Positions 1 to 64,000 of a stretch of DNA of 64,000 nucleotides are shown one piece after another. The notes below the pieces were generated by a model, which saw only the letters and a program-made list of their open reading frames with translations, ran no database searches and was not told the origin of the DNA. Source of the stretch: Betaproteobacteria bacterium. GTDB lineage: Bacteria; Pseudomonadota; Gammaproteobacteria; Burkholderiales; JAHFQX01. Position numbers and translations under genes: made by a program. How positions within the stretch are numbered: position 1 is the stretch's first letter; every line of letters starts with the position of its first letter. The stretch is taken from the NCBI GenBank assembly GCA_023259135.1, contig JAHFQX010000010.1:1-64000 (forward strand), written 5' to 3'.

Positions 1-911
1 AGGAAGCCCTGAAAACAAAGGGATTGAGACGGCTGCGCACTCGCTCTAGGTCTGCGCGGCTGCGTCAGCAGGAAGCCCTGAAAACAAAGGGATTGAGACG
101 AGCCGGATACGATGCAGTCGTTTGATTTGTTGGGTCAGCAGGAAGCCCTGAAAACAAAGGGATTGAGACCCGCTTGGAGCACAATATTGTCGAATTGCGT
201 GTGTCAGCAGGAAGCCCTGAAAACAAAGGGATTGAGACCGGTGTATGCGTTGCTGCGCGATCAGATGGCGTCAGAGGAAGCCCTGAAAACAAAGGGATTG
301 AGACGTGTGAGTGGTCGCCGACGCCTGAATCCCTGTGAGTCAGCAGGAAGCCCTGAAAACAAAGGGATTGAGACCTTGCATCTGTGCCGCCTGTCTTCGG
401 CGGCGGGGGTCAGCAGGAAGCCCTGAAAACAAAGGGATTGAGACCCTGGCTCTCCGCACACGTAGCACGGCATCGTGAGTCAGCAGGAAGCCCTGAAAAC
501 AAAGGGATTGAGACCCGAACACGTCTGGGAACACGGGGCCGAATGTTGTGTCAGCAGGAAGCCCTGAAAACAAAGGGATTGAGACCTCCGGGCACGCCTC
601 GGTGTAGGCGTGATAGTGCGTCAGCAGGAAGCCCTGAAAACAAAGGGATTGAGACGCACTCATTCCAGGCCCTGAAATCCTCAAAATGCGTCAGCAGGAA
701 GCCCTGAAAACAAAGGGATTGAGACGCGCGCCTCGTTGTCGCGGCGCACCAACTCCAGCGCGTCAGCAGGAAGCCCTGAAAACAAAGGGATTGAGACGCG
801 GCTTGCGTGATTGCCTGGAGTAGAGACGTGGGTCAGCAGGAAGCCCTGAAAACAAAGGGATTGAGACCGTCCCACAGCTTGGCCTTGCCACGGGGCTGGG
901 GTCAGCAGGAA
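1..911 (+). CRISPR. CRISPR array: 13 repeats (first truncated by the window edge) plus a terminal 11-nt repeat remnant; repeat GTCAGCAGGAAGCCCTGAAAACAAAGGGATTGAGAC (36 nt), spacers 31-36 nt
   Basis: Repeats read at 1-30 (partial), 64, 134, 203, 270 (35 nt, 1-nt deletion), 339, 409, 479, 550, 620, 690, 762 and 832; remnant at 901-911. Repeat 3' end ATTGAGAC resembles a type III 8-nt crRNA 5' handle; internal CCCT...AGGG stem. Confidence 0.98.
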
Positions 912-1066
912 AGCTGTCCGGCCAGAAGGACAGGTTCAAAATAAAGCTTAGAAATGTTGGCTATCGCCTGGTCTATGAAGTCCGCGACACCGATCTCGTT
1001 GTTGTGGTCGTCGCCATTGGCAAGCGGAAGCGCAACGCAGTCTACAAAATCGCCGCGAGGCGATAA
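902..1066 (+). pseudogene. C-terminal remnant of a RelE-family toxin, no start codon, abutting the truncated last CRISPR repeat
   Basis: Frame starting at 902 reads ...GKLSGQKDRFKIKLRNVGYRLVYEVRDTDLVVVVVAIGKRKRNAVYKIAARR*, matching the KIKLR..GYRLVY.V.D...V.V..VGKR.R..VY core of RelE toxins. Confidence 0.8.
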
Positions 1067-1254
1067 GCGGCCCGCTCCGCGTCTGGCGGTCTTCCTGGCC
1101 CCGCATCCCGCGCCGCCCGTCTTACCGCCCGGCATGGGCGCTGCTGACCGGTGGGCTGAAGCGCTCGAATAGTTCCGTTTCCCTCCTTTGCCCGTCGTCC
1201 CACGGCAAGCTTGTCGCACTGGCATTGGCGCCAGGGCCAGCTTATCTTCTTTCC

Positions 1255-1542
1255 ATGAACGACGCGGCGCGAACCTTGTTTCTAGTGTGTTACGACATCG
1301 GTAACCCGAAACGCCTTTATCGGGTGCATAGATATTTACTCGGCTACAAGGTCGGTGGCCAGAAGTCGCTTTACGAGTGCTGGCTGACACCGGCGGAACT
1401 GCGCCAGATTCGCCAGACGCTCGAGGATCTGATCGATCCGACGCAAGACCGGGCGCATATCTTCCAGCTTGACCCGCGCATGAAAATCGAGGGGCTGGGG
1501 TTGGCGACGCACCCGCCAACCGACGCATTCATGATCGTTTGA
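1255..1542 (+). CDS. cas2: CRISPR-associated endonuclease Cas2 (copy 1)
   Basis: MNDAARTLFLVCYDIGNPKRLYRVHRYL...: Cas2 ferredoxin-like N-terminus with conserved YDI Asp; adjacent to cas1. Confidence 0.9.
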   Translation: MNDAARTLFLVCYDIGNPKRLYRVHRYLLGYKVGGQKSLYECWLTPAELRQIRQTLEDLIDPTQDRAHIFQLDPRMKIEGLGLATHPPTDAFMIV

Positions 1543-1556
1543 CCGAGGGCAGTGGA

Positions 1557-2549
1557 ATGACAAGCCTGTACGTGGATCGGCGCGGGGTGACCCTGAAAGC
1601 GGATGGCGAGGCGCTGGTGTTCTACGAGAACGGTGAGCGCATCGGCACTGTGCCGCTGGGACCGCTTTCCCGTGTCTTCCTGCGGGGTGATGTGACGCTA
1701 TCCTCGTCTCTGCTCGGCAAGCTGGGCGGGCGTGGCATCGGGGTCGTGGTGCTCTCGGGCCGCAAGGCGGAGCCGATGATGCTGCTCGGCCAACCCCACA
1801 ACGACGCGGCACGGCGAGTGGCGCAATACCGGCTTTCCCAGGATGCCGGGTTCTGCCTGCGCTTTGCACGGGCCATCGTTGGCGCCAAGCTACGTTCGCA
1901 GGCGGAGTTTCTGGTCGAGCGGCGCGATGTGGATCTACGTTCGCGCTACCTGCTGACGCTTTCGCTGCGCCGACTGGACAATGCCATTGCCGCAGTCGAT
2001 CAACAGGTGTCCGTCGCCTCTCTGCGCGGGCTGGAAGGAACCGGCGCCGCGGCCTATTTCGATGGCTATGGGGAGTTGTTGCCGGAACGCCTCAAGTTCC
2101 AGCGGCGCAACCGGCGGCCGCCGAAAGACCCCGCCAACGCCGCTCTTTCGCTCGGCTATACGCTGCTGCATGCCGAGGCGGTGCTGGCCCTCTACGGCGC
2201 CGGGTTCGATCCCTTCATCGGCTTCTATCACGCGCTGGATTTCGGCCGCGAGTCGCTGGCCTGCGACATGGTCGAGCCGCTGCGAGCGGAAGTGGACCGG
2301 CATGTGCTGAAGCTTTTTCGCGGCGAGAAACTCCGCCCGGAAGATTTCTCCAGCATGGATGGCGGCTGCCTGCTGGGTAAGGCGGGGCGCGCTCGCTTTT
2401 ATGGTGAATGGGAGCCGTTGGCCGAGCGCCTGCGCAAGCGGCTGGAGGAGGCCATCTCCGATATGGCGGCGGCGGTGGAGCAAATCGGCGGGGTAAATAT
2501 GCCGACGCCCGATCCGGAAAACGCCATCAATGCCGAAGAGGCGTTCTGA
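1557..2549 (+). CDS. cas1: CRISPR-associated endonuclease Cas1
   Basis: MTSLYVDRRGVTLKADGEALVFYENGERIGTVPL...; Cas1 signatures including LSLGYTLLHAEAVLALYGAGFDPFIGFYHALDFGRESLACDMVEPLR. Confidence 0.95.
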   Translation: MTSLYVDRRGVTLKADGEALVFYENGERIGTVPLGPLSRVFLRGDVTLSSSLLGKLGGRGIGVVVLSGRKAEPMMLLGQPHNDAARRVAQYRLSQDAGFCLRFARAIVGAKLRSQAEFLVERRDVDLRSRYLLTLSLRRLDNAIAAVDQQVSVASLRGLEGTGAAAYFDGYGELLPERLKFQRRNRRPPKDPANAALSLGYTLLHAEAVLALYGAGFDPFIGFYHALDFGRESLACDMVEPLRAEVDRHVLKLFRGEKLRPEDFSSMDGGCLLGKAGRARFYGEWEPLAERLRKRLEEAISDMAAAVEQIGGVNMPTPDPENAINAEEAF

Positions 2550-2551
2550 AT

Positions 2552-2845
2552 ATGAGCGAACGCGCGTTCGTCGTCGGCTACGACATCGCCAACCCGCGCC
2601 GCTTGCAGCGCGTACACCGGGAGATGTGCAAGCATGCCACTCCGCTGGAATACAGCGTTTTCCTGCTGGTCGGAGATCGCCGGGCGAAAGACCTCTGCCT
2701 GGCGAGAATGGCCGGCCGGATCAAGAACAACGAGGACGACGTGCGCTGTTACCCGCTGCCCGTGCGGGGCTTCCAGGGCCGAATCGGGCGGGCTAGCCTG
2801 CCCCTCGGTATCCAATGGACGGGATTGCCGGCGGATATTGCGTGA
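2552..2845 (+). CDS. cas2: CRISPR-associated endonuclease Cas2 (copy 2, divergent)
   Basis: MSERAFVVGYDIANPRRLQRVHREMCKHATPLEYSVFLLVGDRRAKDL...: Cas2 family; shares YDI.NP.RL.RVHR with copy 1. Confidence 0.88.
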   Translation: MSERAFVVGYDIANPRRLQRVHREMCKHATPLEYSVFLLVGDRRAKDLCLARMAGRIKNNEDDVRCYPLPVRGFQGRIGRASLPLGIQWTGLPADIA

Positions 2846-2908
2846 ATGCCGGACGGTGGCAAGCTTTCCATGCTGGAATTGCCAACCGGCCACGGATACC
2901 ATGCCGGC

Positions 2909-3283
2909 ATGAATATGCAAAAGCCCATTTCGCTGGCCCAAAAACAGCATCGGCCGCCAGGGTCCGGAATCACCTGGTTTGTCTCCCGCCACCCCGGCGC
3001 GATCGAATGGGCGAAGCGGAAGCGATTCGCCATCGACTGCTGGGTCCGGCATCTCGACCCGGCCGAAGTCGCCGCCGGCGATACTGTTATCGGCTCGCTG
3101 CCGGTGAATCTGGCCGCCACGGTTTGCCGCCGCGGGGCGCGCTATTTCCACCTGTCGCTTGTAGTGCCGGCGGAATGGCGCGGGCGCGAGCTTTCGGCAA
3201 ATGAACTGTTGGCCCTCGCCGCGCGCATTGAGCCGCATCACATTGAGCGGATAGTGGACGATTTCTCGTTGGAGGTTGCATGA
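2909..3283 (+). CDS. csx16: CRISPR-associated protein Csx16 (VVA1548 family; putative cOA ring nuclease)
   Basis: ITWFVSRHPGAIEWAKRKRFAIDCWVRHLDPAEVAAGDTVIGSLPVNLAATVCRRGARYFHLSLVVPAEWRGRELSANEL matches the Csx16/VVA1548 pattern from memory. Confidence 0.88.
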   Translation: MNMQKPISLAQKQHRPPGSGITWFVSRHPGAIEWAKRKRFAIDCWVRHLDPAEVAAGDTVIGSLPVNLAATVCRRGARYFHLSLVVPAEWRGRELSANELLALAARIEPHHIERIVDDFSLEVA

Positions 3284-4455
3284 ACCATGACACTCAGGTC
3301 TGCTTAATTTCCGCGCAGGCCATCCCGAACTTGTTGCCGGCCCTTGACGAGCTATGGCGGCCGCGCCGCGTGGTGCTTGCGACCACCCCTGACATGGCCG
3401 ACCGCGCGGGGTACCTGGAGCGTATTCTCGGGCGACGCGGAATTGTGACCGAGCGGCTTCCCATCAGGGACGCCTACGACTATTTCGAGGTCTATGACAC
3501 GTTCTTCAACTTTATCGAGCGAGAGACAGTCGAAATCGCCCTGAACGTTACCGGGGGCACCAAAATCATGGCGATGGCGGCCCAAGAGACTTTTCGTGAC
3601 GCAAGGAAGCCGGTGTTCTACGTCAACGCGGAGACCGACGAGGTTCTGGTGCTTGGCGACCGTGCGCGCAGCGCCTCGCTGTCCGTCAAGATAAAGCTAC
3701 CCGATTTTCTGGAGGCGCACGGTTACACGTTCGCCAATCAAGCACGGCCGGCCAAGCCAAACATTACCCGAGAGCAATCCGACCTGACCCTTCGGATCGT
3801 CGATGGCGTCGAGAAATTCGGCCCATCGCTCGGCGAGTTGAACCATATCGCCGCGCAAGCCAAGGGTTCGCTGATTGGCAAGTTGGACGAGCGCCAAATG
3901 GACTCGATCAATCTCAACGAGGTTATCGAGCTATTTGTAGAGCGTGGCCACGTCCGGCGCTCGGGAGACACGCTTCGCTTTGTATCCGAGGATGCACGCA
4001 GTTTTGTCGGCGGCGGCTGGCTGGAGCAGCATGCTTTCAAGGCGATGTCCGATTTGGCGGGCACGCATTACTTCGCCGATTACGGTATGAACATGAAGGT
4101 CTTGGCGCCGAACGGCGCTACCTTGAACGAAATCGATTGCGCATTTTTGCATCGAAACACCCTTCATCTCATCGAATGCAAGGCCGCCAATCTGGCCAAC
4201 AAGGGAAGCACCGGCGACGACAAGGGAACGGAGTCGATCTACAAGCTTGAAACCCTGCTTAAGCTGGGTGGCCTGCGCACCCGTGGGATGCTGATCGACT
4301 ATCGAGGCCGGCTCTCGATCTCGGACGGTAAAGGCGACAGGAATCGGGTTGAGGCAAATCTCGCCCGGGCCAAGGCGACTAATATCCGCATCGTGTCCGG
4401 TTGCGCCATCAGGACGCTGAAGAGTGAAATCTCGCAATGGATCAAGTCAGCATGA
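3280..4455 (+). CDS. Card1/Can2-like protein (DUF1887-type): N-terminal CARF plus C-terminal PD-(D/E)xK nuclease
   Basis: CARF-like IALNVTGGTKIMAMAAQETF; nuclease motif LNEIDCAFLHRNTLHLIECKAANLANK. Confidence 0.85.
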   Translation: MNHDTQVCLISAQAIPNLLPALDELWRPRRVVLATTPDMADRAGYLERILGRRGIVTERLPIRDAYDYFEVYDTFFNFIERETVEIALNVTGGTKIMAMAAQETFRDARKPVFYVNAETDEVLVLGDRARSASLSVKIKLPDFLEAHGYTFANQARPAKPNITREQSDLTLRIVDGVEKFGPSLGELNHIAAQAKGSLIGKLDERQMDSINLNEVIELFVERGHVRRSGDTLRFVSEDARSFVGGGWLEQHAFKAMSDLAGTHYFADYGMNMKVLAPNGATLNEIDCAFLHRNTLHLIECKAANLANKGSTGDDKGTESIYKLETLLKLGGLRTRGMLIDYRGRLSISDGKGDRNRVEANLARAKATNIRIVSGCAIRTLKSEISQWIKSA

Positions 4456-5564
4456 ATTCGCCTGATTTTTCCCGCCGCGTCCTTCTCGCCGTCACCGGAC
4501 TGACGCCGCAGATCGTCACCGAGACGCTCTACGCGCTGGCGGTTGCCCCGACTTCTCCGTGGATTCCAACCGAAATACGGCTAATCACCACCGCTGAGGG
4601 GGCCGAACGGGCCCGGTTGTCGCTGCTTGATCCGAAGGAGGGGCAGTTCCATGCGCTTTGCCGCGATTACGGCCTAAGCGGCCAGATAGCCTTTCCGCCG
4701 GAAAACATCGTGGCCATCCGCGACGCTTCCGGCGCGCCGCTCCCGGATATCCGCACCCCGGAAGACAATACCCTCGCCGCCGATACCCTGCTGGCGGAGG
4801 TCCGCGATCTGTGCGCCGACGACTCGTGCGCCCTGCACGTGTCGCTCGCCGGCGGCCGCAAGACGATGGGGTTCTTTCTCGGCTACGCGCTCTCGCTGTT
4901 CGGCCGGCCCCAGGACCGATTGTCCCATGTGCTCGTCAATGCGCCATTTGAGGCGTTGCGAGACTTTTATTACCCTCCCGCCGCGCCGTGCGTGCTGCAT
5001 ACTCCCAACGGCCGCCCGATCCATACGGCCGACGCCCAGGTCATGCTGGCCGAGATTCCCTTCGTGCGCCTGCGCGAGGGATTACCCCGTGAGGCGCTGG
5101 CTCGCGGAGCGCCCTTTGCATCGCTGGTTTCCACCGCCCAAATGGCCATTGACCCGCCAACGCTGCGCTTCGATATTCCAAAAAGGCAAGTCTGGTGCGG
5201 CACCCAGCCAGTCAAGCTACCCCCTGCCCTGTTCGCCTGGTATGCCTGGATGGCGGAATGCCGCGTGGCTCGTTGCGGCGAAGATGGTTTTTTGCGATAT
5301 ACCGAGCAATCCCCCGACCGTTACCTGGCGATCTACCAGACGGTGGTCGGCCGAAATCATCCAAGTCTGGAAAAGGCGCGCCGGGCCGTAAAAAATGGCC
5401 TGGAACCCAGCCAATTCGAGCAGAACCGCTCGAAAATCAATCGCCGGCTGGCCGCTTCGCTATCGCTGGCCGCCGGGCCTTACAAGGTGTGTAGCCAAGG
5501 CCGGCGCTCATTCACGCGCTACGGCATCGCGCTACCGCCGGACCGGATTTTCATCAAGGGGTAG
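4452..5564 (+). CDS. NE0113-family (TIGR02584-type) CRISPR-associated CARF protein, often annotated 'ring nuclease Csm6'; C-terminal winged-helix-like region
   Basis: RRVLLAVTGLTPQIVTETLYALAV N-terminus and LHVSLAGGRKTMGFFLGYALSLFGR CARF motif; no HEPN RxxxxH domain seen at the C-terminus. Confidence 0.85.
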   Translation: MNSPDFSRRVLLAVTGLTPQIVTETLYALAVAPTSPWIPTEIRLITTAEGAERARLSLLDPKEGQFHALCRDYGLSGQIAFPPENIVAIRDASGAPLPDIRTPEDNTLAADTLLAEVRDLCADDSCALHVSLAGGRKTMGFFLGYALSLFGRPQDRLSHVLVNAPFEALRDFYYPPAAPCVLHTPNGRPIHTADAQVMLAEIPFVRLREGLPREALARGAPFASLVSTAQMAIDPPTLRFDIPKRQVWCGTQPVKLPPALFAWYAWMAECRVARCGEDGFLRYTEQSPDRYLAIYQTVVGRNHPSLEKARRAVKNGLEPSQFEQNRSKINRRLAASLSLAAGPYKVCSQGRRSFTRYGIALPPDRIFIKG

Positions 5565-6468
5565 GAGCGCTACCGCGGGAGGAGCCGGCTGGGCCGGCCA
5601 ATTTGCCCGACAACAGGCTGGCGGCCACGATCAAGGCGCCGCCGAGCCATTCCCGCGGCTCCATCCGTTCTCCCGCCAGCGCATAGGAGGCCAGCGCCGC
5701 CACCACCAGTTCGAACAGCAGGATGACGATGGCGCGATTGGCGGTGACCCGGCTCAGGCCGTACTGCACCGTCCAAGTCAAGGCTACCAGCGCCAGGCCC
5801 ACCAGCGCCGCCAGCCCCCACGCCCCGGCGGGCGCCGCATCGGGCAGCGCCAGGCTGCCGCGCAGCCCGCCTACCGCCCCGGCCACCGCCGCCACCCCGG
5901 CCAAGGCCGCCAAGGATTTCCCCGCCACCCCCACGCCATCGGCTTTGCGGACCAGCACATTGGACAGCGCGAACAGCCAGCCGGCAGCCAGCCCCAGCCA
6001 GTCGGCGGGGCCCGTCAGGGCCGGCATGCCCGAGGCCGGCTCCCACAGCATGACGAAGGCTCCGCTCAAGGCCAGCAGCATCACCTCCCAACCGGCGCGG
6101 GCCAGCCGCTCTCCCAGCAGCAGCCGGGAAAACAGCACCGTCCACAAGGGCGCGGCGTAAAACAGCAGCATGACCCGCATCACCTCCCCTTGCAGGATCG
6201 CCAGCACATAGGCCACGTTGGCGCCTCCCGCCGTGACGCCGATGGCTATCAGCAGCCTGGGCTGCCGCAGCGGTCCCCGCAGGGCCGGGGCGAGGAACAA
6301 GACGGCGGCCAGCAATGCGATGCCGTAGGTGCACAAAGCCGCCAACTCCCCCGACAGTCCGGCCTGTTCCAGCCGCCGGTAGGGATACCAGATCACCCCC
6401 CAGACGCTGGCTCCGGCCAGCAGGGCCAGCACCGGAACCGCTTTTTCTTTGGAGAACCCCATGCCCAT
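5554..6468 (-). CDS. EamA/DMT-superfamily transporter
   Basis: Multi-TM protein with duplicated EamA pattern (GVIWYPYRRLEQAG..., FELVVAALASYALAGERMEPREWLGGALIVAASLL). Confidence 0.85.
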   Translation of the reverse strand: MGMGFSKEKAVPVLALLAGASVWGVIWYPYRRLEQAGLSGELAALCTYGIALLAAVLFLAPALRGPLRQPRLLIAIGVTAGGANVAYVLAILQGEVMRVMLLFYAAPLWTVLFSRLLLGERLARAGWEVMLLALSGAFVMLWEPASGMPALTGPADWLGLAAGWLFALSNVLVRKADGVGVAGKSLAALAGVAAVAGAVGGLRGSLALPDAAPAGAWGLAALVGLALVALTWTVQYGLSRVTANRAIVILLFELVVAALASYALAGERMEPREWLGGALIVAASLLSGKLAGPAGSSRGSAPTP

Positions 6469-6725
6469 CCGTATAATCCTAGAAACCTCTATTGATTGCT
6501 TATCGCACACTCCGCCATGCCGCAAGGATACTTGCCGCCGGGCTTTCGATCAGCTTCACCGACCGGGTGAGTACGCTACGCGCCCGATCGCACGGCTGAC
6601 AAACCGCCTAGCATTGTTGCTCGTCGTCGCAGGGAATGATCATGCGCCCTCCTCGCGCCTAGCCAGCCGGCTTGTCAGCCGCGCACTCGGGCGCGTCCAA
6701 CAGAGGTTTCCAGGATAATTTTTCC

Positions 6726-7925
6726 ATGAATCCCCATCTCGACCGGCTGCAGCCGTATCCCTTCCAGAAGCTGGCGGCGCTGCTGCGGGGCGTGGAGCCG
6801 CCGGCGGGGCTGCCGGCCATCAATCTTTCCATCGGCGAACCCAAGCATCCGACCCCCGAGTTCATCAAGCACGCCCTGGCCGACAATCTGGACGGACTGT
6901 CGGCTTATCCCGCCACTCAGGGCGGCCCCGGGCTGCGGAACAGCATCGCGGCCTGGCTCAAGACCCGCTACCGGCTCCCGGAAATTTCCGCGGACACCCA
7001 GGTGCTGCCGGTAAACGGCAGCCGGGAGGCGCTGTTCGCCTTTGCCCAGGCGGTGGTGGATGCCTCCCGGCCCGGCCCGGTGGTGGTCTGTCCCAACCCC
7101 TTTTACCAGATTTACGAAGGGGCGGCCTGGCTGGCGGGAGCCACGCCGCAATTTCTGAACATGCTGCCGGAACAGGACTTCGCTCCGGATTTCGGCCAGT
7201 TGCCCGAAGCCGTCTGGCGCCGCGCCCAGCTCGTCTACGTCTGTTCTCCCGGCAATCCCACCGGAGCGGTGATGACCCTGGAACAGTGGCGGGAGTTGTT
7301 CGAGTTGTCCGACCGGCACGGCTTCGTCATCGCCGCCGACGAATGCTATTCGGAAATCTATTTCGACGAAACCCATCCTCCGCTAGGCGCCCTTGAAGCC
7401 GCTCACGCCTTGGGCCGCGGGGATTTCCGCCGGCTGGTGGTCTTCTCCAGTCTGTCCAAGCGCTCCAACGTTCCGGGCTTGCGCTCCGGCTTCGTGGCCG
7501 GCGACGCCGCGATTCTGGAGCGCTTCCTGCTCTATCGCACCTACCACGGCTGCGCCATGGGTCCGGCGGTGCAGGCCGCCAGCGAGCGGGCTTGGCGGGA
7601 CGAGGCCCACGTGGCGGAGAATCGCCGGCTATACCGGCAGAAATTCGCTCAGGCCGTCGAACTGCTGCTGCCGGCGCTGCCGGTGCAACGGCCGGCGGCG
7701 GGATTCTATCTGTGGGCCCGCACCCCGATCCCCGATACCGATTTCGCCCGGGAATTGGTCCGCCGCTATAATGTGACGGTGCTGCCCGGCAGCTATCTGG
7801 CCCGCGAAGTCCGCGGCATCAACCCCGGCCGCGATTTCGTGCGCATCGCCCTGGTGGCTTCGCCCGAAGCCTGCGCGGCAGCGGCCCGGCGGATGGCGGA
7901 ATTCGCCGCCGCGCTTCCCCGATAG
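6726..7925 (+). CDS. dapC: Succinyldiaminopimelate transaminase
   Basis: [20 protein letters not shown]..; PLP aminotransferase motifs; adjacent to dapD. Confidence 0.92.
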
Positions 7926-7938
7926 GAACCCATCGATC

Positions 7939-8760
7939 ATGAATAAATTACAGCAGATCATCGACGACGCCTTCGAGCGGCGCGCTTCCATCACGCCCGA
8001 CAACGTCGAGACCTCCGTCAAGGACGCCGTCCGGCAAGCGCTGGAGGGCCTGGACGAGGGCCGGCTGCGGGTGGCGGAGAAAGTCGGCGGCCGGTGGATC
8101 ACCCACCAGTGGCTCAAGAGAGCCGTGCTGCTGTCCTTCCGCCTCGAGGACAACGGTCTGGTCAAGGGCGACGCCACGCGCTATTTCGACAAAGTCCCGC
8201 TCAAATTCGCGAAATACGACGCCGACGCTTTCCGCGCCGGCGGGTTTCGGGTGGTGCCGCCGGCGGTGGCGCGGCACGGCTCCTTCATCGGCCGCAACGT
8301 GGTGCTGATGCCCAGTTACGTCAATATCGGCGCCTACGTGGACGAAGGCACCATGGTGGATACCTGGGCCACCGTCGGTTCCTGCGCGCAGATTGGCAAG
8401 AACGTGCATCTTTCCGGCGGCGTCGGCATCGGCGGCGTGTTGGAGCCGGTGCAGGCCAACCCCACCATCATCGAGGACAACTGCTTCATCGGCGCCCGCT
8501 CCGAAATCGTCGAAGGGGTGATCGTGGAGGAGGGCGCGGTGATTTCCATGGGGGTATTCATCGGTCAAAGCACCCGCATCTACAACCGCGTCACCGGGGA
8601 AACCCTCTACGGCCGGGTGCCGGCCGGGTCGGTGGTGGTGCCCGGCAGCCTGCCGGCGCCGGATGGCAAATATAGCCTGGGGTGCGCCGTCATCGTCAAG
8701 CAGGTGGACGCCCAGACCCGCGCCAAGACCAGCGTCAACGAGTTGCTGCGGGGCATTTAG
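7939..8760 (+). CDS. dapD: 2,3,4,5-tetrahydropyridine-2,6-dicarboxylate N-succinyltransferase
   Basis: Hexapeptide-repeat protein with [49 protein letters not shown]. Confidence 0.97.
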
Positions 8761-8869
8761 CCTTCGCGGGGGAGCGCTGCGACCATGGGCCTGTTGGACG
8801 ACCTCAAGAAACAAGCCGAGGCGGCCAAGCGCTCCCAGGCGAAATCGCTGTTTTCCTCCAAGGATGGCC

Positions 8870-10012
8870 ATGGTTCTTGATCCCCTGCTCAAACTGATGG
8901 CGGAAAAGCGGGCGTCCGACCTGTTTTTCTCCCCCGGCGCCCCCATCCACATCAAGATCCAGGGGGTGGTGATGCCGGTGAACAACCAAGTGTTGGATGC
9001 GGAAGCCACCCGCCGCATCGCCTACGAGCTTCTCTCCCCGGAACAAGCGAAAAGCTTCGAGGAAAACTGGGAGATGAATTTCGCCTTCGCCAGGGAGGGC
9101 ATCGGCAGCTTTCGGGTCAACGTGTTTCGCCAGCGGGGCCATATCTCTTTGGTCATCCGCTACTTGGCCGGAGTCATTCCTTCCATCGAGGAGTTGAAAC
9201 TGCCGCCGGTTTTCAAGGACCTGGTGATGGAAAAGCGCGGCCTGGTGCTGGTGGTGGGCGCCACCAGCTCGGGGAAATCCACTTCCCTGGCGTCCATGGT
9301 TCAGTACCGCAACGCCACTCGAACCGGCCACATCCTCACCGTCGAGGACCCCATCGAATACGTGTTCCGGCACGACAAGAGCATCGTCAGCCAGCGGGAA
9401 ATCGGCATCGACACCCACTCCTATGCCCAGGCGCTGACCAATGCCATGCGCGAGGCGCCGGACATGCTGATGATCGGCGAAATCCGCGACCGCGAAACCC
9501 TGCAACACGCCCTGATCTACGCCCAGACGGGACACCTGTGCCTGGCCACGCTGCACGCCAACAACAGCTACCACGCGCTGAACCGCATCATCAATTTCTT
9601 TCCCCACGAAGCCCGGGAAAGCTTGCTGATGGATTTGTCGGTCAGCCTGCGCTGCGTCATCTCCCAGCGCCTGATCAAGGGCGTGGACGGCAAGCTGGTG
9701 CCGGCGGTGGAGGTGCTGCTCAACACCGTCCACATCGCCGAGCTCATCAAGAACGGCGAGACCGACCAGATCAAGGAAGCCATGGAGCAAAGCCTTTCTC
9801 CGGGCTCCCAGAGCTTCGAGCAAGATCTCTACCGGCTTTACGCCAGCGGCGAGATCACCCTGGAAGAAGCCTTGGCCAATTCCGACTCCCCCACCAACCT
9901 GTCCTGGCTCATCAACAACGCCAAGGCGGCGGAAAAGGGAGGAGCCGCGCCGAAAGCGCCGGAGCCGGAAGCCCCCACCCTGACCCTCAACCTGGATCGC
10001 CTGGAAGAATGA
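8870..10012 (+). CDS. pilU: PilT/PilU-type twitching ATPase, likely PilU
   Basis: VVGATSSGKSTSLASM Walker A; AQTGHLCLATLHANNSYHALNRIINFFP; LEEALANSDSPTNLSWLINN. Confidence 0.93.
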   Translation: MVLDPLLKLMAEKRASDLFFSPGAPIHIKIQGVVMPVNNQVLDAEATRRIAYELLSPEQAKSFEENWEMNFAFAREGIGSFRVNVFRQRGHISLVIRYLAGVIPSIEELKLPPVFKDLVMEKRGLVLVVGATSSGKSTSLASMVQYRNATRTGHILTVEDPIEYVFRHDKSIVSQREIGIDTHSYAQALTNAMREAPDMLMIGEIRDRETLQHALIYAQTGHLCLATLHANNSYHALNRIINFFPHEARESLLMDLSVSLRCVISQRLIKGVDGKLVPAVEVLLNTVHIAELIKNGETDQIKEAMEQSLSPGSQSFEQDLYRLYASGEITLEEALANSDSPTNLSWLINNAKAAEKGGAAPKAPEPEAPTLTLNLDRLEE

Positions 10013-10359
10013 AGCTCTACGGCATCGCCCATTGCTCCACCGTCAAGCAATGCCGGGCCTGGCTGGCCGATCGGGGCCGGGAGGCGCCTTTTCATGACTA
10101 TGCCAAGCAGGGCGTCGATCCCCAACGGCTGCGGAATTGGGCGGCCCAAGTCGGCTGGGAAATCCGGCTCAACCGCAAAGGCACCACTTGGCGCAAGCTT
10201 TCCGAAGCAGAGCCGGCCAGGGTCACCACCGCCGATGCCGCGCTGCGGCTGATGCAGCAAAAGCCCAGCCTCATCAAGCGGCCGGTACTGGAAACCGGCC
10301 AAGGCATCGTGGTGGGCTTCGATCCCGAAACTTATTCCCGGCTTTTCGCTCAGATGTGA
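10009..10359 (+). CDS. ArsC/Spx-like (YffB) thioredoxin-fold protein
   Basis: MKLYGIAHCSTVKQCRAWLADRG.. ArsC/Spx family N-terminus; ATGA overlap with pilU. Confidence 0.85.
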   Translation: MKLYGIAHCSTVKQCRAWLADRGREAPFHDYAKQGVDPQRLRNWAAQVGWEIRLNRKGTTWRKLSEAEPARVTTADAALRLMQQKPSLIKRPVLETGQGIVVGFDPETYSRLFAQM

Positions 10360-10415
10360 ATGCTTATAAACGCACGGCAACGCGAAGGGTCGGCGGACCG
10401 ATGCCCCGGCCCTGA

Positions 10416-11573
<1,158 letters not shown>

Positions 11574-11669
11574 GCGCTTGCAAACAAGCGTCGCCAGTAG
11601 CCCGACATGCGAGCAGTGGGAAAGCAAGCAACGAAGCGCATCGGGTATGCGGTTCCATAAGGGCATTTT

Positions 11670-12860
11670 ATGGCTGAAACTCTCCAGACAATAGCAGGCA
11701 GCATCGCTTGGCCGATCGCCATCGCCATGGCGTGGATTGCCGGAGAAGCGGGGTCCCGCTGGCTGTCCCTGCCGCGCGTCAGCGGTTATGGCATCGCCGG
11801 CTTTTTCATGGCCGCGGCCCAGGGCGGCTTTCTCGCCGACTTTTCTGGCGGGCCCGTTGCGCTGCTGGCCGACTTCGCCTTCGCGCTGATCCTGTTCGAG
11901 CTCGGCTATCGCATCAATCTGCGCTGGCTACGCATCAATCCGTGGCTGGGCGTCACCAGCGCGGCCGAGGCCGTTGGCGTCTTCGCCGCGGTCTTCATGC
12001 TGGCCCGGGCCTTTGCCGTGCCGCTCGTGCCGTCGCTGTTGCTGGCGGCGCTGGCGATGTCCACGTCGCCGGCGGCCGTGCTGCGGGTGGCGAACGAGCT
12101 CAAAAGTTCCGGTCAAGTCACCGAACGCCTGCTGCATCTGTCAGCCTTAAACTGCGTTTGGGCGGTGGTGGTATTCAAGGCCATTATCGGATACGGAGTG
12201 CTGGCCAATGCCGGCAGCGTCTTCCAGGCAACATGGAACAGCCTGGTGGTAGTGGCGGTATCGGCCGGCATCGGCACGCTATTTGGCGTTGCGGTGCCCG
12301 GGCTGTTGCGGAGCATCGGCGGCGTCGATCGGAATGCAACCGTTGCCTTCGCCGTCGGAGTGCTGCTATTAACCGCGCTAACCCATGCCTTTAAATTCTC
12401 GCCCCTGCTGGCGGCCTTGGCATTCGGCCTCGTGGCCCGGCACCGGCGGGTGATCCTGTCACAGGCGCAGCGCAACTTCGGGGCTCTCGGCGACCTGCTG
12501 ACGGTGCTGCTGTTTGTCTTCGTCGGCGCCTCTGTTGAATGGAAACAGGCGGTGGCCGGCATCGAACTGGCGCTGGCTGTCATGGGCGTCCGCCTGGCGG
12601 TGAAGATGGCGGCCACGACCTTGTTCGCCCGCCTCGGCGGCATTACATGGCGCAAGGGGGCGCTGACCGGGCTGGCGATGACGCCGATGTCGGTGTTCGT
12701 GATTCTGCTGCTCGAGCAGACCCGTTATCTGCAGCTCGGCGCTCTCGATCAGGTCGCCGGCATCGCCGCGATGGTCCTGCTGCTGGAAGTCATCGGGCCG
12801 CTCGCGACGCAACGCGCCTTGATTTGGGCGGGGGAAACCCATCACGCGGAGAGCCGTTGA
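11670..12860 (+). CDS. CPA2-type cation:proton antiporter
   Basis: Multi-TM Na+/H+ exchanger-like sequence ([24 protein letters not shown]...). Confidence 0.8.
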
Positions 12861-12862
12861 CC

Positions 12863-13993
12863 GTGGCGCTGGAACCTTTCAAGGCGAGCCACCCCCTGAC
12901 CATGGGCGTCGAGCTCGAGTTGCAGCTCGTGAATCCGACCGATTTCGACCTTTCGGCCTCGGCCAGCGACATGCTGCATCTGCTGGAGCGCAGAAAATTT
13001 CCCGGCGACGTCAAGCCCGAGATGACGGAAAGCATGATCGAAATATCGACCGATCCGCATGCCCGCCACGCCGATCTGCTGGCCCAGTTGCTGCACATCC
13101 GCGACACGCTGGTCGCCGCCGGCGATCGGCTTAATGTCGCTTTGTGCGGCGGTGGAACCCACCCGTTCCAGCGCTGGTTCGATCAGCGTATTTTCGCCAA
13201 GCCGCGCTTCCGGAAGCTTTCGGATCTCTACGGCTATCTTGCCAAGCAATTCACGGTCTTCGGCCAGCATGTCCACATCGGCTGCGCCAGCGCCGACGAA
13301 GGACTTTATTTGCTGCATGCGCTAAACCGCTACCTGCCCCATTTCATCGCCCTGTCCGCTTCCTCGCCATTCTTCCAAGGGGTCGATACGCTGTTCGACT
13401 CGGCTCGCTTGAATTCCGTGTTCGCGTTTCCCTTGAGCGGCCGTGCGCCTTTCCTGCTCAAGTGGTCCGACTTCGAACACGATTATTTCACCAAGATGGA
13501 GAAGACCGGCGTAGTCAAGAGCATGAAGGATTTTTATTGGGACATCCGCCCCAAGCCGGAATACGGCACCATCGAGTTGCGCGTCTGCGATACCCCCCTC
13601 ACCGTCGAACGGGCCGCCGCGCTGGCCGCCTACTTGCAGGCATTGTGCCGCATGCTGCTGGAACGCAATGAAGCGCCGCCGTCGGAAGACGATTACCTCG
13701 TCTACAACTACAACCGTTTCCAGGCTTGCCGGTTCGGGCTGGACGGCACGTTGATCCATCCGAAAACCAACAAGAGTCTTTCGCTGCGCGAGGACATCCT
13801 GGCCACCTTGCGCGGCTTGGAGCCTCACGCCGCCGCCCTCGGTAGCCAGGCGGCTTTCAATGAGCTACATCAAGCGGTCGCCTCGGAAGGCAGCCACGCG
13901 AGCTTCCTGCGGCGCCAATATGCCGAGGAGGGCGGCGTACAGGGGATGGTGGATGCGGCGGTAAGGGCGTTCCGGCGGGAGGGCGCGATATGA
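12863..13993 (+). CDS. GCS2-type carboxylate-amine ligase (YbdK/GshA type 2 family); GTG or TTG start
   Basis: [30 protein letters not shown]...; [18 protein letters not shown]. Confidence 0.85.
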
Positions 13994-14766
13994 TCGGCCG
14001 CCGTCGCCCCATTCGCATTGGCCTTTCGGCCAGGATATTCCATCCGGAGCAAGGCAGCCGCGGGATACGGACCAAGACGCTGCAGGTGCTGGAGCAATCC
14101 ATCGCGCAATGGGTCATGGCCCGCGACGTGCTCGTGCTGATGGTTCCGTCGGTAGTTCAGGACGGCATGTTGATGCGAAGCAACATCCGTCTGCGCGATT
14201 ACGCCGAATACCTCGATGGATTGATCCTGCAAGGCGGCGCGGACGTGAGCCCCCGTGCGTATGGCGAGGAACCGCTGCGTCCGGAATGGTCGGGGGATCC
14301 GGTGCGCGATGCTTATGAGCTGGAGCTGCTGCACGAATTCATGGAGGCTCGCAAGCCCGTGCTCGGCATCTGCCGGGGCATGCAGTTGATCAACGTCGCG
14401 CTCGGCGGTTCGCTGTACCAGGATTTGCCGAGCCAGCAGCCGCTACCGATCGCCCACGAGAGCGGCGACTACGACCGGAATATCCATACGGTGCGCTTTG
14501 CCGAAGGCGGCCAACTGAGCGGTTGGTTCGGCGGTCTGGCCGGCGGACGCGTCGTGTCCATTCACCATCAAGGCATAAACCGCCTCGGTCGCGATGCGTT
14601 GGTCGAAGCCACCGCCGAGGACGGCGTGGTCGAGGCCATACGCTGGAAGGGCCGCAGTTTCGTCTGCGGAGTGCAGTGGCATCCCGAGTTCCACCAGCAG
14701 CCGGAAGGCGAGCTTCTCGACTGCGCCCCCCTGCTGGAGGCCTTTCTCGCCGCGGCGCGGCCATAG
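13990..14766 (+). CDS. Gamma-glutamyl-gamma-aminobutyrate hydrolase-like class I glutamine amidotransferase (C26)
   Basis: [28 protein letters not shown] nucleophile elbow; [13 protein letters not shown]. Confidence 0.88.
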
Positions 14767-14865
14767 CCGGGGACCCCAGTACCTTGACCTATAAGTTTCG
14801 CCATGTTTGCCCGCCCCGCCCCGCATCGCCGATGGCTTTGTCGCTCATCCTCGCAATAGCGATAG

Positions 14866-15528
14866 CTATTGCTGTGGTTCGCTTCGCGCACTCGGCGCGC
14901 CGATGACGTCCGTCCCGGCGGGGGGAGTGAAGCGAAAAATTTCGGCGGGCAGCCGAAGATTGCGCTGGAAATCGGAAAAACGGATCACCGTCAGTTGTCC
15001 GAAGCGATCCTTGAGCTCCATGGTCCGCAAGCCGGCGGCGTCGAATCCCAGCCTCATCCGCTCGAAGGAGGCCTCCGGCTCTTTCGGCGTCGCTTCCACC
15101 CACTCGAGCCCACCTTGATTTTCCAGGGCCGCGAGGGAAAAACGCTTTTCAATATCTTCCGCCGTGGCCAGCAAGGCGGCAGGGCTGGCTCCCAAGGTTT
15201 CGTCCAGGTTTTTCACGGTGACCTGATGGAGATCCTGATCGTAGACCCAGACTTTCCGGCTGTCGCCGACGATGAGCTGCTTATAGGGCTGTTCGTAGGT
15301 CCAGCGGAATTTTCCGGGCCGGGAGAATTCCAGCACCCCTCGCGCTTCTTCCCGCGGCTTGAGGTTGCGGTCCAGCAGCGTTTGCTGAAACCGGGCGCGG
15401 GCGGAGTGGGTTTCCCGCAGAAAAGCCTTGAGCCGATCCACTCCGGAAGCCGAGGCTTCTCCCGCGATGGCCAGCGTCAGCAGTAGCCACTGAAAGGCCA
15501 CTAGCAGGGATTTGATCTTCTTCGGCAT
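14866..15528 (-). CDS. lolA: Outer membrane lipoprotein carrier protein LolA
   Basis: Signal peptide; GVLEFSRPGKFRWTYEQPYKQLIVGDSRKVWVYDQDLHQVTVK. Confidence 0.93.
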   Translation of the reverse strand: MPKKIKSLLVAFQWLLLTLAIAGEASASGVDRLKAFLRETHSARARFQQTLLDRNLKPREEARGVLEFSRPGKFRWTYEQPYKQLIVGDSRKVWVYDQDLHQVTVKNLDETLGASPAALLATAEDIEKRFSLAALENQGGLEWVEATPKEPEASFERMRLGFDAAGLRTMELKDRFGQLTVIRFSDFQRNLRLPAEIFRFTPPAGTDVIGAPSARSEPQQ

Positions 15529-15535
15529 GGATCGG

Positions 15536-17809
15536 TCAGCGCTCCCCGCTTTGCGGCGCCAGCACTTCCCGGTTGCCGTTGCCTTGCATGGCGGACACCA
15601 CCCCGGAGCGTTCCATCTGTTCCAGCAGCCGCGCCGCCCGGTTGTAGCCCACCCGCAGATGCCGTTGCACTAGGGAAATGGAGGCGCGGCGGGATTGCAG
15701 CACGATGGCCACCGCTTGATCGTAGAGCGGGTCTGACTCGCCGTCCCCGGCCGCGGCGGCTTCCCCGTTGTCCTCGTCGCCGCCCTCCAATACTCCGGGA
15801 ACATAGCTGGGCTGGCCCTGGGCTTTAAGGTAATCCACGACGCGATGCACTTCCTGGTCCGCCACGAAGGCGCCGTGGACCCGCTGGGGATAACCGGTGC
15901 CCGGCGGCAGATAAAGCATGTCTCCTTGACCCAGCAGGGCTTCGGCCCCCATTTGATCGAGAATGATGCGGGAATCCACTTTGGCCTGCACTTGGAAAGC
16001 GATGCGGGACGGGATATTGGTCTTGATGAGGCCGGTGATGACGTCCACCGAGGGACGCTGGGTGGCCAACACCAGATGCACCCCGGCGGCCCGGGCCTTC
16101 TGGGCCAGGCGGGCGATGAGTTCCTCCACCTTCTTGCCCACCACCATCATCAGGTCCGCCAACTCGTCGATGACCACCACGATGTAGGGCATGGGCTCCA
16201 GAGGCTCGGGGTCTTCCGGATGGAGGCTCAGGGGATGGGGAAGAAACTGCCCGTGCTTCTTGGCCTCCGCGATTTTGTGATTGAGCCCCGCCAGATTCCG
16301 CACTCCCAGGGCCGACATGGTCTTGTAGCGCCGGTCCATCTCCGCCACGCACCAGCCCAGGGCTTGACTGGCCTGCTTCATGTCGGTGACCACCGGCGTC
16401 AGCAGGTGGGGAATGCCGTCGTAGACCGACAATTCCAGCATCTTCGGGTCTACCAGCAGCAGCCGGACTTGCTCGGGGGATGCCTTGTAGAGCAGGCTCA
16501 AGATCATGGCATTGATGGCCACCGATTTGCCCGACCCGGTGGTCCCCGCCACGAGCACATGGGGCATGCGGGCCAAATCGGCCACCACCGGCTGGCCGCC
16601 GATATCCTTGCCTAGCGCAATGGTCAAGGCGGAACTGGCGGCATCGCCGTAGGCCCGCGAACCCAACACCTCGGCCAGCCGCACCACTTCCCGCTTCGGG
16701 TTGGGAATCTCCAGCCCCATGCAGCTTTTTCCGGGGATGGTTTCCACCACGCGGATGCTCACCACCGACAAGGCGCGGGCCAGATCTTTTACCAGGTTGA
16801 TAATTTGGCTGCCTTTCACCCCCACCGCCGGCTCCATTTCGTAGCGGGTGATCACCGGACCGGGGTACGCGGCCAGCACCCTGACTTCCACGCCGAAATC
16901 CAGCAGCTTCTTCTCGATAAGCCGGGAGGTGTATTCCAGGGTTTCGGCGCCCAGCGCTTCCACGTGCTGGTCGGTCTGGTCCAGCAGGCGCAAGGGCGGC
17001 AGGGGAGAATCCGGCAGTTCGGCGAACAACGGGGCCTGCTTTTCCCGCTGCACCCGCTCCGACTTCGGAATCCCCGCCACCGGCGGCTCGATGCGCACCG
17101 GATCGTGTTCATCCCAGTGCTTCTTGGTCTCTTCCACCGATTCTTCCCGCCGCACCAGGGCCAGGGCGCCGACTTTCCGATCCTGCCGGTCCCGCCAGGC
17201 TTGCAGCGCCTTCCGGGAAGCTTGCTCCAGCGCCTCGCCCAGCCGCTCGGAAAGCTTGATCCAGGACAAGCCGGTGAATAGGCTCAGCCCCACCGCCATC
17301 GTCACCAGCAACAGCAAGGTCGCGCCGATAAAACCCAGAAAGGAGGATAGGGATTTGGCCATCAGCGCCCCGACCACGCCGCCGGGAGCAAAAGGCAAGG
17401 GAATTTTCAGGCTGTGCAGCCGTAGGGCCTCCACCCCCGCGCTGGACAGCAGCAGGATGATGAAGCCGATCCCCGCCACCGCCAGAGGCCGACGGTCGGC
17501 GAGCAGGGTGGCTGCTTCGATGCGACGATAGCTCCACAGCACGGCAAAGGCGAAAAACGCCACCCACCAATAAGCGGAAACGCCGAACAAGGCCAGCAGC
17601 AGGTCGGCCACCCAAGCGCCGGCCTCGCCGCCGCCGTTGCGGACCGTCGCCCGGCTGACGCTATGGGACCAGCCGGGATCGCCCTTGTCGTAGGTGAACA
17701 GCACCAGGCATAGGTAGGCGGCCGCCCCCACCGCCAGCAACCACCAGGACTCCCGGAGCAAGGCGGTCAGTCTGGGAGGCAGCGGATCGGCGGAGGCCTT
17801 TTCGGCCAT
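15536..17809 (-). CDS. ftsK: DNA translocase FtsK
   Basis: N-terminal TM domain, [26 protein letters not shown]-terminal gamma winged helix. Confidence 0.95.
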
Positions 17810-17956
17810 CGGCCGACGGACCCATCGCATGGCGCGCTAGTAAACCCGAAGAAAGGAAAGACGCGGCATTATAACCCACCCCCGAAGCCAGTTTTCTCCA
17901 TCCCCGGCAGCAGATCATCCTCGCTCGGGACAGGCGTCTCGAAGGGCCGCGAATCC

Positions 17957-18970
17957 TCATTCTCCTTGGGCCCGGAGCCCGGTCGCCAGGTCCGTCAGCG
18001 CCCGCAGCTCCCGGCCCAACTGGAACACCGCCATGGCGTAGTTGACGCTGCGGTTGTAGCGGGTGATCACATAAAAATTGCTCAGTCCCACCCAATATTC
18101 GGTTCCCGCCGTACCCTCCAGGGCCAGCAGCATGGCGGGGATGCCAGGGGGCAGACTGACCGCCGGAGCCACCCCGCCGGCCAGCAGCCGCTCCAGGGGC
18201 CAGGTGGGTTGAATGCCCGGCTCCAGCAGGCCGCCCGCATCGCCGCCGCCCAGCATGGCCGGCACGGCCACCGACTCATCAGTTTGCCAGCCGTGGGCTT
18301 GGTAGAAGCGGGCAACGCTGCCAATGGCGTCGGCGGCATTGGCGAATAGGTCGATCCGGCCGTCGCCGTCGAAATCCACGCCGAAATGCCGGTAGCTGCC
18401 GGGCATGAATTGAGGGATGCCCAGGGCTCCCGCGTAGGAGCCGCGCACCGCTGCCGGATCCAGGGCCAATTCCCGCGTCAACACGATGAACTCTTCCAGT
18501 TGGTCGCGGAAGAAGCTTGCCCGGGGAGGATAGTCAAAGGCCAGAGTGGCCAAGGCATCGAGCGCCCGGTGCCCGCCTTGCTGCTTGCCATAATGGGTCT
18601 CCACTCCCAGGGTGGCGACGATGATTTCCTCCGGAACTCCATAACGCTCCCGGGCCGCGGCCAGCGTCGCGGCATTCGCCTTCCAAAACGCCAGTCCCGC
18701 GCCGATCCGCTCTGGGTTGACGAAACGGGAACGATATATCCGCCAAGGAACGGGGGAGGCCGAGACCCCCGTCATGGTCGCGACAATGCGAGGCTGGGCG
18801 CGGGCTTGCAGCAACACGTCCCATACCGCCGTCTCCGGCATATCGTGGCGCCGGCTTACTGCCCGCACGAAGGCGGCCACGTCGGAACGGTCCGCGAAAT
18901 CCTGGGCAAAAGCGGCGGCGGAGCATAAACTCGCCATGGTCAGAAAAATAAGCAAGGGGAAACGAGGCAT
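17957..18970 (-). CDS. mltB: Lytic murein transglycosylase B
   Basis: GVETHYGKQQGGHRALDALATLAFDYPPRASFF; SYAGALGIPQFMPGSYRHFGVDFDGDGRIDL. Confidence 0.93.
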   Translation of the reverse strand: MPRFPLLIFLTMASLCSAAAFAQDFADRSDVAAFVRAVSRRHDMPETAVWDVLLQARAQPRIVATMTGVSASPVPWRIYRSRFVNPERIGAGLAFWKANAATLAAARERYGVPEEIIVATLGVETHYGKQQGGHRALDALATLAFDYPPRASFFRDQLEEFIVLTRELALDPAAVRGSYAGALGIPQFMPGSYRHFGVDFDGDGRIDLFANAADAIGSVARFYQAHGWQTDESVAVPAMLGGGDAGGLLEPGIQPTWPLERLLAGGVAPAVSLPPGIPAMLLALEGTAGTEYWVGLSNFYVITRYNRSVNYAMAVFQLGRELRALTDLATGLRAQGE

Positions 18971-19029
18971 GACGCGAGCGCGGAACATGCTCGGATTATC
19001 CCAGATTCACTGCTGCATGAGGGGGAGCG

Positions 19030-19890
19030 ATGAGCGAAACGACACGCCGGCGGATCGCCGCCGATTTGAAGGGGCTGAGCTTGGGGCCCCTTTCCTGGAG
19101 TTGGGATGCCCGGCGGGCGATTCTATACGCCTTGGGAGTCGGAGCCCGACCCGACCGGGATTTGGATTTCCTGTACGAAGCGCGAGGCCCCAAGGTATTG
19201 CCCACCTATGGCGTGATTCCCGCCATGCTGCTGCTGGAGCAACTGCTGGAGCGCGTCCAGGCGCCTCTGCAAGGGCTGCTTCACGGCGAGCAAGCGCTGC
19301 TGCTGCATCGGCCTTTTCCGCCCGCGGGATTGGCTTCCGTGGCGGGCCGGGTGAGCGAGGTGTGGGATAAAGGCAAGGCCGCGGTGATCGCCGTGGAGGC
19401 CCGGCTGGCGGATGCGGCAGGGCCCTTGTGCGACACCAAGGGGACTTTTTTCGTGCGCGGCGCCGGCGGTTTCGGCGGACCTCGCGGGCCGGCCACGGAA
19501 ACCGCCGAGCCCGCTCCGCCGCAACGTCCCGCGGACTTCGTCGCGGAGGAGGACACCCGCCCGGAACAGGCCGCGCTGTATCGTTTGTCCGGCGGCGCCA
19601 GCCCCCTGCACATCGACCCGGAATTCGCCGCCCAGGCCGGCTATCCCCAACCCACCTTGCACGGGCTGGCCACCTACGGATTCGTCGGGCGGGCGCTGTT
19701 GGCGGCGTTGTGCGGCGGCGACCCGGCCCGGTTGGTGGCTCTGGCCGGGCGCTTCAGCGATGTGGTCTATCCGGGGGAAAAATTGATCATCCGCATTTGG
19801 CTGACCGGCCCCGGCAACGCCGTGCTGCAAGCGGAAACCCAGGACGGACGCATCGTCTTCGCCCGGGGCGCGGCCCGCTTCAGGACATGA
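19030..19890 (+). CDS. MaoC-type enoyl-CoA hydratase 2 (MFE-2 hydratase-like)
   Basis: YRLSGGASPLHIDPEFAAQAGYPQPTLHGLATYGFVGRAL hot-dog hydratase 2 motif. Confidence 0.87.
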   Translation: MSETTRRRIAADLKGLSLGPLSWSWDARRAILYALGVGARPDRDLDFLYEARGPKVLPTYGVIPAMLLLEQLLERVQAPLQGLLHGEQALLLHRPFPPAGLASVAGRVSEVWDKGKAAVIAVEARLADAAGPLCDTKGTFFVRGAGGFGGPRGPATETAEPAPPQRPADFVAEEDTRPEQAALYRLSGGASPLHIDPEFAAQAGYPQPTLHGLATYGFVGRALLAALCGGDPARLVALAGRFSDVVYPGEKLIIRIWLTGPGNAVLQAETQDGRIVFARGAARFRT

Positions 19891-20779
19891 AGGACTCCAG
19901 GGACTCGGCGATGCCCCGGATGATTTGCGGCTGGGACAGATCCTTGATCTGGGCGAAATGCTCGCGGATCTCCTCGACGCTGGGACAACCGTCCGGAGCC
20001 GGCGAGCGGTAGCCGGGGCTGCGGCCCCATTTGAGATGGAAATAGCGCCCCGCTCCCACTTCGAACACGCCGCCGCTCTCTTTCGATTCCGCGCTGCATA
20101 GATAAGCCGCGAAGGCCGACACCGAGGCCGGATTCAGCTTGGCGAGCTGTTCCGGGGGCAGAATAGTGGCGGTCATGCGGGAGGCCGCCACCGGGCAGAT
20201 GACGTTGGTCAAGACGTTGTTCTTGGCGCCTTCCAGGGCCAGGGTCTGGCCAAAGCCCACCAGCGCCATTTTCGCCGCCGAATAATTGGCCTGACCGAAA
20301 TTGCCGTAGAGCCCGGCGGCGGAAGAAGTCATGACGATGCGGCCGAAATTCTGCTCCCGGAAATTCTCCCACACCGCTTTGCTCATGCAGAAAGCGCCCT
20401 TCACGTGGACCCGGAACACCGCGTCCCAATCGTCCTCGCCGAGGTTTTTGAAGGACGTGTCGCGCAGGATGCCGGCATTGTTGATGAGAATATGCACCCC
20501 GCCGAAAGCCCGCTTGGCCTGCTCGACGATGGCCTGGGCGCCGGCCATGTCGCTCACCGAATCGTAGCTGGCGACGGCTTGGCCTCCGGCCGCGCGAATT
20601 TCCGCCACCACCTTATCGGCCATGGAAGAGCCCTTGCCATGGCCGGTGACATCACCGCCCAGGTCATTCACCACTACATTGGCCCCCCGGGAAGCCAGCA
20701 GCTTGGCATGGGCGCTGCCCAGTCCCCCGCCCCCGCCGGTGACGATAGCGGTTTTTCCGTCGAAGCGAATTTGCGACAT
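19880..20779 (-). CDS. SDR-family 3-hydroxyacyl-CoA dehydrogenase-like (MFE-2 N-terminal-like)
   Basis: KTAIVTGGGGGLGSAHAKLLASRGANVVVNDLGG; NNAGILRD; YSAAKMALVGFGQTLALEG. Confidence 0.88.
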   Translation of the reverse strand: MSQIRFDGKTAIVTGGGGGLGSAHAKLLASRGANVVVNDLGGDVTGHGKGSSMADKVVAEIRAAGGQAVASYDSVSDMAGAQAIVEQAKRAFGGVHILINNAGILRDTSFKNLGEDDWDAVFRVHVKGAFCMSKAVWENFREQNFGRIVMTSSAAGLYGNFGQANYSAAKMALVGFGQTLALEGAKNNVLTNVICPVAASRMTATILPPEQLAKLNPASVSAFAAYLCSAESKESGGVFEVGAGRYFHLKWGRSPGYRSPAPDGCPSVEEIREHFAQIKDLSQPQIIRGIAESLESFMS

Positions 20780-20883
20780 CGGTGATCTCCTCGTTTCTGA
20801 TTTACAAAAAGTTTAAGACAACTTCCCCTTGCCGGTCGATAGCCCGATTGCCCGGAGAGGATCATATCACCATAGCGAGCGCA

Positions 20884-21684
20884 CTAACCCTCGCCGCCCG
20901 GCGAGCGGCGCTGCAGGTGCAGGGCGAGGCGTCCATAGGTCTCGGGATCAAGCGTCTCGCCGCGGCAACCGGGGTCGAGGTCCAGCTCGGTGAAGTCCTC
21001 GGGGCGGAACAGGCTCGCCAGGGCATTCCGCAGGGTTTTGCGGCGTTGGGCGAAAGCCGCCCGCACCAATTCGGCGAACCAGGCTTCCCCCGCCGGGGAA
21101 AGCTCCGGCGTCGGCGGACGGGGCGTCAGCCGCACCACGGCGGAATCCACCTTGGGAGGCGGACGAAAAGCGCTCGGGGGCACGGCGAGCAGTTTTTCCA
21201 CATCGAAGCGCCGCCGCGCCATGACCGACAGCCGCCCGTATTGCGGCGTCCCGGGGGCCGCGGCAAGCCGCTCCGCCACTTCCTTTTGCAGCATGACGTG
21301 AACATCCCGGAGCAGCGCGGCCACGGCCGCCAGCCGGAACAGAATGGGGGTGGAGATGTTGTAGGGCAGATTGCCCACCACCCGCAAGCCCGACCCCAAT
21401 GCGGCGAAATCGAATTCCAGGACATCGGCCTGATGGACCGTGAGCCGCTCGGCGGGAAAGATTTCGCGCAACCGAGGGGCCAGGTCCCGATCCAGTTCCA
21501 CGGCATGCAAATGCGCCACGTGCTCCAGCAAGGGGCCGGTAAGGGCCCCCAAGCCCGGGCCGATTTCCACCATTCGATCTTCGGGTCGCGGATCGATGGC
21601 CGCGGTCAGGGCGCGCAGCACGCCGGGGTCGGCCAGGAAATGCTGGCCGAAGCGTTTGCGGGGAACATGGGCCGCCGGGGGCAT
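20884..21684 (-). CDS. rsmA: 16S rRNA (A1518/A1519) dimethyltransferase
   Basis: KRFGQHFLADPGVLRALTAAIDP; VEIGPGLGALTGPLL; VVGNLPYNISTPILF. Confidence 0.96.
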   Translation of the reverse strand: MPPAAHVPRKRFGQHFLADPGVLRALTAAIDPRPEDRMVEIGPGLGALTGPLLEHVAHLHAVELDRDLAPRLREIFPAERLTVHQADVLEFDFAALGSGLRVVGNLPYNISTPILFRLAAVAALLRDVHVMLQKEVAERLAAAPGTPQYGRLSVMARRRFDVEKLLAVPPSAFRPPPKVDSAVVRLTPRPPTPELSPAGEAWFAELVRAAFAQRRKTLRNALASLFRPEDFTELDLDPGCRGETLDPETYGRLALHLQRRSPGGEG

Positions 21685-22658
21685 TACGACGAGGCCCGCC
21701 GAGCCAACTGCGCGGCCAAGCGAATGGCGGCCAGCAGGCTGCCCGCTTCGGCCTGTCCGGTCCCGGCCAGATCCAGGGCCGTCCCGTGATCCACCGAGGT
21801 TCTGACGAAGGGCAAGCCCAGGGTCACGTTGACCCCTTTGCCGAAGCTGGCGTATTTCAGCACCGGCAAGCCCTGATCGTGATACATGGCCAGCACGGCG
21901 TCCCAGTCCCGCAACAGGCCGGGCTGGAACAGGGTGTCGGCGGGCAAGGGTCCCCGCAGCCGGTGGCCTTGCCGCTGTAAGCCCTGCACCACGGGGCGGA
22001 TGATTTCCTCTTCTTCCCGGCCCAGATGGCCGCCTTCTCCGGCATGGGGATTGAGGCCCGCCACCAGCACCCCGGGATCGGCGATGCCGAAGCGCAGCCG
22101 CAATTCCCGCAGCAGAATTTCCAGCGTGGCGGCGAGGCTGTCCCGGGTAATGGCGGCGACCACGCCCTTCAGCGGCAGGTGAGTGGTGGCCAGAGCCACC
22201 CGCAGCCTGCCGCCCACCAGCATCATCACCACTCGGGGGGTGGCGGTTCGGGCCGCCAGATATTCGGTGTGGCCGGTGAAGGGGATGCCGGCATCATTGA
22301 TGACGCCTTTATGCAACGGAGCCGTCACCATGCCGTCGAAAATCCCTTGCCGGCAGCCTTGGGCGGCGGCGTCGAGAGTGGCGAGCAGCGCGGCGCTGTT
22401 GGCCGGATCGAGGATGCCGGGGCGGGCCGGAACGGCCAGGGGATGGTGCCAGAGGGTCACCCGGCCGCCGGGTCGCCGGGGATCGCCGGAAAAATCCGGC
22501 AGCTTGATGCTCAGATGCAACTGCCGGGCCCGAGCTTCCAGCAAGGATCGATCCGCCAACAGCACCAAACGGGCCGGCAGCCGCCGCCGGGCCACCAGCA
22601 GGCACAAATCGGGGCCGATCCCGGCGGGTTCGCCGCAGGTGACGGCCAGCAGCGTCAT
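21684..22658 (-). CDS. pdxA: 4-hydroxythreonine-4-phosphate dehydrogenase
   Basis: VTCGEPAGIGPDL; MVTAPLHKGVINDAGIPFTGHTEYLA; GLNPHAGEGGHLGREE; AMYHDQGLPVLKY. Confidence 0.96.
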   Translation of the reverse strand: MTLLAVTCGEPAGIGPDLCLLVARRRLPARLVLLADRSLLEARARQLHLSIKLPDFSGDPRRPGGRVTLWHHPLAVPARPGILDPANSAALLATLDAAAQGCRQGIFDGMVTAPLHKGVINDAGIPFTGHTEYLAARTATPRVVMMLVGGRLRVALATTHLPLKGVVAAITRDSLAATLEILLRELRLRFGIADPGVLVAGLNPHAGEGGHLGREEEEIIRPVVQGLQRQGHRLRGPLPADTLFQPGLLRDWDAVLAMYHDQGLPVLKYASFGKGVNVTLGLPFVRTSVDHGTALDLAGTGQAEAGSLLAAIRLAAQLARRASS

Positions 22659-22693
22659 GTCATGACAGGGCGGGATGCGCCGACAGCACGGGG

Positions 22694-24031
22694 TTAACGT
22701 TCCTCAAGGCGGATCTCGACGAAGGAGCGGTCCCGCAACTGCCGCACCCATTCCTGGTAAGCCTCGTCGGATTTACGGGCGCGAATCGCCTGGCGCGCCG
22801 TCAACTGGCGCCGCTCCTTGGACAGATCCTGATTGCGGCGCTCCTCGACTTGAATCAGGTGCCAGCCGAAGGGGGTTTTGATCGGATCGCTGAGCTTTCC
22901 GGGGGCCAAGGCCTCCATGGCCTGCTCGAATTCCGGCACGGTATCGTTGGGGGACAGCCAACCCAGCTCGCCGCCTTGGGGGGCGCTGGCATCCTCGGAA
23001 TAGCGGCGCGCCAGCTCGGCGAAGGGTTCGCCGTTTTCGATCCGCTCCTTGATTCCCAGCAGCCGGGTTTTCACGTCGGCTTCCGAGAGCAGGTCGTTGG
23101 TCTTCATCAGGATATGCCGGGCCCGGGTTTGCCGCACCAGAAAAGGCGCGTCGCGGCCGCGTTTTTCCAGCAACTTGATGAGATGAAAGCCATTGGGGCT
23201 GCGCAGGATCTCGCTGACGTCCCCCAGATTCATGGATTTCAAGGCTTCCAGAAAAATATCGGGCAGCCGGTCGGCGGGCCGCCAATCCATTACCCCCCCT
23301 TGCAGGGCATCGGGAGCGTTGGAAAAGGCCGCCGCCACCTGGGCGAAGCTGGCGCCCTGCTTGATTTGGGTCAGGGCCTCTTCGGCCCGGCGGCGCAGGC
23401 CTTGGATCTGCTCGGGACTGGCGGCCTCCGGCAACTGGACGAGGATATGGCCGAGGCGAAACTCTTCCCGTGGACTGCCTTCGGCCTCCTGATTTTTCAG
23501 GAATTGCTCGATCTCGGCGTCGGTCACCAGGATCTTGCTGTCCACTTCCCGATCCTTGAGGCGGGCCAGAATGATCTCGTTGCGGATTTCCTCGCGAAAT
23601 TTGGGGAAAGGAATGCCATCCCGCTCCAAGGCCTCCCGGAAAGCCGTCAGCGACAAGTTGTTGTCCTCGGCGACGCGGGCCAGGGCCCGCTCCAACTGCG
23701 TATCGTCCACCCGTACCCCGGTATCCTTGGCGAATTGCAGTTGCACCCGGTCGTTGATGAGGCGATCCAGAATTTGCCGCTCCAGCGCATCGCGGGGCGG
23801 CAGCGGGGTGTTTTGCTTGGCAAGACGCTGGCTGGCCAGCTTGATCCGTTCCTCCATTTCCCGGAGGGTGATGACTTCCTCGTTGACCACCGCCACTACC
23901 CGGTCCAGGGGAATGATGCCCCGGGTTGCGGGAGACTCCGCCGCCGCAATGCCGTTGCCCGATCCCCAAGGGAATGCCATAACAACGCCGATCAAGGCCC
24001 AGGCAACAGTCCGAGTTTTTTTTTGGATCAC
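22694..24031 (-). CDS. surA: Periplasmic chaperone/PPIase SurA
   Basis: SurA N domain and two parvulin domains (ARHILMKTNDLLSEADVKTRL...GELGWLSPNDTVPEFEQAM). Confidence 0.94.
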   Translation of the reverse strand: MIQKKTRTVAWALIGVVMAFPWGSGNGIAAAESPATRGIIPLDRVVAVVNEEVITLREMEERIKLASQRLAKQNTPLPPRDALERQILDRLINDRVQLQFAKDTGVRVDDTQLERALARVAEDNNLSLTAFREALERDGIPFPKFREEIRNEIILARLKDREVDSKILVTDAEIEQFLKNQEAEGSPREEFRLGHILVQLPEAASPEQIQGLRRRAEEALTQIKQGASFAQVAAAFSNAPDALQGGVMDWRPADRLPDIFLEALKSMNLGDVSEILRSPNGFHLIKLLEKRGRDAPFLVRQTRARHILMKTNDLLSEADVKTRLLGIKERIENGEPFAELARRYSEDASAPQGGELGWLSPNDTVPEFEQAMEALAPGKLSDPIKTPFGWHLIQVEERRNQDLSKERRQLTARQAIRARKSDEAYQEWVRQLRDRSFVEIRLEER

Positions 24032-26235
24032 GGATTTACAGCCCTTTCTTCCCGGCCCGAAGCGGGATCGTAACCGAAGATATTCTGCTTAAGCACATCG
24101 AAGGGGTTGGAGCCCAGCTTGGACAGGCCGCCTAGCTCAAGTTGCAGGAAAACGGAATTGACCGCATCCTGGGTGGCGGTGGCGAAACGATGGGCCACCA
24201 AGCGTAGCGACCAGCACTCCGCATTATACTCGAGCCCCGCCAAGCCTTCCAAAACCTTGGTTTCCCGCAAGGAATAGTTCCAACGGGCCAGCCCGGTCCA
24301 GCGCCCCGCCAGGCGCCATTGGGTGGAAACATCCACTTGTTCCAAGGCATCGCGGCGATAACGGTATCCGAGATTGAGGACCTGCCCCGCCTTGGGTTGA
24401 TACCGGAATACGGTACTGAGTTTTTGGGTCTGGGAAAAATCGGTGTTGTACTGCCAGCCGGCCTCCGCCGCCCAGTGCTGAGTCATGTTGCCGCTCACCG
24501 CGGCCAGCAGGTCGGAACTGGTGCTGTTGCGTACCGGAAACCCCGGCAGGCTCACTTCCTGGGACTTGAAATGGTAGCGCTGGGCCGCCGCGAAGCGGAT
24601 GCGCTCGGCGCCGCTGTCCGGGGAAAGGATGCGGGAAGTCGCGCCCAAGGTGATTTGATTGGCGTCGGCGATGCGGTCGCCGCCGACAAACGAGTTTTCG
24701 CTAAAAATCTGGCTGAAGTTGACGTCCGCCGGGGCGCTGTCGAAATTCGGTACCAGGCGTTGATCCCGAAACGGGACGTAAAGATAAAAAATTCGCGGCT
24801 CCAGGGTCTGGACCAGGCGCTCCCCCCGAAACTCCATGCCCCGCTCGAAATTCAGGCTGCCATCCAAGCTGAGCATCGGAACGCTGCGGGTCTGGTCGGG
24901 CAGCGCGGTGGTGGCGGCATCCAGGGAATAGCGGGTGACATGCACTCCGACCTTGGGCACCAGGGCGCCGAAAGGGGCCTGCAGCGGCAGGCTGACGGCG
25001 GGGTTGACGATCAGCCGCCGGCCGTTGGGCAGCGAGGCATGGCGGAAATCGACGTATTCTCCGGCGAAGGCCCAATCCGCTCCCAGCCACTCCCGCGGCT
25101 GGGAGCTCAGGGTCAACTGGGGGGCCCGATGGTAAGGGGGAACCAGCGGCGCGAGAGGGTCCTGCAAAGTTTGAAAGCGCTGCACCCGCGACCCAAAAAT
25201 CCAGTCCCCGCCCTGATACGCCAACGAGGCCTCCCTGGGCAGGTGGCTCTGGGAGGTAAAAGCGATGCGGTTGCTCAAGTCCCGGAAATAGTTGTCGTCG
25301 GAAACTTTTTGCAGATTCACGGCCCCTGTCCAGCCGTTGTCGAATGTCTGGGCATGCCTGAGCAGCAAGCCCAGCCGATTGCTTTGCGTGACCCGATCGT
25401 CCCGCAAGAACTCGACCTGCGCCTCGCCTTGGTAACCCGGCGCCAAATAGCGGAATTCATTGCTGACCATGAGCCCGCGCTTGGCGATGAAGCGGGGAGT
25501 GAGGGTGGCGTCCCGATTGGGAGCGATGTTCCAATAAAAAGGCATGCTGAACTCCGACCCCCCCTTGCCGGTGCTGCCGATGCTGGGGGCGAGAAAACCC
25601 GTCTTGCGGCGCTGATCCAGGGAAAAATCCACCCACGGGGTATAGAGGATGGGTACGCCCTGAAAGACTAAAGTGGCGTTGCGAGCGACGCCGATGCCCC
25701 GGGTATCGTCCAGATCCAAGCGCTTCGCCCGCAAATACCAGTCGTCATTCCCCACCGCGCAAGTGGTGAACGACCCCTCCTCCACCCGGTATTTATCCTT
25801 GCCCTCGAACAACAGCCGTTCCGCGCCGGCCCGGGCCCGGTTGGGTTCGAGCCGGAATTGCGGGTTGTCCAACACGCCTTGGCGGGTGTTGAGGTTGTAG
25901 CGCAGGCGGTCCCCTTCCGCGATGCCCGGACCTTGTTCCAGGCGCACCCCGCCGGCAGCCTCGAGCTCCCCGGTCTGCCGTTGATAGCGGACTTGATCGG
26001 CGGACAAGGCTTGCCCGCGGCGCCGCAAGCGGACATCCCCGGAAGCTTCCACTTCCCGGTCGTCGGTGCCTTGCAAAACATCGGCAGTGAAAAACACCGG
26101 CAATGCCTCGTTGTGCTCCGGCTCGGCAAGCAGCTCGGGCGTGGAGCGCAGCCGCAATCCTTCCTGGGCGGCGCCAGGCCAGGCCGCAAGACACGAGCAT
26201 GCGGCAAGCAGCGCCGGGATCAGGAAGCGAAGCAT
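24028..26235 (-). CDS. lptD: LPS assembly outer membrane protein LptD
   Basis: OstA domain (DRLRYNLNTRQGVLDNPQFRL) followed by LptD beta-barrel; adjacent to surA. Confidence 0.93.
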   Translation of the reverse strand: MLRFLIPALLAACSCLAAWPGAAQEGLRLRSTPELLAEPEHNEALPVFFTADVLQGTDDREVEASGDVRLRRRGQALSADQVRYQRQTGELEAAGGVRLEQGPGIAEGDRLRYNLNTRQGVLDNPQFRLEPNRARAGAERLLFEGKDKYRVEEGSFTTCAVGNDDWYLRAKRLDLDDTRGIGVARNATLVFQGVPILYTPWVDFSLDQRRKTGFLAPSIGSTGKGGSEFSMPFYWNIAPNRDATLTPRFIAKRGLMVSNEFRYLAPGYQGEAQVEFLRDDRVTQSNRLGLLLRHAQTFDNGWTGAVNLQKVSDDNYFRDLSNRIAFTSQSHLPREASLAYQGGDWIFGSRVQRFQTLQDPLAPLVPPYHRAPQLTLSSQPREWLGADWAFAGEYVDFRHASLPNGRRLIVNPAVSLPLQAPFGALVPKVGVHVTRYSLDAATTALPDQTRSVPMLSLDGSLNFERGMEFRGERLVQTLEPRIFYLYVPFRDQRLVPNFDSAPADVNFSQIFSENSFVGGDRIADANQITLGATSRILSPDSGAERIRFAAAQRYHFKSQEVSLPGFPVRNSTSSDLLAAVSGNMTQHWAAEAGWQYNTDFSQTQKLSTVFRYQPKAGQVLNLGYRYRRDALEQVDVSTQWRLAGRWTGLARWNYSLRETKVLEGLAGLEYNAECWSLRLVAHRFATATQDAVNSVFLQLELGGLSKLGSNPFDVLKQNIFGYDPASGREERAVNP

Positions 26236-26372
26236 GAAGAGCAGAAAGGACGGTTTCGGCAGGTTTACATGGAACAGGGGCTCGGGGGCTCCGCCGCCCT
26301 GCGGCGCATGGCGGAAATGCAAGGCGGCCCAAGCGTGTAAAATCGCACAAAACCCCCCCCAAGGCAAATCCG

Positions 26373-27365
26373 TTGGACCGTTTTCGATTGATAAAAGCCT
26401 GGCTCCGGGCGCGTTGCGGCGCCGCGCCGGAAGCCCTGCAGCCGGCTTCCGCGGATGCCAGTTTCCGCCGCTATTTCCGGGCGACTTACCCGAATCGGAC
26501 CTTCATCGTCATGGATGCCCCGCCCGAGCGGGAGGACTGCCGGCCGTTTCTCCATGTGGCACGACTGTTGGCGGCAGCGGGGGTGCACGTGCCCGAGGTG
26601 CTGGAACAGGATTTGGAGCAAGGCTTCCTGCTGCTGAGCGATTTGGGAAACGTTACTTATTTGGAAGCCTTGTCGGACCCAACCGCGGACGCCCTCTACG
26701 GCGATGCCATTGCCGCCCTGATCCAAATCCAACGGGCCAGCCGCCCCGATGCCCTGCCCCGTTACGACGAAGCCCTGCTGCGCCGGGAACTGATGCTGTT
26801 TGCCGAATGGTATGTGGGCCGGCATCTGGGAGCGAGCCTGACGCCCTCCCGGCGACAGGTGCTGGAACAGGCCTTCGACAAGATATTGCGGGTCAATCTC
26901 GCGGAAGCCCCGGTGTTCGTGCACCGCGACTACCATTGCCGCAATCTCATGGTCGCCGCCCCCAATCCGGGCATCCTGGATTTTCAGGACGCGGTATTCG
27001 GCCCGGCGAGCTACGATCTGGTTTCCCTGCTGAAGGACGCTTACGTGGCCTGGGACGAGCGGCGGGTCGAGGACTGGGCGGCGCGCTATTGGCAGCAGGC
27101 CCGGCAGGCGGGGCTGCCGCTGCCGCCGGCCTTCGCCGACTTCCTGCGGGATTTCGACTGGATGGGCGTGCAGCGGCACCTCAAGATCCTCGGCATCTTC
27201 GCCCGCCTGTGGCACCGGGACGGCAAATCCGGCTACTTGCGGGACATGCCCCGGGTGCTGGGTTACCTGCGAGCCGCTTGCGCTCGTTACGGGGAGCTGC
27301 ACCCGCTGCTCGGCTTGTTGGACGAACTACCCGTCCCCATCCCCGCTGTCGAGACTCCATTGTGA
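26373..27365 (+). CDS. amgK: Aminoglycoside phosphotransferase family; AmgK-like sugar kinase
   Basis: PVFVHRDYHCRNLMVAAPNPGILDFQDAVFGPASYDLVSLLKDAY; followed by murU-like gene. Confidence 0.85.
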   Translation: MDRFRLIKAWLRARCGAAPEALQPASADASFRRYFRATYPNRTFIVMDAPPEREDCRPFLHVARLLAAAGVHVPEVLEQDLEQGFLLLSDLGNVTYLEALSDPTADALYGDAIAALIQIQRASRPDALPRYDEALLRRELMLFAEWYVGRHLGASLTPSRRQVLEQAFDKILRVNLAEAPVFVHRDYHCRNLMVAAPNPGILDFQDAVFGPASYDLVSLLKDAYVAWDERRVEDWAARYWQQARQAGLPLPPAFADFLRDFDWMGVQRHLKILGIFARLWHRDGKSGYLRDMPRVLGYLRAACARYGELHPLLGLLDELPVPIPAVETPL

Positions 27366-28057
27366 AAGCGATGTTGCTGGCGGCCGGCCGCGGCGAGCGG
27401 ATGCGCCCCCTGTCCGACGAGATGCCCAAGCCCCTGCTGTCGGTGGCCGGCCGGCCGCTCATCGTCCGGCAATTGGAGCGGCTCCGACAAGCCGGCGTTG
27501 TCGAAGTGGTCATCAATCACGCCCACTTGGGCGGCCTGATCGAGGCGGCCTTGGGCAGCGGCTCGGCCTGGGGCATGCAAATCCGCTATTCCCCGGAAGG
27601 CGAAGCCCTAGGCACGGCCGGCGGCGTGGCGCGGGCGCTGCCCCTGTTGGGGCCGGAACCTTTCCTGTTGGTGAGCGCCGACCTCTATTGCGATTACGAT
27701 TACCGAAAACTGCTGGCGGCGGCGCCTGCTATGCGGGCCCAGGGCAGGGGACGGCTGGCCCATCTGGTCATGGTGGACAACCCCCAACACCACCCCCGGG
27801 GGGATTTCGCGCTGCGGGATGGACAATTGTTTCTGACCGGCGGCGCCCGCCTCAACTACGGTAATATCGGCCTCTACCAGCCGGCCCTGTTCGCGGGGCT
27901 GCCGGCGAACCGCCAGGCCGAACTGGGCCCATTGTTGCGATCCGCGATCCTGGCCGGCCGGGTCAGCGGCGAAAAATTTTTCGGGCGCTGGGTGAATGTG
28001 GGCACCCCCGAACAATTAGCGGGACTGAACGCCGAGTTGGCCCCGGACGCGTGCTAG
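27362..28057 (+). CDS. murU: MurU-like N-acetylmuramate-1-phosphate uridylyltransferase; GTG start
   Basis: KAMLLAAGRGERMRPLSDEMPKPLLSVAGRPLI nucleotidyltransferase motif; overlaps amgK. Confidence 0.88.
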   Translation: MKAMLLAAGRGERMRPLSDEMPKPLLSVAGRPLIVRQLERLRQAGVVEVVINHAHLGGLIEAALGSGSAWGMQIRYSPEGEALGTAGGVARALPLLGPEPFLLVSADLYCDYDYRKLLAAAPAMRAQGRGRLAHLVMVDNPQHHPRGDFALRDGQLFLTGGARLNYGNIGLYQPALFAGLPANRQAELGPLLRSAILAGRVSGEKFFGRWVNVGTPEQLAGLNAELAPDAC

Positions 28058-28089
28058 CATAGTCGCGTTCCCCATCCGTTGACCCCGCC

Positions 28090-29391
28090 ATGAACGACGT
28101 TGCCGCTTACCGTAACCGCCGAGAACGACTGGCCCTGAACATGGGGCGCGGCATCGCGGTGCTGAGTGCCGCTCCTGAGCGCGTTCGCAGTCGCGACGCC
28201 TACCACCCTTACCGCTTCGATAGCTATTTTTATTATTTGACCGGCTTCCGCGAACCGGAAGCGGTGCTGGTGCTGTTAGCGGGAGACACGCCCCGCAGCT
28301 TGCTGTTTTGCCGGGACAAGGATCCGGAACGGGAGCTGTGGGACGGCCCCCGCCACGGCCCGGCGGGGGCCTTGGAAAAATTCGGTTTCGACGCGGCCCA
28401 CGGCATCGCCGAATTGGAAGTCCGGCTGCCCGATCTGCTGGCCGACCAGCCGGCGCTGTTCTGCGATTTGGGCAGCGACGAAAAATGGGACGCCCGCATT
28501 ATCGGCTGGCTCAACGCGGTCCGTGCCCGGGCCCGGGCCGGGGTGGCGGCGCCGGGAGAAATCCGCGACATCCGGGTTTTGCTGGACGAGATGCGGGTCA
28601 TCAAAGACGCGTCGGAACTGGCGGTGATGCGCCGCGCCGCCTCCATTTCCGCCGCCGCCCATTGCCGGGCCATGGGGGTCGCTCGTCCCGGCCTCGCGGA
28701 ATATCACCTCGAGGCGGAGCTGCTCCACGAATTCCGCCGCAACGGCGCCCAGAGTCCGGCCTATCCCTGCATCGTGGCGGCCGGCCCCCACGCCTGCGTG
28801 CTGCATTACGTGGAAAACGACGGGCCGCTGCGAGACGGCGATTTGGTGCTGATCGACGCCGGCTGCGAATTGGACGGCTATGCCTCCGACATCACCCGCA
28901 CCTTCCCGGTCAACGGCAAATTCACTTCCGCTCAGCGGGACATCTACGATCTGGTGCTGGCGGCCCAGGCCGCCGCCATGGCCGAGATCAAGGCCGGAGC
29001 CGCTTGGAATGCGCCCCACGACGCCGCGGTGCGGGTGCTGACCCAAGGCCTGCTGGATTTGGGGTTGCTGCAAGGCGGCTTGGAAGAGGCCCTGGAGTCC
29101 GCCGCCTATACCCGCTATTACATGCACCGCACCGGTCATTGGCTGGGGCTGGATGTACACGATGCCGGCGAATACAAACGCCAAGGCCAGTGGCGCACCC
29201 TGCAGCCGGGCATGGCGCTGACCGTGGAGCCGGGTTGCTATATCCACCCCGGCGAGACCGTGCCGGAACGCTATTGGAACATCGGGATACGCATCGAGGA
29301 CGACGTCGTGGTCACTCCCCAGGGCCGTGAAGTGCTGACCCACGAAGTCCCCAAAAGCGCGGCCGACATCGAAGCCTTGATGGCCCGATGA
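28090..29391 (+). CDS. pepP: Xaa-Pro aminopeptidase (aminopeptidase P)
   Basis: VLIDAGCELDGYASDITRTFPVNGKF; HRTGHWLGLDVHDAG; GMALTVEPGCYI. Confidence 0.95.
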   Translation: MNDVAAYRNRRERLALNMGRGIAVLSAAPERVRSRDAYHPYRFDSYFYYLTGFREPEAVLVLLAGDTPRSLLFCRDKDPERELWDGPRHGPAGALEKFGFDAAHGIAELEVRLPDLLADQPALFCDLGSDEKWDARIIGWLNAVRARARAGVAAPGEIRDIRVLLDEMRVIKDASELAVMRRAASISAAAHCRAMGVARPGLAEYHLEAELLHEFRRNGAQSPAYPCIVAAGPHACVLHYVENDGPLRDGDLVLIDAGCELDGYASDITRTFPVNGKFTSAQRDIYDLVLAAQAAAMAEIKAGAAWNAPHDAAVRVLTQGLLDLGLLQGGLEEALESAAYTRYYMHRTGHWLGLDVHDAGEYKRQGQWRTLQPGMALTVEPGCYIHPGETVPERYWNIGIRIEDDVVVTPQGREVLTHEVPKSAADIEALMAR

Positions 29392-30542
29392 ATCACGTCG
29401 CGAATCACGCCGATATCGTCATCGTCGGAGCGGGCCCGGTGGGGGCCGCCCTGGCCTTGGGATTGCAGGATTTAGATGTTTCGGTGCTGTTGCTGGAGGC
29501 CAACTCCCCCGAGGCGGCCGGCCACCGGCGCACCCTCGCCCTGTCCTACGGCAGCCGGCTGCTGCTGGAACGGCTGGGCGCATGGGAACGGCTAGCGTCT
29601 CCGACGCCCATCACCTCCATCGAAATTTCCCAGCAAGGCGGCCCCGGCCGGGCTGGGCTCAGCGCCGAGCAAGCCGATGTGCCGGCGCTGGGCTACGTGG
29701 TGGGCTATGGAAATTTGCACCGAGCCTTTGCCGACGCCCTGAGGGCTGCCGATGCCGAGATCCGCTACGCTACCCCGGTGCATCGGGTGGCCGGCACCCA
29801 GAGCTACGGCGCAGTGGCTTGCCGCAGCGACGGGGCGGAACATTGGATCACCGCTCGATTGGTGGCGGTGGCCGATGGCGGCGCGGCCCTGGCGCCCGTT
29901 CCCCGTTGGCGGCGGGATTACGAACAGTGGGCGGTTACCGCCGACGTGAGCGCCGATGCCGGCCATGGCGGAGTCGCCTATGAACGCTTCACTCCGCAAG
30001 GCCCCATGGCGCTGCTGCCTCACGACGACGGTTTTGCCCTGGTGTGGACGGTCCGCCAAGAACAAGCCGAGCGTTTGTGCGGCTTGGCCGATGCGGATTT
30101 CCTGGCGAGCTTGCAGGAGCAATTCGGCGACCGCGCCGGAACCTTCACCGCGCTGGAGGCCCGCTCCCGCTTTCCCTTGAGGTTCGCCTTCGCCAATCCG
30201 GTGGGGCGACGGGTCGTTTACCTGGGCAACGCCGCCCAGACCTTGCACCCGGTGGCGGGCCAAGGCTTCAATTTGGGATTGCGGGATGCCTTCGAGCTGG
30301 CCGAGGCCATCGCCCGGGATCCCCGGCAGTTGGGCAGCCCCGCCATGCTGCAGCGCTATCGCCGCGGCCGGCGGCTGGATCGGCTGGGGGGCTCGCTGTT
30401 CACCGATGGCCTGGTGCGCCTGTTCTCCAACGACCGGGTCCCGTTGAATTGGCTGCGGGGGGGAGGACTCGCGACTTTCGACGCCTGGCCTTCCGCCAAG
30501 AAATTCCTGTTGCGGCGCATGATGTTCGGCGCCGCCGGCTGA
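29388..30542 (+). CDS. ubiH: UbiH/UbiF-family FAD-dependent hydroxylase
   Basis: ADIVIVGAGPVGAALALGL; VVYLGNAAQTLHPVAGQGFNLGLRDAFELAE. Confidence 0.9.
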   Translation: MNHVANHADIVIVGAGPVGAALALGLQDLDVSVLLLEANSPEAAGHRRTLALSYGSRLLLERLGAWERLASPTPITSIEISQQGGPGRAGLSAEQADVPALGYVVGYGNLHRAFADALRAADAEIRYATPVHRVAGTQSYGAVACRSDGAEHWITARLVAVADGGAALAPVPRWRRDYEQWAVTADVSADAGHGGVAYERFTPQGPMALLPHDDGFALVWTVRQEQAERLCGLADADFLASLQEQFGDRAGTFTALEARSRFPLRFAFANPVGRRVVYLGNAAQTLHPVAGQGFNLGLRDAFELAEAIARDPRQLGSPAMLQRYRRGRRLDRLGGSLFTDGLVRLFSNDRVPLNWLRGGGLATFDAWPSAKKFLLRRMMFGAAG

Positions 30543-30641
30543 TTTCCCGGCCCTGCCGCGGCTTGCCCGAGCTGTTGACCCCGCGATGGGATTTCCAGTT
30601 AAAATGCCCTCCTTTCTCCGACGTTTCTCGACCCCCTTCCC

Positions 30642-31649
30642 ATGCGCATAGGACCTTACGTCCTCAGCAACAATTTACTGGTCGCCCCCATGGCGGGGGT
30701 CACCGACCGGCCGTTCCGCCAGCTTTGCAAAAGGCTGGGCGCGGGAATGGCGGTATCCGAAATGGTGGCCAGCAATTCATTGTTGTGGGGTTCGGAGAAA
30801 ACTCGCCGCCGCGCCAACCACGATGGCGAGACCGAGCCGGTTTCGGTACAGCTCGCCGGCGCCGATCCCGTCATGCTGGCCGAGGCTGCCCGTTACAACG
30901 TGGACCAAGGCGCCCAGATCATCGACATCAACATGGGCTGTCCGGCCAAGAAAATCTGCAACGTCATGGCCGGCTCCGCCTTGCTCAAGGACGCGCCGCT
31001 GGTGGCCCGCATCTTGGAAGCGGTGGTGGGCGCGGCAAAGGTTCCGGTCACCCTGAAAATTCGCACCGGCTGGGACATCGCCCACAACAACGCGCTGCAA
31101 GTGGGCAAACTCGCGGAGGCCGCGGGGGTACAAGCCTTGGCGATCCACGGCCGGTCCCGGGCCTGCGGCTATGCCGGGCATGCCGAATACGACACCATCG
31201 CCGAGGTGAAAGCCGAGCTGAAAATTCCGGTGATCGCCAACGGCGACATCAAAACCCCCGAGCAAGCCCGGGCCGTGCTGCAGTACACCGGCGCCGACGG
31301 CCTGATGATCGGCCGGGCCGCCCAGGGCCGGCCTTGGATTTTCCGCGAGATGCATCACTACCTGCTCACCGGGCAACGCTTGCCGGCCCCGGAAATCGAG
31401 GAAATCCGCCGGGTGTTGGCCGACCATTTGCGGGATTTGTACGCTTTTTACGGCGAGCACAACGGGGTGCGAATGGCCCGCAAGCACATTTCCTGGTACG
31501 CCAAGGGACTGGCCGGCTCGGCGGCGTTTCGCCACGCCATGAATCGGCTGGAAACCGTCGAAGCGCAACTGGCGGCGGTGGAGGAATTTTTCGCGCGGTT
31601 GGCTGATCGGGACAGGCGCCTCACCTACGAGGAGGAGTTGGCGGCATGA
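30642..31649 (+). CDS. dusB: tRNA-dihydrouridine synthase DusB
   Basis: LVAPMAGVTDRPFRQLCKRLGAGMAVSEMV; IDINMGCPAKKICN; adjacent to fis. Confidence 0.96.
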   Translation: MRIGPYVLSNNLLVAPMAGVTDRPFRQLCKRLGAGMAVSEMVASNSLLWGSEKTRRRANHDGETEPVSVQLAGADPVMLAEAARYNVDQGAQIIDINMGCPAKKICNVMAGSALLKDAPLVARILEAVVGAAKVPVTLKIRTGWDIAHNNALQVGKLAEAAGVQALAIHGRSRACGYAGHAEYDTIAEVKAELKIPVIANGDIKTPEQARAVLQYTGADGLMIGRAAQGRPWIFREMHHYLLTGQRLPAPEIEEIRRVLADHLRDLYAFYGEHNGVRMARKHISWYAKGLAGSAAFRHAMNRLETVEAQLAAVEEFFARLADRDRRLTYEEELAA

Positions 31650-31885
31650 AAATCAGGGAGAGCGAACTAGAGCGTTGCGTGCGCAAGGCGGTGGAAGGCT
31701 ATTTCAAGGATCTGGACGGGCAAAAACCCTCCGCCGTATACGACATGGTCATCGGTTGCGTGGAGAAACCCCTGCTGGAAACCGTGCTGCTCCGCTTGCG
31801 GGGCAACCAGACCCAGGCCGCCGACGTGCTGGGCATGACCCGCAACACGCTGCGCAAGAAAATGCAGAGCCATGGGATCAAGTAA
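31646..31885 (+). CDS. fis: DNA-binding protein Fis
   Basis: VYDMVIGCVEKPLLETVLLRLRGNQTQAADVLGMTRNTLRKKMQSHGIK. Confidence 0.95.
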   Translation: MKIRESELERCVRKAVEGYFKDLDGQKPSAVYDMVIGCVEKPLLETVLLRLRGNQTQAADVLGMTRNTLRKKMQSHGIK

Positions 31886-31918
31886 AGCGCATCCCGCTGC
31901 TCGGGGAGACAATCCGTC

Positions 31919-33478
31919 TTGAGCTTGGTCAAGCGCGCGCTGATCAGCGTTTCCGACAAGACCGGCCTGGCCGAATTCGCCCAGGCTCTGGCGAGCCTGG
32001 GGGTGGCGATTCTCTCCACCGGCGGCACGGCGGCGCTGCTGCGGGAAACCGGCATCCCAGTCACCGAGGTCGGCGAGCACACCGGCTTTCCGGAAATGCT
32101 GGACGGCCGGGTCAAGACCCTGCACCCCCGCGTCCACGGCGGCATCCTGGCGCGGCGCGATTTACCCGAGCACATGGCGGCGCTGGCCCGGGCCGACATC
32201 CCCCCCATCGATTTGGTGGTGGTGAATCTCTATCCGTTTTCCCAAAGCGTGGCTCGGAACGCCACTTTGGAAGAGGCGGTGGAGCAGATCGACATCGGCG
32301 GGCCCGCCATGGTGCGGGCCGCCGCCAAGAACTACGCCCATGTGGCGGTGGTCACCGATCCCTTGGATTATGTCCTGGTGCTCACCGAGATGCGCTCCGC
32401 CGGCGGCAGCCTGAGCCTGGAGACCCGCTTCCAGTTGGCCCGCAAGGCGTTCTCCCATACCGCGGCCTATGACGGGGCCATCAGCAACTATTTGACTTCG
32501 GTCGGCCCCGCCGGCGAGCAATCCCTGTTCCCGGAGCGCCTCAATCTGTCTTTCGCGAAGCTCCAGGATCTGCGCTACGGGGAAAATCCTCACCAAAATG
32601 CCGCGTTTTACCGGGACCTGGATCCGGTGCCGGGGGGCATCGCCGGGTTCACCCAATTGCAGGGCAAGGACCTGTCCTACAACAACATCGCCGACGCCGA
32701 CGCGGCATGGGAATGCGTGAAGAGCTTCCGGCAACCGGCCTGCGTCATCGTCAAGCACGCCAATCCCTGCGGCGCCGCGGTGGCCGCCAGTTGCGCCGAA
32801 GCCTACCAAGCCGCTTTCGCCACCGACCCGACGTCCGCCTTCGGCGGCATCCTCGCTTTCAACGGCGAACTGGACGGCGCCGCGGCCAGTGCCTTGACGC
32901 GGCAATTCGTCGAGGTGCTGGTGGCCCCCGGCTATGCCCCAGCGGCCTTGGAAATTCTGGCCCAGAAGCCCAACATCCGGGTCCTGTGCATCCCCTTGCA
33001 GACCCGGCTCCAGCGCTTCGACCTGAAGCGGGTGGGCGGCGGCGTGCTGGTGCAGGATCCCGACGGGCACGGCATGAACCGCGAAGCAATCAAGGTGGTG
33101 ACCCGGCTCGCGCCCAGCGACCGGCAGTGGGACGATCTGTTGTTCGCCTGGCAGCTAGCCAAGTTCGTCAAATCCAATGCCATTGTCTTCGCCGGCGGCG
33201 GCCGTACCCTGGGAGTCGGCGCTGGGCAGATGAGCCGGGTGGACAGCGCCCGCATCGCCGGCATTAAGGCCCAGGCGGCCAAGCTGGATCTGGTCGGTTC
33301 GGTGGTGGCCTCGGATGCTTTCTTTCCTTTCCGGGACGGCCTGGACGCGGTGGTGGATGCCGGCGCCGCGGCGGTGATCCAGCCCGGCGGCAGCGTGCGG
33401 GACGAGGAAGTCATCGCCGCCGCCGACGAGCGCGGCATCACCATGGTGTTCACCGGCGTACGCCACTTCCGCCATTGA
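31919..33478 (+). CDS. purH: Bifunctional AICAR transformylase/IMP cyclohydrolase
   Basis: [43 protein letters not shown]...; full-length PurH. Confidence 0.97.
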
Positions 33479-33509
33479 TCCCGATCGAGACCCCAGACTC
33501 GAAACTCGA

Positions 33510-34784
33510 ATGAAACTGTTGGTCATCGGCGGCGGCGGCCGGGAACATGCCATCGCCTGGAAACTGGCGCAGTCTCCCCGCGCCTCCCGGGTATTCGTGG
33601 CCCCCGGCAACGCCGGCACCGCCGCCGAGCCCGGCCTGGTGAACGTGCCCCTCGCCGCCATTCCCGCCTTGGTGGAATTCGCCCGTCGCGAGTCGGTGGG
33701 CCTCACCGTGGTGGGTCCCGAGGCGCCGCTGGCGGAAGGCATCGTGGATGCTTTCACCGCGGCCGGGCTGAAAATTTTCGGTCCCACCCAGGCCGCCGCG
33801 CAACTGGAAAGCTCCAAGGCCTTCGCCAAGGATTTCATGGCTCGCCACGGCATCCCCACCGCCGGCTACGCGGTGTTCGCCGAAGCCGCCGCCGCCCACC
33901 GCTATGTGGAGGCGCAGCCGGGGCCCCGGGTGGTGAAAGCCGATGGCCTGGCGGCGGGCAAGGGCGTGGTGGTGGCCCAGGATTCGGCCGAGGCCCACGC
34001 CGCCATCGACGCCATGCTGAGCGACCGCCGGCTGGGCAGCGCCGGCTGCCGGGTGGTGCTCGAGGAATTTCTGGAAGGAGAGGAAGCCAGCTTCATCGCC
34101 ATGGTGGATGGCCGCCACGCCCTGCCGCTGGCCACCAGCCAGGACCACAAGCGCCTGCTGGACGGCGACCGGGGCCCCAACACCGGCGGCATGGGGGCCT
34201 ATTCCCCGGCACCGGTGGTGACGCCGGAAATCCATGCCCGGGTCATGCGGGAGGTGATCCTGCCGGCGGTCAGGGGCATGGAGCAAGAAGGCGCGCCCTT
34301 CACCGGATTTTTGTATGCCGGGCTGATGATCGGCCCTGACGGACGGCCCCGCGCCCTGGAATTCAACTGCCGGCTGGGGGATCCGGAAACCCAGCCCATC
34401 CTGTTCCGCCTGAAGAGCGATTTGCTGGAATTGCTGGAGCACGGCGTGGCTGGCAGCCTGGATCAAGCGGAACCCCAATGGGACCGCCGGGTGGCGCTGG
34501 GAGTGGTGCTGGCGGCCCACGGCTACCCCGACGCGCCCCGCAAGGGCGATGCCATCAGCGGGCTGCCCCGGCCTACCGAGGACTGCCGGGTGTTCCATGC
34601 CGGCACCGCGCTGCAAGACGACCGGGTCGTCACCAGCGGCGGCCGGGTGCTGTGCGTCACGGCGTTGGGGGATAACGTCAGGATCGCTCAACAGCGCGCC
34701 TACGAAGCGGCGCAACTGATTCACTTCGATGGCGCCCAGATGCGCCGCGACATCGGCTACCGGGCGCTGAACAGGCGCCGCTGA
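33510..34784 (+). CDS. purD: Phosphoribosylamine-glycine ligase
   Basis: [37 protein letters not shown]. Confidence 0.97.
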
Positions 34785-35684
<900 letters not shown>

Positions 35685-35830
35685 GGGGGATTTGCCGCTC
35701 CGGCCACGCTTCGTCGGTGCAGCATTCGCGGCCCCCTTCCACCCTCGCCGCGCCCCGCTTCATGCCAAGCGCTTGGCTCCTGCTACTCCAGCATTACAAT
35801 CCCCATAGCCGCCGCTACGTCGGCGGTTCA

Positions 35831-35911
35831 GTCCAACGGTCTATCCGCCGCCATGACCTTCGGCGCTTCCCTCCTGCGCTTCCAGCGGCGGATAAATGCT
35901 ATTTGTTAGGC
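35831..35911. other. attC-like recombination site candidate
   Basis: GTCCAAC (fits RYYYAAC) ... TATCCGCCGC/GCGGCGGATA perfect 10-bp inverted repeat ... GTTAGGC (fits GTTRRRY); 81 bp. Arm spacing asymmetric (4 vs 10 nt). Confidence 0.35.
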
Positions 35912-36067
35912 CTAAAAAGCACCAGTCCCGAATGGCTGCACGAGCATCTGAAGGCCCCCTCAGGGCTCTTGAGTCGCCCGGCGAGTTGGAGGGCTGCGAG
36001 CGCTGATCGGGGCAGGCGGCGCAGAGATTTTCCTGACGGGGCCGCTATTTATATAGTTGCACGCAAC

Positions 36068-36096
36068 TTGACACCCACAAATTACGAAGTTATGGT
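36068..36096 (+). promoter_or_regulatory. Candidate sigma70 promoter upstream of the PA2779-like gene
   Basis: TTGACA (36068-36073), 17-nt spacer, TATGGT (36091-36096). Confidence 0.5.
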
Positions 36097-36165
36097 TCCC
36101 GTCACGCCCGCGCAGCTTATTTGATGTGCTGGCGATCCCGACCCGATTTATCACAGGAGATAGAA

Positions 36166-36525
36166 ATGAAATCCACATTGACAAATATGCTTTGCCGCTT
36201 TCTAGCTATCGCAATGGTGATGCTGCCCTTCCAGACCGGACAGGCAAGCATGATCGGGACGGACCAAGTGAATTCCGCCGCTGCCGTTCAGCTTGATCGC
36301 AACGTCGTATTGAACTACCTGAGCCGTTCACAGACCATCAACCAGTTCCAGGCTCTGGGTCTGGATGCGCAGGCTGCCCGGGACCGTGTTGCCGCAATGA
36401 CCGATGATGAAGTCGGCACGCTCGCCGGGAAGATCCACGCAGCTCCTGCTGGCGCCGATGGGGGCGGGTTGGCGCTGCTCGTGCTGGTCGTGTTCTTTAT
36501 CTGGTACTTCGCGTTCCGCCGTTAA
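36166..36525 (+). CDS. PA2779-family small membrane protein
   Basis: MKSTLTNMLCRFLAIAMVMLPFQTGQASMIGTDQV...LARDRVAAMTDDEV...LLVLVVFFIWYFAFRR-type layout; paired with PA2778-like gene. Confidence 0.8.
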   Translation: MKSTLTNMLCRFLAIAMVMLPFQTGQASMIGTDQVNSAAAVQLDRNVVLNYLSRSQTINQFQALGLDAQAARDRVAAMTDDEVGTLAGKIHAAPAGADGGGLALLVLVVFFIWYFAFRR

Positions 36526-36571
36526 GAAATATCCAGGAGCGGCACGCCGGATCACGGATTGACCCAGAAGA

Positions 36572-37558
36572 ATGGTGATGCCGGATTGGGTTACCTGGTA
36601 CAGAAGCGCCCGCCTTCCGGCGGGCGCTTTTTTGCTTCTGGCTGCGTTAAGCGGCTGTGCGTCGCTGGTTCCGCAAACCATGGGACTGCGCGATACCTGG
36701 CCGGCAGGTGTCGCCGTCCAGGCCGAACTTCGCGAGGTGCCATTTTTTCCACAGCAGGATTATCAGTGCGGTCCCGCCGCGCTGGCGACGACGCTGGTCC
36801 ATACGGGCGCACAGGTCACCCCGGAAGAGCTCGTCAAGTGGGTCTATCTACCTGCGCGCCAAGGGAGCCTGCAGACCGAAATGCTGGCTGCGTCGCGCCG
36901 CTATAGCCGGGTTTCATACCAGCTCGCGCCGCGCTTCGCTGACCTGTTGCGCGAGGTTGCGGCGGGCAATCCGGTCATTGTGCTGCAGGATACCGGCGTT
37001 GGGCCCATTGCCAACTGGCACTACGCAGTCGTTATCGGCTTCGACTACCCGGCGGGCGAGTTGTACTTGCGCTCGGGAGAGACGAAGCGGCTGGCCATCC
37101 CGTTCACGGTCTTCGAATACACCTGGAAAAAGAGCCATTACTGGGCGATGGTCACCCTGCCGCCGGGCCGCCTTCCGCTAACCGCCACCGAGCCGGGTTA
37201 CCTGGCCGCAATCTCCGCCATGGAACGCGTCGGTGAAGCCCGCGCCGCAATATCGGCGTATTCGGCGTTTCTCGAACGCTGGCCGGACAATGTTGTGGCG
37301 AGCGTCGGCCTGGCAAACCGATATTACGCGCTGGGGGCGCTGAAGGAAGCGGAATTCGTACTGCGCCGGGCTGCCGCGCGCCATCCGGATTCGGTGGTGG
37401 TGTTGAACAACCTCGCCCAGACACTCTCGGATCTGGGGCGCAACGACGAGGCGCTGGCGCTTATCGAACGGGCAGTGCAGCCGGACGAGAGTCCCTTCGC
37501 GGCGGCGGCGCGCGACACTCACGCGCTCATCCTGCGGCGCATGGGCAGGAGCAAATAG
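36572..37558 (+). CDS. PA2778-family lipoprotein: C39-like cysteine peptidase plus TPR region
   Basis: Lipobox LSGC; FFPQQDYQCGPAALATTLVHTGAQVTPEELV papain-like Cys motif; TPR-like C-terminus. Confidence 0.82.
   Translation: MVMPDWVTWYRSARLPAGAFLLLAALSGCASLVPQTMGLRDTWPAGVAVQAELREVPFFPQQDYQCGPAALATTLVHTGAQVTPEELVKWVYLPARQGSLQTEMLAASRRYSRVSYQLAPRFADLLREVAAGNPVIVLQDTGVGPIANWHYAVVIGFDYPAGELYLRSGETKRLAIPFTVFEYTWKKSHYWAMVTLPPGRLPLTATEPGYLAAISAMERVGEARAAISAYSAFLERWPDNVVASVGLANRYYALGALKEAEFVLRRAAARHPDSVVVLNNLAQTLSDLGRNDEALALIERAVQPDESPFAAAARDTHALILRRMGRSK
36604..36633 (+). terminator. Intrinsic terminator-like hairpin lying inside the preceding ORF's signal-peptide coding region
   Basis: AAGCGCCCGCC-TTCC-GGCGGGCGCTT perfect 11-bp stem then a T run (36628-36633). 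Confidence 0.7.
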
Positions 37559-37805
37559 CCTGTCCCCGCCCGGCGCGCGCACCGGCGTCCGCCCACAGTC
37601 CTCGTCTCGCAGTCCTGTACCCCATGCAAAGTCAAAGGGGCCCCTTTTGACGCACTTTTGACTCAGAGGCCACTTCGCCCTTCGCGGTATGCTCGCTCAA
37701 GCGCCGAGCGACCGCGTCCCGGCAAGCGCCGTCAGGACTTAACGCCGGCCCGACAAATAGCCCAACGTGACCGCGACTATGATAAACGCCATAAATAGCA
37801 AACCG

Positions 37806-38411
37806 TCACCCGAGGTTTCTAGGATCATTTCCCAGCGCGGCTCGCAGACAGCCCCACTGAGTCGGCCAGTATTCCAGGGGGTCCCGCTTGAAGCCGCTTT
37901 TGGCGAATTGCTGCCAGCGGCCCGCCGCGAAGGACAGCAGCAGGTTGGCCAAGCCGGCGGCATCGCCGTCGGCGGCGATCTCTCCTTGGCTGGCGGCGAA
38001 CCGCAGGCTTTGCTTGAGGCTGGCTTCCAGGCGGTCGTGGAGCTGGTTGACGCGGCTTTGCAGGCGCGGGTTTTCGTGGACCAGGGCATCGCCGGTCAAT
38101 ACCCGGGTCATGCCGGGGTTCTTGCGGGCGAAGCCCAGCATCAGCGCCAGGCTCTGCTCCAGTTGGCGCAGGCCGCCGGTTTCCTCGGCGGCGATTTTGT
38201 TGACCAGCCCCAGCAAGGTCTGCTCGATGAATTCGATGAGCCCTTCGTACATCTGCGCCTTGCTGGCAAAGTGGCGGTACAGCGCCGCCTCGGAGACTTG
38301 CAGGCGGGCCGCCAGGGCGGCGGTGGTGATCTTCTCCGGGGCCGGATGTTCCAGCATCTCGGCCAGCGTCTGCAGGATCTGCCGTTTTCTTTCTCCGGGC
38401 TGGGTGGTCAC
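37806..38411 (-). CDS. slmA: TetR-family nucleoid occlusion factor SlmA; GTG start
   Basis: GERKRQILQTLAEMLEHPAPEKITTAALAARLQVSEAALYRHFASKAQMYEGLIEFIE. Confidence 0.93.
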   Translation of the reverse strand: MTTQPGERKRQILQTLAEMLEHPAPEKITTAALAARLQVSEAALYRHFASKAQMYEGLIEFIEQTLLGLVNKIAAEETGGLRQLEQSLALMLGFARKNPGMTRVLTGDALVHENPRLQSRVNQLHDRLEASLKQSLRFAASQGEIAADGDAAGLANLLLSFAAGRWQQFAKSGFKRDPLEYWPTQWGCLRAALGNDPRNLG

Positions 38412-38431
38412 GCTCCCACTCTCCTCAATCC

Positions 38432-40802
<2,371 letters not shown>

Positions 40803-40806
<4 letters not shown>

Positions 40807-42602
40807 GGCCGCACCACCACCAGTTGATCGTTGAAAGTCGAAGCGGTCGCGGAACGCCGATCGAAAACGACGGTTCCGGAGGTCGTGTTATTGACGCTGT
40901 CGAAGTAATCGTACAGATTTCCGCTGGGGCGGGCTTGCGGCGGATCGGGAGGACCGGGCAGAGCGATGTAATCGGTGGAATCGAGCCGCCGGCCGGCGGT
41001 CAGCACCACCGCCTCGGCGTCGGTCTGGGATGCCGCGCCGTCGCGGTTGACCGTGAGGCAGCCCCCTGAGCAGTTCGCCGTCGCGCCCGGAGCGAAGCCG
41101 GGAGCGACGGCGGCCGTCACGAAGCGCTCCCAGCGGTTGCCGCTGTACCAGTCGCCGACCACGGGGTAGACGCGGATATTCGAGGTGGCGATCTGGGTGC
41201 CGCCGAAACTGAATAATATCTGCCCGCCTCCCACATTGACGCTGCCGGAATCATAGTCCAGCAGATCCAGGGTCACCCCGAAAAGCGAGCTTTTCCTGAC
41301 CGTTCGGGTGGTCAATCCCGAGCCGCTGGCCGGAACAATCACGATGTTCCCCGCTGTTGGGAAAATCACGAAGGGCACGTTGCTGGCGGTATAGCTCAGC
41401 ACCACCTCACGGCGCGCCACCCCGGCCTCCGGATTGTAAATGGTCCCGGTGCAGTTCACCCGCCGCAACCCCGTGGACTCCCAAACGCAACTGCCGTCGT
41501 TGACCGAAGCGACGGTCCCGGAAGCCATATCGGCATTGTTCACGGTTCCCCATAGGCTATAAAAAGGGAAGCCCCCGGAGATGCTCCAGGAAAACGCGGT
41601 GGCGAAGGATTGCCCGACGGCCTGGATGGGCACCAGGCCGGCGCGGCTGCCCGCCGCCGCCCGGTGATTGACGGGATTGGAAGGATCGGCGAAGGCGGCC
41701 AGCCACGGGTAGGTGGTGTAGTTGGCGCGGAAATCCCGCAAGGCGCCCCGGACTTCCAGGGCGGCTCGCCGCTCGGCCGCCGCCAGCAGTTCGTCGGCGG
41801 TGAGGTAGATGAGCCGGTCGTTGAAGGTATCGGACAACTCCCCGGCGATGAAATCGTTGTCCATGTCGGCGTTGCTGTAAGTTCCCGGAACACACGGGGC
41901 GGCGCAACCCGCCAGAATGGTCACGCTATCCAGATAAGCCGCGGCCCCCCCCAGGTTGGGGGAAGGAGGCCGGGCCTGCCCGCCGACCGGCGGGCCGGGG
42001 ATGAAAATAATTGCCGCCACCCGGTCGCTCAGCACGTTGCCGGCGCGGTCCCGCACCGTCAGCCAGGGATAGGGGCGGGCATCGCCGCAGCTCGTCCCGG
42101 TGGACGCTTCCAGGATATCGGGGTTGAGATAAGCGACGCAACCCGGATCCACCAAGTTTCCCGAAACCGCGTACCAGGGCATCTGTCCGTCCGAATCCTC
42201 CTGGGAGGGTTGGGGAATCGACAGCCCTAGATTTTTCCAGGGCAGCCGGCCCAGGCAGCGCAGATTGGCGGGGCTGGAGGAAATCAACGGCAGGCCGGTT
42301 GCCTGGGTGGCATCCAGGCAACCGCTCTCGGCTTGGCCGTCGTAGTTGCCGGGGGATTCGCTGGCGACGTCGGGGCGCATCAGGTCGCCGGGGCGCTGAC
42401 CGCTGCCCATGGTGCCCGTCGTGTACCCCAGCAACGCCTCCTTGGCCATCGCCAAGGTCGCCGAATTCTGTCGATCCCGGGCTTGCTGCTGGGCGCGGGG
42501 ACTGATCATCCCGCTCACCAGCCACGCCACCCCCATCCCCAGCAAGGCCAGCAGCAGCACCATGCCGAAGCCCCGTTGCCGGGCGCGGCTCCCCGGGAAC
42601 AT
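40803..42602 (-). CDS. Large prepilin-like protein lacking Glu5
   Basis: RQRGFGMVLLLALLGMGVAWLVSGM N-terminus; EALLGY and GRLPWKNLG motifs shared with the neighbouring prepilin. Confidence 0.7.
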
Positions 42603-42607
42603 GGGCG

Positions 42608-43117
42608 TTAGCGCCTTTCCGGAGAAGTAGCCGGGGGCCGGGCTGGGGCGGGCTGCGGGCTACTGGGAGCGGCCGCCGAGGATTCAATCTGGGCGCGGGG
42701 AGGGGAGGCATAACTTTCCCGCACCTGTCCGCTGCCCGGATCGAATTGCTGGCCGACCTTGAGCCGGACCGGCGGGCCCTCGGGAAGAGTGCGGATGCTG
42801 ACCCGGCCGTCTTTTTCCACCCGGCCGCCCAAGACATTTTCCGGAGCATCGTCGGCCACCGCCTTGCCGTTCACCCACAAGGTGGCTTTCCCGCCGCTGG
42901 ATCGGATATAACCGTTGACCGTCAAGGCACGGGGAGCCGCGGGCTGGGCCGCGGGTTCGGAGTCGGAGTCGGATTCCACCTTGACCGGTACTTTCTGGCG
43001 CCGCGCGGCATCCAAGGTGGCGCGCTGCTGAGGGGTGAAAAATAGCCGCCCCAGGGGCTCGGCGGCCTGCGCCGCCACCGTCCACGCGAGCAGCGCGATC
43101 CACGGCAGGCGGTTCAT
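42608..43117 (-). CDS. MshK-like MSHA biogenesis protein
   Basis: LFFTPQQRATLDAARR...LTVNGYIRSSGGKATLWVNGKAV; position in operon. Confidence 0.7.
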   Translation of the reverse strand: MNRLPWIALLAWTVAAQAAEPLGRLFFTPQQRATLDAARRQKVPVKVESDSDSEPAAQPAAPRALTVNGYIRSSGGKATLWVNGKAVADDAPENVLGGRVEKDGRVSIRTLPEGPPVRLKVGQQFDPGSGQVRESYASPPRAQIESSAAAPSSPQPAPARPPATSPERR

Positions 43118-43719
43118 CGCTTGGCCTCCGCCGCCGTTCCCAGGGTGAGCCAAGCCACTTGGCATTCGGCTCCCACATGGGGCTGGAATCCCGTTCCGGA
43201 ACCCGCGCCCAGGCGTTCCAAGCCGCACTCGCGGACCGAGAAGAGCCCCACTCGCTGCCGCGCCAGCGCATCGAAGAAGCGCTGCAAATCTTCTTCATGC
43301 AGCAATTGCGCATTGAGCTTCATCACCGACTGATTGAGGGGCGGCAAGCCCGAGCCTTCGGCCGCCCGGTAGGGCTCCTGGGGGCCGATCTCGTATTGGG
43401 TGCCGAACAGTTCCGTTTCGGCATTGGCGGCCCGCAAGGCATCCACCCAGTTGAAGCGGGGCTCGGCGCCGATGAAGCCTTGGCGCTGCAGCGCCAGATA
43501 ATCGGGGAGGTAGCGCAAAATCTGTTCTTTTTCTTCCCCCGATTTTTGGTAGCGGGTCTTGGCCTCTTGCAAGATCTTCCGCTGTTCCTGCGCTTGCCGC
43601 TGCGCCTGGGCGGCGGAATCCTGGGTGATGCGGATCAAGCCGCCCCCCAGCAGCAAAGCCGCCAGCAGGACCGTCGAAGGCAGCGCCAGCTCCCGTGCGC
43701 CGCTGGGGAGCAGTTTCAT
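43114..43719 (-). CDS. MshJ/PilO-like MSHA biogenesis protein
   Basis: Single TM plus coiled coil; position between MshI-like and MshK-like genes. Confidence 0.6.
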   Translation of the reverse strand: MKLLPSGARELALPSTVLLAALLLGGGLIRITQDSAAQAQRQAQEQRKILQEAKTRYQKSGEEKEQILRYLPDYLALQRQGFIGAEPRFNWVDALRAANAETELFGTQYEIGPQEPYRAAEGSGLPPLNQSVMKLNAQLLHEEDLQRFFDALARQRVGLFSVRECGLERLGAGSGTGFQPHVGAECQVAWLTLGTAAEAKR

Positions 43720-45314
43720 TTCGCCCCCGCCAGCAAGACCGCGACCTTGAAATTCGCTCCCGACGAGGTCCCCGCAATGTCCCGGGTGTTGCCGGATAGA
43801 CTCGCGTCGGAGCTAATGTCCAAGGGCAGTTGCGCCACCTTGGCTTGCCGGATGGCCGGATCCTTGGCCAGACGCTCGACAAACCCATTGATGCTGCTCA
43901 AGGCGGCTCGGAAATCCCCGCGGAATGGGCGGATTTCGGCTTCCACCCAACCATATTGGACGCCGTCCCGGTTTTCTCCCGCCAAGCCTGTCCTGAGCCC
44001 CGTCGAAGGGCCTGTCCGGAGCGACGTCGAAGGGCCGTCCCCCAACTTGGCGACGGCCTCGGCCATCTCTCCGGTTTTTCCGTCCCGCGACCAGCGCAGC
44101 CGGCGCACGGTGACTTCCGGGCTATTGTCCAGCGCCCGGCTCAGCGCCGCCATGAACGCATCGGGGGTCCGGGCATCGTCTCGCAACCGGCGGGCGGCAT
44201 CCACCGCCTGCTTAAGGGCCTCCGCCGAAGCCGGGGCCGCGGGGAACTGGGCGGTTACCGCCCGGTAGTTGTCCTGTTCCCGCAGAGTCTGCTGCCGCAA
44301 CTCGCGGGCTTCCGCCTCCCAGCTCCACTGCCGATAGGCATGGAAAGCGCTGACCGCCCCGGCCGCCAGCAGCACCGCCAAGCTGGCCCCATAAAGCCCG
44401 CGCTTGAACAGGTAGGCGCGATGCCGATGGGTCAGCTCGGGGCCCGCCAACTGGAGCGCCTTGCCCCGGCCCGAGCCCAGCAAATGCAAGTGCAGCGCAT
44501 CCGGATTCGCGGCCAGCGCCCCTACGGAAATCCCCAGGGATTGGGCCAGTTCTCCCGGAGCGCAACGCCGCCAGCGCAGTTCGGGACGACGCTGGATCAA
44601 TCGGGGCCCCAAGGCCTCCAGGGAACCGTCGGCATCGACGATCAGCACCAACGGCTGCTCGCCGGGGGGAATCAACCGCAAGCTGGTGAGATACAGGCGG
44701 GTGCTGGTGATTTCCTCGGTATACAGATCCAGCCCTCCCTGGGCCGGGTTTTCGGTGCGGCTCAGGCGGCTGATGCGGAACCGGCCGTCGCGAAAATAAG
44801 ACTGGCGCAAGCCCGAGGCGTGCTTGGAAATCAGCAGTAGATGGGGCTCGCCGGGGGCCAGCTTGGCGGCCAAGGCTTCGCCCGCCAGCGGAGCCGGAAA
44901 CACTCCCGCCAATGGATTCCCGGCTTTTTCGATGGCGGCCAGCCAATGGGAAAAGGTCTCCGGATGGGTCAGCGCGGCAAACAGAAAACGATCGTCCTGC
45001 CTCGCGCCGGCTTGCTTGCCTTGGAATCGCGCCGCTCGCAAGGGCGTGTTGCGGAAATACTGTAGCAGCCGGCGGGCCACCAGTTCCCGGCGGTCCTTGC
45101 CGAAGCTGTGGGGCAGGGACTCCAGCCGATAGTCTTCCTCCACCACGTCGGCCAGCAGGCGAACCGGGGCGCTCGGCGCGCGGGCCAGCCACCGCTGAAA
45201 GCCCAGCCAGCCGGGCTCGGTATTGGGGAAGACCTGGCACGGTCCCAGGCGGCCGCCCCACTCGGCGGCGGTGAGCTGATGGGCCGAAACGCACGCCAGC
45301 AGCTTACGCGCCAC
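43716..45314 (-). CDS. MshI/PilM-PilN-like MSHA biogenesis protein
   Basis: ATPase-like domain followed by TM and PilN-like region; contains in-frame PSTSLRTGPSTGLRTG insertion. Confidence 0.7.
   Translation of the reverse strand: MARKLLACVSAHQLTAAEWGGRLGPCQVFPNTEPGWLGFQRWLARAPSAPVRLLADVVEEDYRLESLPHSFGKDRRELVARRLLQYFRNTPLRAARFQGKQAGARQDDRFLFAALTHPETFSHWLAAIEKAGNPLAGVFPAPLAGEALAAKLAPGEPHLLLISKHASGLRQSYFRDGRFRISRLSRTENPAQGGLDLYTEEITSTRLYLTSLRLIPPGEQPLVLIVDADGSLEALGPRLIQRRPELRWRRCAPGELAQSLGISVGALAANPDALHLHLLGSGRGKALQLAGPELTHRHRAYLFKRGLYGASLAVLLAAGAVSAFHAYRQWSWEAEARELRQQTLREQDNYRAVTAQFPAAPASAEALKQAVDAARRLRDDARTPDAFMAALSRALDNSPEVTVRRLRWSRDGKTGEMAEAVAKLGDGPSTSLRTGPSTGLRTGLAGENRDGVQYGWVEAEIRPFRGDFRAALSSINGFVERLAKDPAIRQAKVAQLPLDISSDASLSGNTRDIAGTSSGANFKVAVLLAGAK
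43987..44034. repeat. Two tandem 24-bp imperfect repeats inside the MshI-like CDS
   Basis: cctgtcctgagccccgtcgaaggg / cctgtccggagcgacgtcgaaggg (21/24 identical). Confidence 0.85.
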
Positions 45315-45392
45315 GGGTCGATCCTCGATGGGGATGAGAAGCCGGCATCAAAGCCGCAAAAAGCGGGGTAACGGCCAATTCGAGCTCCACCG

Positions 45393-46598
45393 TCAAAATT
45401 TGAGTTTGCCCAGCATGTCGTAGATGGGGGACATCACCGAGAACATGATCAGCGCCAGGATCAGCCCCAGCCCCACCGTCATCGCCGGCTCCAGCATCTT
45501 TAGGGCGCGGTCCACCGACTCCGAAACATCCCGGCTGTAGAAATAGCTGATGTTGAGCAAAGCGGCGTCCAGCGCGCCGGTGTTTTCTCCTACCCGCAGC
45601 ATGCGAATCACCAGGGGGGGGAAGATCCCCAGGTTCCTGAAAGTTTCGGACAGGCTGGCTCCCGCCGCCACCTGCTGTCCGGCTCGCTGCAAGCTGTCGG
45701 CGATGACCCGGTTGGCGACGATTTCCTCGCTGGTGCGCAAGGCATCCAGTATGGTGATGCCGGAGCGATACATGAGGGCGAACAAGTTGGCGAAGCGAGC
45801 CAGGATGATTTTTTGCAGAATCACCCCGGTCAGCGGCAAGCGCAATTTCAAGTGATCCCACAGATACTGCATCCGGGGGTTTCTGCGGACCGCCACGACT
45901 CCCCCCACCGCCAGCGCCACTGGCAAGCCCAGCGCCACCGGCCAAAACCGGGATAACACCTCCGAAGCGCCGATGAGCAGGCGGGTTTGCAGCGGCAGCG
46001 CCATGCCCATGTTTTTCAGCAGCCCCACCACTTGGGGCACCAGATACAACAGCAGGAAGATGACCACGCCCACCATCACCAGCAGCACCATGATGGGGTA
46101 GACCATCAGGCGCTTGGTCTGGGCCACCAGTTCGTCTTGCCATTTCAGCATGGCGCCGAGATTCTCGAAGATTTCGGTCAGCAATCCGGCTTGCTCGCCG
46201 GCCTTGATCAAGCTGACGAACACCAAGTCGAACACCGCCGGATGGGCGGCCAGGCAGGCGGAAAACATCTTGCCGGCTTCCAAGTCCTCCAGCACGGCGG
46301 CCAGGATTTCCCGGAAGCGGGGATTGTCGATGCTGTCCCGCAAATCCCGCAAGCCATCCCGCAGGGGAATGCCGGAGCGGCTGATCTGCTCCATGTCGAA
46401 GCAAAAAGCGATCAGGTCGCGGCGCGAGATTCGGCTTTTGTACAGCGCCGCGGTGCGGTCGCTGACGGGGCGGAAGGTGATCAGATCCAGGCCCATGCGC
46501 TTCAGGCGCAGCTCCAGATCCACCTCGTTGCCGGCATCCAAGCGGCCCCGCGCCGGCTGGCCTTGCTGATCGACGGCTTTGTATTGATACCCGGGCAC
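45393..46598 (-). CDS. mshG: Type II secretion/pilus inner membrane protein (MshG/GspF-like)
   Basis: RDLIAFCFDMEQISRSGIPLRDGLRDL; FANLFALMYRSGITILDALRTSEEIVAN; MFSVMSPIYDMLGKL. Confidence 0.88.
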   Translation of the reverse strand: MPGYQYKAVDQQGQPARGRLDAGNEVDLELRLKRMGLDLITFRPVSDRTAALYKSRISRRDLIAFCFDMEQISRSGIPLRDGLRDLRDSIDNPRFREILAAVLEDLEAGKMFSACLAAHPAVFDLVFVSLIKAGEQAGLLTEIFENLGAMLKWQDELVAQTKRLMVYPIMVLLVMVGVVIFLLLYLVPQVVGLLKNMGMALPLQTRLLIGASEVLSRFWPVALGLPVALAVGGVVAVRRNPRMQYLWDHLKLRLPLTGVILQKIILARFANLFALMYRSGITILDALRTSEEIVANRVIADSLQRAGQQVAAGASLSETFRNLGIFPPLVIRMLRVGENTGALDAALLNISYFYSRDVSESVDRALKMLEPAMTVGLGLILALIMFSVMSPIYDMLGKLKF

Positions 46599-46604
46599 GG
46601 CGGA

Positions 46605-48308
46605 TCACTCGACTCGGCTGGAAAAATCCACCGAGCGGCCCACTTCGCTGATGGTGGTCACTCCCTCCAGGATGCGATCGATGCCGTCGTTGGCCAGCGG
46701 CCGGAACCCCTTTTGCACCGCCAGGTTCCGGATGTCCCGGGCCGGGGCGCGACGGCCCACCAGATCATCCAGGTCCGGATCCATCGGCAGCAATTCCATA
46801 ATGGAGGACCGGCCCTTGTATCCCTTGAAGCTACAGGCCTTGCATCCCACGGGACGGTAAAGGGTCAGGGGCTTGTCGTCCGTTGCCCCCAATACCGCTC
46901 TTTCCTCGGGCGTGGCGCGATAAGGCGCCTTGCAGTGCGGGCACAGCAACCGCACCAGCCGCTGGGCCACCACTCCGATGATGTTGCCGGCCATGATGTC
47001 GGGCTGAATGCCGATGTCCAGCAAGCGGGGAAACGCCCCCAGGGCGGAATTGGTATGCAGCGTGGTGAACACCTGATGGCCAGTCATGGCGGCCCGGAAA
47101 GCCATTTCGGCGGTGTCCCGGTCCCGCACCTCCCCCACCAGGACGATATCGGGATCCTGGCGCATGATGGAGCGGATGCCGTCGGCGAAATCCATTTTCG
47201 CGGTCTCGTTTACCGAAGTCTGGCGCATCATGGCCACCGGGTATTCCACCGGGTCTTCCAAGGTCATGATGTTGACCATTTCGGTATTCAGCCGGCTCAG
47301 CAGGGAGTACAGGGTGGTGGTCTTGCCGCTGCCGGTGGGCCCGGTCAGGATGATGATGCCTTCCGGTTTGGCCAGCATGCGCTCCAAGGTGGCCATGGCG
47401 GCGGGGGGAAGCCCCATCTGCTCCAGACTGACGATGGATTTCTCCCGATCCAGCACTCGCAGCACGATGTTCTCGCCGTAAATGGTGGGCTGGCTGGACA
47501 CCCGGAAATCCACCGGCCGGCCGTGGACGTTCAAGGACAAGCGGCCGTCCTGGGGAATCCGCGTTTCGGCGATGTTCAACTCGCTGATCACCTTGAGGCG
47601 CACCGCCATGCCCGGCCAGTAAGTCTTATGCAAGCTGCGCACCTGCTCCAGAACGCCGTCGATGCGATAGCGGATTCGCACGAAGGCGAATTCCGGCTCG
47701 AAGTGAATATCCGAGGCGCCGCGCTTGACTGCATCCACCAGCAGCGCTCCCACCAGCCGGACGATGGGCTGGGTGTACTCTTCGCCGCCGGCCAGCAGGC
47801 TCTGATAGTCGATCTCGCCGGTTTCGATCTCCCGCAGGATGCCGTCCACCGACAGCTCGTGGCCGTAAAACTGGTCCAAGTGCTCCGCGAGCTGGGCCTC
47901 CCCCGCCAGCACCGTCTTGAGCTTGACCCTCGGCCCCAGCAAGGCCCGCAGTTGGTCCAGGGCCACCACGTTGAAGATCTCGCTGATGGCCACCGTCAGC
48001 AAGGATTCCGGCTCGTCGTAGGCGATGGGCAGCATCCGGTGTTGGCGGGCGAATTCCAGGGGCACCAGGCGGATCGCGTCGGCATCCGCCGCCACCAGGG
48101 AAAGATCGATGCTTTCCTGGCCGATGGTGCGGGCCAGGGTATCGCGGATCACCGCTTCGGTGACGAAGCCGAGCCGGATCAACAGCCGGCCCAAGGGGAG
48201 GCTGTTCTGCTTTTGCTCGGTCAGCGCGATCCGCAGCTGATCCTGGGAAATGAGACCCTGCTGCACCAGAATTTCGCCGAGCCGCAATTTCCTGCGCTGC
48301 TCCGCCAT
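46605..48308 (-). CDS. mshE: Pilus/T2SS assembly ATPase (MshE/GspE-like)
   Basis: ILTGPTGSGKTTTLYSLLSRLNT; LVGEVRDRDTAEMAFRAAMTGHQVFTTLHTN; LCPHCK zinc motif. Confidence 0.92.
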   Translation of the reverse strand: MAEQRRKLRLGEILVQQGLISQDQLRIALTEQKQNSLPLGRLLIRLGFVTEAVIRDTLARTIGQESIDLSLVAADADAIRLVPLEFARQHRMLPIAYDEPESLLTVAISEIFNVVALDQLRALLGPRVKLKTVLAGEAQLAEHLDQFYGHELSVDGILREIETGEIDYQSLLAGGEEYTQPIVRLVGALLVDAVKRGASDIHFEPEFAFVRIRYRIDGVLEQVRSLHKTYWPGMAVRLKVISELNIAETRIPQDGRLSLNVHGRPVDFRVSSQPTIYGENIVLRVLDREKSIVSLEQMGLPPAAMATLERMLAKPEGIIILTGPTGSGKTTTLYSLLSRLNTEMVNIMTLEDPVEYPVAMMRQTSVNETAKMDFADGIRSIMRQDPDIVLVGEVRDRDTAEMAFRAAMTGHQVFTTLHTNSALGAFPRLLDIGIQPDIMAGNIIGVVAQRLVRLLCPHCKAPYRATPEERAVLGATDDKPLTLYRPVGCKACSFKGYKGRSSIMELLPMDPDLDDLVGRRAPARDIRNLAVQKGFRPLANDGIDRILEGVTTISEVGRSVDFSSRVE

Positions 48309-48309
48309 G

Positions 48310-49536
48310 TCATTCCTCCGCGGCGCCGAGCTTGGCGACCCGCTCCTGGGCCAGGGCCGGATCGAAGCCGTGGACGTTATGCCTGCCGGCCAATTCCAGA
48401 GCCTGACGGTAATAAGTCAGCGCCAGCCGGGGTTGGGACAAATGCTCCAGACCCACCGCCAGATTGTAGGCATAAGCCGGATTGTCGGGGGCCAGCCGGT
48501 AGGCTTGAAAATACGCCTGCTGGGCCTGCGGCCAGCGGAACTGGTCGGCATAAAGATTGCCGAGGGCAAAATACAAGAAAGCCGACGGTTCCCGGGCGAT
48601 GAGCTGCTTGAGCCGGGACTCCGCCGCATTGGCGTCCACCTTGCCGGAGGAGCCCAGCAGGCCGGCTTGGGCCGCGGAATTCCTAGGATCCAATTCCAGC
48701 ACCCGGCCGAAATAGCCGGCGGCGGTTTCCGGCTCCCCCAGCCGCATGGCGACGGCGGCCAACCCCAGCAAGGCGTCGATGTTGCGGGGATCGGTCTGCA
48801 AGTAAGCGCTGTATTTTTCGCTGGCCTCCTTGCTGCGGTCCTGAGCCAAGGCGGCATAGGCTTCCATGAGCAGGCGCGGAACCTCGGCGGGAGCGCCGCC
48901 GGGCTTCACCGCCACCCCATCCGCCGGGCGAGGCGGGGGGGTCGCCGGAGCGGCGGGCGCCGCCTTGGGGACAGCGACCGGAACGGCGGGCGGCGGGGGT
49001 TCCGGAGCCGCGGCAGGGGCTTTCGGAAGCGCGACGGCCTCCGGGGCCGGCGGGGCGGGGAGCACCGGCGTCGCGGGCGGCAAGGCGGCAGGCTGGGGCT
49101 GGGATCGAGGTCTAGCGACCAACAAGACCGGGTGATTGATCGCCACGTAGAAGTAACCGCCATACCCCACCACCGCCAAGCCCACCAGGGTTCCCAAAAT
49201 CCCCCAACGGTGGAGCATCAGCCGATCGCCCCAGGATTCCTTGGGTTGGGTGGCTTGGAGGACCGCCCGGGCGGTTTCTTGAGCCGGCTCCGAGCCGATC
49301 CCCGGCTCGACCCTGGGGGAGGGTGGGGTCAGGGGTTCGGCGCGGATTTGCGGGCGGTGCGCCTCGATGCCGGACTCTTCATAGAGGTCCGGTTCGGCGT
49401 CGGGCACCGGCTCGGCTTCCAACTCCCGCTCCAGATCTTCCAGGGAAAGCTGGGACTGAGCGTCTTGGCGGGGTCGCTCCTCGTACTGCTCCCGATTTTT
49501 TTCGGCCTTTTGCAAGGCCTTCATCAGCAAGCTCAT
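48310..49536 (-). CDS. TPR-containing MshN-like protein
   Basis: SLLMKALQKAEKNREQ start, Pro/Ala-rich linker, TPRs. Confidence 0.75.
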   Translation of the reverse strand: MSLLMKALQKAEKNREQYEERPRQDAQSQLSLEDLERELEAEPVPDAEPDLYEESGIEAHRPQIRAEPLTPPSPRVEPGIGSEPAQETARAVLQATQPKESWGDRLMLHRWGILGTLVGLAVVGYGGYFYVAINHPVLLVARPRSQPQPAALPPATPVLPAPPAPEAVALPKAPAAAPEPPPPAVPVAVPKAAPAAPATPPPRPADGVAVKPGGAPAEVPRLLMEAYAALAQDRSKEASEKYSAYLQTDPRNIDALLGLAAVAMRLGEPETAAGYFGRVLELDPRNSAAQAGLLGSSGKVDANAAESRLKQLIAREPSAFLYFALGNLYADQFRWPQAQQAYFQAYRLAPDNPAYAYNLAVGLEHLSQPRLALTYYRQALELAGRHNVHGFDPALAQERVAKLGAAEE

Positions 49537-51329
49537 GGACCCGTTTTCGCCGCCGCCGGAAGAAATTGCCGGAACAGCTTAAGCTCGTCGCTCTCCAGGC
49601 TGGGATTGCCGATGACGGTCGGCCGCAGAAAAATCACCAGTTCCGTTTTTTTCACCTGCTGGTCGCGGAAGCTGAATAGGTTCCCCACCGCCGGATCGGT
49701 GGAGAGCCCCGGCAAGCCGTCGCGATTACGCTGTACGTCGTCCTGCATCAAGCCGCCCAGCACCACGGTCTGAGCGCTGTTCACCTGGAGCACCGACTCC
49801 ATCTCCCGCACTTGAATCTCCGGGACCGGATTGATGATCCGGGCGGCTCCCGTCCCCAGCGACGGGTTGGGATCGTTCTTGAAGCCCAGGATGCGGGAAA
49901 TGGTGGGCCGCACCGTCAGAGTTACCGCTCCGTTCTCGTTGATCTGGGGCGTCACGCTCATCACCACGCCCACCGGCACGGTTTGCGCGGTGGTGGTGAA
50001 GGTGGTCAAGGCCGGCCCGGTGGACGGAGTCGTGGTTTGCGCGTCGATGGAAAAATAAACCAGATTGTCCACCACCTTGAGCAGCGCCGTCTGGTTGTTG
50101 AGGGCCATCAGCTTGGGACTGGAGAGTACTTTCGTGTTGCCGAACTGCTCCAGCAGCCGGATGGTGCCGCTGATGTTGCCTATGGGGGAATTGGTATTGA
50201 CATAGCCCACGGTGAAGTTGGGGGGAGTGGCCAGACTGCCCGCCAGCAAGGATTGGCTGATGTTGAGGCCGCCGCTCACCGCCAGCCGGCTCCAATCCAC
50301 CCCGGCCTTGTAGGCATCCGACAGGCCCACCTCCACGATGGTCGCCTCGATGAGCACTTGGCGAGCCACCGACGCAATCACGCTGTCCAGATACTTCTGG
50401 ACGAGTCCATGCTGCTTCTCGGTGGCGATGACGCTGACGCTCCCCGCCACCGGGTTGATGATGATGTCGTCTTTCGGGTCGCCGGGCAGGCTGGGAGAGG
50501 CGCCGCCGAAAGCGGCGTTGAACAAATCGGTGGCGTTGGGGCCCGCTCCCGCCACGGCCCCGGCCTGCTGCAAGCGTTCTTCCTTAGCCGCCCGCGCCGC
50601 TTCGGCTCGCGCCGCCCGGTCGTCGGCGGTCTGGGTCAGGGCCCGGGTGGAAGCCAAAATGCCGCGGATATTGTCCCGCAGCAACTCCCAGAAATTATTC
50701 TTGGAGGTGGTTTGTACGCTGGTGTTGGAAAGATTCCCGGAGGCCCCCGAACTCGCGCCCTGCGCGCCCGACCCGCCCCGGCTCGCGGGAGTGATCTGGC
50801 CGGAAACGGCAATGGTGGAAGTGGTATCCCGGGACATGTTGACGTAATCCACCCGGTAAGTCTTGAGATAGGGAACATCCGGCATCACCAGCCAGGTATC
50901 GTTCTCCTGGCGATAACGCAGATTGGCCTGCAACGCGATGCGGTCGAGAATGGCGGGGAGGGTCGCATCAATGGCGTTCAGGCTGATCAAGCCTTGCAAG
51001 CCCGGATGAATGTCGATGTTGCGCTTGGTGTCGCGGGCCAGGGCGAACAGCAATTCCTTCACTGGCACCTCGTTCACCACTACGCTGTAGACCGGCTCCT
51101 TGACCTTCGGTTTGGGGGGGGGCGGCAGAAATCCTCCGGCTCGGAGCGGAGCGGGAATGTCCTGGACTTTCGGATCGGCGGGACCCGCATCGATATGGGC
51201 CGAGGAAGGGGGAGGGACCGGGCGGGGAGCGGCGCAACCGGCCAACAGCAACGCCAGGAAAATGGGCGCCAGACGTTGCCGATAACTTCGCCCGCCTCGA
51301 ATTCGCCTATCGACGATGGCTCCCTCCAT
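49533..51329 (-). CDS. mshL: MSHA-type secretin MshL
   Basis: Lipobox LLLAGCAAP; secretin domain (VLIEATIVEVGLSDAYKAGVDW...VVLGGLMQDD). Confidence 0.9.
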   Translation of the reverse strand: MEGAIVDRRIRGGRSYRQRLAPIFLALLLAGCAAPRPVPPPSSAHIDAGPADPKVQDIPAPLRAGGFLPPPPKPKVKEPVYSVVVNEVPVKELLFALARDTKRNIDIHPGLQGLISLNAIDATLPAILDRIALQANLRYRQENDTWLVMPDVPYLKTYRVDYVNMSRDTTSTIAVSGQITPASRGGSGAQGASSGASGNLSNTSVQTTSKNNFWELLRDNIRGILASTRALTQTADDRAARAEAARAAKEERLQQAGAVAGAGPNATDLFNAAFGGASPSLPGDPKDDIIINPVAGSVSVIATEKQHGLVQKYLDSVIASVARQVLIEATIVEVGLSDAYKAGVDWSRLAVSGGLNISQSLLAGSLATPPNFTVGYVNTNSPIGNISGTIRLLEQFGNTKVLSSPKLMALNNQTALLKVVDNLVYFSIDAQTTTPSTGPALTTFTTTAQTVPVGVVMSVTPQINENGAVTLTVRPTISRILGFKNDPNPSLGTGAARIINPVPEIQVREMESVLQVNSAQTVVLGGLMQDDVQRNRDGLPGLSTDPAVGNLFSFRDQQVKKTELVIFLRPTVIGNPSLESDELKLFRQFLPAAAKTGP

Positions 51330-51413
51330 GCTCGCTCCCCCGGAAATCAGCGGTCTATTCTAACATTCCGCGCTTTTGGCATCCCGCCCAAAAACCGCCC
51401 CGGATACGGGGTA

Positions 51414-52838
51414 TCAGGACGCGTTCTGCCCGCCGATCTCGGCCCGGATCCCTTGCACGGTCCGCAAATACGGACGATAGCCCTTGACCGAAGCGGGGAG
51501 CTGGCTCAATGCCTGTGCTGCCTCTTCGCGGCCGGGAAAGCTCCCATAGAGAACCGTCACCGAAGGCTTTCCTTTGGCGAAAGTACGATACACAAAAATC
51601 CCTTTTTCATCAATGTATTTTGAAAGTATTTTCAGGTGGCGCTTTAATTGTTCCGGGTTATCGGTGCCCATCAACTGAATGCTGTGGGTTCCCGGCGGCT
51701 CCCGAGCCAGCCATTCTCGGGTCGTTTGCAGCCGGGACTCCAGCAGATCGACTGGGGACGCAATCGGACCGGACTTTTCCGGCGGGCTGGCCGGCGCTGG
51801 GGCGGCTTGAGGCGCCGGTGCCGGGCTGGCCGCCTCCGCCACGGGCACCGGAACCGGGTTGACTGGCGGGGCGGGGCGAGGAGTCTGGGTCTGTTGCGCT
51901 GGAGCAACAACAGCCGGCTCAGCTGGGCGATACGTGCCGTAAATGCCGTAAGCGATTGCTCCGATCGTCATTCCCGTCCCCAGCAACACCGCCCCGGCGG
52001 CGAAGCGTGGCCACGGCGGCGGGGCGGCCTGGCTGAATTCGCAGTCCCGCACCGCCGCCCGTGCATGACGCAGGCGGAGGGTATGGGTATTCTCGGCAAA
52101 AGCCGCCAGCAAGGTCTTGTCCGCCACCAGATTGAGACGGCGGGTCAGGCCGCCGGCGGCCCGGTTCATATAATTCACCACCCGGCGGCCAAACAAATCC
52201 GGCCCCCGGTAACCGGCCGCCCGCAGCCGGAAGGAAAGGTATTCTTGCGCTTGCTGGATCGCCAGGGGCTGCAAGTAAAAACTGTGGGTGATGCGTTCGC
52301 GCAATTGGCGGATTTCCGGCTGGCGCAGCATTTCGTCCAGTTCCGGCTGGCCGAACAACACGATCTGCAGCAGCTTGCTGTGCTGGGTCTCCAAGTTGGA
52401 GAGCAGGCGGATCTCTTCCAAGGTGGCCACCGGCATGCTCTGGGATTCCTCCACGAACACCACGACCCGCTGCCCCTGGGCGTGGCGCTCCAACAGATAG
52501 GCATGCAAGGCCTGCATCACCTGCAACCGGTCCGCGTCCCGCGACAAGGGAAGCTGCATCTCGAAAGCAATGGCATGCAGAATCTCCTCGGGAGCAACGC
52601 TGGGATTCACCAGGTAAACGCTTTCCACTCCTTGGGGCAATCGGGCTTGCAGCATGCGGCATAGCATGGTCTTGCCGCTGCCGACCTCGCCGGTCACTTT
52701 GACGATGCCTTCTCCTTGGGTGATGGCGTAAATCAGCGCCTCGAGGATCGCCCCCCGGTTGCCGCCGGAATAAAAAAAATCCGTGTCGGGAGTGATCTTG
52801 AAAGGGGGGCGGGTCAAGCCGAAATAAGTGTAATACAC
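51414..52838 (-). CDS. mshM: ExeA/MshM-like AAA ATPase with TM and C-terminal SPOR-like domain
   Basis: MYYTYFGLTRPPFKITPDTDFFYSGGNRGAILEALIYAI; VTGEVGSGKTMLCRML; C-terminal IQLMGTDNPEQLKRHLKIL...YGSFPGREEA. Confidence 0.87.
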   Translation of the reverse strand: MYYTYFGLTRPPFKITPDTDFFYSGGNRGAILEALIYAITQGEGIVKVTGEVGSGKTMLCRMLQARLPQGVESVYLVNPSVAPEEILHAIAFEMQLPLSRDADRLQVMQALHAYLLERHAQGQRVVVFVEESQSMPVATLEEIRLLSNLETQHSKLLQIVLFGQPELDEMLRQPEIRQLRERITHSFYLQPLAIQQAQEYLSFRLRAAGYRGPDLFGRRVVNYMNRAAGGLTRRLNLVADKTLLAAFAENTHTLRLRHARAAVRDCEFSQAAPPPWPRFAAGAVLLGTGMTIGAIAYGIYGTYRPAEPAVVAPAQQTQTPRPAPPVNPVPVPVAEAASPAPAPQAAPAPASPPEKSGPIASPVDLLESRLQTTREWLAREPPGTHSIQLMGTDNPEQLKRHLKILSKYIDEKGIFVYRTFAKGKPSVTVLYGSFPGREEAAQALSQLPASVKGYRPYLRTVQGIRAEIGGQNAS

Positions 52839-52853
52839 GGCCGCTCCTCGGGA

Positions 52854-54293
52854 TCAATCGCCGCCGTTATCCACGGCTTTGCCGTAATGGCGCATACGGC
52901 TGTATAAAGTGGTGCGTTGTATGCCCAACAGGCGGGCGGCCTGGCTCAGATTCCCGCCGGTGATGTCCAGGGCGGCTTCCACATAAGCCGCCTCCCACTG
53001 GCGCAAAAAATCGTCCAGGTCGAATTGCTTGCGGGTCCGCAAGTGGCGCCGGGCCGCTTCCAGAGTGCTTTTCGGGTCTTTCGGCCAAGCCGAGCCATCG
53101 GCCGCGCCGGCCCATTCCCCATCCAACTCCGCCTGAAGTTGAATGGTATTGATGGACATTCCCGGATATTTGGTGGTCAGTCGAATGACAATGTTGCGCA
53201 GCTCCCGCACATTGCCGGGAAACGCATAATCTCCCCACAATCGCGCCGCCCGTTCATCCAGATGAAACGGCGCCACGCCTCCCTGGCCCGCGTAGAAATC
53301 CCGGTAATGTTCCAGCAGCGCGAATTTATCGTCCTCCAATTCCCGCAGCGGCGGCACCGTCACGCTCAGCACGCTCAAGCGGTGATAGAGATCGCCGCGG
53401 AACCGCCCGGCCTGCACCTCTTGGCGCAGATCCCGATTGGTGGCGGCCACCACCCGCGCCCTGGAAACCCGGGTCTGGGTCTCCCCCACCCGCTGGTATT
53501 CGCCGTTTTCCAACACCCGCAGCAGTTTCGCTTGCAGTTCCAGGGGCAGTTCCCCGATCTCGTCCAGGAACAGGATGCCGTCCTGGGCATCCTCGAAATA
53601 GCCGGAGCGGGCGCTGTGGGCGCCGGTAAAGGCGCCCTTGCTGTAACCGAACAAAGTCGGTTCGACCAGGTTGGGGGAAATCGCCGCGCAGTTCAAGGCC
53701 AGGAAGGGCTTGTCGGCATAACGCCCGCGCTTGCGCAAGGCTGCGGCCACCAGCTCCTTGCCGCTGCCCGACTCGCCTTCCACCAACACCGGGAAAGGGG
53801 AGTCCGCGTACCGTTGGATCTGGCTCCTGAGCTTCTCCATGGGAAAGCTGGCGCCGACGATGCCGTCCTCCTCGGTCGGCTGTTCCCGCAACTCGGCTGC
53901 CCGGAATTCCAGGGCCTTGAACAGGGCATCCCGCAATTTCTGCGGATCGCACGGTTTCGCGATGAAATCCACCGCTCCCAGGGAACGGGCGTGGCGGGCA
54001 TGGGCTTCGTCGCTCTGGCCGGAGAGCACCAGAATCTTGATGCTGGGCGAATAAGCCAGCAATTCGCCGATGAGCCGGAAGCCTTCGTCGGGACGGTGAG
54101 GGGTAGGAGGCAGGCCCAAATCCACCAGAGCCAGCCCCGGCGGCTGGGTCAACTGCTGTAGCAAGCTTTGAGCCTGGGGACGAGAGGCCGCCACCGCCAC
54201 CTCGAAATCCCGGCCCAGCACAAAATGCAGGGTGTCGGTAATAAGCGGGTCGTCGTCAACGATAATGAGCGCCGGTTTATCGCTGTTTCCCAT
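52854..54293 (-). CDS. NtrC-type response regulator (receiver-sigma54 AAA+-Fis HTH), PrsR-like
   Basis: PALIIVDDDPLITDTL; LVDLGLPPTPHRPDEGFRLI; GESGSGKELVAAAL; GAFTGAHS; C-terminal Fis HTH. Confidence 0.9.
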   Translation of the reverse strand: MGNSDKPALIIVDDDPLITDTLHFVLGRDFEVAVAASRPQAQSLLQQLTQPPGLALVDLGLPPTPHRPDEGFRLIGELLAYSPSIKILVLSGQSDEAHARHARSLGAVDFIAKPCDPQKLRDALFKALEFRAAELREQPTEEDGIVGASFPMEKLRSQIQRYADSPFPVLVEGESGSGKELVAAALRKRGRYADKPFLALNCAAISPNLVEPTLFGYSKGAFTGAHSARSGYFEDAQDGILFLDEIGELPLELQAKLLRVLENGEYQRVGETQTRVSRARVVAATNRDLRQEVQAGRFRGDLYHRLSVLSVTVPPLRELEDDKFALLEHYRDFYAGQGGVAPFHLDERAARLWGDYAFPGNVRELRNIVIRLTTKYPGMSINTIQLQAELDGEWAGAADGSAWPKDPKSTLEAARRHLRTRKQFDLDDFLRQWEAAYVEAALDITGGNLSQAARLLGIQRTTLYSRMRHYGKAVDNGGD

Positions 54294-54312
54294 AATGCCT
54301 GACTCCTGTTTC

Positions 54313-55080
54313 TCAGTGTCGTGCTTCGCTACGGGCAACGCAAGCCAGATACGCCGCTTCCAAATCTTCGACTCCATGAATGCCGCATAACTCCGCCGGG
54401 GCGCCGACGAACAATAATTCCCCCCGGTGCAGGACCGCCATGCGGTCGCAAATTTCTCCGACATCAGCCAACGAGTGGGAGGTAAAGAACAAGGTCGTGT
54501 TCCGCTCGCGCAAAGTTCGCAGGCGCGCTTTCAACAAGGCCCGCGCCTTGGGGTCCAGGCCGCTGGTGGGCTCGTCCATGATCAGCAGCTCCCGGCCGCT
54601 CAACAAGCAAGCGGCGAGTCCCAGTTTCTGGGTCATACCCTTGGAATAGGCGCGCACCGGACGCGACAGCGCCGCCACGTCCAACTCCAATGCCCGGCAC
54701 ACCGCCTCGGCTTGCCGCCGATCATGGTTTGCGGATTGCAGGGCCGCCATATAGCGCAGAAAATCCTCGCCGGTCAGATAGTAGGGCGGCACGAAACGCT
54801 CCGGCAGAAAAGCCAGCCGGCTACGGGCTGCGGTCAGTCGATGGGAAATCCCGAATATCTCCACGGCGCCGCTATCGGGTTCGCAAAAGTCCAACAGGCA
54901 TTTAATAAGAGTCGTCTTGCCGGCGCCGTTCATGCCTACCAAGGCGAAAAACTCGCCGCGTTGGATCTCCATGTCCACCGGCGATAGCGCGGCGGCGGCG
55001 CCGAAACGCTTGGCCATGCCGCGAAACGCCAGCGGGATTTCTTCGGCACCGCGGCTTTGCCGCTCCATCGTCTTGCCCAT
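54313..55080 (-). CDS. ABC transporter ATP-binding protein without adjacent permease
   Basis: ALVGMNGAGKTTLIKCLLDF; YSKGMTQKLGLAACLL; LLIMDEPTSGLDPKAR. Confidence 0.88.
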   Translation of the reverse strand: MGKTMERQSRGAEEIPLAFRGMAKRFGAAAALSPVDMEIQRGEFFALVGMNGAGKTTLIKCLLDFCEPDSGAVEIFGISHRLTAARSRLAFLPERFVPPYYLTGEDFLRYMAALQSANHDRRQAEAVCRALELDVAALSRPVRAYSKGMTQKLGLAACLLSGRELLIMDEPTSGLDPKARALLKARLRTLRERNTTLFFTSHSLADVGEICDRMAVLHRGELLFVGAPAELCGIHGVEDLEAAYLACVARSEARH

Positions 55081-55171
55081 GCCGGGGATTTTACCCGCTC
55101 CCGCGGCTGGCGTTACAATGATCTTGTAAGCCTCGCCCAAGCCGCGCCGCGAAATCCCTAAGGAGGAGCCC

Positions 55172-56605
55172 ATGTCCCGCCCCGTCCCCCCGTACTACTA
55201 TCAAACCCTGGATTGGAACCGCCTGGTGGCCGACTATCCGCCCGCTCCCAGCTATTTCGACACCGTCTGGAAGTGGCCCCGGGAACGGCTCGTGGCTCTC
55301 CAGCAGCAACGCCTGCACGAGGCTTTGCAGCGCGCCTGGCAAACCCCCTTCTATCGGCGCCGCTGGGAAAAAGCCGGGGTGCGGCCCGACGACGTCAGGA
55401 CTCTGGCCGACCTGCCCAAGCTGCCGTTCTACACCGTGGACGACATCCGGGACAGCATCGCCCTGGATCCGCCCTACGGCGACTACCAGGGCCGAGCGGC
55501 GGCCGCCGCCGCGGAGGAACCGTTGCGCATTTTCTGGAGCGGCGGCACCACCGGCGACCCCCGGCCCACCGTCTACACCCAATGGGACCGGGAAGCCGGC
55601 GCCATTCTCACCCAGCGCATGTACTATCTCCAGGGAGTGCGGCCCGGCGACGTGGTGATGAATTCCTGGGCCTTCTCCACCCACAACGGCGCCTGGATCT
55701 ACGACCACGCCCTGCACCACTGGCTGGGTTGTCTCAACATCACCACCGGCACCGGAAACGTCACCGCCACAGAAAAGCAGCTCATGTTCGCCCACAAATA
55801 CGGCGTCACCACCATCCTGAGCTGGGCCGATCATTTGGTTTACATGGCCAACCTGGCGAAGGAGCTGGGCTACGACTTGGAGCGCGATTTCAAGATCCGC
55901 ACCCTGCCCACCTTCGGCAACCCGCTGCCGGTGACGGAAGCCTGGGGCCGCCCGGCCTACGAGGCCTACGGCTTTCACGAAGTGCAACTGGTGTCCGCGG
56001 AATGCGAGGCTCGCTCCGGGCTGCATGTCTTCGAGGATGCCTTCATCGTGGAGTGCGTGGACGTGGAAACCGGCCAACCGGTACCCGACGGCCAGACCGG
56101 CAATCTGGTGGTCACCTGCCTCTACAAGACCGGCAACCAGCACATCCGCTACAACATCCAGGATCTGTCGCGCATCGTCTCGCGGGAGCCCTGCGCCTGC
56201 GGCGGCACCCATCTGCGCACCGACCGCTTCCTGGGCCGCAGCGACACCATGGTGAAATTGCGCGGCATCAACATCTGGCCCGAAGCCTGCGGCGGCGTGG
56301 TCAACAAGGATCCCCGAGTCACCGGCGAATGGTTCTGCACCGCCGAAACCAAGCAAACGCCGCGAGGCGCCGTGGATGAAATGACCATCATGGTGGAGCA
56401 CAAGCCCGAGGTTGGCGACCCCGAGGCCCTGCGCGCCCATCTGGAAGACCGCCTCAAAGTGGAAATCGGCCTGCGCATTAACGTCCAGGTGGTCGGTCCC
56501 GACGCCCTGCGTTCCCTCACCGGACTGGGAACCGACCGGCCCAAGCCGAAACGCTTCGAGGACCGGCGCATAGCCCAGAAACAAGATCGGCCACCAGAGC
56601 TATAA
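55172..56605 (+). CDS. Phenylacetate-CoA ligase family (PaaK-like) adenylate-forming enzyme
   Basis: RIFWSGGTTGDPRPTVYTQWD; ACGGTHLRTDRFLGRSDTMVKLRGINIWP. Confidence 0.85.
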   Translation: MSRPVPPYYYQTLDWNRLVADYPPAPSYFDTVWKWPRERLVALQQQRLHEALQRAWQTPFYRRRWEKAGVRPDDVRTLADLPKLPFYTVDDIRDSIALDPPYGDYQGRAAAAAAEEPLRIFWSGGTTGDPRPTVYTQWDREAGAILTQRMYYLQGVRPGDVVMNSWAFSTHNGAWIYDHALHHWLGCLNITTGTGNVTATEKQLMFAHKYGVTTILSWADHLVYMANLAKELGYDLERDFKIRTLPTFGNPLPVTEAWGRPAYEAYGFHEVQLVSAECEARSGLHVFEDAFIVECVDVETGQPVPDGQTGNLVVTCLYKTGNQHIRYNIQDLSRIVSREPCACGGTHLRTDRFLGRSDTMVKLRGINIWPEACGGVVNKDPRVTGEWFCTAETKQTPRGAVDEMTIMVEHKPEVGDPEALRAHLEDRLKVEIGLRINVQVVGPDALRSLTGLGTDRPKPKRFEDRRIAQKQDRPPEL

Positions 56606-56638
56606 TTGCGGCCCTGCTGATTTCTCCTTTGCCTCCCC

Positions 56639-57175
56639 ATGGAACAATTCCACGGCACCACCATTCTCTCCGTCCGGCGGGGCGGCAGCGTCGCCATCGG
56701 CGGTGATGGCCAGGTTACCCTGGGCAACGTGGTGGTGAAGGCCACCGCCCGGAAAATCCGCCGGCTCTACCATGGCCGCATCCTCACCGGCTTTGCCGGG
56801 GGCACCGCCGACGCCTTTACCTTGTTCGAGCGCTTCGAGGCCAAGCTGGAAAAACACCAGGGCCACCTGATGCGCGCCGCGGTGGAGTTGGCCAAGGACT
56901 GGCGCACCGACCGCATGCTGCGCCGGCTGGAAGCCATGCTGGCGGTGGCGGATCGGGAAACTTCCCTCATCATCACCGGCAACGGCGACGTGCTGGAGCC
57001 GGAACAGGGGCTGGTGGCCATCGGCAGCGGCGGCCCCTACGCCCATTCCGCCGCCCGGGCGCTGTTGGAAAACACCGAGCTTACGCCCAAGGAGATCGTC
57101 GCCAAGGCGCTGGGCATCGCCGGCGACCTGTGCATCTACACCAACCAGCAGCACGTCGTCGAAACCTTGGACTAG
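56639..57175 (+). CDS. hslV: ATP-dependent protease peptidase subunit HslV
   Basis: [38 protein letters not shown]. Confidence 0.97.
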
Positions 57176-57210
57176 CCGAATACCGGCCGCTTCCCCGCCC
57201 CTCACTCACC

Positions 57211-58542
57211 ATGACCGCCATGACCCCTCGGGAAATCGTCCACGAGCTGGACAAGCACATCATCGGCCAGCAGGCCGCCAAGCAGGCGGTGGCCATCGCC
57301 CTGCGCAACCGCTGGCGGCGCCGGCAAGTGCCGGAACCGCTGCGCCATGAGATCACCCCCAAGAACATCCTGATGATCGGCCCCACCGGCGTGGGCAAGA
57401 CCGAGATCGCCCGGCGGCTGGCCAAGCTGGCCGACGCGCCGTTCATCAAGATCGAAGCCACCAAGTTTACCGAGGTGGGCTACGTGGGCCGGGACGTGGA
57501 TTCCATCGTCCGGGATTTGCTGGAAACCGCCGTCAAGGACACCCGAGAGGCGGAAACCCGGAAAGTGCGGCACCTGGCCGCCGACGCCGCCGAGGAGCGC
57601 ATCCTCGATGCGCTGCTGCCTCCCGCCCGGGACGCCGGGTTTCAGTCCGGCGGGGATGAAAAGGAAGGGACCGCCCGCCAGCGCTTCCGCAAGATGCTGC
57701 GGGAAGGCGCCTTGGACGATCGGGAAATCGAAATCGAGACGGCGGCGGCCCAGGCCTCCATGGAAATTTTCGGCCCGCCGGGGATGGAGGAGCTGACTTC
57801 CCAGATCCAAGGCATGTTCCAGAATCTCGCCGGCAGCCGGCGCAAGACCCGCAAGCTGAAGATCCGCGACGCCATGAAGCTGCTCACCGAGGAGGAAGCC
57901 GGCAAGCTGGTCAACGACGAGGATTTGAAGCTGGAAGCGCTGCGCAACGTCGAGCAGAACGGCATCGTCTTCCTGGACGAAATCGACAAGATCACCAGCC
58001 GCTCCGAAACCACCGGCGCCCAGGTGTCCCGGGAAGGCGTGCAGCGCGATCTGCTGCCCCTGGTGGAGGGCACCACGGTGTCCACCCGCTACGGCATGGT
58101 GAAGACCGACCACATCCTGTTCATCGCCAGCGGCGCGTTTCACCTTTCCAAGCCCTCGGACCTCATCCCGGAGCTGCAAGGCCGCTTTCCCATCCGGGTC
58201 GAGCTCGGCAGCCTGTCGGTGGCGGATTTCGAGCAGATCCTCACCTCCACCTCGGCCTGCCTGACCCGGCAATACCAGGCCCTGTTGGAAACCGAGGGAG
58301 TAAAACTGGATTTCCGCTCCGACGGCATCCGGCGCTTGGCGGAAATCGCCTGGCAGGTCAACGAGCGCACCGAGAACATCGGCGCCCGGCGGCTCTATAC
58401 GGTGATGGAGCGATTGGTGGAGGATCTGTCCTTTGCCGCCGACCGCCAATCGGGCCAGGCGGTGGTGATCGACGCCGATTACGTAGACCAGCGCCTCAAG
58501 GACATCGCCGGCAACGAAGACTTGGCTAAATACATCTTATAG
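57211..58542 (+). CDS. hslU: ATP-dependent protease ATPase subunit HslU
   Basis: [51 protein letters not shown]-terminal EDLAKYIL. Confidence 0.97.
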
Positions 58543-58555
58543 GAGGAGGAACCCC

Positions 58556-59365
58556 ATGCCTTTTATCGACGCCCTGTTCCATGTGCAAGACGGAATCGCC
58601 GTTTTCACCATGAACAACCCCAAGGCGCGCAACGCCCTCACCACCCCCATGATGCAAAACGACTTTCCGGCCCTGGTGGCGGAAGTCAAAACCAATCCGG
58701 AGATCCGCGCCCTGATCCTCACCGGCTCCGGCGGCATGTTCAGCGCCGGAGGCGACATTAAATTCATGAAGGAGCGCCGCAACCTGACGGTCCCCGAGCG
58801 CAACAAGACTCTCGACGACGCGTATCAATGGCTGCCGGAACTGGTGGATCTGCCGGTGCCGGTGGTGGCGGCGGTGGACGGCTTTGCCTTCGGCGCGGGG
58901 CTCAGCATCGCGCTGACCGCCGACCTGATCCTGGCCAGCGACCGGGCCCGCTTCAGTTGCGTGTTTGGCCGCGTCGGGCTGGTGCCCGACATGGGCATCA
59001 TGCATACCCTGCCGCGTTTCATCGGCTTGCAAAAAGCCAAGGAATTGATTTTCACAGCCCGCTCCTTCGGCGCCGCGGAGGCCCAGGCGCTGGGACTGGC
59101 GCACAGCATCCATGCTCCCGAAGCGCTGATGGCCGCCGCGCAAAGCCTGGCGGGGCGCTTCCGCACCGCTTCCCGGCTGGCCATCCGCAACGCCAAGCGG
59201 GTGCTGCACCAATCCTACAGCCAGGATTTCCGCACGCTGGGCATCATGGAAATGGGGGCTCAGTCCGAAGCGCGGGAATCGGATTACCACCGCCAGGCGG
59301 TGGACCGCTTCCTCGACAAGCAGCCCGCGCTGTTCGACTGGGATGCCATGGACAAGGCGCAGTAG
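58556..59365 (+). CDS. Enoyl-CoA hydratase/isomerase family protein
   Basis: IAVFTMNNPKARNALTTPMM; GSGGMFSAGGDIKFMKERR; VAAVDGFAFGAGLSIALTADL. Confidence 0.9.
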   Translation: MPFIDALFHVQDGIAVFTMNNPKARNALTTPMMQNDFPALVAEVKTNPEIRALILTGSGGMFSAGGDIKFMKERRNLTVPERNKTLDDAYQWLPELVDLPVPVVAAVDGFAFGAGLSIALTADLILASDRARFSCVFGRVGLVPDMGIMHTLPRFIGLQKAKELIFTARSFGAAEAQALGLAHSIHAPEALMAAAQSLAGRFRTASRLAIRNAKRVLHQSYSQDFRTLGIMEMGAQSEARESDYHRQAVDRFLDKQPALFDWDAMDKAQ

Positions 59366-59455
59366 GCGCGGGAGACTGTTGAGAGAGCGGCTTTTAACAA
59401 TGTAATAGTGAATGGCGGCGCCCTGCCGCCGTCGTGGCCTACGCGGAGCGGCCCG

Positions 59456-60265
59456 TCACAGGTATTGGCCCAGGCCCCGGGCGGCTCGGATCTCGTCGGA
59501 ATGCAGGATGGCTTCCAAGTTGCGGCGGTTTTCCGCCAGCCCGCTCCGATCCTGTTCCGGGTGCCACAGATGAAACACCGGGGCGGCGAAGCGGGCGCTT
59601 TTGCGCCCCACCCCCGCCCGAATCAGCCGCACCACCAGGTCCGAATCCTCCAGGCCCCATCCGGAATAGCGCTCGTCCAGGCCGTTGACCCGCGCCAGGT
59701 CGCTTTGCCATGCCGACAGGTTGCAGGTTTTCACCCCTTCCCAGCGGCGCGGCATCCTTTTGCGAAATCCGCCGTCGGGCAAGCGCAGCAAGGGCAGCAG
59801 CCGGTTCACCCGTCCCGCCAGCCGGGCCGCCAGCCAGCGCCCCGCGCCCCAGCGGTGCAGCGGCAGCCTTTCCCGCAGCGCCTGCTCGGTAAATAGCCGG
59901 GACAGCAGCACCCGGTTGCCGGAAAGGAACCACCCCGGTTCCGCCAGCCGCCGGTGGGCGGCGACGAAATCGGCGGCGGGCACGCAGTCGCCGTCCAGCA
60001 TCACCACATATTCGCCCCGGCATGCCGCCAGGGCCCGATTGCGGGCGGCGGCGGCACGGAATCCCCGATCCTCCTGCCACACATGGCGCAGCGCGAAACG
60101 CGCCACGGCCTGATATTCGGCGATCCGTCGGGCGGTATCCGCGGTGGAGCCGTCATCGGCCACCACCACTTCGAAATCCTGATCGGTTTGGGCGAGCAGT
60201 CCTTCCAGCACCGCCGCCAGGGCATCGGGCCGGTTGTAGGTGATGACGATGACGGAAATAAGCAT
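59456..60265 (-). CDS. Glycosyltransferase family 2
   Basis: MLISVIVITYNRPDALAAVLEGLLAQTDQDFEVVVADDGS; YVVMLDGDCVP. Confidence 0.9.
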   Translation of the reverse strand: MLISVIVITYNRPDALAAVLEGLLAQTDQDFEVVVADDGSTADTARRIAEYQAVARFALRHVWQEDRGFRAAAARNRALAACRGEYVVMLDGDCVPAADFVAAHRRLAEPGWFLSGNRVLLSRLFTEQALRERLPLHRWGAGRWLAARLAGRVNRLLPLLRLPDGGFRKRMPRRWEGVKTCNLSAWQSDLARVNGLDERYSGWGLEDSDLVVRLIRAGVGRKSARFAAPVFHLWHPEQDRSGLAENRRNLEAILHSDEIRAARGLGQYL

Positions 60266-61020
60266 CACCGGTGTTGATCCCGTTGCAGCAACAGCAGTTT
60301 GAGATAACGGTAATAGGCGCCCTCGGCGTTGGACACCGCCAGCATGAAGCCCTCCTTGCCGTCCAGAAAACCGGCCCGCAATGCATAGGTGCGGAAGAAG
60401 GTCCACAGGCCGTGGCCCACCGCCGTTCCCAAGCCGCTCTTGCGTCCTCGGGCGCGCAGCATGCGGGCCCCGTCGCTGGAGTAGCGATTCATCTTGGCGA
60501 TGGCCTGCTCCAGGTCGCGAATGGCCTCGTGGCGCAGCGGCGTCCGCAAACGGCCCAGCGGGCCGTCCACCACCAGCCGTTCGTGGACCGCGTCGTCGGA
60601 AAAGCGCGCCGCGCCGCGCCGGAACAAACGCGTCACGTAGTCCGGCCACCAGCCGGAATGGCGCATCACCCGGCCGCAGTAGCTGGATTGCCGGGGCATG
60701 CGGAAGGCGGCGTGAGCGCCGGGATCGGCCAGCGCGGCGCGGATCTCGGCGGCCAGCTCCGGGCTCACCCATTCGTCGGCGTCCAAGGACAGAATCCAAT
60801 CGCCGCCGGCCCATTCCACCGCCCGGTTCTTCTGCGGCCCGAAACCGGGCCAGTCCCGGCTCGGCTCTACCCGAGCCCCCAGCGAGCGGGCGATGTCGGG
60901 AGTGCCGTCGTCGCTGCCCGAATCCAGCACCACCAACTCGTCGGCCCAGGCCACCGACTCCAGGCAGCGACGGATCACCGCCGCCTCATTTTGGGTAATG
61001 ACGACCACCGAAAGCTTCAC
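60265..61020 (-). CDS. Glycosyltransferase family 2 (WaaE/KdtX-like); GTG start
   Basis: KLSVVVITQNEAAVIRRCLESVAWADELVVLDSGSDDGT; WILSLDADEWVSPELA. Confidence 0.9.
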   Translation of the reverse strand: MKLSVVVITQNEAAVIRRCLESVAWADELVVLDSGSDDGTPDIARSLGARVEPSRDWPGFGPQKNRAVEWAGGDWILSLDADEWVSPELAAEIRAALADPGAHAAFRMPRQSSYCGRVMRHSGWWPDYVTRLFRRGAARFSDDAVHERLVVDGPLGRLRTPLRHEAIRDLEQAIAKMNRYSSDGARMLRARGRKSGLGTAVGHGLWTFFRTYALRAGFLDGKEGFMLAVSNAEGAYYRYLKLLLLQRDQHR

Positions 61021-62228
61021 GACATCCGCTCCCGGCCCGGCGGCAGCCCGGCGAACAACAACCCGCCCAGCCAGGCGTAAAGCAGCCCTTCGGTATGGTC
61101 CAGCAAGAAGGAATTGAACAAGGAGCCCACCCCCATGGCCAGCACCAGCCCCCGGGCCAGGGCCTGATGGCCGGGGTCCGGCAAGCGGGCGGCCCAGCGC
61201 CATTGCAATCCCAGCAGCAGCAAATACAGCGCCGCCGCAGGAATGCCGCCTTGCACCGCCAGCAGCAGATAATCGTTGTGGGGATTGTCGGTGGCCACCG
61301 CGTCGGCTCCGGCGCGCTCCCGATAGACCTTGGGGAAACTGCCGGTGCCGAAGCCCATGAGGGGCCGCTCCGCCACCGCCGCGATGCTAACGCGATAAAA
61401 CTCCAGGCGCTGGCCGATAGAGGAGGACTCGGGAATGGCGCCGCCGGCTCGCCAAGCGCGGAATTCCGCCGCGGCCCGGTCGAGCCGTTGCTGAAAAGTG
61501 GCGGAGTTCCAGTAGGCGCCGCTTCCCAGCAATACCGTCAGCAGCACGGCCGCTGCCGCCCCCCGCCGGCCCCCCGCCGCGGCGCAAAAATAAATCAGCA
61601 ATACCGCCGCCACGGCATAGCCGGTACGGCCTTGCACCCACCACAGCACATCGACGACAAACAACGCCGCCAAGGCCGTGAGCAGCCAACGCCGGCGCCC
61701 CGGCCCGGCATGCAAGGCCGCCACCCCGCAACCGAAAGCGCCCAGGGCCATCAGCCAGCCGTGGGTGACGGAGAGCTTGAAGGCCACCGGGTTGTCGAAG
61801 GTGGCGGGAACAAGAGCATTCTCGGGAATCCCGCCCAGCGCCGCCGCCACCGAAACCGCCAGGCTGACCGCCAGCGCCGCCGCCAAGGCCGCCAATCCCC
61901 GCCGCCGCTCCCGGATCGCGGCGAACGGCAGCGCCAACAGCGGCAGCAGCAAGAGATCGGCGTATTTGCCCAGGGTGTGCCCGCTGGCTCCGCGGTCCGC
62001 GCTCCACGCCAGGCCCAAGGCCAGATAGCCCAGCAACAGCAGCGCCGCCCCCGCCACCGGGTTGCGGCGCAGCCGGGCCCATTGCTCGCGGAACCCGCCC
62101 GCCGCCAGCCAGCAAAGCGCCAGCAAGGCGATCAGCACATTGTCCAAGGCCACCGACACGGGAATCGACGCCCCCAAGGCGATGCCGCAACCCTGCGAGC
62201 AGCGCAGCGCGACGGAGCGCGGCTTCAC
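61017..62228 (-). CDS. O-antigen ligase/polymerase-like (Wzy/WaaL) membrane protein; GTG start
   Basis: Multi-TM; RLEFYRVSIAAVAERPLMGFGTGSFPKVYRER...NPHNDYLLLAVQGGI. Confidence 0.87.
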   Translation of the reverse strand: MKPRSVALRCSQGCGIALGASIPVSVALDNVLIALLALCWLAAGGFREQWARLRRNPVAGAALLLLGYLALGLAWSADRGASGHTLGKYADLLLLPLLALPFAAIRERRRGLAALAAALAVSLAVSVAAALGGIPENALVPATFDNPVAFKLSVTHGWLMALGAFGCGVAALHAGPGRRRWLLTALAALFVVDVLWWVQGRTGYAVAAVLLIYFCAAAGGRRGAAAAVLLTVLLGSGAYWNSATFQQRLDRAAAEFRAWRAGGAIPESSSIGQRLEFYRVSIAAVAERPLMGFGTGSFPKVYRERAGADAVATDNPHNDYLLLAVQGGIPAAALYLLLLGLQWRWAARLPDPGHQALARGLVLAMGVGSLFNSFLLDHTEGLLYAWLGGLLFAGLPPGRERMS

Positions 62229-64000
62229 GATGCGGCCCGCCGGGGCGCCGGCACCCCGCCGTTTTCCGGAGCATATTCCGGAACGAAGCGCCGCAACCGT
62301 GCCTTGACCTCGGCCTCCTCCAGAACCTCGGCGCTTTCCAGCCACGCCGTCACCGATTCCAGCCATTCGATTTGCGGAGCGGGAGCGCCGGCGATGCGCA
62401 ATTTCGGATGGGGCGTGGGCAAGGTGGTCTCGCCGTCGGTCAGCAATTCCTCGTAGAGTTTCTCGCCCGGGCGCAGCCCGGTGAAGACGATGGGCACTTG
62501 CTGCTCGTCGTAACCCGACAGGCGGATCAAATCCCGGGCCAGATCGACGATCTTCACCGGTTGGCCCATGTCCATCACGAACACCTGCCCCGCCTGGCCC
62601 ATCCAGCCGGCCTGCAACACCAACTGCGCGGCTTCGGGAATCGACATGAAATAGCGGATGATTTCCGGGTGGGTCACCGTTACCGGGCCGCCTCGGGCAA
62701 TCTGCTCGCGGAATTTGGGAATGACGCTGCCGGCGCTGCCCAGCACGTTGCCGAAGCGCACCATCACGAAACGGGTGGCGCATTGCGGCTGCATCGCCTG
62801 CAACAGCATCTCCGCCAGCCGCTTGGAAGCCCCCATGACGTTGGTGGGATTCACCGCCTTGTCGGTGGACACCAAGACCAGCTTCTCCACCCCCGCGGCG
62901 GCCGCCGCCCGCGCCACCACATGGCTGCCGTAGGCGTTGTTGCGCACCGCTTCCCAGGCGTTGTCCCGCTCCATCAAGGGCACATGCTTGTAGGCGGCGG
63001 CATGGAACACCACCGACGGCCGGTAGCGTTCCAGGACTTCCCCCATCCGGGGAGCATTCTTCACATCGGCCACCACGCAGGCCATGGCCAAATCCGGCAG
63101 GTCCCGGCCGAACTCCTGTTCGATGCCGTACAAGGCGTATTCGCTTTGTTCCAGCAGCACCAGCCGCCCCGGCTCGAAGCGGGCCAACTGGCGGCACAGC
63201 TCGGCGCCGATGGAGCCTCCCGCGCCGGTCACCAGCACCACCCGGCCCTTCAGCCACTTCCGCAGGCCGCCGCTGTCCAGCACTACCGGGTCGCGGCCCA
63301 ACAGGTCGTCCAATTCCACTTGCCGCAATTGGGAGACGGTCACCTTGCCGCTCACCAGATCGTCGTAGGACGGCACCGTCATGGCCTTCACGCCGGCCGC
63401 TTCGCACTGTTCCACGGCACGGCGCCGCTGCTGATGAGTGGCGCCCGGCATGGCGACGATGGCATGGGCCACCTCCAGCTTCTTGGCCCAGCGCGGCAGA
63501 TCGTCGATACCCCCCAGCACCGGCACCCCTTGAATCTCCCGCCCCCGGCGGCCCGGCTGGTCGTCCAGCAGGCCCACCACCCGCCACTCGCGGCTGCGGC
63601 GCAATTCCCGGATCAGCGCTTCGGCTTCGTCCCCGGCCCCCAGCACCAGCACCGGGAAAATCTGCGGCCCCACCAGGCCGTGCAGCCGCTTCTCCTTCCA
63701 GGCCCGGTAGGCCAGCCGGCTGCCGCCCATGACCAGGCACAGAAAGATGGGGTCCAGGATCAACACCGAGCGCGGCACCCACTCCATGCGCCCCACCATG
63801 AACAGCACCGCCGGCACGGCGAGCGCCGCCACCGCCACCGCCGTCACGATGCGCCGCACGTCCGGCAAGCTGGCATAGCGCCAAATGCCTCGGTACAGTC
63901 CCATGCCAAAAAAAACCACAGCCTGCACCGGCACCACCCAGGCCAGGGCCCGCAGCATGCCGGCGGCGTAATCGGCAGGAATGTCCAAGTTGAAGCGCAG
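62225..64000 (-). CDS. WbpM/CapD-type nucleoside-diphosphate-sugar epimerase/dehydratase; 5' end beyond window
   Basis: VVLVTGAGGSIGAELCRQLARFEPGRLVLLEQSEYALY; frame stays open to the right edge (LRFNLDIPADY...). Confidence 0.9.
   Translation of the reverse strand: MRFNLDIPADYAAGMLRALAWVVPVQAVVFFGMGLYRGIWRYASLPDVRRIVTAVAVAALAVPAVLFMVGRMEWVPRSVLILDPIFLCLVMGGSRLAYRAWKEKRLHGLVGPQIFPVLVLGAGDEAEALIRELRRSREWRVVGLLDDQPGRRGREIQGVPVLGGIDDLPRWAKKLEVAHAIVAMPGATHQQRRRAVEQCEAAGVKAMTVPSYDDLVSGKVTVSQLRQVELDDLLGRDPVVLDSGGLRKWLKGRVVLVTGAGGSIGAELCRQLARFEPGRLVLLEQSEYALYGIEQEFGRDLPDLAMACVVADVKNAPRMGEVLERYRPSVVFHAAAYKHVPLMERDNAWEAVRNNAYGSHVVARAAAAAGVEKLVLVSTDKAVNPTNVMGASKRLAEMLLQAMQPQCATRFVMVRFGNVLGSAGSVIPKFREQIARGGPVTVTHPEIIRYFMSIPEAAQLVLQAGWMGQAGQVFVMDMGQPVKIVDLARDLIRLSGYDEQQVPIVFTGLRPGEKLYEELLTDGETTLPTPHPKLRIAGAPAPQIEWLESVTAWLESAEVLEEAEVKARLRRFVPEYAPENGGVPAPRRAAS

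Follow-up and report, generated by a model that had tools for sequence, protein, structure and literature searches.

The window, by which we mean the whole 64,000-nucleotide stretch of betaproteobacterial DNA analysed here, carries half of one type III-A (Csm) CRISPR locus, namely its array, adaptation genes and accessory genes. Within this half-locus, the NE0113-family protein is probably a DNA-binding regulator that senses cyclic oligoadenylate (cOA) and controls the operons of the system, most likely as their activator. By its arrangement the gene cluster is ordinary. What may be new is NE0113 as a regulator with a matching palindromic promoter element; the six family calls themselves hold. 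The features are as follows (positions in the window, with strand where one applies):

1 to 911, plus strand: CRISPR array, 13 repeats of 36 nt, repeat GTCAGCAGGAAGCCCTGAAAACAAAGGGATTGAGAC
1204 to 1215: predicted palindromic operator GGCAAGCTTGTC, upstream of cas2A
1243 to 1248, plus strand: -10 box TATCTT of the cas2A promoter, 39 nt from the palindrome start
1255 to 1542, plus strand: cas2A, first Cas2 paralogue (PF09827, E 5e-15)
1557 to 2549, plus strand: cas1 (PF01867, E 3e-74)
2552 to 2845, plus strand: cas2B, second, distinct Cas2 paralogue (PF09827, E 1e-8)
2858 to 2869: predicted imperfect palindromic operator GGCAAGCTTTCC, upstream of csx16
2897 to 2902, plus strand: -10-like box TACCAT of the csx16 promoter
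2909 to 3283, plus strand: csx16, cA4 ring nuclease family, probable start moved from 2846 to 2909
3280 to 4455, plus strand: Card1/Can2-type nuclease, CARF and PD-(D/E)xK domains, overlapping csx16 by 4 nt
4437 to 5564, plus strand: NE0113-family protein, proposed transcription regulator, overlapping card1 by 19 nt

The preliminary description had read the six same-strand genes after the array as Cas2-Cas1-Cas2 followed by three families linked to cOA. Six plus-strand ORFs do lie there, Pfam supports all three adaptation genes, and PF09652 (Csx16), CARF_Card1 with Card1_endonuc, and Cas_NE0113 were all matched; in the Pfam and NCBIfam scans all six family matches are far above chance. The same description saw no effector complex in view and proposed an unusual, self-contained set detached from Cas10. 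The complex is out of view because the window starts at a contig end, inside the array: base 1 of the window is base 1 of contig C39, which cuts the first repeat. Another repeat has a 3-nt deletion near 270. At its trailer end the array closes with a partial repeat (901-911); its leader end lies off the contig. A comparison of the array with phage genomes gave no match.

A profile search of the same genome found csm1-csm5 on another contig, C54, with a Cas10/Csm1 match to TIGR02578 (E 4e-194) and Csm2-Csm5 all above the NCBIfam cut-offs. The preliminary description had allowed for a genome with no Cas10, which is not the case: the Cas10 of C54 has an intact GGDD cyclase motif (AGGDDFF, read directly) and also an HD motif (HDLGK). 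A search for Csm1 on plasmids gave no match at E 1e-30. We infer that C39 and C54 are neighbours in the genome and that the assembly broke within the array or close to it, parting the interference half, csm1-csm5, from the window. The contigs stop between both halves, and cas6 was not found, probably because of the assembly gap; in one relative (L050), cas6, array and csm genes are complete in one locus. Relatives on a single contig have the csm operon, the array, cas2-cas1-cas2, csx16 where present, the effector and ne0113.

A synteny count shows that the arrangement is routine: csx16-card1-ne0113 are consecutive in 16 of the 80 NE0113 loci, and csm genes lie on the same stretch in 55. A comparable gene order was already printed in 2013 for the type III-A locus of Gallibacterium anatis, csm1-csm5-cas6-csx16-csm6-csx1-cas2-cas1-cas2 (PMC3554606). 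Type III-A loci of this species and of Nitrosomonas (L052, L058, L079) have the gene families of the window and share with it cas2-cas1-cas2, csx16 beside CARF genes, and an array adjoining the adaptation genes; the window differs in being split over two contigs and in the missing cas6. A stand-alone unit on the adaptation genes, with one cOA-activated nuclease and two off-switches working independently of a Cas10 complex, is extremely improbable. It could draw on Csx16 belonging to an active cA4 ring nuclease family, on the ring nuclease associated with Can1-2 effectors in 66% of single-effector loci (PMC12409355), on a window without any csm gene, and on a relative with the same gene order (L051), in whose genome (a MAG) no match to Csm1 turned up. 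However, the window starts at a contig end, csm genes are nearby in most related loci, and the genome of the window has csm1-csm5, with a GGDD Cas10, preceded by the same promoter element as the genes in the window. We rejected the stand-alone module, which csm1-csm5 on C54 and the single-contig relatives largely refute.

The promoter common to the related loci consists of a palindrome, yGGCAAGCTTGCCr, followed by a -10 box at fixed spacing. A -10 box begins at +39 from the palindrome start in 64 cases (other offsets average 2.3), and no -35 consensus was found in the promoters carrying the palindrome, which is centred near -45, just upstream of the promoter core. Of 51 loci, 43 have the sequence CAAGCTTG upstream of ne0113 (at most 8 in shuffles). 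Two close relatives (L045 and L051) lack it on the stretch examined. In the 2.58-Mb genome of the window, the pattern GGCAAGCTT-N30-TANNNT has exactly three matches, before cas2, csx16 and csm1, on both contigs; the probability that all three fall at the CRISPR system by chance is about 1e-7. A copy with one mismatch precedes csm2. A literature search gave no report tying the palindrome to CRISPR.

The NE0113 protein matches PF09623 (Cas_NE0113; E 3e-44, 151.7 bits against a cut-off of 23) and TIGR02584 (E 8e-71, 238.4 bits against 80.65), the latter called Csm6 in NCBI annotation; the family is also annotated as a ring nuclease. Domain scans gave no match to HEPN, the C-terminal ribonuclease domain expected of Csm6, and Pfam and NCBIfam scans gave none to the Csa3 family. 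The AF2 models (pLDDT 92 and 89) have an N-terminal CARF domain (about residues 10-215) and a C-terminal OmpR/PhoB-type winged helix (about residues 240-375). The CARF domain matches that of Cad1 (E 6e-7) and resembles the ring nucleases Crn1/Sso2081 and Sis0455 less. Foldseek matches of the C-terminal domain are almost uniformly OmpR/PhoB-family DNA-binding domains with weak E-values (0.07-1), and the strand-helix order of the model is that of this type of winged helix. Judged from these models, NE0113 looks like a signal-sensing DNA-binding regulator, not a HEPN nuclease. The earlier picture, in which an effector sits between two off-switches, probably does not hold for NE0113, given a model that joins CARF to a DNA-binding domain and the operator that these loci appear to contain. 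Among the CARF proteins linked to Cas10, some have a helix-turn-helix, yet are no transcription factors. NE0113 was predicted in 2014 as a possible transcription regulator (PMC4012209), so the regulator idea alone is not new. One scan gave at least 547 relatives; a search of viral contigs confirmed none there. The family is present in 25 of the 35 Cas10-positive genomes of the class sample, in which only matches with E<1e-15 were counted as Cas10 because PF22335 alone gives many weak matches, probably to GGDEF-type proteins.

The palindrome tends to go with NE0113: it was found in 86 of the 106 loci with the gene and in 5 of the 18 without, and also where Card1 or Csx16 is absent. We weighed whether another factor, host or CRISPR-linked, reads the palindrome, while NE0113, as a ring nuclease or sensor of the CARF type, uses its winged helix to dimerise or to contact proteins. 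The ring nuclease annotation of the family would fit, as would the likeness of its CARF domain to Cad1 and, less so, to Crn1/Sso2081 and Sis0455. So would three Cmr-type genomes (G009, G273, G191) with the palindrome near cas genes and no detected NE0113, where no NE0113-like C-terminal domain was found near the palindrome either. Yet none of the nine type III-A loci without NE0113 has the palindrome, every exact match to the full pattern in the genome of the window belongs to the CRISPR system, unlike what a global regulator would give, and the best association with operator variants is that of residue 333, where the predicted recognition helix begins. The latter association comprises only four independent contrasts, with too few phylogenetically independent pairs. 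A strict rule of Lys/Arg-to-G contact for residue 333 fails at CACAAGCTTGTG loci, and we therefore claim only an association. The palindrome is missing from five divergent NE0113 loci in other parts of the phylum, and a search of 10-bp palindromes revealed no alternative operator there. We regard a different reader of the palindrome as quite unlikely; NE0113 itself would bind it, under the control of cOA.

The direction of this control would be activation. Class II activators bind near the position of the palindrome, and a site at this place in promoters without -35 consensus makes activation the most likely mode. Repression, in which cOA would free the promoters from apo-NE0113 or cOA-bound NE0113 would shut the system off after infection, would be backed by the same motif and fold evidence. 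It would fit equally well the predicted autoregulatory site before ne0113 (in 32 of the 75 promoters with an ORF), and Csa3b of Sulfolobus represses some CRISPR genes (PMC8844856). Still, the palindrome does not lie over the -35/-10 region or the start site, and this position and the missing -35 consensus suit activation better; we consider a repressor unlikely.

In the activator circuit that we propose, the Csm complex on target RNA would make cOA, most likely cA4 because of the partners of the complex. Can2/Card1 would be the nuclease activated by cOA, and Csx16 the cA4 ring nuclease resetting it. NE0113, presumably dimeric, would be neither effector nor primarily off-switch: as a CARF sensor with an OmpR/PhoB-type DNA-binding domain it would bind the palindrome before cas2-cas1-cas2, csx16-card1-ne0113, csm1 and csm2, and most likely activate the interference, accessory and spacer-acquisition operons. 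Signalling by cOA would then tune the expression of interference, effector, ring nuclease, NE0113 itself and spacer acquisition. The palindromic element precedes operons of most related loci, and an infection signal may therefore control immune-gene transcription. We give slightly less than even chances to a broader, tentative proposal: in many proteobacterial type III loci, this one included, NE0113 would sense the cOA made by Cas10 and switch on these promoters. Expression of interference, effector, ring nuclease and Cas1-Cas2 would then rise together, and recognising an invader already known would directly induce bacteria to acquire spacers.

A close parallel for the NE0113 model is archaeal Csa3 (of type I-A and other systems), in which CARF is likewise fused to a C-terminal winged helix. 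Csa3 binds cA4 and is tied to the promoters of CRISPR and adaptation genes (PMC8844856, PMC8699464). NE0113 differs in its bacterial origin, its place inside type III loci, its OmpR/PhoB-type winged helix and a CARF family closest to Cad1. The latter, a CARF-adenosine deaminase of the CARF5 group, has the closest solved CARF domain, but a deaminase where NE0113 has the winged helix. CalpL, a SAVED-Lon protease, acts by releasing a sigma factor, whereas NE0113 would bind DNA directly. In a bacterial type III system, CalpL/CalpT/CalpS lead from cA4 to a response at the level of transcription (PMC12751052). Should NE0113 prove to be a cOA-responsive regulator, public annotation gives a widespread family the wrong name. 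Whether type III signalling in bacteria feeds back on cas expression and spacer acquisition can be tested with a single protein and a 45-bp promoter. Type III operons in draft genomes can also be recognised by the element, which here linked C39 and C54 as one regulon.

The accessory pair is a new member of known effector and ring nuclease families, with no essential difference. Csx16 matches PF09652 (E 3e-34, 117.6 bits against a cut-off of 25) and TIGR02620 (115.9 bits against 46), and for another member of its family cA4 ring nuclease activity has been shown by experiment (PMC12409355). Its start is probably 2909, because the promoter element at 2858-2902 puts the ATG there and the Csx16 domain begins after it. 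The card1 product matches CARF_Card1 (PF23400, E 2e-12) and Card1_endonuc (PF09002, E 2e-17); its best PDB match is Can2 (7bdv, E 7e-36), and alignment to this structure shows an intact D...ECK active-site motif (NEID...IECK). Among the adaptation genes, two paralogous Cas2 proteins flank cas1; cas2B is below the TIGR01573 cut-off, and the cas2A transcript is possibly leaderless, its ATG lying 51 nt from the palindrome start.

Pfam, NCBIfam and PADLOC agree with the six gene families named in the preliminary description of the window: Cas2, Cas1, a second, divergent Cas2, Csx16, a Card1/Can2-type CARF nuclease, and an NE0113-family protein. The alignment of the nuclease with the solved Can2 (7bdv; E 7e-36) spans the NEID...IECK active site. 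Thirteen copies of a 36-nt repeat make up the array; the repeat ends in ATTGAGAC and was found on no other contig of the genome. The set had been described as having no effector complex in view, but base 1 of the window is base 1 of contig C39 and falls within the array, which the contig end cuts, and csm1-csm2-csm3-csm4-csm5 lie on contig C54 of the same genome (2.58 Mb, 99% complete, 86 contigs). The Cas10 encoded there has both an HD motif, HDLGK, and GGDD, the motif of the cyclase; our search for cas6 found none. What is missing is most likely the array together with its flank, because three loci of other genomes show the joined gene order. In L050 (Sulfurisoma), a single contig carries csm5 and cas6 with a MazE-PIN pair between the two, the array, cas2-cas1-cas2 and csx16, followed by a possible CARF-HEPN gene, whose Pfam matches are weak and below threshold, and by ne0113. 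L052 and L058 each show an unbroken series of csm, array, cas2-cas1-cas2, card1, and ne0113. The reported module is an ordinary accessory set of a type III-A locus, truncated where the contig ends. By eye, C54 (L002) also has two small ORFs resembling a DUF4160/DUF2442-type pair between csm2 and csm3 (3737-4231), and it ends inside a nucleotidyltransferase-like ORF downstream of csm5 (1-136, minus strand).

Nor is the arrangement unusual, as had been thought. At least 547 relatives were recovered when GTDB genomes were scanned with an NE0113 alignment. In the best 80 loci, csx16-card1-ne0113 are consecutive in 16, csm1 comes after ne0113 in 31, and csm genes occur on the stretch around ne0113 in 55. 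Within the class, NE0113 was found in 31 of 369 genomes. A strong match to Cas10 is present in 25 of the 31 and in 10 of the 338 others (Fisher 3e-25); Csx16 occurs in 19 of the 31 and a Card1-type protein in 18. A Gallibacterium locus with the order csm1-csm5-cas6-csx16-csm6-csx1-cas2-cas1-cas2 appeared in a 2013 paper (PMC3554606). Csx16 has been confirmed as a family of cA4 ring nucleases. Can1-2 effectors have no such activity of their own, and in 66% of their single-effector loci a ring nuclease accompanies them (PMC12409355). From these counts, the published locus and this pairing, we conclude that the arrangement is routine. Cas1 is flanked by two clearly different Cas2 paralogues (window 1255-1542 and 2552-2845), an order kept in nearly all fully viewed relatives (L050-L107) except L101, where both cas2 genes are upstream. 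Each paralogue has its own conserved motifs and both retain the YD motif; a heterodimeric Cas2 core is conceivable, and we found no discussion of one in the literature searched.

The NE0113 family is publicly annotated as 'CRISPR-associated ring nuclease Csm6'; we found no HEPN domain in it. Its AlphaFold2 model is confident (pLDDT 92), and the N-terminal part best matches the Cad1 CARF domain (Foldseek E 6e-7; the profile match is weak). The C-terminal domain, modelled by itself (pLDDT 89), has as best PDB matches the winged-helix domains of OmpR, BaeR, VicR, PhoB, YycF, CadC, and KdpE; their E-values are weak (0.07-1), and nearly all top matches come from one family. These models suggest that NE0113 is probably a transcription regulator, as a 2014 review had already proposed (PMC4012209). 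It would work like Csa3, the archaeal CARF and winged-helix regulator of CRISPR genes (PMC8844856), although it is not Csa3 by sequence.

A candidate operator precedes these genes. The word CAAGCTTG lies upstream of ne0113 in 43 of 51 related loci, when shuffles gave at most 8 for any 8-mer. The consensus of 72 sites preceding ne0113, cas2A, csm1, csm2, csx16, or csm3 (cas2A being the first cas2 gene) is the palindrome [CT]GGCAAGCTTGCC[GA] and, at a constant spacing after it, a -10 box, T39 A40. A42. T44. When sites were chosen without reference to annotation, 64 had TANNNT at offset +39, whereas the mean for other offsets was 2.3. The palindrome is centred near -45, and no -35 consensus is visible in the aligned promoters. 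Several transcripts may be leaderless, because start codons cluster at +51/+52. The window has two copies of the element:

1204-1248, palindrome and -10 element before cas2A (ATG at 1255)
2858-2902, palindrome and -10 element before csx16 (ATG at 2909)

For both genes the predicted transcription start coincides with the start codon, as in many relatives, so that their translation may begin on leaderless mRNAs.

The window's genome, which was outside the motif discovery set, has exactly three matches to GGCAAGCTT-N30-TANNNT, before cas2A, csx16, and csm1, on both C39 and C54; a further copy, before csm2, has one mismatch. Three random sites would all fall within the ~13 kb of this system with a probability of about 1e-7. 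Of 106 loci with NE0113, 86 have the palindrome; of 18 Cas10 loci that lack NE0113, 5 have it (Fisher 1.4e-5, ignoring kinship among loci). None of nine type III-A loci without NE0113 has the palindrome, and neither Card1 nor Csx16 is required for its presence. Three Cmr-type genomes bear it with neither NE0113 detected nor an NE0113-like C-terminal domain found near it, and it is absent from five divergent NE0113 loci in other parts of the phylum. In relatives, such promoters also stand before genes outside the labelled set, namely RAMP (Cmr-type) genes, cas6, and an ssb gene, and before some ORFs that are apparently unrelated or spurious. As far as the literature searched shows, neither the promoter element nor its probable link to NE0113 has been described.

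In the mechanism we propose, target RNA would activate Csm/Cas10, the resulting cyclic oligoadenylate (probably cA4) would activate Card1/Can2, Csx16 would remove the messenger, and NE0113, bound to it or not, would act at the palindrome. Promoter sequences favour activation as the predicted action, because the palindrome lies upstream of the -35 position and a -35 consensus is lacking. Several loci use one operator variant throughout, such as GACAAGCTTGTC in L069 and CGCAAGCTTGCG in L170. Of the 375 NE0113 residues, the one best associated with the operator's outer bases is residue 333, which lies in the predicted recognition helix, in its N-terminal half; it ranks first at identity caps 0.9 and 0.75 and second at 0.65. 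With only four independent contrasts on the tree, the association is no more than suggestive.

In L046 (5989-6298), from a MAG titled Bordetella parapertussis (a doubtful name), a close NE0113 relative lies beside a broken csm1 fragment that is still preceded by an intact palindrome, a decaying type III-A locus. In L174 (7386-7964), an NE0113 locus, a gene for a single-strand DNA-binding protein has the palindrome GACAAGCTTGTC and a -10 box in front of it and is a possible extra member of the regulon.
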